From Rickettsiales bacterium (lineage in GTDB: Bacteria > Pseudomonadota > Alphaproteobacteria > Rickettsiales > UBA3002), in assembly GCA_028281385.1 (NCBI GenBank), contig JANQJY010000055.1:1-34597 (forward strand): 34,597 nt of DNA. The letters are read 5' to 3'. Under the pieces are notes generated by a model. That model searched no databases. It had not been told where the DNA came from and worked only from the letters and a program-made list of their open reading frames with translations. A program made the position numbers and the translations under genes. This document shows, in pieces, positions 1-34,597 of the stretch. The stretch's first letter is position 1. The number at the start of each line of letters is the position of its first letter.

Positions 1-1
1 G

Positions 2-541
2 CTGATCGGGGAGATTCGCGACCGCGAAACCATGGAACATGCGATCAACTTTTCCGAAACCGGCCACCTTTGCGTGGCGACGCTGCACTCGAACAACGCC
101 AACCAGGCGATCGAGCGGATTCTGAATTTCTTCCCCGAAGAAAAACACCCGCAGGTGCGGCTGAATTTGTCGCTGAATCTAAGGGGCATTCTGTCGCAGC
201 GCCTAGTGCTCAACAAGGCTGGCGGGCGCTCACTGGCGGTCGAGGTGATGCTCAATAACGGGCTGATCAAAACCCTGATCGAGGAAGGCAAGATCCGCGA
301 GATCAAGGAGATGATCGAACGCGGCAGCAATGAAGGGATGATCACCTTCGACCAATCACTGTTCGAACTGTATCAGAAAGGCGAAATCTCCGAAGAGGTG
401 GCGATTGCCGAAGCCGATAATCCGTCAAACATCCGCCTGAACATCAAGCAGGTTCAGACCCAGGAAAAAGTCTCCGGCACACCCACCGTCGCCGATGCGC
501 GCGAGGAACGCCTCAAGCAGATGAAAGAGTTCAAGATTTAG
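2..541 (+). CDS. pilU: PilU/PilT-family type IV pilus retraction ATPase (3' part)
   Basis: The reading frame is open from base 2, so the 5' part lies outside the window. The visible 180 codons are the C-terminal half of a PilT/PilU secretion ATPase. They start in the Walker B/Asp-box segment (LIGEIRDRETMEHA), followed by the His-box segment (ETGHLCVATLHSNNANQA) and the region RILNFFPEE...LSQRLV. These features match PilU more closely than PilT, which usually has a GEMRD-type Asp box and a TLHTxSA segment. The family powers retraction or modulates pilus dynamics as a cytoplasmic hexamer at the inner membrane. The gene ends 23 bp from the convergent gene on the minus strand. The pilus-type assembly genes further right in the window fit a shared role, but they are on the other strand and not in the same operon. 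Confidence 0.9.
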   Translation: MIGEIRDRETMEHAINFSETGHLCVATLHSNNANQAIERILNFFPEEKHPQVRLNLSLNLRGILSQRLVLNKAGGRSLAVEVMLNNGLIKTLIEEGKIREIKEMIERGSNEGMITFDQSLFELYQKGEISEEVAIAEADNPSNIRLNIKQVQTQEKVSGTPTVADAREERLKQMKEFKI

Positions 542-564
542 CGACCCTGTCTGCGATGATGCTA

Positions 565-2298
565 TTAAGCAGTCATATTTTTTCCCGAATCTGTACCCCT
601 GTTGTCGGGCACGTTTGACTGCTCTCTACCTTCAGCAGGTCTGGCATCAGCAACCTCTAGGTTTTGCGGCGGTATGTCGGCTACCTTATCATAGACCTCT
701 TTATTAATCTGCCCCACCAGCCCTTGCTCTCCGGCCGCTTTATTCGTGGCCTCAATCGCCGCTTTGGTCCCGGCCATCGCCATCATATCGAGCGTCGCAG
801 AATCGACCTTACCCGTCGCGGCAAGCTCTTTGCCGGTTTTTCCTTTATAGAGCGCACCGTAATGCTCCTGCGCGGCTTTGAGTGCTGCTTCACTGCCGCT
901 GCCGAAATTACCGTCGGTCCAGTCGGCCCTTGTCACATCAATTGCTTCACCACGCCGGTTCTGTACGGTTTTCAACTTATCTGCAAAACCTTTATCCAAC
1001 TCGGCCTGACGTTGAATCCAGGTTTGTGCTTCTTTTGCTGCATCACCTTTGGTGCCGCGCTTCACTGGCTGGCCATCCACATTTGCCTGCTCCAATGCGG
1101 CAATAGACCCTGGACGATTTTCATTATAAAGCGCTTCAAGTTTTCCGGCGAGCTCTTTTGCTTCAGGTGAGTGCTTGTTAAGTGCTTTAATCGCTCCTAT
1201 GGCAGATGCTGCCTCCAATGTACGTGAGCCGGTAAACCCATCAGCACGTAACCCCTGCTTTTCCTGAAAGGCTTTAACCTCATCCGGATTCGTAGGATCC
1301 TCCACTCCCGCATCCCGCAGAATTTTTTCCACTGCCGCCTGCGATCGGTGTTGCCAAACTGAATCAAGACCTGCTGTCTCAATACCCTTAGAGCTCGTGT
1401 CAAGGTCAACATCATGAACGTGCAACGCATCCCCTGCAAGGCGCATATTACCCCCCTGCTGAAATTTACCTAATGCTTTATGTGCCGCAGCCTGGGCCTG
1501 GGTCTGGGCTTCTAGAGCTTCAAGCGCCGCTTGCTCCTCCGCCGGATCATAGCCTTGCGCCAGCCTGTTAAAATTAGGGCTGGTCAATTGATGGCCTGCC
1601 TTACGCAGACCATCTAATGCGCCACTTTTAGAACTCTTCGATGCGGCAGTATTTTCATCGATAAGGCTACCGGGCATTCTTTCATGCAGTGGCGGTTCCT
1701 TATCAATTGCATCGATCATTGCTCTGTCCAAACGATCACGTGCGGGTACCGAATCTCTAAAAACCTCAGCATGTTTCTGATAGAGCTCTTTAAATTTGTC
1801 ATGATGCTCTCCCCTCCCCGGACCAACATCATGCTTTTTTGCATAATCGACAAGCTCGTTAATCGCATTATCTATAGTGCTTAATTCATTCCTTACATGG
1901 CCGCCAATCTCTCTTTGCATTCGTGCAACTTCTGCCGGCCCCACATCCCTTACTGCCTCTGCCATGGTGACTGTACCACCCGACCTTCCGTCAGACACGC
2001 CTACATCCTTCCACGCTCTTTTAAACGCTTCCAGTTTATTCGGGTCAACCATGGCCTCCAAGGCCGCTGTTATTGATGCCCCTGCTTCAGCTTGAGTCTC
2101 ATTATTATAGATAGAGCCTTGCCGGGGGGAATAATATTGTGATGGATCTGCCCCGCTGAAACCCATTACATGATCTTTGAACGCACTTTCATTTTCGGTA
2201 ACGAAGCGCTGCAATGCCGCAGTTTCTAGCGCCATGCTACCTGAATTGATTTGTCTTGCCAGTTCCTTCACTGCAGTGACTCTGTCATTTATAGCCAT
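565..2298 (-). CDS. Uncharacterised cysteine-free protein with two peptidoglycan-binding-like segments
   Basis: I do not recognise this 577-residue protein as a named family. It has no signal peptide, no membrane segment and not one cysteine. It is largely alpha-helical by composition, with an Ala/Gln/Glu-rich stretch around residues 253-280. Two segments resemble the PG_binding_1 fold: about 320-365 (AAVEKILRDAG, then VKAFQEKQGLRADGFTGSRT) and, less clearly, about 457-508 (DGNFGSGSEAALKAAQ, then GKVDSATLDMMA). That fold binds peptidoglycan or sits in cell-wall hydrolases and secreted effectors, but no catalytic domain is visible. The start is well supported by an AAGGAG site 6 bp upstream of the ATG. 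It lies alone between pilU and the pilus-type operon, with 181 bp of AT-rich DNA upstream. A role at the cell wall is inference only. Confidence 0.75.
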   Translation of the reverse strand: MAINDRVTAVKELARQINSGSMALETAALQRFVTENESAFKDHVMGFSGADPSQYYSPRQGSIYNNETQAEAGASITAALEAMVDPNKLEAFKRAWKDVGVSDGRSGGTVTMAEAVRDVGPAEVARMQREIGGHVRNELSTIDNAINELVDYAKKHDVGPGRGEHHDKFKELYQKHAEVFRDSVPARDRLDRAMIDAIDKEPPLHERMPGSLIDENTAASKSSKSGALDGLRKAGHQLTSPNFNRLAQGYDPAEEQAALEALEAQTQAQAAAHKALGKFQQGGNMRLAGDALHVHDVDLDTSSKGIETAGLDSVWQHRSQAAVEKILRDAGVEDPTNPDEVKAFQEKQGLRADGFTGSRTLEAASAIGAIKALNKHSPEAKELAGKLEALYNENRPGSIAALEQANVDGQPVKRGTKGDAAKEAQTWIQRQAELDKGFADKLKTVQNRRGEAIDVTRADWTDGNFGSGSEAALKAAQEHYGALYKGKTGKELAATGKVDSATLDMMAMAGTKAAIEATNKAAGEQGLVGQINKEVYDKVADIPPQNLEVADARPAEGREQSNVPDNRGTDSGKNMTA

Positions 2299-2355
2299 TT
2301 TTGTCTCCTTTTTAATATAATATCAAACCACACAATCCCATGCTTTATGGCTTAC

Positions 2356-2384
2356 AATATAGCATAAATGTTAAGAAATGGTAA
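2356..2384 (-). promoter_or_regulatory. Possible sigma70-type promoter for the cysteine-free protein gene
   Basis: On the minus strand TTACCA and TATATT are separated by 17 bp, inside a very AT-rich 180-bp gap. The -10 box matches five of six consensus bases and the -35 box four of six. The start codon lies about 58 bp downstream of the -10 box. Other TATAAT-like hexamers occur nearby (around 2410), so the exact site is uncertain. Confidence 0.35.
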
Positions 2385-2479
2385 ATATTGGTAAAATTTT
2401 AGGCATTATATTATGGCTATATATTAACCTTTTGTGCTTCACCCAAGCCACCCTGACTCTACCTTAAACAGTATATCAA

Positions 2480-3229
2480 TCAGTCAATCGCCTTGAGAAA
2501 AGCCTTTTCCAGGCTTTTTTCCTTATGCGCCTTCTTAAAATCAGACGGCGTACCGAGATGGCGCAGTTCGCTGTCATGAATCACACCGATACGGTCACAA
2601 ATTTCGTCGATATCCGCCAGAATGTGCGAGCTGAAAAAAATCGTCTTTCCGACCTTTTTCAACTCCAAAAGCTTTTCTTTCAGCGCGATGCGCGCTCTGG
2701 GGTCCAGCCCGCTCATCGGTTCATCGAGAATCAGAAAAGGCTGATCGACCAGAAACGCGCCGAGCAATCCGAGCTTCTGCCCCATCCCTTTGGAATAACC
2801 TCCTACTTTCATATCAAGCGCCTTAGGATCAAGATCGAGTGCTGCGGCCATCGCACGCGCAATATCTAAGTCAAACGGACAACGATAATATTTACAGGTC
2901 AGCAATAAATATTCTCTGCCATATAAATAGCGTGACGGCGTAAATTTTTCGGGCAGATACGATAGGTGCCGGCGCGCCTCCACTTCTGTCGACGGCTGTC
3001 CGAAGAGCGACACCTCTCCCTTATCGGCAGAGGCCAGATCGATGATAATTTTAATCAAGGTGGTCTTGCCCACACCGTTCAGCCCGATCAGCCCGAACAA
3101 TTCCCCGGCCTTAAGCTCAAGACTGACATCCTTGAGCACCTGCTTGTCGCCATAGCGTTTGTCTACCGCAGATACCCTGAGTGGTGTTTCCTCCTGCATT
3201 GCGTTCTGAGATCTGGCGGCCCGTGTCAT
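2480..3229 (-). CDS. ABC transporter ATP-binding protein
   Basis: This 249-residue ATPase has a complete nucleotide-binding domain. Walker A is GLNGVGKTT at about 49-57, the signature segment is YSKGM at 145-149, Walker B is FLILDE at 165-170 followed by a D-loop (SGLDP), and the switch histidine sits in FFSSH near 200. It resembles the ATPases of ABC-2-type exporters (CcmA/NatA-like). No permease gene is adjacent or elsewhere in the window. It starts 24 bp after the stop of the GspB/PilP-like gene with a strong site (GAGGAGGAG) before the ATG, so it is probably the last gene of the pilus-type operon. Its substrate and partner are unknown. It could serve envelope assembly or simply be a co-transcribed passenger. 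Confidence 0.9.
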   Translation of the reverse strand: MTRAARSQNAMQEETPLRVSAVDKRYGDKQVLKDVSLELKAGELFGLIGLNGVGKTTLIKIIIDLASADKGEVSLFGQPSTEVEARRHLSYLPEKFTPSRYLYGREYLLLTCKYYRCPFDLDIARAMAAALDLDPKALDMKVGGYSKGMGQKLGLLGAFLVDQPFLILDEPMSGLDPRARIALKEKLLELKKVGKTIFFSSHILADIDEICDRIGVIHDSELRHLGTPSDFKKAHKEKSLEKAFLKAID

Positions 3230-3253
3230 ACTCTCCTCCTCATTGATCGCTTA

Positions 3254-4363
3254 CTATTTGGCGCGTACCGGGATGAACTGCTGAATAGTCTGCAGATTAT
3301 CGAGCAACTCATTCGATAAGGCGCGTTCATTCATGGTGCCCTGGCGCTGTGATGTGCCAAAAGTCGCACTTTTCAGCGCATTGCTGATCGCTTCCGCAGA
3401 AGTGGCCGGACGTCCCGACAGCGCCCCCGGCTGTGCGAGCAGATCATCCAACTGTTCCGGCGAAGGGGCAAATAGCGCCGGCTTATAGCTCCCTTCCAGC
3501 AACGCCATTTCTGCACCGACGAAACTCTGATTCGGGCGCATGGTTATCACGAATTCGCGGTCTTCCAATACATATTCTATTGATGCATCATTTGCCTGAC
3601 GGTGCCTGAACGGATGCTCATAGTTCTCATCATTACTGACCTGCTGCCACACACGCAATGCCGGCGCCAGCTGTACCGGCTGCCAGCCCAGCTTCACCCG
3701 TTGTTTGTCAATCGTTCTAACGCGCAGCCCCTCCAGTGCTTCATGCTCATTCTTCCTACTGGTCAAACGTTTGCCATTCACCCACACCGACCAGTCACTC
3801 GGATTCCGGTAAATGATGCTGCTTAGATAAAAAACGGGCAGAGGCTGTTCTTCCAGCTGTTCTCCTCCCTGCATATTGCGCAGCAGTTCCGACAAAATAT
3901 CACTTTCGTTGTTTTTTGGCTCATCCGTTGCCATCTGTGTCGGCCGGCTTAATTGTTCCTCATACACGCTGAGTACCCGTTGAATATTGAGAATATCCTC
4001 CGGTGCGAACATCAGTGAAATACCGAAATCACCCATCGAGCTTTCATATTGCGGCGGAATAATCGCCCGCGCCTGCGGCAGAGAAGCCTGCAGTCCCATG
4101 GTTGCTTCTTCCTCTACGACCGTGTCTTCCATTACAGATATTTCCTGTTCCGGGGCAACCGCCTCTGCTGCTTCCTCACTTATTTGCGTTTCCGGCAATG
4201 CTACGTCTGGTGAAGAGGCATTTCCCTGTTCTGCCGGCATCTCTCCCGGCATCGGCAATGTTTGCGGCAGCACCGGTGGTTCCGCACTCTGTGCCAGTAG
4301 AAGCCATGGCATGACCATACAGGCCAACACATATATACCTATTCTCACGACCTGTTTCTTCAC
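3254..4363 (-). CDS. GspB/PilP-like periplasmic assembly protein
   Basis: The chosen start is GTG at 4363, which overlaps the TGA of the upstream gene as GTGA and has an AAGGA site upstream. It gives 369 residues with an N-terminal hydrophobic signal or anchor at about 5-24. An earlier in-frame ATG at 4414 would put 17 charged residues before that segment and overlap the upstream gene by 55 bp. Residues 30-100 are Pro/Glu-rich, as expected of a periplasm-spanning linker. Residues about 176-235 (FYLSSIIYRNPSDWSVWVNG, then VRTIDKQRVKLGW) resemble the small beta domain of GspB/PilP/GspC proteins, which link the inner-membrane platform to a secretin. The C-terminal 130 residues, including a second beta-rich part around 255-285, I do not recognise. 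No secretin gene is seen in the window. Confidence 0.7.
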   Translation of the reverse strand: MKKQVVRIGIYVLACMVMPWLLLAQSAEPPVLPQTLPMPGEMPAEQGNASSPDVALPETQISEEAAEAVAPEQEISVMEDTVVEEEATMGLQASLPQARAIIPPQYESSMGDFGISLMFAPEDILNIQRVLSVYEEQLSRPTQMATDEPKNNESDILSELLRNMQGGEQLEEQPLPVFYLSSIIYRNPSDWSVWVNGKRLTSRKNEHEALEGLRVRTIDKQRVKLGWQPVQLAPALRVWQQVSNDENYEHPFRHRQANDASIEYVLEDREFVITMRPNQSFVGAEMALLEGSYKPALFAPSPEQLDDLLAQPGALSGRPATSAEAISNALKSATFGTSQRQGTMNERALSNELLDNLQTIQQFIPVRAK

Positions 4364-5013
4364 GGTGTCGTCCTTGTCCCTTCTGGCTTCGGCGGCTGGC
4401 GCAGCCCATACCATTCAAACCCGATATCCGAGCGCGCCAGTTCCGGCGTACCACCGGTGCTCATCTGCCGGAACGACTGAATATCCACCTGCCGCTGACG
4501 GCTGAAGCGTACATTCGTGAACTTCACCATCCCCGGCATGGATTCCAACATGCCGGCAATGAAGGAATAAAGATGTGTGTCCGACATTCCGCCCGCATTC
4601 AGCGTGATCGAGGCCCTGATCGGTTCCTCAGTGATGTTTTTGAATGCATTATCTTCTATTTTCTGCTCGGGACCGATATTCATATTAAGGCTGGTCAGCC
4701 GGTAGACATCTTTTAATTCTCCTACCACACGCGAGGCTTCTTTACGCGCAATATAAAAGTCGTTGTTAGCACGCCCCCCAATCAGCCGGTTATAGGTTTC
4801 GGACGATTTATCGGACTCATTAATCTGTTTTCGAATATCCGCGATTTCTCCTCTATCTTTGCTGATCTCACGGTTGATCCCCTGCTTTTCCTTCGTCGCG
4901 CTTTCCAGCCAGCCGGCGACCAATACCATCGCACCGGCCAGTCCGCCCAGTATGGCGAGCGCCACACCGCCTTCAATCAACAACCTCGTCCGTAATGTTT
5001 TAAATTTCTTCAT
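4360..5013 (-). CDS. PilO/GspM-like inner-membrane assembly protein
   Basis: The 217-residue protein has one membrane segment at about 12-34. A charged coiled-coil stretch follows (about 36-70), then a small periplasmic alpha/beta domain. This is the architecture of PilO and GspM, which pair with PilN/GspL beneath the outer-membrane channel. Sequence identity alone would not prove the family. Position does most of the work: its start overlaps the stop of the GspL/PilMN-like gene by 4 bp (ATGA), and its stop overlaps the next start by 4 bp (GTGA). This implies translational coupling and roughly equal amounts of the three proteins. Confidence 0.65.
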   Translation of the reverse strand: MKKFKTLRTRLLIEGGVALAILGGLAGAMVLVAGWLESATKEKQGINREISKDRGEIADIRKQINESDKSSETYNRLIGGRANNDFYIARKEASRVVGELKDVYRLTSLNMNIGPEQKIEDNAFKNITEEPIRASITLNAGGMSDTHLYSFIAGMLESMPGMVKFTNVRFSRQRQVDIQSFRQMSTGGTPELARSDIGFEWYGLRQPPKPEGTRTTP

Positions 5014-6797
5014 CGACTGCTTGCTACCTTACCATCCTCTCCGGGTTTTGGTCCGGTAATGGTCACCCGGATAATATCTTCTCCCTGTTTCAGCGTATCT
5101 ACCTGGCCGGTGGGATCGTCAAAATTGACCCGAATATCCTCGTTCTCGGAAATGGTGCCTGGCAGTTTTTCATGCACGATGTCAAACCGGTCGAACACCA
5201 GTTCCAGACGTTCGAGAAAAACATTGGCATCGCGCACCAGCCTAGTGCGATCACCGCCATGGCCAGTAAATTCCATTTCCATGGTAACGGAAAACTGCGG
5301 GTCTGGTTTGTCAGCCTTCTGCGCTGCAACCGGCGCTCTGCTGCGTCGCCCGGAAGACGCAGAAGCCGATCTGATCACCGCATCCTCCTGCAGGCCCCAG
5401 TCCAGCGAACGCACATAAATCTTTTCACCGAGCAGGGGGGCAATCTCGCGAATGAAGGTAAGCGGATTATGTACATCATGTTTCACTATACCATACAGAG
5501 CTGAAACCGCCATAACTCGCTCCGTATTATCATCCAGACTTTCCAGATCCTGCCGTGTTGCCACCAGTTCTTCCCGTGTAGTACGTCTCTCTGCCGTCAG
5601 ATTCCCGATTTCCGATTTCGTGCTGTTCACGGCGAAAAAATCGGTGACGATCGTCACCAGTAACCCGACAATCAACATTGCTGCAACGGCACGCATGGCC
5701 AATCGTCCATGATACAACAGATCAAGTTTTTTGGCATAGATCGGATTCAGCTTCAGCCCGTGTTTACGCATTCGCCCGAAAGCTGTCGCCAGCACCACAT
5801 CGGCAAAGCGGTCCGCCGACAGGGCAGCCTGTTCCAGCTTAAGCAACTCGGACACTTCAAACGGCGTATATAACTTCACATGACGGGCGTTGAATTTATT
5901 GACATCGACCGAGTGTTTGATCTCCTGCGCCAAGAGGATATTGATGTCAATCCCTGCATTTTCATTATAGCCGAGACGCTTTAGATACTCCATGGTGTTG
6001 AGCACTTCCTGCTCGACATTGCCCGCCATCACTTCCGCACTGCCATCCGCCATCGCCTGCGTCAGACGTGTAAACACCAGTTGGTTATCCTTCAGCACCA
6101 CCTGGCGGAATCCACTGACCTTGTCGTGACTCACCAACAACTGCCATGCGGACGGACCGCTTTCCGATTCGACTCCGGCCATCTGATTCAGTTCCGCAAT
6201 AAAATACTGCGCCTCTACCGGCACCAGATAAATCCCCTTGAAACGGTTCTCAAGTTCCAGCACCAGCTCCAGCCATTGCTGCAACTGCATATTGTTGGCC
6301 AGCGAAATCAGCAGAAAGTTCCACTCTTTGCGTCCCGATTTCTCACGGCCCAGGGATAGCGATCCCTTGATATCTTCCGGTGCAAAATCGCGGTCCAGCC
6401 GCCGTTGCACCAGCTTATTGACACTCAACGGACTGACCGGCGGCAACGTATGGCGAACATAGGATTGATCCATCAGATCCACCATCAGATAGATCGGCGA
6501 TTTCGGATGCGACGTTAAAATCTCGATAAAGGAATCAATATGTTCCTTTTCCGCACTGGGGGCAAACAGACGACGTACCAGCTTGCTTCCCTGCATGAAC
6601 ACTAAAATAGCACCGTCATCCCCGACAAACAGGATAAATTTCGAGCCCTTGCCCTGTAATCCTCCCCAGGACGCTTTCGGTATGGCAGATGCCCGCAATT
6701 TGGGGCCGTCAGACACTGATTTGGGACGCGCACCCTGCCCGCGCATCTCAGCAGGATTTTTCTTTTTGGGTTTGAGTTTGTCAAAAAAGCTGGCCAA
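5010..6797 (-). CDS. GspL / PilM-PilN-like fusion protein of a pilus or type II secretion platform
   Basis: The 595-residue protein has a basic N-terminus, then a long cytoplasmic region (about 50-350) that looks like the actin-like fold of PilM/GspL (FILFVGDDGAILVF, IYLMVDL, VNKLVQRRL). One membrane segment lies at about 367-388. A coiled coil (394-425) and a PilN-like periplasmic domain (440-585) follow, interrupted by a Ser/Arg/Ala-rich insertion near 478-500. PilM and PilN are usually separate genes, whereas GspL joins an equivalent of both in about 400 residues, so this one is unusually long. The start is TTG, 10 bp after the gspF-like stop, with an AAGGGTG site. No ATG or GTG is available in that frame nearby. 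It lies upstream of and is coupled to the PilO-like gene. Confidence 0.75.
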   Translation of the reverse strand: MASFFDKLKPKKKNPAEMRGQGARPKSVSDGPKLRASAIPKASWGGLQGKGSKFILFVGDDGAILVFMQGSKLVRRLFAPSAEKEHIDSFIEILTSHPKSPIYLMVDLMDQSYVRHTLPPVSPLSVNKLVQRRLDRDFAPEDIKGSLSLGREKSGRKEWNFLLISLANNMQLQQWLELVLELENRFKGIYLVPVEAQYFIAELNQMAGVESESGPSAWQLLVSHDKVSGFRQVVLKDNQLVFTRLTQAMADGSAEVMAGNVEQEVLNTMEYLKRLGYNENAGIDINILLAQEIKHSVDVNKFNARHVKLYTPFEVSELLKLEQAALSADRFADVVLATAFGRMRKHGLKLNPIYAKKLDLLYHGRLAMRAVAAMLIVGLLVTIVTDFFAVNSTKSEIGNLTAERRTTREELVATRQDLESLDDNTERVMAVSALYGIVKHDVHNPLTFIREIAPLLGEKIYVRSLDWGLQEDAVIRSASASSGRRSRAPVAAQKADKPDPQFSVTMEMEFTGHGGDRTRLVRDANVFLERLELVFDRFDIVHEKLPGTISENEDIRVNFDDPTGQVDTLKQGEDIIRVTITGPKPGEDGKVASSR

Positions 6798-6807
6798 TGC
6801 GTCACCC

Positions 6808-8010
6808 TTAAATATTCATTTGCGAGAAGGACTGGTAAAGCGGTCCGAAGACAGACGCAATCACCCAGAAAATCAACGCCCCCATTACGGCGGTCATGGT
6901 CGGCTGAATCATACCCACCATCGCATCCACCGCATCATTGACTTCGCGGTGATAGAAGAAATTCACATTCTCCAGCGCTTCATTCATATTACCGCTATCC
7001 TCACCTACTTTGAACATGCGTATCACCAGATTGGGGAATTGATTGGAAATGCGCAGCGAATTGGTCAGTGATTCCCCTTCCGTCACACTGCGAATGGCCG
7101 TGTCGATTGCTTCTTTCATCACGCGGTTACCCACGACATTCTTGGCAGCATCCAGCGCTTCGAGAATATCGATCCCGCTGCGGAACATCACGGAGAAAAA
7201 ATGGGTAAACCGCGCCAGATTGATCTTACGCACCGTTGAGCCAATCACCGGCAACTTCATCACCATCGCATCGACATTATAGGCAAACCCGTCGGAAACG
7301 CGGTACATAATACGGCAAAATATAAAGATGCTAATCGGCGTTAAAAAGATGGCGTACCAATAGTCCTGAAACATTTCCGATGTCCAGATTAGCGCACGGG
7401 TGTGGATCGGGATATCAAAGCCCTGATTAACGATAAAATCGACCAGCTTGGGTACGACAAACAGCATCAGCACCGCGATCACCAGACTCATCAGCACCAG
7501 TAACGCGGTCGGATAGGTAACCGCCTTGCGCACCTTGCGCCGCAGTTCCGACGACCATTTCATATGGTCCGACATATGTGCGAAGGACTCAGTCAGATTA
7601 CCGTTGACTTCCCCAGCCTGCACCAGCCCGACAAAGACGTTGCCGAAAATGCTCGGATAATGCGTCATCGCTTCAGACAGCTTTTCCCCGCCTTTCACCC
7701 GCTCGCAAATATCGGACATGATATCGCGCAGCTTGAGAGAATCCGTCGAATCACGCACATCCATCAGGGCTTCGTGAATCGGCACGCCGGCACGGTTGAG
7801 TTGTTCAAGGTGCAAACACATTATAATCAGATCCTTTTGTTTCACCCGCGAAGCAAAACCTGCCTTTTTTTCCTTTACTTCCTTATAATTGACCAGATCG
7901 AGACCGATATCCTTCAGACGCGATTCGAGATCGATATCGTTATCCGCCATCAGCTGACCACGGATGGTACGCCCCATTTCATTAATCGCAGAATATGTAT
8001 AATTCGGCAT
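6808..8010 (-). CDS. gspF: GspF/PilC-family inner-membrane platform protein
   Basis: The 400-residue protein shows the duplicated T2SSF fold of GspF/PilC. The first copy is at about 62-185 (LEQLNRAGVPIHEAL, FVGLVQAGEVNGNL). Membrane helices lie at about 168-192 and 212-236. The second copy is at about 265-390 (RFTHFFSVMFRSGIDILEAL, MFKVGEDSGNMNEAL) and ends in a third helix. The N-terminal YSAINEMGRTIRGQL segment is also typical. It forms the membrane platform that the GspE/PilB ATPase drives to polymerise pseudopilins. It is the first gene of the five-gene unit running down to the ABC ATPase, and a promoter with ideal spacing lies about 90 bp upstream of its ATG. Whether the machine is a pilus or a secretion system cannot be decided here. 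Confidence 0.93.
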   Translation of the reverse strand: MPNYTYSAINEMGRTIRGQLMADNDIDLESRLKDIGLDLVNYKEVKEKKAGFASRVKQKDLIIMCLHLEQLNRAGVPIHEALMDVRDSTDSLKLRDIMSDICERVKGGEKLSEAMTHYPSIFGNVFVGLVQAGEVNGNLTESFAHMSDHMKWSSELRRKVRKAVTYPTALLVLMSLVIAVLMLFVVPKLVDFIVNQGFDIPIHTRALIWTSEMFQDYWYAIFLTPISIFIFCRIMYRVSDGFAYNVDAMVMKLPVIGSTVRKINLARFTHFFSVMFRSGIDILEALDAAKNVVGNRVMKEAIDTAIRSVTEGESLTNSLRISNQFPNLVIRMFKVGEDSGNMNEALENVNFFYHREVNDAVDAMVGMIQPTMTAVMGALIFWVIASVFGPLYQSFSQMNI

Positions 8011-8098
8011 TTCCCAACACGCTGTTATTCGTATTTACTCGCGCACCCTAATCGATGCACCCACCCGCCGAGAGGTGAAATCTTTTTAATTATGAAGG

Positions 8099-8127
8099 AT
8101 TATACGTGTATATGCAGCAGATGTAAA
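8099..8127 (-). promoter_or_regulatory. Strong sigma70-type promoter for the gspF-like operon
   Basis: On the minus strand TTTACA and a perfect TATAAT are separated by exactly 17 bp. The predicted transcription start is near 8092, giving a leader of about 80 nt before the gspF-like ATG. It lies between that gene and the heptamer repeat, so the five downstream genes can be transcribed separately from the gspE-like gene. Confidence 0.65.
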
Positions 8128-8159
8128 CGCCTGATGAGCGGGCGGGGATAACGCAGAGA

Positions 8160-8303
8160 GAGGATTTAGGATTTAGGGGTGAGGATTTAGTATAGTTGTA
8201 TGCGTCTATGGACGCACAAGATATATTTTGTTCGCGAAGCGAACGCATTCCCTAATCCCTAAATCCTAACCCCTAAATCCTCACCCCTAATTCCTATATC
8301 CTC
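8160..8303. repeat. Inverted array of telomere-like heptamers (TTAGGRN type)
   Basis: Two 31-bp arms, 8160-8190 and 8273-8303, are inverted copies with 29 of 31 bases matching. Both arms, and the 20 or so bases inside the right arm, are built of degenerate 7-bp units close to TTAGGGG/TTAGGAT. Read on the minus strand, 8250-8304 keeps the 7-bp register for about eight units. The spacer holds two more perfect hairpins: 8201-8216 (TGCGTC/GACGCA) and 8230-8244 (GTTCGC/GCGAAC). The array ends next to the stop codon of the gspE-like gene, so it is transcribed as that gene's 3' end and may work as a terminator or attenuator. Confidence 0.85.
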
Positions 8304-8304
8304 A

Positions 8305-10182
8305 CTACAGCCGCGCGGTCAGGTCCACCGTGCGGATCAGCTCCTTCAAATCGATCTCGCCGCGCAGCACCTTGCCGATTCCGTCCTGGACCATGGGGAT
8401 GAAGCCGTTTTCCAACGCATATTCCATCATGTGATTACGCGTGGCATGAGTGGCAATCAGTTCATCCAGTCCTTCATCGATGCGCAGGATTTCCATCACC
8501 GCCGTGCGCCCCTTATAGCCTTTGAAATTACATTCCTCACAACCCACCGCATCATAGACCGTCGGCGGCTCGGACGGATCGACCTGCATGATACGGCATT
8601 CCTCTTCCGTCGCCGGACGCGGCGTTTTACAAGCATTACACAGTTTGCGCGCCAGACGCTGTGCCAGACAGGCAATCAGCGAACCGGCGATCAGATGCGC
8701 CGGCACACCGATATCGCTCAGACGCGGAATCGCCCCCAACGCATCATTGGTATGCAGCGTGGTATAGACCTGGTGGCCGGTCAGTGCCGCGCGTACCGCC
8801 ATCAGCGCGGTTTCCTCATCGCGCACCTCACCGACGAAAATGATGTCCGGGTCCTGGCGCATGAGCGATTTGATCCCCGAATGGAAATCGACCGAACCCT
8901 CGCGCACATTGGTCTGGCGGATCAGCGGCAACTGATATTCCACCGGGTCTTCGAGCGTCATGATATTGACATCGATGGTGTTGATGTAACTCAGCATCGA
9001 ATAGAGCGTCGTGGTTTTACCCGAACCGGTCGGCCCCGTGACGATGATGATCCCTTCCGGTCGCTTCACGCAACGCTTGATCAGATTATCGTTATGTTCT
9101 GTAAAGCCTAGCTTTTCGAGCGGCATGAGTGCCTTTGACTTATCGAGAATACGCAGTACCACATTCTCACCATGCACCGTCGGCTGCGTCGCCACACGAA
9201 AGTCGATATCGCGGCCCAATGCCTTGAAGGTAATCCGTCCGTCTTGCGGATTGCGCGATTCGGCAATGTTCATGCCCGACATGATTTTCATCCGCACCAG
9301 CATCGCTGCCCAGTAATCCCGGTGGAACGAGCGAATCTGCTGCAGACGCCCGTCAATCCGGTAACGCAGCCGCAGGAAGGTGCCTTCCGGTTCAAAGTGA
9401 ATGTCCGACGCGCCCAGTTTGATCGCATCGATCAGCAATGAATTCACCAGACGTACCGTCGGGTTGACATAGCCTTCTTCGCGCCCGTCAAGTTGCGACT
9501 TGTCACGAATACCGGTCTCGATCTCGCGCAGAATCCCCTCGATCGACATTTCATATTCGTAATATTGCTCGACTAGTTCGATGATCTTGGTTTCGGTACA
9601 GAATAGCGGCACGATATTCGCACCGCGTGGTAAGTGCCGCTTGATCTGATCAATCGCCAACACGTTATAGACATCCGCCATCGCCAGCTTGATCGTACCA
9701 TCCGCTTCCTGTGCGACGGGAATCACCTTGTTACGAAGACATACTTCCTTGGGCACCAGTTCGAGCAGGTTGGGATCGAGCATGGTCGAGCCGGGATCGA
9801 ACTTCTCCGCCCCCGACGATTCGGCCAACACTTCACCGAGCGCCGACTCGGTGATGAAGTTCATCTCCACGAAAATGGCGCCGATCAGCTTCTTGGTCTG
9901 CTTTTGTTCACGCAGAGCAATATTCAACTGATCTTCGGAAATCAGGCCAAGATGGATCAACCGTTCCCCGATACGCATCTTGCTGGTATCGGCTTTTTTC
10001 TCACCTCCCTCTCCCTGTGGATTATTGGCATTTGCAGGCTGTACCTCTGCAGACACTCGTTCACCATTCGGACTGCCATTTACCGACGCTTCAGGCACAG
10101 CTTCCGCGCTCTCCGGCTGCGACGGATCGCCCGAAATCGCCTCACGACTGGCGCTCGAAAATGGATCATCTGATGGCTGCAT
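8305..10182 (-). CDS. gspE: GspE/PilB-family assembly ATPase
   Basis: The full-length 625-residue ATPase begins with an unstructured, Ser/Pro/Glu-rich N-terminus (1-65). The T2SSE N-terminal domain follows (about 68-205, starting MRIGERLIHLGLISEDQL), then the catalytic domain with Walker A GPTGSGKTT at 383-391, the Asp box near 410, Walker B with IIFVGEVRDEE at 448-457 and the His box near 470-480. A zinc-binding pair of CxxC motifs lies at C515/C518 and C548/C551. Zinc-binding CxxC pairs of this kind mark extension ATPases of the GspE, PilB and MshE group rather than retraction ATPases. It supplies energy for pseudopilus or pilus assembly with the gspF-like protein. The 294-bp gap to that gene, with its own promoter and repeat, suggests the two are not strictly one transcript. 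Confidence 0.95.
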   Translation of the reverse strand: MQPSDDPFSSASREAISGDPSQPESAEAVPEASVNGSPNGERVSAEVQPANANNPQGEGGEKKADTSKMRIGERLIHLGLISEDQLNIALREQKQTKKLIGAIFVEMNFITESALGEVLAESSGAEKFDPGSTMLDPNLLELVPKEVCLRNKVIPVAQEADGTIKLAMADVYNVLAIDQIKRHLPRGANIVPLFCTETKIIELVEQYYEYEMSIEGILREIETGIRDKSQLDGREEGYVNPTVRLVNSLLIDAIKLGASDIHFEPEGTFLRLRYRIDGRLQQIRSFHRDYWAAMLVRMKIMSGMNIAESRNPQDGRITFKALGRDIDFRVATQPTVHGENVVLRILDKSKALMPLEKLGFTEHNDNLIKRCVKRPEGIIIVTGPTGSGKTTTLYSMLSYINTIDVNIMTLEDPVEYQLPLIRQTNVREGSVDFHSGIKSLMRQDPDIIFVGEVRDEETALMAVRAALTGHQVYTTLHTNDALGAIPRLSDIGVPAHLIAGSLIACLAQRLARKLCNACKTPRPATEEECRIMQVDPSEPPTVYDAVGCEECNFKGYKGRTAVMEILRIDEGLDELIATHATRNHMMEYALENGFIPMVQDGIGKVLRGEIDLKELIRTVDLTARL

Positions 10183-10248
10183 AAACGCGCCTTACCCTCT
10201 TCCCTGATTCTTCAAAAGCTTATAGCATTATTCTTATTTATTACCAAG

Positions 10249-10277
10249 AGTATATACCAGATAAGGCCGGAACTCAA
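10249..10277 (-). promoter_or_regulatory. Probable sigma70-type promoter for the gspE-like gene
   Basis: On the minus strand TTGAGT and TATACT are separated by 17 bp (four and five matches to consensus). The predicted start near 10242 leaves a leader of about 60 nt. The gap from 10183 to 10380 holds nothing else I can recognise. Confidence 0.5.
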
Positions 10278-10380
10278 ATGCCTAGTCTGCATCAGCCATT
10301 GGCCGCCGCACGGGAATTTCGGTATTTAACCATGAGATGACTCCATTTTCTGTTCATATGGCTGTCCCCATGAAGCATTT

Positions 10381-11784
10381 TCAGGAAGTCCGTTTCTTCG
10401 CTTCCAGCTGCAACACATCCTCCGTCTCGATGGCTTCAGCAGTGACAACATCATCGCGCTCCAGCACGTCGAAGGATTTAATACTCTGTGGTAAAGCCTT
10501 GTTTTTAGCCGGTTCCACGCCGAGTGACTGTATACTGCGCAGCTTGGGAAGCAAACGGCTGTTGATCGATTTGGCAAACTGATCGAACTTCTTCGCCGCC
10601 TGCTGAATATTCTTTCCTACCCCATCGACATGGGTCAGCGCCGTGGCAAAACTGCCCATGACATCGCGCAACAGGGCAATGATCTCCTGTTGATGCGCAT
10701 CACGCTTCGCCGCGCTGATCTGCTGGTTGGCCAGCGAGAACAGGCCGTGCAGGCTGGCCGGTCCGGCAAGAATGATGTCATGCTTCTCACATTTGCTAGT
10801 AATCGCCGCATCAGCCTTGCGAAGTTTTTCAATCGCTGCCTCCGACGGCAGATACATGACATTAAGCATCCGTCCGAAGGCACGGCCCTGTTTTTTGAGC
10901 ATCGACGCCACCGCATCGCGGTAGGATTTACGCGCCAGCGCATCGATATGGCCATGCATGGTGGCAAGCAGCTGTTTCAGCAACGCCGCTTCCTCTTCCG
11001 TACCCTCGGCTTCGGCCAGCTCAACGATGAATTTCGAGGCTTTGGAATCAATCACCATCACCATATCCTGCGGCAGAAAGATCACCGCATCGGGCCGGAA
11101 ACTACTGCCGTCATCACCGGACGCATGATACTGCATGATGAAATCACGGCCGGCTTCGAGCCCGAGATGTTTCAGCGAATTCTCCAACCCGACCTCTGAC
11201 AAATAGCCCGCACCAGCCGGATGGGTCATCGCCCGCATCATGGTTTCAACCTGCCTGCTGTTGCTTGTGGTGCGCGACTCAAGCGCAGTGACGGATTTGT
11301 TCAGCTTTTCAAAATTCTCCATCAGATTTTTAGTGGTTTGCTGGGCAAGCTTTTCCTGCTCTTTTTTCGCCTGTTCCTGCTCGCGCTTATGGTCTTCCAG
11401 CAATTTGGATGAGAGCTTCTGCCCCACTTCCATCACCGTCGCCTTGGTATGTTTGAGCTGTTCCTCGCGATGCGATTCCCAATCCTTCATGCGCTCGCGC
11501 ATATCGGCCAACCGCTGTTCCATCAGGCTCGCCTGCTTTTCCGCCTCAGTTTTGGCTGCTTCCGCCGCCTCTTTCGCTTCTATCGCCTCATCGCACTCTC
11601 CCTCCAATGCGGCGATCCGCTCTTCGGCATATTGCGTAGCACTGCCAAGTTCGACCTGCAATTGCGCCGCTTTCACACGCGCCTTAATCCATGCGCGAAA
11701 CAAAAAGAAAGCAACCAGCATGAAGACAAGCGCCAGACTCGCCGCCCCCATCAACACCCATTCGCTCTTTAACTGAAATTCCAT
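10381..11784 (-). CDS. rmuC: RmuC-family DNA recombination protein
   Basis: The 467-residue protein has a membrane anchor at about 11-30 and a long Ala/Glu/Lys/Gln-rich coiled coil (about 35-190). The RmuC domain follows (about 195-400), with the segments FRPDAVIFLPQDMVMVIDSK and VMYLPSEAAIEKL, and ILAGPASLHGLFSLANQQIS. The PD...VIDSK pattern is the restriction-endonuclease-like core that gives RmuC proteins their presumed nuclease character. In Escherichia coli RmuC limits inversion at short inverted repeats. The C-terminal 60 residues are charged and variable. It is divergent from glmU, and the shared upstream gap is mostly filled by a palindromic element. Confidence 0.92.
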   Translation of the reverse strand: MEFQLKSEWVLMGAASLALVFMLVAFFLFRAWIKARVKAAQLQVELGSATQYAEERIAALEGECDEAIEAKEAAEAAKTEAEKQASLMEQRLADMRERMKDWESHREEQLKHTKATVMEVGQKLSSKLLEDHKREQEQAKKEQEKLAQQTTKNLMENFEKLNKSVTALESRTTSNSRQVETMMRAMTHPAGAGYLSEVGLENSLKHLGLEAGRDFIMQYHASGDDGSSFRPDAVIFLPQDMVMVIDSKASKFIVELAEAEGTEEEAALLKQLLATMHGHIDALARKSYRDAVASMLKKQGRAFGRMLNVMYLPSEAAIEKLRKADAAITSKCEKHDIILAGPASLHGLFSLANQQISAAKRDAHQQEIIALLRDVMGSFATALTHVDGVGKNIQQAAKKFDQFAKSINSRLLPKLRSIQSLGVEPAKNKALPQSIKSFDVLERDDVVTAEAIETEDVLQLEAKKRTS

Positions 11785-11805
11785 TAATGCTATGACCTTA
11801 CTTGT

Positions 11806-11905
11806 TTCGTCATCCTGAGGAGTCTTGCCGCAGCCTCTGGCAAAGGCAGGCGACGTAAGGATCTATAGATTCCTCCGCATCTAACGATGCGTTCGGAATG
11901 ACGAA
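11806..11905. repeat. Palindromic intergenic element A (TTCGTCAT...ATGACGAA)
   Basis: The ends TTCGTCATCC and GGAATGACGAA are inverted copies apart from one base. The 100 bp between and including them contain smaller hairpins, for example GCATC/GATGC at 11877-11890 and an imperfect palindrome around 11859-11873. It fills most of the gap between divergent rmuC and glmU. Its ends match those of elements at 14334, 18037 and 24794, and such dispersed GTCAT...ATGAC palindromes are common in alphaproteobacterial intergenic DNA. Confidence 0.8.
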
Positions 11906-11950
11906 GACTCTATTCATTAACCCTGTTGACTCTAATGAGGAGGCATGTGA

Positions 11951-13300
11951 ATGACAAGCAAAACCGCAGCGATCGTGTTAGCCGCCGGTAAGGGCACACG
12001 CATGAAATCCGAATTGCCGAAAGTGCTGCATCCGGTCGCACATATGCCGATGCTGGCGCATGTCCTGCGCGGTGCGCACAAGGCAGGCTGTGAAGAGATC
12101 GTAACCATCATTGCCAAAGATGCGGAAGAGGTAAAGACATGTGCGGCCCATTCTCTTCCTGATATCAATATCGCCATACAAACCGAACAGCTCGGCACCG
12201 CCCATGCCACGCTGGTAGCAAAAGATGCACTTGCCGGATTTGACGGGCATCTGCTGATTCTTTTCGGCGATACGCCGCTGATCACGCCGGATACGCTCGA
12301 ACGGCTGATCGCCACATTATCCGAAAAGGACAAGTGCGGCATAGCAGTGCTGGGCTTTACGCCCGATGATCCTGGTGAATATGGCCGACTGATCATCGAT
12401 GATGACGGCTACCTAACGCGTATTGTTGAACATAGGGACGCGACGGAAGATGAGGTCTATATCCGCCTGTGCAATTCCGGCGTGATGGCGATTCATAAAG
12501 ACCTTGGTTTCGACCTGCTGAAAAAAATCGGTAACGACAATGCCAAAGGCGAATATTATCTGACCGATGCGGTCGCGCTAGCGATCGAGGCAGGCTATCA
12601 CTGCCGCGTGATGGAAACAGAGGACGAAACCGAAGTGATGGGCGTGAATTCACGCGCGCAACTGGCCGAGGCCGAAGCCGCCATGCAGAAGCGTCTGCGA
12701 AGGCAGGCGATGGAGAATGGCGTCACCATGCTCGATCCCGAGACAGTCTATCTCGCCGGTGACACACAATTCGGAAAGGATGTCATCCTGCAGCCCAATG
12801 TCTATTTCGGACCGGAAGTAGTGGTGGGAGATCAGGTCGAGATTCGTGCCTTTTCGCATATCGAGGGAACGGTCATCGCCAGCCATGCCATCGTCGGCCC
12901 GTTCGCACGGCTGCGCCCCGGCACGCATATCGGCGAAGAATGTAAAATCGGCAATTTTGTTGAAATCAAAAAAGCGCAAATCGAACAAGGTGCTAAGATT
13001 TCACACCTGTCCTATGTCGGCGACGCACATATCGGCGAAGACGCCAATCTCGGCGCCGGTACCATCACTTGCAATTATGACGGCTTCAACAAACATCATA
13101 CCGAGATCGGCCGCGATGTGTTTATCGGCTCCAACTCGGCGCTGATCGCACCGGTGAGCATCGGCGATGGCGCCATGGTTGGCGCCGGCAGCGTGGTGAA
13201 TAAGGATGTCGAAGCAGGTGCACTCGCCATCGGCCGTTCAAAACAACTGGCCAAAGCGCACTGGGCCGAAGAATTCAAAAAGAAAAAGCGGAAACAATAG
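11951..13300 (+). CDS. glmU: Bifunctional GlmU: GlcNAc-1-P uridylyltransferase / GlcN-1-P acetyltransferase
   Basis: This 449-residue enzyme makes UDP-GlcNAc in two cytoplasmic steps for peptidoglycan and lipopolysaccharide. The N-terminal half is a nucleotidyltransferase with the signature LAAGKGTRMKSELPKVLHPV (about 10-29). EYYLTDAV falls near residue 200. From about 260 the C-terminal half is a left-handed beta-helix of hexapeptide repeats, with the acetyltransferase histidine in ISHLSYVGD (H352) and the acetyl-CoA-contacting segment GAGTITCNYDG. It is the usual length and complete. The start is supported by an AGGAGG site 7 bp before the ATG. It is monocistronic here, facing the CinA-type gene with only 5 bp between stop codons. 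Confidence 0.97.
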   Translation: MTSKTAAIVLAAGKGTRMKSELPKVLHPVAHMPMLAHVLRGAHKAGCEEIVTIIAKDAEEVKTCAAHSLPDINIAIQTEQLGTAHATLVAKDALAGFDGHLLILFGDTPLITPDTLERLIATLSEKDKCGIAVLGFTPDDPGEYGRLIIDDDGYLTRIVEHRDATEDEVYIRLCNSGVMAIHKDLGFDLLKKIGNDNAKGEYYLTDAVALAIEAGYHCRVMETEDETEVMGVNSRAQLAEAEAAMQKRLRRQAMENGVTMLDPETVYLAGDTQFGKDVILQPNVYFGPEVVVGDQVEIRAFSHIEGTVIASHAIVGPFARLRPGTHIGEECKIGNFVEIKKAQIEQGAKISHLSYVGDAHIGEDANLGAGTITCNYDGFNKHHTEIGRDVFIGSNSALIAPVSIGDGAMVGAGSVVNKDVEAGALAIGRSKQLAKAHWAEEFKKKKRKQ

Positions 13301-13305
13301 CAACC

Positions 13306-13797
13306 TCAGCCAATCACACGTGAGGTAGCCATGGCAATCGCTTCTTTGACCGTCGCAAGACGGATGGCCTGACGATCGCCATCAAACTGACAGCGCCTGA
13401 CTTCCGTCTCCAACCCCTCCACCGCACAAGCAATATAAACCAGCCCGACCGGTTTGTCGTCACTGCCGCCGCCCGGCCCGGCAATGCCAGTACAGGACAG
13501 CGCCAGCTGCGCATGCGAATGTGCCAGCGCGCCTTCCGCCATACCAAACGCTACCGGTTCCGACACCGCGCCATATTCGGCAAACCACTCCGGCGGCACG
13601 CCGAGCATCTGTTCCTTCGCTTCATTGGAATAGGTGACAAACCCACGCTCGACGACATCGGACGAGCCGGGAATATCCGTCAGCAATGCCGATATGAGGC
13701 CGCCGGTACAGGATTCCGCCGTCGCCAGCATGATCAGACGTTCCCGGCATAATTGCAAGAGAATGGCTGCCTGCCCCATCATTTCTTCATCAAACAT
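13306..13797 (-). CDS. pncC: CinA C-terminal-type nicotinamide-nucleotide amidohydrolase
   Basis: The protein is a stand-alone CinA C-terminal domain of about 163 residues. Typical segments are LATAESCTGGLISALLTDIPGSS, FVTYSNEAKEQMLGV, LALSCTGIAGPGGGSDDKPV (catalytic Ser/Lys region in AESCTGG and nearby) and a helical end. The family deamidates nicotinamide mononucleotide to nicotinate mononucleotide in NAD recycling. I prefer ATG 13797 because the G-rich site GGGGGG then has a 5-base spacer. GTG at 13803 is also possible and adds two residues. Either way it overlaps the end of pgpA, so the two are translationally coupled. The order ispDF-pgpA-cinA is common in alphaproteobacteria. Confidence 0.93.
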   Translation of the reverse strand: MFDEEMMGQAAILLQLCRERLIMLATAESCTGGLISALLTDIPGSSDVVERGFVTYSNEAKEQMLGVPPEWFAEYGAVSEPVAFGMAEGALAHSHAQLALSCTGIAGPGGGSDDKPVGLVYIACAVEGLETEVRRCQFDGDRQAIRLATVKEAIAMATSRVIG

Positions 13798-14317
13798 CTC
13801 CACCCCCCATCGGGATGTCTATCACCCCCACTCCTGTTAAAAAATGACCGATAATACCCAGCACCAAAAGCGCAAACAGCGCCGCCAACACATCATCCAA
13901 CATCACCCCGAAAGCACCTTTGATTCTGCGGTCAGCCAGACTGATCGGCCATGGTTTGAGTATATCAAAAAAACGAAAGGCAATAAAGGCTGCAATGTAG
14001 AGTCCAACCATCGTTTCAATGGTCGGATTCAGATGCATCAGCGGCATCGCCGAGATGCTCAGCCACATGCCGACCACCTCGTCAATAACAACTTCTTTCG
14101 GGTCATCCAAGCGATTATTGGCAACCATATAGATATGCGACGCCCACCAGCCGATAAAAAAGAAAAGAACCGCCATCACCCCGACCAGCCAGATGCCCAC
14201 CGCATAATGCATCAGCGCGGCAAAGGGCAGTGCAGCAATTGTTCCCATCGTTCCCGGTGCTTTGAGCGAACGGCCCGCGTAAAACCACAGAGCCAGCAGC
14301 GTTGCAAATTTTTCCAA
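13790..14317 (-). CDS. pgpA: Phosphatidylglycerophosphatase A
   Basis: The 175-residue inner-membrane protein belongs to the PgpA family, which dephosphorylates phosphatidylglycerol phosphate to make phosphatidylglycerol. Conserved parts are APGTMGTIAALP near residues 20-31, DEVVGMW near 80, FRFFDILKPWPI near 115 and GVMLDDVLAA near 135. There are about four membrane helices. The start is TTG at 14317, preceded by AAGGGG at a good distance; no ATG or GTG gives a full N-terminus. The site abuts the outer edge of palindromic element B, so that element's folding could affect translation. It is coupled to the CinA-type gene by a 5' to 3' overlap. Confidence 0.95.
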   Translation of the reverse strand: MEKFATLLALWFYAGRSLKAPGTMGTIAALPFAALMHYAVGIWLVGVMAVLFFFIGWWASHIYMVANNRLDDPKEVVIDEVVGMWLSISAMPLMHLNPTIETMVGLYIAAFIAFRFFDILKPWPISLADRRIKGAFGVMLDDVLAALFALLVLGIIGHFLTGVGVIDIPMGGGDV

Positions 14318-14333
14318 AGTTATCCCCTTTTTT

Positions 14334-14558
14334 CGTCATCCTCGGGACAAAATTCAGGCTTGTCTCGCCAAAGCTGCGCAGCAGCGGCGGCGGAAGAATT
14401 TTGAGCCCGGGGATCCAGAATAACAAAATGTCAGACTCGTCTCGCCAAAGCTGCGTAGCAGCGGCGGCGGAAGACATTTTGTGTCAGAAATGCCTCCTGG
14501 CATTTCTTCCCTGGATTCCCCTATGATTTTGCCTCCTGGCAAAATCCGGGGAATGACG
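14334..14558. repeat. Compound palindromic element B with four hairpins
   Basis: Outer ends CGTCAT (14334) and ATGACG (to 14558) and inner arms GGGGATCCAG (from 14409) and CTGGATTCCCC (14511-14521) make a nested palindrome. Inside are four hairpins. Hairpin 1 has stem 14348-14355/14396-14403 and hairpin 2 has stem 14424-14432/14473-14481; both enclose the same 40-bp core (14356-14395 and 14433-14472, 37 of 40 identical). Hairpins 3 (14487-14506) and 4 (14525-14546) share a GCC-TCCT-GGC tip. All four stems are perfect but differ from each other. It fills the gap between ispDF and pgpA and is probably transcribed with them. Confidence 0.85.
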
Positions 14559-14560
14559 AT

Positions 14561-15742
14561 CTACGTTATCATCACCGTCGCCACCGCCTGCGCGGCAATG
14601 CCTTCCTTGCGGCCAGTAAAGCCGAGGGTTTCCGTCGTCGTCGCTTTGACATTAATGCGGTCATGATCCATCGCCAGCATATGCGCCAGCTGCTCCTGCA
14701 TCGCCTCACGGTACGGGCTGACTTTCGGTTCTTCGCAAATAATCGTCAGATCGACATTCAATATGCGTGCTCCTGCTTCCCGTATCAAGGCGCAGGCATG
14801 TTCAACAAATACGCAGGACGGTTTATTCTTCCACTTCGTATCAGATGGCGGAAAATGCCGGCCGATATCCCCTTGTCCGATCGCACCGAGCAGAGCATCC
14901 ACCACCGCATGCAGCGCCACATCCGCATCGGAATGGCCTTCCAACCGCCAGTCTCCGGGAATCTGCACGCCGCACAGGGTCAGGTAATGTTCATCCACAT
15001 CGGTATAGGCTTCATGCTCGACCAGCCGATGCACATCAAATCCTATGCCTGTCCTGATATCCATGCCGCCACTATAGCGCGATTGCAGGCGCTGCCAATC
15101 ATGAATCGTCGTCAGCTTGCCGTTCTGCTCATCACCGGCAACGATATGCACCTCTCTGCCCACCGCTTCCATGACCGCCGCATCGTCGGTATAATCCTTA
15201 CCTTCTGCCTTTTCATGCGCATCCAGCAGCGTCTGATAGTGAAAGGCCTGTGGCGTCTGCACCGCCATCAAAGACATGCGGGGAAGTGTTTCCACCACGC
15301 GGGTACTCTCGACCCGCTTGATGGTATCGGTCACCGGCAGTACCGGAATCACCGCGTCATAGCGCTCCAGCCCTTCCAGCAGACGGTCTGTCAGCGCATG
15401 GGTCAGGCCGGGTCGGGCGGCATCGTGAATCAGCACCTTTTGCGGATTGATATCCACCAATGATTTCAACCCGTGATGGACCGACTCCTGGCGCGTTTCT
15501 CCTCCCATCACCGGATCGGGCAACTCCAGCCCTTCTGTCGCCTGTTCATATAACTCGCGGTGATCCGGATGAATGACGATATGCACCGAATGGATTTTCG
15601 GATGGCTGGACAGGCTGTCGATCGAATGGCGCAGGACCGGCTTGCCGCCAAGCAGAAGATAGGGCTTGGGCACCTCGCCGGACAGGCGCAACGACTGACC
15701 TGCGGCAACGATAATAGCGGCATGATAGGGAGACTCGGAAAT
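14561..15742 (-). CDS. ispDF: Bifunctional IspDF isoprenoid enzyme, apparent ATT start
   Basis: The enzyme fuses IspD (about 1-225) and IspF (about 230-393) and catalyses two steps of the non-mevalonate isoprenoid pathway: CDP-methylerythritol synthesis and 2,4-cyclodiphosphate formation. IspD shows the loop AIIVAAGQSLRLSGEVPKPY, later VLIHDAARPG. IspF shows FDVHRLVE (metal Asp/His), EGHSDADVALHAVVDALL and KATTTETLGFTGR. The first ATG/GTG/TTG-type codon in frame is TTG 15691, which would cut away the AAG nucleotide-binding loop. Upstream to the TAA there is no standard start, but AAGGAG is followed after 6 bases by ATT at 15742 (or after 3 by ATT at 15745). I therefore place the start at ATT. 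It is divergent from dusB and lies upstream of pgpA. Confidence 0.92.
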   Translation of the reverse strand: MSESPYHAAIIVAAGQSLRLSGEVPKPYLLLGGKPVLRHSIDSLSSHPKIHSVHIVIHPDHRELYEQATEGLELPDPVMGGETRQESVHHGLKSLVDINPQKVLIHDAARPGLTHALTDRLLEGLERYDAVIPVLPVTDTIKRVESTRVVETLPRMSLMAVQTPQAFHYQTLLDAHEKAEGKDYTDDAAVMEAVGREVHIVAGDEQNGKLTTIHDWQRLQSRYSGGMDIRTGIGFDVHRLVEHEAYTDVDEHYLTLCGVQIPGDWRLEGHSDADVALHAVVDALLGAIGQGDIGRHFPPSDTKWKNKPSCVFVEHACALIREAGARILNVDLTIICEEPKVSPYREAMQEQLAHMLAMDHDRINVKATTTETLGFTGRKEGIAAQAVATVMIT

Positions 15743-15755
15743 AATGAACTCCTTA

Positions 15756-15784
15756 TTGAAAGAATCACGGCTTTAGCCTAGTAT
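15756..15784 (+). promoter_or_regulatory. Possible sigma70-type promoter for dusB-ntrBC
   Basis: TTGAAA (five of six) and TAGTAT (four of six) are 17 bp apart. The predicted start near 15791 leaves a short leader of about 19 nt with an AGGA site before the dusB ATG. The site lies in the 64-bp gap between divergent ispDF and dusB. Confidence 0.45.
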
Positions 15785-15809
15785 CTAGCGCCAATAACAC
15801 AGGAACACA

Positions 15810-16850
15810 ATGACAATAGACACTATATCAACGCGCAAGCATGGATTGCAACCGATCAGGATCGGAAACGTCACCATTGACGAACCGGTGATTCTGGCGC
15901 CGATGACCGGCGTGTCCGACCTGCCGTTCCGCAGGCTGGTCAAACGTTTCGGCGTGGGCATGGTGGTCTCGGAAATGATTGCCAGCAAGGCGGTGATACT
16001 GGAGACCAAAAATGTCGAGCGCATGTGCCGGTTCGAGCCGAATGAACGTCCCTTCGCCATACAGCTGGCCGGATGCGAGCCGGAGGTGATGGCCGAGGCC
16101 GCCAGGCTCAATGAAGGTCGCGGTGCCGACATGATCGATATTAATTTCGGCTGCCCGGTAAAAAAAGTGGTGAACGGTATGGCCGGCTCGGCGCTGATGC
16201 GCGATGAAATGCTGGCTGCCAGAATTCTCGAAGCCACGGCTAAAGCGGTGAAGATTCCGGTCACGCTGAAAATGCGCATGGGCTGGGATCACGGCTCACT
16301 TAATGCGCCGAAACTGGCGAGAATCGCCGAAGAGGCCGGTATCCGGATGATTACCATCCATGGCCGCACACGCTGTCAGATGTATAAGGGTTCGGCCGAC
16401 TGGGAATTTATCCGCCAGGTGAAAGACGCGGTGGAGCTGCCGGTGATCGCCAACGGCGACATCACGACATTCGATGATGTCGATCATGCCATCCATGCCT
16501 CCGGTGCCGACGGGGTGATGATCGGGCGCGGCACCTATGGCCGCCCATGGTTTCCCGCGCAAATCATCGATTATCTCAAAGGCAGACACAAGGCCGCACC
16601 GTCACTGAGCGAACAGCGCCATACCCTGCTTGAGCATTTTGACGATATGTTGACACTCTACGGGCGCGATAACGGCGTGCGGGTCGCACGTAAACATATC
16701 GGCTGGTATTCGAACGGGCTGCACGGCTCGGCCGAATTCCGCCGCGAGGTCAATCAGATCAACGACGCCGACAGCGTCATCGACTGCATCTGCGCCTTTT
16801 ATGATCGCCTGCTGGATCATCAGACCACCACCCCTATCACGGTGCATTAA
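15810..16850 (+). CDS. dusB: tRNA-dihydrouridine synthase DusB (NifR3)
   Basis: This 346-residue flavoenzyme reduces uridines in the tRNA D-loop. It has the FMN-barrel segments LAPMTGVSDLPFRRL (about 29-43), FAIQLAGCEP, MIDINFGCPVKKVV with the catalytic cysteine C115, LKMRMGWD, ITIHGRTRCQMYKGSADW and VIANGDI...GADGVMIGRGTYGRPW. Length is normal. It is the classic leader gene (nifR3) of the ntrBC operon in alphaproteobacteria; ntrB starts 2 bp after its stop, so the two are almost certainly one transcript. Confidence 0.96.
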   Translation: MTIDTISTRKHGLQPIRIGNVTIDEPVILAPMTGVSDLPFRRLVKRFGVGMVVSEMIASKAVILETKNVERMCRFEPNERPFAIQLAGCEPEVMAEAARLNEGRGADMIDINFGCPVKKVVNGMAGSALMRDEMLAARILEATAKAVKIPVTLKMRMGWDHGSLNAPKLARIAEEAGIRMITIHGRTRCQMYKGSADWEFIRQVKDAVELPVIANGDITTFDDVDHAIHASGADGVMIGRGTYGRPWFPAQIIDYLKGRHKAAPSLSEQRHTLLEHFDDMLTLYGRDNGVRVARKHIGWYSNGLHGSAEFRREVNQINDADSVIDCICAFYDRLLDHQTTTPITVH

Positions 16851-16852
16851 TT

Positions 16853-17968
16853 ATGTCTCATCATACCGCTTCCATTCACCCCCTGCCGACGGACGACCAT
16901 CAGTCCTTTTCCCTGTTCAACGCGCTACCCTATGCCGTGTTTGTCCTGGAGCAGGACCGCCATATCCGTTTCATCAACGCGCAGGCCGAAGCCTGGCTCA
17001 GCGACAGCCTGACCGGCGTCATCGGTCGCCCTGCCGAGCAGTTCTTTGCACAGGATAACGATCTGCTCGAGATGATCGAACAATGCTTTGCCGAAGGCAG
17101 TCCGATCAAGCGCTATGACCATAGGCTGCATTTCGGCGACAAGGGAGAATCGCTTGCCCATATTCATCTCAGCCCGCTGGCCTTTGATCAGTCGCGGCAG
17201 GTGACGAGCCTGCTGATGATGATCGACCAGCCCGAAGGCATGGCCACCATCGCCAATGCGCTGGACCAGCAGGCGGCCAGCCGCTCGGCCGGGATGATGG
17301 CGGCGATGCTGGCGCATGAGGTCAAGAATCCGCTGCTGAGTATCCGCGGCGCGGCGCAACTGCTCGAGCAGAATGCCGGTGACAAAGACAAGCCGCTAAC
17401 CGATATCATCTGCCGCGAAGCGGACCGCATCAAAGCGCTGATGGACAATATCGAGTTTTTCTCCAACGCACCGTTTGCCTGCGACAATGCGGTGAATATT
17501 CACGAAGTGCTGCAATATGTCCGCCATGTAGCCAGTGGCAGTTTCGCCAGCCATGTTACCATCCACAGCCAGTACGACCCGTCGCTGCCCGATGTCAGAG
17601 GCGACAGGGAACTGCTGGTTCAGCTGTTCATGAACCTCGTCAAAAATGCCGCCGAAGCGTTGCAGGGCCGGGAAGACGGAGTGATTACCCTGCGCAGTTT
17701 CTACCAGATCAACAACCGCTTCCGCGTCGCGGAAACCAAGCCTTTCATCGCCCTGCCCATCGCCATCACGGTGGAAGATAACGGCGGCGGCATTGCCGAA
17801 GACATGCGCCCGCATCTGTTCGACCCCTTCGTCACTTCGAAGCAGGACGGTAAAGGGCTGGGCCTCGCCATCGTTGCCAAAATCATCAGCGATCACGGCG
17901 GCGCCATCACGCTGGACAACGGCAAAGACGGCCACACCGCCTTCACCATCCTGCTTCCTTCCGCATAA
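16853..17968 (+). CDS. ntrB: Nitrogen regulation sensor kinase NtrB
   Basis: The 371-residue soluble histidine kinase is of the NtrB/GlnL type. A PAS domain occupies about 20-120 (FNALPYAVFVLEQDRHIRFI), the phospho-accepting H155 is in AMLAHEVKNPLLSIRGAAQL, and the ATPase domain has the N box LFMNLVKNAAEAL, G1 VEDNGGGI, F box LFDPFVTSK and G2 GKGLGLAI. There is no membrane segment, as expected for a kinase controlled by PII protein in the cytoplasm. It phosphorylates or dephosphorylates NtrC according to nitrogen status. There is only a weak ribosome site in the dusB end, so translation is probably coupled to dusB. Confidence 0.96.
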   Translation: MSHHTASIHPLPTDDHQSFSLFNALPYAVFVLEQDRHIRFINAQAEAWLSDSLTGVIGRPAEQFFAQDNDLLEMIEQCFAEGSPIKRYDHRLHFGDKGESLAHIHLSPLAFDQSRQVTSLLMMIDQPEGMATIANALDQQAASRSAGMMAAMLAHEVKNPLLSIRGAAQLLEQNAGDKDKPLTDIICREADRIKALMDNIEFFSNAPFACDNAVNIHEVLQYVRHVASGSFASHVTIHSQYDPSLPDVRGDRELLVQLFMNLVKNAAEALQGREDGVITLRSFYQINNRFRVAETKPFIALPIAITVEDNGGGIAEDMRPHLFDPFVTSKQDGKGLGLAIVAKIISDHGGAITLDNGKDGHTAFTILLPSA

Positions 17969-18036
17969 ACACACGCCTTTTCCTTGCTTTTACACGGCGT
18001 TTGCACTAGCGTTGCCTAAATTTTAATCACACCGCT

Positions 18037-18157
18037 GTGTCATCCTCGTGCTTGACACAAGACCTCACAGGCAAGAGGCACGAGACCCCGCAACAAGTGC
18101 GGGGTGACAAGCAACAGATGCGGGATGACTCCAAGGAGTCAATCCGCGGAATGACGC
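18037..18157. repeat. Palindromic intergenic element C between ntrB and ntrC
   Basis: The ends GTGTCATCC and GGAATGACGC are near-inverted copies. Internal hairpins are perfect: CTCGTGC/GCACGAG (18045-18051 with 18078-18084), ACCCCGCA/TGCGGGGT with a 5-nt loop (18085-18105) and GACTCC/GGAGTC with a 2-nt loop (18127-18140). The whole element is free of stop codons in the ntrC frame. It separates ntrB from ntrC and may change the ratio of the two products. Confidence 0.8.
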
Positions 18158-18177
18158 AGGGGAAAAAGGAACTCGGC

Positions 18178-19683
18178 ATGAACAAGGCCACCATATTGCT
18201 GGCAGATGATGACGCCTCGATCTGCACGGTGCTCGAACAGGCCCTGGCGCGCGAAGGCTATCGCGTTAAGACTACCGACAATCTGCACACCCTGTCCGGC
18301 TGGGTCGAAGACGGGCTGGGTGATGTGGTCATCACCGATGTGATGATGCCTTCCGGCAACGGGCTGGAGATGCTGCCGCAGCTCAAATCGATGCGCCCCG
18401 AACTGCCGGTCATTGTCATCAGCGCGCAAAACACGCTGATGACCGCGGTCAAGGCCAATGAAGCCGGCGCGTTTGACTATCTGCCCAAACCGTTTGACCT
18501 GAATGAACTGATCGCCTGCGTCGATAAATCGGCGATGCTGAAACCCGACACGGCCAATGACAATACCGAACAATCACACTCCGTCATCACGGATGAGTTG
18601 GCATTAATTGGCCGCTCCACGCCGATGCAGGACATCTACAAGCTGCTCGCGCGACTGGTGATGAATGATCTGACGGTGATGATCGAAGGTGAATCCGGCA
18701 CCGGTAAGGAGCTGGTCGCACGCGCGCTACATAATCTGGGCGCACGCAAGTCAAAACCGTTCGTGGCGGTGAATATGGCGGCGATTCCCAAAGACCTAGT
18801 CGAAAGCGAGCTGTTCGGTCATGAAAAAGGCGCCTTTACCGGCGCGACTCATAGCAAGACCGGTAAATTCGCACAGGCCCATGGCGGCACCCTCTTTCTC
18901 GATGAGATCGGCGACATGCCCGCCGATGCCCAGACCAAACTGCTACGCGTCCTGCAGCAGGGCGAATTTACGCCGATCGGCGGTCATCAGCCGATCAAGA
19001 CCAATGTGCGCATCGTCTGCGCCACCCATCACAATCTGGGCCGGCTGACCCAGACCGGAAAATTCCGCGAGGACCTTTATTACCGTCTCAATGTCGTGCC
19101 GGTACGCCTGCCGCCATTGCGTGAGCGCAGCGACGATATTTCCATGCTGGCAGAATTTTTCCTGAAAAAAGCTGGCGAGAAAGGCCTGCCGAACAAATCC
19201 TTCGATGCCGGAGCCATCAGCGCCCTGCATCATTATCACTGGCCCGGCAATGTCCGTGAGCTGGAAAATATGGTTTACCGGCTGGCTGCCTTATGCAACG
19301 AGCCGACCATTACCGCCGAGGCCGTTGCCCAGGAACTGGGCAAATGCGACAAACCCATGCCGGAAAGCACGCCTGCGTCCGAGTCCGATGCTCCTTCTTC
19401 CGTCAACTCGGCACAGTCGATACAGGAACAGCTTTCCATCCATCTCGGCCATTTCTTTGCGCAATACCGCCATACCGCTCTGCCCAATGATTTATACGAC
19501 AAGGTCATTAAGCTGGTCGAAAAACCGTTGATCGATCACACACTCAAGGCCACGCAGGGGAACCAGCTCAAAGCCGCGCGGATTCTCGGCATCAACCGCA
19601 ATACCCTACGCAAGAAAATGCAGCAACTCGGCATGCTGAACAACCGCTCCACCCTGCCGAAGCAATCATCCGGCGGTCAGTAG
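18178..19683 (+). CDS. ntrC: Nitrogen regulation response regulator NtrC
   Basis: The 501-residue sigma54 activator is complete. The receiver domain (3-120) has phospho-accepting D54 in VVITDVMMPSGNG. The AAA+ domain (about 145-380) has Walker A GESGTGKELVARAL, the sigma54-contacting loop KGAFTGATHSKTGK and Walker B GGTLFLDEIGDMP. The Fis-type helix-turn-helix is at the C-terminus (GNQLKAARILGINRNTLRKK). I chose ATG 18178 because an AAGGA site precedes it and it begins directly with the receiver fold; the frame stays open to GTG 18037, but only through palindromic element C. It activates nitrogen-assimilation promoters when phosphorylated by NtrB. ntrY follows 12 bp later. Confidence 0.96.
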   Translation: MNKATILLADDDASICTVLEQALAREGYRVKTTDNLHTLSGWVEDGLGDVVITDVMMPSGNGLEMLPQLKSMRPELPVIVISAQNTLMTAVKANEAGAFDYLPKPFDLNELIACVDKSAMLKPDTANDNTEQSHSVITDELALIGRSTPMQDIYKLLARLVMNDLTVMIEGESGTGKELVARALHNLGARKSKPFVAVNMAAIPKDLVESELFGHEKGAFTGATHSKTGKFAQAHGGTLFLDEIGDMPADAQTKLLRVLQQGEFTPIGGHQPIKTNVRIVCATHHNLGRLTQTGKFREDLYYRLNVVPVRLPPLRERSDDISMLAEFFLKKAGEKGLPNKSFDAGAISALHHYHWPGNVRELENMVYRLAALCNEPTITAEAVAQELGKCDKPMPESTPASESDAPSSVNSAQSIQEQLSIHLGHFFAQYRHTALPNDLYDKVIKLVEKPLIDHTLKATQGNQLKAARILGINRNTLRKKMQQLGMLNNRSTLPKQSSGGQ

Positions 19684-19695
19684 GTCAGCAGCGCC

Positions 19696-21891
19696 ATGGG
19701 ATCACCCGCCCCGGTCACCTCACCTCACGACAGCCTCGACAGTATCGGCGAATGGTTCCGCCAGATCCGACCGTCCAAATTCTTTGCTCTGACGCTGAGC
19801 GTCGTCGCCATCACCTCGGGTATCGCCACCTGGGTCGCACTGACCGGCAATGTCAACGAGCTGGGCTCCACCCCGAACGCCATTCTCGCCCTGATCGCCA
19901 TTAATCTGGTCCTGCTGCTGGCCCTGTGCGTGGTAATTATCCGTAAGGTGTACGGCCTGTGGGCGGCGCTGAGAAAAGGTTCGGTCGGCTCACGCCTGCA
20001 TACGCGCATCGTCGCCATCTTCAGCCTGGTGACCATTCTGCCGACGATTCTGATCTCGGTCTTCTCTGCCATCTTTTTCCATTTCGGCATCAAATCCTGG
20101 TTCGATGAGCGCGTCAGCATCGCATTGGAAGAATCGGTCACTGTCGCCGAAGCCTATCTGGAGGAACATAAGGAAACGATTCGTGCCGACGCCATTGCCA
20201 TGAGCAGCGATATTCGGCGCGAACTGATCGTCTCCGCCGCTACTCCCCAGCTGTTCAACAAGATTCTGGAAGGTCAGGCCGCCCTGCGCAATCTGACCGA
20301 AGCCATCGTCTTTCACCCCGAACGCGGCGTCATCGGACGTACCGAGCTGAGCTTCTCCTTAAGTTTCGAGCGTCTGCCGCAGCATGTGACCGACAAGGCC
20401 GCTCTCGGCAATATCGTGATCATGGCGGATGAGGATAACAAAATTCGCGCATTGATCCGGCTCGATGACTATCACGATCTTTACCTGCTGATCGGCCGGC
20501 TGATCAAACCCGAAGTACTCAACCACACCGTCATCGCCCAAGGGGCGGTGAATGAATATCGCCGACTGCAGCAGAATATTTCCACGATTCAGATTCAGTT
20601 CTCCATCGTATTTGTGCTGGTCACGCTGCTGCTTCTGCTGGCGGCAATCTGGTACGGCATGTATGTCGCCACGCGCCTGCTCGTGCCCGTCACCCGCCTG
20701 ATCGGCGCGGCCGAACGCGTACGTGCCGGTGATTTCAGCGTCAATGTGCCGGAAGGCTCGAAAAAGGATGAAATCTCGACCCTGAGCCGTACCTTCAACC
20801 GTATGACGACTCAGCTGCAGAAACAGCGCGAAGAACTGGTCGAGGCCAACAGCCGGCTCGATGAACGGCGGCGTTTTATCGAAACCGTATTCTCAGGCGT
20901 ATCAGCCGGTGTGCTGGCGCTGGACCCCAATCATCGTATCAACCTGTTCAACCGCTCCGCCCGCCAGTTGCTCGGTGTTGAGGCCGATGATCTGGCAGAT
21001 GCACCCATCGGCCATATTCTGCCGGAAATCACCGATCTGATCGAACAGGTGGACGAACAACCCGACCAGATGGCCGAAAAACATATCGCCATTCAGGCGG
21101 GAGAGCGCCAGCTGCGCCTGCATGTGCGCGTGACGGCGGAACAATTCGATGAAACCATCGAAGGCTATATCGTCACCTTCGACGATATTACCGAACTGGT
21201 CAGCGCCCAGCGTACCGCCGCTTGGTCGGATGTGGCGCGGCGCATTGCTCATGAAATCAAAAACCCGCTAACGCCGATTACTCTGTCGGTGGAGCGGTTG
21301 AAACGTAAATACGCCGATAAGATTTCGGATGCGGAAGATCAGGAGCAATACCGCCATTATCTCGACACCATCAGCCGTCATGTTGGCGATATCGGCAGCA
21401 TGGTCGAGGAATTCGTGTCCTTCGCCCGCATGCCCGCCCCCGTTCTCAAACCGGAAAATCTGTATGAGGTCATCGAAAAAATTATTTTTTCCGAACGCAC
21501 CACCCATCCGGAGATCGGTTATGTGTTCGAACCAGAAGCAAAGGAACTGATCGTCACATGCGACGAGCAGAAGCTCGGCCAGGTCTTCACCAACCTGCTC
21601 AAAAATGCCGCCGAATCGATGGAATCACTGAAAAAAGGCGCCAAAAAACAGATTCACATCACGGTGAAACCCGTGAAAACCAAGGTGACCATCACCATTC
21701 ACGACAGCGGTCCCGGCTTCCCGCCCGACAAGATTGCCACACTCACCGAACCCTACGTGACTACCCGCGCAAAGGGCACCGGACTGGGGCTGGCCATTGT
21801 CAGGAAAACCATGGAAGATCATAAAGGTAGCCTGGAGTTGAGCAATCACCCCGATGGCGGGGCCTGTGTGAAGTTATCCCTACCCCTGTAA
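19696..21891 (+). CDS. ntrY: Transmembrane sensor kinase NtrY
   Basis: The 731-residue kinase has N-terminal membrane helices at about 28-50, 61-85 and 100-130. A periplasmic sensing region (about 135-290) follows, then a further membrane helix near 295-320, a HAMP domain (about 325-380, ATRLLVPVTRLIGAAERVRAG) and a PAS domain (about 390-500). The phospho-accepting H519 is in RRIAHEIKNPLTPITLSVER, and the ATPase motifs are LGQVFTNLLKNAAESM, IHDSGPGF and GTGLGLAI. In alphaproteobacteria NtrY senses redox or nitrogen-related signals and works with NtrX, with cross-talk to NtrC. It lies 12 bp after ntrC, so it can be transcribed with the ntrBC genes. Confidence 0.96.
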   Translation: MGSPAPVTSPHDSLDSIGEWFRQIRPSKFFALTLSVVAITSGIATWVALTGNVNELGSTPNAILALIAINLVLLLALCVVIIRKVYGLWAALRKGSVGSRLHTRIVAIFSLVTILPTILISVFSAIFFHFGIKSWFDERVSIALEESVTVAEAYLEEHKETIRADAIAMSSDIRRELIVSAATPQLFNKILEGQAALRNLTEAIVFHPERGVIGRTELSFSLSFERLPQHVTDKAALGNIVIMADEDNKIRALIRLDDYHDLYLLIGRLIKPEVLNHTVIAQGAVNEYRRLQQNISTIQIQFSIVFVLVTLLLLLAAIWYGMYVATRLLVPVTRLIGAAERVRAGDFSVNVPEGSKKDEISTLSRTFNRMTTQLQKQREELVEANSRLDERRRFIETVFSGVSAGVLALDPNHRINLFNRSARQLLGVEADDLADAPIGHILPEITDLIEQVDEQPDQMAEKHIAIQAGERQLRLHVRVTAEQFDETIEGYIVTFDDITELVSAQRTAAWSDVARRIAHEIKNPLTPITLSVERLKRKYADKISDAEDQEQYRHYLDTISRHVGDIGSMVEEFVSFARMPAPVLKPENLYEVIEKIIFSERTTHPEIGYVFEPEAKELIVTCDEQKLGQVFTNLLKNAAESMESLKKGAKKQIHITVKPVKTKVTITIHDSGPGFPPDKIATLTEPYVTTRAKGTGLGLAIVRKTMEDHKGSLELSNHPDGGACVKLSLPL

Positions 21892-21964
21892 TATGCGCTA
21901 GACATTTCATGGTTTAACTGTATCATTTCTGCAACATTGCCATCTATCATCAGAAAGGGTTGGT

Positions 21965-23365
21965 ATGAACGCAGATATTCTGGTTATCGACGACGAATCC
22001 GATATCACCTCGTTAATTTCCGATATATTAAAAGATAATGGCTATCACGCCCGCATCGCCAATAACAGCGACACGGCACTGAAGGCGCTGGCCGAGCGTG
22101 TGCCTTCCGCCGTAGTGCTGGATATCTGGCTGCAGGGCAGCGAACTCGACGGGCTGGGCATTCTGGAGCGTATTCAATATAAATACCCGCATGTACCGGT
22201 GGTGATGATCAGCGGTCACGGCAATATCGAAACCGCAGTCACGGCCATTCGCATGGGCGCCTATGATTTTATCGAAAAACCCTTCAGCGAAGACCGGCTG
22301 TTGCTGGTGTTGAAACGCGCGCTGGAAAATGCGCGACTGAAAAGCGAAAATACCGAACTGCGCATGCGCGGCAAACCGGAAACCGAGCTGATTGGTAATT
22401 CTTCCGCTGTCGGCACGGTCAAGCAGATCATCGAAAGAGTCGCGCCGACCAACAGCCGGGTACTGATCACCGGCGCACCCGGCACCGGCAAAGAAGTCGT
22501 CGCCCGCGTCATCCATATGCATTCGCATCGCGCCAAAGGGCCGTTCGTCGTGCTGAATGCCGCGAGTATCTCGCCAATGCGCGTTGAGGCCGAACTGTTC
22601 GGCATCGAAGACAGTAACCCGAATGGCGGTGCGGAATCGCTCGGCATGTTCGAGCGCGCGCATGGCGGTACACTTTTCATTGATGAAGTGGCCGACATGC
22701 ATCTGGAAACTCAGAGCCGCATTCTGCGCGCGTTGCAGGAGCAATCCTTCGTGCGTGTGCGCGGCAGCAAACGCGTGGAGGTGGATGTGCGCGTGATCGC
22801 CGCTACCAACAAACCGCTTCAGGATGAAATCCGCGCCGGACGTTTCCGTGAGGATTTATACTATCGCCTGAATGTCGTGCCGCTGCCCATGCCGAGCCTG
22901 CGCGAGCGTCAGGAAGATATTCCGGCGCTGTGTCACTATTTCCTCAAGCGCGCCTCGGAAATCGCCGGCCTGTCGCCGCGTGAAATTTCCCCGGATGCCA
23001 TGGCCGTGCTGCAATCCTACAGCTGGCCGGGCAATGTCCGCCATCTGCGCAATATCATGGAATGGCTGCTGATCATGACGCCGGGCGAGCATAACAGCCC
23101 GATCCGCGCCGATCACCTGCCGCCGGAACTGTTCGAGAAGAAAATGACCCTCATGAAACAGGAAATCGACAGCGACATCATGTCGCTTCCGCTGCGCGAG
23201 GCCAGGGAAAACTTTGAAAAACAATATCTTGCTGCCCAAATCAACCGGTTCGGCGGCAATATCTCCAAAACCTCCAATTTCGTCGGGATGGAGCGTTCCG
23301 CTTTGCATCGCAAGCTAAAAATGCTAGGTCTTCATAATGACGAAAAAGAAAAGCTCAGCGCCTGA
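21965..23365 (+). CDS. ntrX: Response regulator NtrX
   Basis: The 466-residue protein has a receiver domain with D53 in VVLDIWLQGSELDG, an AAA+ domain with Walker A GAPGTGKEVVARV and Walker B HGGTLFIDEVADM, and a C-terminal Fis-type helix-turn-helix (GGNISKTSNFVGMERSALHR). Unlike NtrC in this window, the sigma54-contacting GAFTGA loop is missing: after ELFGIED comes SNPNGGAESLGMFERA. Other alphaproteobacterial NtrX proteins are known to lack or degrade this loop, so it probably regulates sigma70-type promoters or represses. The 73-bp gap after ntrY and an AAAGGG site suggest a separate or additional start of transcription. Confidence 0.95.
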   Translation: MNADILVIDDESDITSLISDILKDNGYHARIANNSDTALKALAERVPSAVVLDIWLQGSELDGLGILERIQYKYPHVPVVMISGHGNIETAVTAIRMGAYDFIEKPFSEDRLLLVLKRALENARLKSENTELRMRGKPETELIGNSSAVGTVKQIIERVAPTNSRVLITGAPGTGKEVVARVIHMHSHRAKGPFVVLNAASISPMRVEAELFGIEDSNPNGGAESLGMFERAHGGTLFIDEVADMHLETQSRILRALQEQSFVRVRGSKRVEVDVRVIAATNKPLQDEIRAGRFREDLYYRLNVVPLPMPSLRERQEDIPALCHYFLKRASEIAGLSPREISPDAMAVLQSYSWPGNVRHLRNIMEWLLIMTPGEHNSPIRADHLPPELFEKKMTLMKQEIDSDIMSLPLREARENFEKQYLAAQINRFGGNISKTSNFVGMERSALHRKLKMLGLHNDEKEKLSA

Positions 23366-23381
23366 CATAACATAATGTCAG
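23362..23381. promoter_or_regulatory. Interrupted palindrome in the ntrX-trkA gap
   Basis: CTGACAT and ATGTCAG are perfect inverted copies around a 6-base spacer. The left arm includes the ntrX stop codon and the right arm ends 21 bp before trkA. It could be an operator for trkA or a small mRNA hairpin; no T-run follows, so it is not a typical terminator. Confidence 0.5.
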
Positions 23382-23402
23382 CGGTGCTCTGGGGGAGGAT
23401 CG

Positions 23403-24785
23403 ATGCAAATCTTAATCTGTGGTGCCGGACAGGTCGGCTATAATATCGCCCAGCAGCTGGCGAAGGAAGATAATGAGATCACGCTCATCGACCAGGACCC
23501 CGCCCTTATCCAGCGCATCAACGACAATCTCGATGTCCGGGCGTTTCAGGGCCATGCGTCCCATCCGAGCGTGCTAAAAAAAGCTGGTGCCGAAGATGCC
23601 GACATGTTGATCGCCGTGACCTATTCGGATGAGGTGAATATGGTCGCCTGCCAAATCGCCTATTCGCTGTTCAACATCCCCACACGCATCGCACGCATCC
23701 GCGATCAGGACTATCTGCACGACAACTGGCAGAATCTCTATGCCCATGACCATCTGGCGCTGAACGTCATCATCTCTCCCGAAATCGAAGTCGCCCGCGC
23801 CATTGAGCGGCGGTTGCATGCACCCGGAACACTCGATGTCATTCCCTTTGCCGATGACATGCTCAAGGTGGTGGCGATTCGCTGCCTGCATGACTGCCCG
23901 CTGAACAACCTTCCTTTCAATATCATCAAACAAAAAACCGATCATCTGAACATGCAGATGATCGGCGTGATGCATGACGGAAAATTCATCCTCCCAACCG
24001 CCAATACGGTACTACATGAACAGGATGACGTGTATTTCATCGCCACCGCGGCAGACGTGCGTAAATCCATGGCGCTGTTCGGCCATCATGAAACCGAGGC
24101 GCGCCGCGCTATCATTCTCGGCGGCGGCAATGTCGGGCTGTTCCTCGCACAGACGCTTGAGCAGGATACACAGCACGACACCCGGGTGAAAGTCATCGAA
24201 TATAACCGCGAGCGGGCGGAACATATCTCCACCAAACTACACCAAACCACCGTATTGCAAGGCAGCGCGCTGGACCGTGAAATACTGATGGAGGCCAATA
24301 TCGATCTGGCCGAAGCCGTCATCGCCGTCACCAATGACGATGAAACCAACATTCTTGCCTCGCTGCTCGCCAAACGTTTCGGCTGCAGCCGCACAATCAC
24401 GCTGGTGAATAATCACAGCTATTCACCGCTGCTGGGTGATCTGGGCATCGATGTGGTGGTCAGCCCGCGCGATACGACGGTGTCACGGATTTTGCAGCAT
24501 GTACGCCGCGGCAAGATCAGTTCGGTGCATACCGTCGGCGACGGTACCGCCGAAATCATCGAAGCGGAGATCATGGAAACCTCGGCGCTGGTCGGCAAAA
24601 GCATTCAGGATGCCGGTCTGCCCAAAGGTATTTATATCTGTGCTCTGATCCGCGCCGACGGAACGATCGTGCTGCCTAAGGAAGATGCCGTCATGCATGA
24701 GCATGACAAGGTGATCGTGCTCGCCACCGCTAATCTGGTGCGCAAGGTCGAAAAGATTTTCTCGGTCAGCGTCGAGTATTTTTAA
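23403..24785 (+). CDS. trkA: Trk potassium uptake regulatory subunit TrkA
   Basis: The 460-residue protein is a tandem RCK protein. Each half has a Rossmann NAD-binding domain, GAGQVGYNIAQQL near the start and LGGGNVGLFLAQTL at about 238-251, followed by a TrkA-C domain (about 140-220 and 370-455). It sits on the cytoplasmic face of the TrkH/TrkG channel and gates potassium uptake in response to bound nucleotides. The start has a strong GGGGGAGG site. Position directly after ntrX is the standard arrangement in alphaproteobacteria. The usual downstream genes hfq and hflX are absent; a palindromic element and convergent ilvD follow instead. Confidence 0.96.
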   Translation: MQILICGAGQVGYNIAQQLAKEDNEITLIDQDPALIQRINDNLDVRAFQGHASHPSVLKKAGAEDADMLIAVTYSDEVNMVACQIAYSLFNIPTRIARIRDQDYLHDNWQNLYAHDHLALNVIISPEIEVARAIERRLHAPGTLDVIPFADDMLKVVAIRCLHDCPLNNLPFNIIKQKTDHLNMQMIGVMHDGKFILPTANTVLHEQDDVYFIATAADVRKSMALFGHHETEARRAIILGGGNVGLFLAQTLEQDTQHDTRVKVIEYNRERAEHISTKLHQTTVLQGSALDREILMEANIDLAEAVIAVTNDDETNILASLLAKRFGCSRTITLVNNHSYSPLLGDLGIDVVVSPRDTTVSRILQHVRRGKISSVHTVGDGTAEIIEAEIMETSALVGKSIQDAGLPKGIYICALIRADGTIVLPKEDAVMHEHDKVIVLATANLVRKVEKIFSVSVEYF

Positions 24786-24793
24786 TACATATA

Positions 24794-24861
24794 TGTCACC
24801 CTGAACTCGTTTCAGGGTCTTTTAAAATGATGAAAAGATGCTGAACCAAGTTCAGCATGAC
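24794..24861. terminator. Palindromic element D, probable two-way terminator between trkA and ilvD
   Basis: Two perfect hairpins, CCCTGAA/TTCAGGG (24799-24817) and TGCTGAA/TTCAGCA (24839-24857), each with a 5-nt loop, lie inside TGTCA...TGACG ends. The first hairpin is followed by TCTTTT on the plus strand, and the gap separates two convergent genes, so termination in both directions is likely. The end sequences place it with the other GTCAT-type elements in the window. Confidence 0.65.
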
Positions 24862-24878
24862 GTTAATAGATTACTCAC

Positions 24879-26600
24879 TTAACTATCCGCAAAACTCTGC
24901 GTTTCCGACTTACCGCCAGGATGGGTCACCGCGCCCTTTTCCGCCGGACCGACAGTCTGCGCATATTTCCACAAGGTGCCGGATTGATAGTCGGTCTCAC
25001 GCGAGTGCCAGTCTTTTTTGCGTTCCGCCAGTTCGTCGTCTGACAATTCTACCGAAATGGTACGCTTAACAGCATCGATCTCAATCACATCGCCATCCTT
25101 GAGCAACCCGATCGGCCCGCCGACTGCCGCTTCCGGCCCGACATGGCCGATGCAGAATCCACGCGTCGCACCGGAAAAACGCCCGTCGGTTATCAACGCC
25201 ACCTTGTCGCCGGCACCCTGGCCATACAGCGCTGCCGTCGTCGCCAGCATCTCACGCATGCCCGGTCCGCCCTTCGGTCCTTCGTAACGAATGACAATGA
25301 CCTCGCCTTCCTGATAGTCGCGCTTCTCCACCGCCGCGAACGCCTCTTCCTCGCAGTCGAATATCCGCGCCGGACCTTTGAACTGCAGCATCGTCATGCC
25401 CGCGACCTTGACGATGGCACCTTCCGGCGCCAGATTGCCCTTCAACGTCACCACGCCACCGTTGGAGCTTAACGGATCGGACAGCGGGCGTACCACATCC
25501 TGCTCTTGCGGAAAGGTGACATCGGCAAGATTATCGGCAATCGTCTTTCCCGTCACCGTCATGCACTCACCATGCAGATAGCCGCCTTCGAGCAGCAGTT
25601 TCATCACCACCGGAATACCGCCAATATCGTACAGATCCTTGGCGATATACCGCCCGCCCGGTTTCAGATCGGCGATGTAAGGCGTGTTGTAGAAAATTTC
25701 GCCGACATCGTGGATGTCAAAATCGATCCCGCATTCATGCGCCATCGCTGGCAAATGCAACGCCGCATTGGTCGAGCCGCCGGTCGCCGCCACTACGGCT
25801 GCGGCATTCTCCAGCGACTGACGCGTCACGACATCGCGCGGGCGGATTTTTTCTTTCAGCAGATGCAGCACCGCTTCGCCCGAAGCGAAGGCATATTGAT
25901 CGCGCGATTCATACGGTGCCGGTGCACCGGCGGAACCCGGCAACGCCAACCCTACTGCCTCAGACACACAGGCCATGGTATTGGCGGTAAACTGTCCGCC
26001 GCATGAGCCGGCCGATGGACAGGCCACCTGTTCCAGTGCTGACAATTCTTCATCACTCATATTGCCGGCCGAATGCTGCCCTACCCCTTCAAACACATCC
26101 TGTACCGTCACGTCTTTGCCCTTGAAATGCCCCGGCAGGATCGAACCGCCATACATGAACACGCTCGGCACATTCAGACGCAGCATCGCCATCATCAACC
26201 CCGGCAGCGACTTGTCACAGCCCGCCAGCCCGACCAGCGCATCATAGCAATGACCACGCATCGTGAGTTCAATCGAATCGGCAATCACCTCACGGCTGAC
26301 CAGCGACGATTTCATGCCCTGATGGCCCATGGCAATACCGTCGGTCACGGTAATACTGGTAAATTCCCGCGGCGTGCCACCCGCTGCTGCCACGCCTTTT
26401 TTCACCACCTGCGCCTGACGCGAAAGCGAGATATTACACGGCGCCGCTTCATTCCATGTCGTCGCCACGCCGATCAACGGCTGATCAATCAATTCCCTGG
26501 ATAACCCCATCGCATAAAGATATGACCGGTGCGGCGCACGTTCCGGCCCTTCGGTCACATGGCGGCTGGGAAGGATGGATTTACCATATTGCTTTGTCAT
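24879..26600 (-). CDS. ilvD: Dihydroxy-acid dehydratase IlvD
   Basis: The iron-sulfur dehydratase of valine, leucine and isoleucine synthesis converts dihydroxy acids to 2-keto acids. All three cluster cysteine regions are present: [10 protein letters not shown] (near 55), [10 protein letters not shown] (near 125) and [16 protein letters not shown] (near 195). The C-terminal region also has [22 protein letters not shown], with the catalytic serine. Length is about 573 residues, normal for the family. I prefer ATG 26600 because GAGAGG lies 4 bases upstream; GTG 26612 would add four residues and include that site in the coding region. It is a single-gene unit, convergent with trkA. Confidence 0.96.
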
Positions 26601-26618
26601 ACTGCCTCTCACACTAGA

Positions 26619-26642
26619 TTGTAGCGAGTAGGTTGTAGCGAG
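26619..26642. repeat. Short direct repeat upstream of ilvD
   Basis: TTGTAGCGAG occurs twice, at 26619-26628 and 26633-26642, with starts 14 bp apart. It lies just upstream of ilvD on the side of its likely promoter. It may be an operator pair or a remnant of a dispersed repeat; I cannot tell which. Confidence 0.5.
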
Positions 26643-26669
26643 CCAGATGAAATTTGTAAAGCAGACTGA

Positions 26670-27566
26670 TTACTGCCGGTGCCAGGTGGCGGGTGTAAAC
26701 TGACGACCGCGCGCCTGATAGCCGATACGACGTGTCAACACGCGGCGATGCATGGATGACGGCGTCCTGGCAACGTTAAACCCGAGTGGTGCAAATCCGC
26801 GTACATCAACGGAGTGATAGGCGCCGATCGTCATTGGGTCCTTACGCATATAGGCAATACGCAACGGTGTCTCCCCGCGATGATTGCCGGCATAGGGATC
26901 TGCCCGCCGTGCCAACAGGAAACGTGTCACCCGCGTCGCACCATAACGTGCCGCCGTCATTAGCAGCGTATCGCCGAAACGGTTGCGCACATCGAGATCA
27001 CGGGCAGAATATTTATGGTCCAGCAACGCCTTAACCGCATTCAGATCATCCATCGCCGCCGCCGTCATGATCGCAAAATCATAATCCTTTTCATAGCGCG
27101 CCAAAGGCAGATGGCGGTTCCATGGCGCATAATGTTTTTTGTAGATGGTTTTGGGTAAATATTGCGAGGCATATTTAAAACGGTAAAGCGGCAAAATCAC
27201 CCGTTCCTTTTCCCTCTCAATAATTTCAACCAGATCCGGTGGCGGTCCATCACCAGGCCCGGGATCGGGCGGCAGGTCACCTAATTGATAGCCTTGGAAG
27301 AATTCAAGTTCTTCTTCATCTCTCGGCAGAGGCAATGTCGCCGCATCCGGATCCCCTGCAATAGGCACCGAGGGCGGTGTCAGTGGTTGCAAGGGCTGCA
27401 ACGGCTGCGGCTGACCGAACGGAACATTGGGATTGAATACCGGTGGAGGCGGTGCATTGCCACGCGCCATCGGAGGCGGAGTACCACCCAAGGGCGGCAG
27501 CGCCGTCTGCGCCGACGCAAAGGCCGCAAAACCCCACACAAAACACACCGTCAGAAAATACTTCAT
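26670..27566 (-). CDS. Secreted proline-rich ankyrin-repeat protein
   Basis: The 298-residue protein begins with a clear signal peptide (MKYFLTVCFVWGFAAFASAQ, cut expected after about residue 19). A proline/glycine-rich low-complexity region follows (about 22-115). Residues about 163-260 hold two or three ankyrin repeats (FAIMTAAAMDDLNAVKALLD, RFGDTLLMTAARYGATRVTR and HRGETPLRIAYMRKDP). The C-terminal 40 residues are basic. Ankyrin repeats bind proteins, so it may scaffold something in the periplasm or at the cell surface. The partner is not evident. It lies 100 bp downstream of popZ on the same strand, in the place where valS often occurs in related genomes. The ribosome site is weak. Confidence 0.8.
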   Translation of the reverse strand: MKYFLTVCFVWGFAAFASAQTALPPLGGTPPPMARGNAPPPPVFNPNVPFGQPQPLQPLQPLTPPSVPIAGDPDAATLPLPRDEEELEFFQGYQLGDLPPDPGPGDGPPPDLVEIIEREKERVILPLYRFKYASQYLPKTIYKKHYAPWNRHLPLARYEKDYDFAIMTAAAMDDLNAVKALLDHKYSARDLDVRNRFGDTLLMTAARYGATRVTRFLLARRADPYAGNHRGETPLRIAYMRKDPMTIGAYHSVDVRGFAPLGFNVARTPSSMHRRVLTRRIGYQARGRQFTPATWHRQ

Positions 27567-27666
27567 ATCGCCGCTCGTACAGCACTATGCCACTAAATGT
27601 GGTATTTTAGAAGAGGCTGATGAAGGTTGGTGGATAATTACCGACCATCTGCCCAAGCAAGCTATC

Positions 27667-28275
27667 TTAGGAAGATATCTTATCGATCTCTTTTTGTACC
27701 AGACGTTCTACCAATATCGGTAGATTTGCATCAAGCCATTCTTTCAGCATGGGACGCAAAGCCTCCAACACCAAGTCTTCCACCGTTTCACCCGAACGGA
27801 ACACCGGAGACGGCGTCGTTTTTGTCGGCTGTGGTTTGGCGGGGGTATTTTGTGCCAATGACTTAAGCGCCTCCGAAGAAGCTTGCGCGGCTTCTTCCGA
27901 TACCAATGCATCCAGTTCCGTCACTGGTGCAGGTTCCGGTTCAGGCTCTGCTTGTACGGCAGGCTCTTCCACCTCAGGTTCTTCCGCTTCAGGCTCTTCC
28001 GCCTCAGGCCCCTCCGGCATCGGCAGGTCGGCAGATTGCTCTTCCACTTCGGTTTCTTCGGCATCTTTTATATTGGTCACCGTTCCATCTTCCCTGACCA
28101 TATCTGTCAGTTCCAGAATATCAGAATCAATGGGCTTTATTTCCTCGGACACGGACTGCTCCTTATTTTCGGATGCTGGCTGTTCTTCCTCATCATCAGC
28201 AATGATGCGCTTGATCGACTGGAGTATCTCCTCCATCGATTCATCTTTTTGTTCCGCTTGTCCTTCTGCTGACAT
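27667..28275 (-). CDS. popZ: PopZ-family polar organising protein (DUF2497)
   Basis: The 202-residue protein has the two conserved ends of PopZ/DUF2497 proteins. The N-terminal helix is SMEEILQSIKRIIADDEEE (about 13-31), and the C-terminal region at about 160-200 has FRSGETVEDLVLEALRPM and LKEWLDANLPILVERLVQKE. Between them is an acidic Pro/Glu-rich linker with repeats of EEPEA near residues 90-106. PopZ forms a condensate at cell poles that anchors the chromosome origin through ParB and recruits cell-cycle proteins; the acidic linker sets the fluidity of the condensate in Caulobacter. No good ribosome site precedes the ATG. Position after tolC is conserved in alphaproteobacteria. Confidence 0.93.
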   Translation of the reverse strand: MSAEGQAEQKDESMEEILQSIKRIIADDEEEQPASENKEQSVSEEIKPIDSDILELTDMVREDGTVTNIKDAEETEVEEQSADLPMPEGPEAEEPEAEEPEVEEPAVQAEPEPEPAPVTELDALVSEEAAQASSEALKSLAQNTPAKPQPTKTTPSPVFRSGETVEDLVLEALRPMLKEWLDANLPILVERLVQKEIDKISS

Positions 28276-28386
28276 ACTAAAAATCTATCACGATCATTTC
28301 ATCCAACATACTCAGTATTGAATGTAACGAATTATGGCAAGCTGTGACAAGCAAATAGTGCATATTACCCATCTGCCGAGCATTAT

Positions 28387-29733
28387 TTAAAACCCGATAG
28401 ATTGCCACCTTACATCGTCATAATGCTCCTGCACATTATAGCTATCCACACCAAGTTCCAGATTATCCGCTGTTAAATCTCCCATCACTAGCAGCAGATT
28501 GTAAATGGACACGGCACGGTTACGTTGCGCACGAACCAGATTCACCCGCGAAATAAACAGTTCCTGCTCGGCATCCAGCACATCCAGCACCGTACGCGAA
28601 CCATATTGCTGTTCCTGACGTACGCCATCCAGCGCAATTTCCGCCGCCCGGCTTTCCTCTTCCTGTGCAGCGATGGTTGCAATACTGGTCTGCAGATTCT
28701 CCCAGGCCTGAATGGCCGCCTCACGCGCCGCATCCTGCGCATCCGTCAGTTGAAAGTCCGACCGCCGCGCCGCCAGCTTCGATGCCCGTACTTGCGAATA
28801 GGCCTGTCCGGCCTGATAGATCGGAATATTAACCTGCACCACCAACGAATCCGAATCAAACTGACTGGCCCCCAGCACACCGGCGCCATCCTCACGCTGC
28901 ATGGTGCCTACCAGCGACACCTGCGGTAACAGGCTCGCCACATTGGTGCCAATCGCATCATCCGCCGCATCCCGCTGATAGCGCGTTGAAACTATTGTCG
29001 GGCTGTTCTCCAGCGCCCGGTCGATGACCTCCTGCAGGGTTTTCGGATAGCCCGGATATTCTGCCGGGAATGCCTGCTCTTCTCCCGGCTCAACGCCAGT
29101 CACCCGAATAAATTCTGCGATGGAAGATTCAAGATCACCACCCGCCTGAATGCTATCCGACTGCGCCCGCGCCAGCCGCGATTCGGACTGCGCGACATCG
29201 GTACGCGTCACCTCTCCAACATCAAACCGGTCTTGTGATGCCCTGAGTTGCTCCCTTAATACATTCTCATTGCTTTCACTCAATGCCAAGATCGCCCTGT
29301 TCTGCACCATATCCATATAGGCCAGCACTGTATCCAGCAGCACTTCCTGCTCGGTCGTTCGCAAATCCGCCCGTCCGGCTTCGACCAGATTCTTCGCGGC
29401 GGAATATTGTGCCAGCGTACCACCTCCCCGGAAAAGCGGTTGTTCTAATGTGATTTGCTGTGTACGCGAATCTCCGGCGCTCCATTTAGGTGAGTCAAAC
29501 CGTGTACGTTGCCGCCCGTCAGAATACAACCCGGTAATGGTCGGGCGAAATCCGGAGACTGCCTGGGCTACCCCTTCATTGGTTTCCTCCAGACGTTTAC
29601 GCTGCGCATGAATCCGTGGATTTGTCTCATAGGCCGATGCCATCGCCTCCTCCAGCGTCATGGAGGATGCCGTTTGCGGTAAAGCCATACACAAGCTCAC
29701 CAAGAATAACAGACCAGATAATTGTTTGTTCAT
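28387..29733 (-). CDS. tolC: TolC-family outer membrane efflux protein
   Basis: The 448-residue protein has a signal peptide (cut near residue 24, after TASS) and two outer-membrane efflux (OEP) repeats, about 26-215 and 235-430. Typical parts are TLEEAMASAYETNPRI, QRKRLEETNEGVAQAVSGFRP, ITLEQPLFRGGG and, in the second repeat, VNIPIYQAGQAYSQV and GSRTVLDVLDAEQELF. TolC trimers form the outer-membrane exit duct for type I secretion and drug efflux. The RTX protein at the right end of the window is the sort of substrate such a duct can export, but no ABC or adaptor partner is in the window. It starts 9 bp after the PIMT-like gene with an AGAGGA site, so the two form an operon. Confidence 0.95.
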   Translation of the reverse strand: MNKQLSGLLFLVSLCMALPQTASSMTLEEAMASAYETNPRIHAQRKRLEETNEGVAQAVSGFRPTITGLYSDGRQRTRFDSPKWSAGDSRTQQITLEQPLFRGGGTLAQYSAAKNLVEAGRADLRTTEQEVLLDTVLAYMDMVQNRAILALSESNENVLREQLRASQDRFDVGEVTRTDVAQSESRLARAQSDSIQAGGDLESSIAEFIRVTGVEPGEEQAFPAEYPGYPKTLQEVIDRALENSPTIVSTRYQRDAADDAIGTNVASLLPQVSLVGTMQREDGAGVLGASQFDSDSLVVQVNIPIYQAGQAYSQVRASKLAARRSDFQLTDAQDAAREAAIQAWENLQTSIATIAAQEEESRAAEIALDGVRQEQQYGSRTVLDVLDAEQELFISRVNLVRAQRNRAVSIYNLLLVMGDLTADNLELGVDSYNVQEHYDDVRWQSIGF

Positions 29734-29742
29734 AGCGTCCTC

Positions 29743-30417
29743 TTATAATGAAAATGTTTCCGATTTCTTAAAATCCGGTAGCAGGGCCACCGAAGCATCA
29801 AATAACACCTGTTTGTCTTTTTGCCCATTCACAACGCGATAGACCACCGCCTGTCCCAGCCCCAGTTCCGATCCCGGACGCGGGTTGATACATTCTACCG
29901 TGAATAACTCTCCCTCCGGTGCCAGCTGTTCGAACAACGTCTCCGGCAACTCCTCGACAGCACCTTCGATCCATATCACATCATACGGCGCCTGCGCAGC
30001 ACAACCGTTACTAAGCGGTGCCGAAATCACTTCGACCGTTTCAATCCCAAGTTGATTTATATTCTTACGGGCCGTCTCGGCCAGATCACGCCATTCCTCA
30101 ATCATCACCACTTTGGGCACAAAACCGGATGCCACGGCCGCCGAATACCCCGTCGTGCCACCGATAATCATCATCGTTTCAACCGGATGCCCAGATATCA
30201 GATCAAAAAAGCGGCATAACACTCTGGGTTCCATCAAATAACGACCATGCCCCAGCGGTATGTCTTCATCAACATAGGCCGCGCCGGCCAGCGCTTCGGA
30301 TACGAATAATTCCCTCGGCACATCGGAAATCGCCTGCAAGACCGGTTCGCTGAGCACCTCTCCCGGCGTCAGTTGCCCGTCAATCATACATTTGCGGTAA
30401 TAGGCGGTATTACTCAT
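29743..30417 (-). CDS. PIMT-like SAM-dependent methyltransferase linked to tolC
   Basis: The 224-residue protein belongs to the protein-L-isoaspartate O-methyltransferase family. It has the N-terminal segment CMIDGQLTPGEVLSEPVLQA and the segment GAAYVDEDIPLGHGRYLMEP at about 55-74. The SAM-binding loop reads MMIIGGTTGYSAAVAS where enzymes proven to repair isoaspartate usually have a G-x-G-S-G-Y loop; this Thr-containing form is seen in the tolC-linked group. Its true substrate is therefore uncertain. I chose ATG 30417 because GGGAGA precedes it; the frame extends to 30444 but without a ribosome site. It heads the PIMT-tolC operon. Confidence 0.85.
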   Translation of the reverse strand: MSNTAYYRKCMIDGQLTPGEVLSEPVLQAISDVPRELFVSEALAGAAYVDEDIPLGHGRYLMEPRVLCRFFDLISGHPVETMMIIGGTTGYSAAVASGFVPKVVMIEEWRDLAETARKNINQLGIETVEVISAPLSNGCAAQAPYDVIWIEGAVEELPETLFEQLAPEGELFTVECINPRPGSELGLGQAVVYRVVNGQKDKQVLFDASVALLPDFKKSETFSL

Positions 30418-30513
30418 TGTCTCCCTAACCATTGCTACTCGCATATGTACGAATATCCGGGCGCGAAGGCAACCGGAAATATAATTTTGCCATTGATTGA
30501 CCGGATTTTTTTC

Positions 30514-30534
30514 ACTACCCCCGCAAAGGGTGGT
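30514..30534 (+). other. Hairpin with following T-run in the PIMT / Hint-protein divergent gap
   Basis: ACTACCC and GGGTGGT pair around a 7-base loop with one G-U pair. A stretch rich in T (ATTATTTTTTGTTT) follows on the plus strand, like a weak intrinsic terminator, yet no plus-strand gene lies upstream within the gap. The rest of the 266-bp gap (30418-30683) is AT-rich, holds no reading frame, and must contain the promoters of both flanking operons; I cannot place them securely. Confidence 0.35.
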
Positions 30535-30683
30535 ATAATTATTTTTTGTTTAATGAGCAGGCAATAGAAAAAATTAACCAAATATCTCATAAAAAGATTA
30601 ACAAATACGATGAAAATTAACCATTAATTAATACTCTTTCCTTATTCTAGATAAGATAGAGTTAGTTGGTAAGGAGTGGCATT

Positions 30684-32210
30684 ATGTCCATCTATGAAAT
30701 CATCAAGCATTATGGTTTCTCGCGCCTGCTACGGATGGGAGTAATCATGGCGTTGATGCATGCCTTTATCTTCTCTGCGCCTTCTCCTGTGCAGGCACAG
30801 GCCCCTAACGGCCAGTGGGGCGGCGCACCACTCGCCTGCCTGCCGGAACACGCTAAGAAATGGGGAAAGCGGCATGTCAAGACCCCGTGCCACTGCCCGC
30901 CGAAAGAGAAATTCTGCCCGCCGCCACTGGATTTGACAACAGATGATCTGTTGATGGAGTTTACCTTATGGCTGCAACTGCAAAACCCGAACGAAGAGCG
31001 GATATTCTCTACGGTGATTGCAGCCAGAGATACCAGCGCAGCTGACGAACCGATCGAAAAATTGCTCACAATGGATGTGCGCTACTTGCTGCGTCCGGAT
31101 CTGGGTGGTTATGGCGATATTTATGGGATGCTACAGGAAGATTTGTATGCGTATGTCGAAGAACATATTCCTGATGTCAACCGCCGCGTCGGTGATTATA
31201 GACTGCCAGATAACTGGGACGGAGGTAATCGTGATTTTGATAACAGCTTCACAAAGGCAACGATCAAAATCACCCGTTACTTTGATCCATTTGCCAAGCT
31301 CGACAATCTGGATGAGTGGTTATCTTCTGGTGGGGGGTTTATGCCTCCCGATATGATGAGCCAATGTTGCGACGGCGCGGTGTGTCCTGCTGGCTTAGCG
31401 ATGACTACACAGACAGTCACTGTCGAGCGCGAGATCTGTAATACGATAACGATTCCCGGCGAGATCATCGAAGAAGAAGTGTGCGAAACTACCGATAAAT
31501 GCGAAAGCGCTGCACTGGAAGATGGCACCCCCATTGCGTGTAAAGATTGCGACGATGTCGATGAAGATACCGGCATAGGTGAATATGAAGTCTGTGCCGG
31601 TGCGAAAACCTGTAACAATGTAGTCTGTCAGGTCACCTTCGAGGAGGAATGTGAGATCGTTGAGACACAACTGCCGGATGAATATGAAACGATGTGCGAG
31701 ATGCAGCAAGTCGATGTGGAAGTGTTAACCTGTAGCAATATCGATATTGAACATCGCCTGGGCTGCTTACTCGAAGGCACTGATATCACGCTAGAAGACG
31801 GCAGTGTGATCGATATCGAAACGCTTTCCGTCGGCGATCAGATCATGGGAGACATGGGCCCGGTTACCGTCAAGGCCATTAACAGATTCACCCAGGAGCA
31901 TGATACGGTATACGGTATTAACGGCGGCAAAGCCTTCTTTACGGAGGAGCATCCTATTCTCACCACCAAGGGGTGGCGTTCGGTCAGACCGGCAGCGACC
32001 AGCATTAAATCGGATATTACCGTGGGTGCGCTCATGGTCGGCGATGTGATCCTGACCCGCGATGGCAAACATATCACCGTTGAATCGATCGATAAGCATC
32101 CGATCAAGGACGGAGCAACCGTGTATAACATAAAAGTAACAGGTGACGGTACCTTCAGCGCCAACGGCATCCTCGTCAAAGGGTTCGATCAGGTCGAAAT
32201 TCAATATTAA
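30684..32210 (+). CDS. Secreted cysteine-rich protein with C-terminal Hint domain
   Basis: The 508-residue protein has an N-terminal signal sequence (about 13-39, AQA cut site). An unrecognised domain (about 40-225, with C52, C69, C71, C78) follows, then a cysteine-rich acidic part with 14 cysteines between 228 and 350. The C-terminal Hint domain runs from about 361 to 500: C361 in GCLLEGTDITLEDGSVIDIE, LSVGDQIMG, FTEEHPILTTKGW with T420 and H423, and MVGDVILT. Cys, TxxH and the VYNIKVTGDGTFSANGILV strand are hallmarks of hedgehog/intein-fold autoprocessing domains. There is no C-terminal His-Asn, so cleavage or ester formation rather than splicing would be expected. ATG 30684 has AAGGAG 8 bases upstream. 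The TadG-like gene follows after 14 bp. Confidence 0.8.
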   Translation: MSIYEIIKHYGFSRLLRMGVIMALMHAFIFSAPSPVQAQAPNGQWGGAPLACLPEHAKKWGKRHVKTPCHCPPKEKFCPPPLDLTTDDLLMEFTLWLQLQNPNEERIFSTVIAARDTSAADEPIEKLLTMDVRYLLRPDLGGYGDIYGMLQEDLYAYVEEHIPDVNRRVGDYRLPDNWDGGNRDFDNSFTKATIKITRYFDPFAKLDNLDEWLSSGGGFMPPDMMSQCCDGAVCPAGLAMTTQTVTVEREICNTITIPGEIIEEEVCETTDKCESAALEDGTPIACKDCDDVDEDTGIGEYEVCAGAKTCNNVVCQVTFEEECEIVETQLPDEYETMCEMQQVDVEVLTCSNIDIEHRLGCLLEGTDITLEDGSVIDIETLSVGDQIMGDMGPVTVKAINRFTQEHDTVYGINGGKAFFTEEHPILTTKGWRSVRPAATSIKSDITVGALMVGDVILTRDGKHITVESIDKHPIKDGATVYNIKVTGDGTFSANGILVKGFDQVEIQY

Positions 32211-32224
32211 GGGAGAACACGCAG

Positions 32225-33586
32225 ATGGCAGCTTTTTTACGTAGATTCCTTCATAATGATTCGGGAAGTGTTGTGGCGATTGCAGTGGTTGCTGTGTTTG
32301 TTCTGATCGGAGCCGCCGCCCTTGCCGTCGATGTATCGCGTTATCTGATTGTCAAAAGTAAATTCCGCACGGCACTTGACTCTGCCCTGCTTGCTGGCGC
32401 ATCCGTCGCACGCGAACGGAATGTCGAACAGGTGGTGAATGAATTTTTCCACGCTAACATGCCTGAAAATTATATGGGCACCAACCTGACGACAAGCATC
32501 AAAGTCACGACCGATCCGGTCAATTTCTCTTGGACGGCCACGGTGGATGCTGAAATGGCCACCCTATTCGCACGAATGATCGGCATTGACAAGATTGACC
32601 TCTTGCAAAAGGTGTCTGTCATGTGGGACATCTCAAGACAGGTCGATGTTGCCTTTACCATTAATACCTCTACCTCCATGTGTCTCGAACGTATTCGCGG
32701 AAAACGGGAGGATGGAACATTTGTGATGAGTTATCGCCCGGATCCTCAATGCAATAAACTCAACGCCATGAAAGACGCGATGCACTTCATTATCGAGCAC
32801 GGGTTTCAACCCATCGAAGGTGTCGGCGGACCGGTATATAATGTGGGGTTGATTCCTTATAATCATAAAGTCAAATTCCCTGATCCGCGCCGCGTGCCGG
32901 AAGAATTGCTGGCCATTGAGCGTGATCATACCGACGGCAACCCCGATTATTACCGTGATTTCAGCGACGCAGAACCGTTGCAGGCGTTAACTCCTCTGCG
33001 CCCTATTGCTTCGCAAGCGGATAAGAATTATCTACTCACTCAGATCGATCTGATCAGTCAAACACCTTACGGTTCGGGGTGGGTACGTTCCAATATTGCC
33101 GTCCTGAGCGGTGCACTGATGCTTGATCCCGACTACCACACCTATTTTAACGGGGCCATGCCCGGAGTAATGGATCCAATGAAATCCGATAAAGTCCTGG
33201 TGATGATGACCGACGGCGCCAATATCGGATGCTGCTATGCCGCCTATCCGGAAGATCATTTCAGCAATCAATATCTCTATCTCTATGCCATGGATAATGC
33301 ACATCTGACCGGCTATGGCGGAGAAGAATGGTTCACCGAATATGCCGAGGGTTTCGGTCTGGAAGAGGTGGGACTGTGCGACAGGCTCAAAACAGCCGGC
33401 GTCACCATCTATTCCGTTGTCTTTGATGTGGATGATCGTGATCCGGGCGGTAAGGAAATCAAACGCGTCTATGAAGACTGCGCAAGCAATCAGCAGTTCT
33501 TCTTTGATGTGGACAGTGCTCCGGCATTGGTGCGCGCCTATCAGACCATCGCATCATCATTCAACCGCCTGCGGATTACCTATTAA
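32225..33586 (+). CDS. TadG-like pseudopilin / von Willebrand A-type protein
   Basis: The 453-residue protein begins with a TadE/TadG-type segment: a short basic stretch, NDSGSVV, a membrane helix at about 15-36 and DVSRYLIVKSKFRTALDSALLAGAS. From about 138 it looks like a von Willebrand A domain: RQVDVAFTINTSTSM, later KSDKVLVMMTDGANIG (about 318-333) and TIYSVVFDVDD. The first metal-site motif, usually DxSxS, is N147-T-S-T-S here, so metal binding may be altered. TadG proteins are minor components tied to Flp pilus systems, but no other tad gene is visible. It starts 14 bp after the Hint-protein gene with a GGGAGA site and ends with NRLRITY, a typical TadG-like end. Confidence 0.82.
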   Translation: MAAFLRRFLHNDSGSVVAIAVVAVFVLIGAAALAVDVSRYLIVKSKFRTALDSALLAGASVARERNVEQVVNEFFHANMPENYMGTNLTTSIKVTTDPVNFSWTATVDAEMATLFARMIGIDKIDLLQKVSVMWDISRQVDVAFTINTSTSMCLERIRGKREDGTFVMSYRPDPQCNKLNAMKDAMHFIIEHGFQPIEGVGGPVYNVGLIPYNHKVKFPDPRRVPEELLAIERDHTDGNPDYYRDFSDAEPLQALTPLRPIASQADKNYLLTQIDLISQTPYGSGWVRSNIAVLSGALMLDPDYHTYFNGAMPGVMDPMKSDKVLVMMTDGANIGCCYAAYPEDHFSNQYLYLYAMDNAHLTGYGGEEWFTEYAEGFGLEEVGLCDRLKTAGVTIYSVVFDVDDRDPGGKEIKRVYEDCASNQQFFFDVDSAPALVRAYQTIASSFNRLRITY

Positions 33587-33670
33587 TCCACCTGATCGCG
33601 CCGCTCCCTGCGGATGAGGCTTGACCCGTGCCTTGAGTCGCTATATGGCTATTCCCTCTTTGAAAGCCTT

Positions 33671-33744
33671 GGCCCGGTGGCAGAGTGGTGATGCAGAGGA
33701 TTGCAAATCCTTGTACGGCGGTTCGATTCCGTTCCGGGCCTCCA
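33671..33744 (+). tRNA. tRNA-Cys (anticodon GCA)
   Basis: A 74-nt cloverleaf is readable. The acceptor stem is GGCCCGG/CCGGGCC, the D arm GCAGAGTGGTGATGC, the anticodon loop TTGCAAA with GCA at 33703-33705 on stem GAGGA/TCCTT, and the T arm holds GGTTCGATTCC. The 3' CCA is encoded (33742-33744). A TTGACC box at 33621 with a weak TATGGC 17 bp later could be its promoter. It stands alone between the TadG-like and RTX genes. Confidence 0.95.
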
Positions 33745-33893
33745 CTTAATTAATAGAGTCAGCGAGTTATAACACGCACAGAATGATCTTCTCTTACGCT
33801 GTATAATAATCATACAATTCGCCTGATTTTTCACTTGATGCGCAAAAATTCTAATAAAAGACCTCCTGTTTGTTAAGAGTTTTTTAAGCTTAT

Positions 33894-33910
33894 TGTTCCA
33901 TCATGGAACA
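33894..33910. promoter_or_regulatory. Perfect hairpin upstream of the RTX gene
   Basis: TGTTCCA and TGGAACA pair perfectly around a 3-base loop, 26 bp before the RTX start codon. It could be an operator half-site pair or a structure in the mRNA leader. A TATAAT hexamer at 33802-33807 lies upstream but has no good -35 partner. The rest of the gap from 33745 is AT-rich without other recognisable features. Confidence 0.5.
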
Positions 33911-33936
33911 CGAGCGGAAAGGGAATTAAGCGCCAG

Positions 33937-34597
33937 GTGGAACAAAACAATACAGGGATATTTTCAGCAGGGCTGGACGGTAATGATACTGTCGTCGGCA
34001 CCGACGGTGCGGATACGCTGTATGGCTATGATGGCAGCAACCGTTCCATCTCCGACGATGACAAAGATACGCTGACAGGTGGACTAGGCAAAGACCTGAT
34101 CTATGGCGATGCCGATGATGATGTGTTGTATGGCGGCACACAACTCCATCATCCGGATGATGACGGCGATACCCTGTCAGGCGGGCTGGGCAATGACCAG
34201 CTTTACGGCAATGGCGGCGCGGACATGCTCTATGGCGATAGCGGTGACGATACATTGCATGGCGGCGTCGGCAATGATGTACTGATTGGCGGCAGTACCC
34301 GGGATGACAGCCTTGACGGCAACGATATGCTGATCGGCTCGTCCGGTTTGGATCAGATCTATGGCGGCGCGGGCGATGATACGATCTATGGCGGCCACGG
34401 CAAGGTCGACGAATCGGACGGCGCCGATACCATCGAAGGCGGCGATGGTGATGACCTGATTTACGGCAATGGCGGCGATGATGTGTTGATCGGTGGCGCA
34501 GGCAATGACACACTTTATGGCGGCTTCGGCATGAATACGCTGACGGGCGGCGAAGGTGACGACGTCTTCTTTGTCAACGATGTCAGCAGCGTCACGG
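33937..34597 (+). CDS. RTX nonapeptide-repeat calcium-binding protein (5' part)
   Basis: The frame from GTG 33937 is open to the window end, giving 220 codons of an unfinished gene. From residue 12 it is almost entirely Gly/Asp-rich nonapeptide repeats of the GGxGxDxLx type, for example GGLGNDQLYGNGGADMLY, GGAGDDTIYGG and GGAGNDTLYGGFGMNTLTGG. About twelve units are visible, broken by short Asp-rich inserts (around residues 68-82). Such repeats form calcium-bound beta-rolls in proteins exported by type I secretion. The GTG has an AAGGGA stretch 13 bases upstream, a long spacing, and no better start is in frame before the upstream stop. The repeats begin almost at once, so there is no N-terminal enzyme domain; any activity lies beyond the window. 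Confidence 0.85.
   Translation, partial: MEQNNTGIFSAGLDGNDTVVGTDGADTLYGYDGSNRSISDDDKDTLTGGLGKDLIYGDADDDVLYGGTQLHHPDDDGDTLSGGLGNDQLYGNGGADMLYGDSGDDTLHGGVGNDVLIGGSTRDDSLDGNDMLIGSSGLDQIYGGAGDDTIYGGHGKVDESDGADTIEGGDGDDLIYGNGGDDVLIGGAGNDTLYGGFGMNTLTGGEGDDVFFVNDVSSVT

Follow-up and report, generated by a model that had tools for sequence, protein, structure and literature searches.

What places a secreted, cysteine-rich protein with a C-terminal Hint domain directly ahead of a minor pilin? The two genes in question lie on contig JANQJY010000055.1 of the Rickettsiales bacterium GCA_028281385.1 (GTDB UBA3002), an aquatic, little-studied and apparently uncultured alphaproteobacterium, and we analyzed them within a stretch of 34,597 nt, referred to here as the window. 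To our knowledge, Hint domains of the BIL type occur widely in proteins that bacteria secrete, and for most of them no biological role has been defined.

The two proteins and the Hint domain

The first gene (30684..32210, + strand) encodes a protein of 508 aa; it was delimited by an open frame from an ATG with AAGGAG upstream and by homologues. The second (32225..33586, +) encodes a protein of 453 aa. Both reading frames have plausible ribosome-binding sites, and the stop codon of the first is followed after 14 bp by the ATG of the second, so that the coordinates and the gap given in the original prediction agree with the reading frames in the sequence. Promoter- and terminator-like sites were not clearly commoner than in shuffled sequence, and searches with PADLOC and PHROGs returned nothing notable.

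The first protein starts with a putative signal peptide (residues 1 to about 44; 30684..30815, +), recognized by eye from a hydrophobic stretch followed by AQA. Alignments and a profile search delineate a CHCPP module (residues 52-80; 30837..30923, +) of the form ACLP ... CHCPP ... C with the cysteines C52, C69, C71 and C78, the last three of which are present in the alignments of most full-length family members. The middle part (residues 228-350; 31365..31733, +) contains exactly 14 cysteines, the number that had been predicted. The pair CC228-229 and C234 are widely common to the family; the remaining cysteines differ among paralogues.

Alignments, a profile and a fold match place the Hint domain at residues 361-508 (31764..32207, +). 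Its block A nucleophile C361 (31764-31766, +) and the threonine and histidine of the block B motif TxxH, T420 (31941-31943, +) and H423 (31950-31952, +), are found at the positions claimed for them. The C-terminal fragment, however, comprises 148 residues and not 147 as first stated. All three residues are invariant across 18 aligned Hint domains with a mean column identity of 48%. The isolated domain scores 29.1 bits with Pfam Vint against a cut-off of 27, and every one of the 18 aligned family members matches Vint; the full-length protein reaches 25.6 bits, and its Pfam Hint-family matches are all under the cut-offs. When the profile of the 18 domains was compared with solved structures, the best matches were the BIL domains from Tetrahymena (BIL2, 1.5e-15) and Clostridium (2.6e-9). 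The full-length model has a mean pLDDT of 42, with about 50-75 for most of the Hint region. This low-confidence model matches BIL2 (Z 8.9, 117 residues, 3.0 A), followed by dozens of inteins and by Hedgehog, for which Z is about 5-8 (Hedgehog 1at0, Z 6.5), and thereby points to the Hint fold that had been predicted for residues 361-508. With this fold, the block A nucleophile and the block B TxxH, the domain belongs to the Hint superfamily.

Within the superfamily the domain resembles the BIL domains (types A, B and Tetrahymena BIL2) in its fold, its block A cysteine and its TxxH motif, but differs from them at the C-terminus and in being tied to a minor pilin gene. At the position of the intein His-Asn, which characterizes BIL type A, the alignment to BIL2 shows K499-G500 (32178-32183, +). 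Lys-Gly and a conserved VKGF...Y tail are found throughout the main group of the family; His-Asn is kept only in a second group (L062, L063, L064). Similarity to intein block G is absent, as in BIL type B. The replacement makes asparagine cyclisation unavailable, and therefore only the N-terminal step is expected. Since, moreover, only eight residues follow the Hint block, we expect no splicing and no toxin payload at the C-terminus. Judged by its conserved residues, the Hint domain likely cuts, and cleavage would be expected before C361.

Two other assignments were considered and rejected. An intein remnant does not fit, as residue 500 is Gly and not Asn, the +1 residue Phe501 is not Cys, Ser or Thr, and the domain is terminal in its protein. 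Hedgehog Hog likewise has an N-terminal autoprocessing cysteine and a T..H motif; the window protein has neither a Hedge domain nor the sterol-recognition region, and the few residues after its Hint block also argue against Hedgehog-type processing. A vWA domain and a Hint domain are also paired in the eukaryotic VWA-Vint proteins (PMC2362128), and it is their Vint profile that the isolated window domain exceeds. Those proteins, however, are one non-secreted chain with a Vwaint domain, whereas here two exported bacterial proteins are encoded by adjacent genes.

The second protein had been read as a TadG-like surface pseudopilin with a vWA domain, and this reading stands. It scores 26.8 bits with Pfam Tad (cut-off 22.3), and its model (pLDDT 82) consists of a long, pilin-like N-terminal helix (residues 1-60; 32225..32404, +) and a vWA region (residues 135-453; 32627..33583, +), the latter also delimited by fold matches and alignment. 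The closest folds include the pilus-tip protein Mfa5 (Z 20.0, 202 residues, 3.4 A); the pilus-tip protein SpaC and the minor pilin PilB are matched as well. The MIDAS-type motif reads NTSTS in the window and DTSAS in several paralogues; it is altered in several TadG copies, that of the window among them. Thus, the partner has the N-terminal Tad/pilin segment and the vWA domain of TadG-type proteins and is a minor pilin of a type that is proposed to sit at the tips of Tad pili.

Recurrence of the pair

The original prediction had inferred a functional link between the two genes and had asked for recurrent neighbourhood in other genomes. The source genome alone contains five Hint/TadG pairs, namely in the window, on C94, on C8 and twice in tandem on C56. 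We searched 344 genomes of the order and obtained a Hint match in nine of them, with 22 Hint genes in total. One of these genes (G001:C17) is undecidable, as the contig end cuts the locus. Nineteen of the other 21 lie in, or adjoin, a gene run with TadG, the exceptions being G007:C195, which is on a short contig, and G642. In total, we count 15 pairs in eight genomes. The arrangement varies: the gene order is reversed at G007:C150, one TadG gene of G003 is preceded by four Hint genes, and in G012 the CHCPP part and the Hint part are separate genes. At L060 (5083-10557, +) four consecutive CHCPP-Hint genes are followed by one TadG-like and two TadE-like genes. The relatives are deposited as Rickettsiales, as Rhodospirillaceae and as unclassified alphaproteobacterial MAGs.

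At the loci examined outside the order the association is not seen. Among the best nine Hint loci examined from other orders, the Hint domains end secreted proteins and TadG is beside none. Conversely, 76 of 80 TadG loci fetched across the Alphaproteobacteria have no Hint domain within a flank of up to 8 kb, and the four that do are all in the same family as the paired loci. A scan of genome contigs with a single Hint protein as query found no relative; the corresponding TadG scan rests on a tighter alignment, as the full TadG alignment has no conserved stretch.

The distances among the Hint proteins correlate with those among the TadG proteins (14 usable pairs, r = 0.57, Mantel p = 0.0002). 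Units inherited together would show such a correlation, so that linked inheritance explains part of it. Taken with the separate pair loci within one genome, these counts support the functional link. In viral contigs we found no TadG relative and only five Hint relatives. Two of these lie in phage-structural-like contigs, and L242 is an insertion that resembles an intein; these findings lend no support to a viral origin of the pair. One IMG/VR contig encodes a glycine-rich protein with apparently two Hint domains, the last of them C-terminal (L239 6828-8951, +).

Tad pilus machinery

If the partner is a Tad-pilus component, a Tad assembly machine should be at hand, and the source genome has one. 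A cluster on C10 encodes RcpC, a secretin, a weak CpaD match, TadA and two T2SSF proteins of the TadB/C type, with an AAA_31 protein in the position of CpaE; it is without the minor pilins TadE, TadF and TadG. The only strong match to a Flp pilin in the genome is on C8 (C8:68574-68705; L008 2575-2706, +), about 1.8 kb away from the pair on the same contig. TadE pairs of the source genome are found on C14 and C18. In the relatives, TadE-like genes lie in the same operons as the pair in G001, G003 and G009 and upstream of it in G012.

Such a dispersal may have a known counterpart. TadG-type proteins that have been studied are proposed to make up pilus tips together with TadE and TadF, and for Myxococcus several interchangeable clusters of them are described in the cited passage (PMC12075869). 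For Caulobacter, the cited passage presents CpaL as a predicted fusion of a minor pilin with a vWA domain (PMC12607857). The likeness to the Kil Tip/TadEFG proteins and CpaL, as far as these passages go, lies in a TadG-type minor pilin whose C-terminal domain is large, in several alternative clusters per genome and in the TadE-like partners found in the relatives of the window. The same passages contain neither a Hint nor a CHCPP partner, and a tip location in the window system is only what the likeness suggests. A single machine served by scattered tip genes would be similar to the Kil arrangement. Tad pili have also been reported from possibly free-living Rickettsiales (PMC9352585).

In the window itself, T2SSF and MshEN/T2SSE genes (6808-10182, -) belong to a machine like that of type IV pili or type II secretion, and a further T2SSE fragment lies at 2-541 (+).

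A possible tip cassette and its alternatives

We suggest, with middling confidence, that the pair is a Tad-pilus tip cassette in which self-cleavage of the Hint domain matures the cysteine-rich subunit. Starting from the anatomy of the two proteins, the conserved catalytic residues, the recurrent pairing and the Tad machinery, we infer a cleavage, a tip location and a role for the cysteine-rich part. The TadG-like minor pilin would display its vWA domain at the tip of the Tad/Flp filament, as its fold and the comparison with TadG, CpaL and KilN suggest. The partner would be exported, rich in disulfides, and would travel with the TadG-like protein. The BIL-like Hint domain would then convert the peptide bond before C361 into a thioester, aided by T420 and H423, and this bond would subsequently be broken. 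By the cut between G360 and C361, the cysteine-rich part would lose the Hint domain of 148 residues and so become the mature tip subunit. Several paralogous cassettes per genome could provide alternative tips.

How much of this depends on cleavage is illuminated by the tandem pairs on C56. The second copy (L009 3213-4379, +) has lost the catalytic cysteine and histidine of its Hint domain. Between the two copies, the N-terminal part agrees at 71% of its residues (dN 0.18, dS 0.56) and TadG at 85% (dN 0.09, dS 0.59). Their Hint domains agree at no more than 43%, and synonymous sites there are saturated. The second Hint domain was either released from constraint or replaced by recombination. As the N-terminal module and TadG were kept while the Hint domain diverged, both appear to form the more constrained core, from which Hint activity is separable; not every paralogue, then, depends on cutting.

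It is accordingly conceivable, though somewhat unlikely, that the Hint domain has a structural or folding function and hardly cleaves, the pair being an uncut tip complex. The retention of a degenerate Hint domain in the C56 copy and the missing C-terminal Asn of the main group would both agree with this, but then it would be hard to see why Cys, Thr and His are invariant in 18 divergent domains.

A second alternative keeps the chemistry and changes its outcome. Possibly the cysteine-rich part becomes attached, through the Hint domain, to TadG or a surface: an amine on TadG, on another minor pilin or on a foreign surface would attack the Hint thioester, the cysteine-rich part would be joined to it and the Hint domain would leave. 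BIL domains can indeed ligate the fragments that flank them, an amine attacking the thioester at the N-terminus (PMC4031507), and the strict co-occurrence with one partner gene would fit this reading. In G004, a protein at an assembly edge (L062) possibly combines the end of a TadE-like pilin with a Hint domain; we did not accept this fusion, as the TadE-type match is weak and not significant (E 0.077). Simple hydrolysis would leave an identical sequence signature, and one copy has lost its catalytic residues, so that we consider such attachment unlikely. More specific still, and for us quite improbable, is a covalent tip that acts once: the cysteine-rich part would stay bound as the thioester up to its transfer to an amine, whether of a partner pilin or of a surface that is touched, and this would leave a permanent bond and a shed Hint domain.

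The two genes could also be co-transcribed and yet act apart, with the cysteine-rich protein being, for example, a secreted factor unrelated to pili. The window has no TadE or Flp gene and thus none that adjoins the pair, and the related Hint domains of other orders do without a TadG nearby. The correlated divergence of the 14 pairs, the several pair loci within one genome and the TadE genes in sister operons nevertheless make separate action a rather improbable explanation. Finally, a polymorphic toxin, in which a PT-HINT-type domain frees a C-terminal toxin, is suggested by a weak PT-HINT profile match and is highly improbable: the eight residues after the Hint block hold no toxin domain, the missing payload refutes it for the main group, and the gene that follows encodes a minor pilin and is not immunity-like.

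The proposed tip cassette with a self-cleaving subunit would thus consist of known parts in a combination which we judge to be undescribed; in the open-access literature we found no paper which names 'Hint domain' and 'TadG' together. Here such a domain occurs in repeated cassettes with partners of one class only, minor pilins, and this association gives a BIL-type Hint domain a concrete setting in physiology that can be tested. If confirmed, protein self-processing would join the ways in which bacteria tailor the tips of their Tad pili.

Some further neighbours deserve mention. Downstream of the pair the window contains a tRNA-Cys gene (33671-33744) and, behind it, the gene of an RTX calcium-binding repeat protein (33937-34597, +) that runs past the window end. 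RTX genes are also beside the pairs on G000:C8 and G001:C38 and beside TadE/TadG of G001:C13. In all, four pair loci have an RTX neighbour; RTX motifs are abundant in the source genome (90 matches), so that we draw no conclusion from them. The same two neighbours, a glycosyltransferase-like membrane protein of about 428 aa and a second one of about 600 aa, recur beside TadG/TadE genes at L009 (5835-8965, +), L059 (1360-4451, +) and L246 (5893-8644, -).
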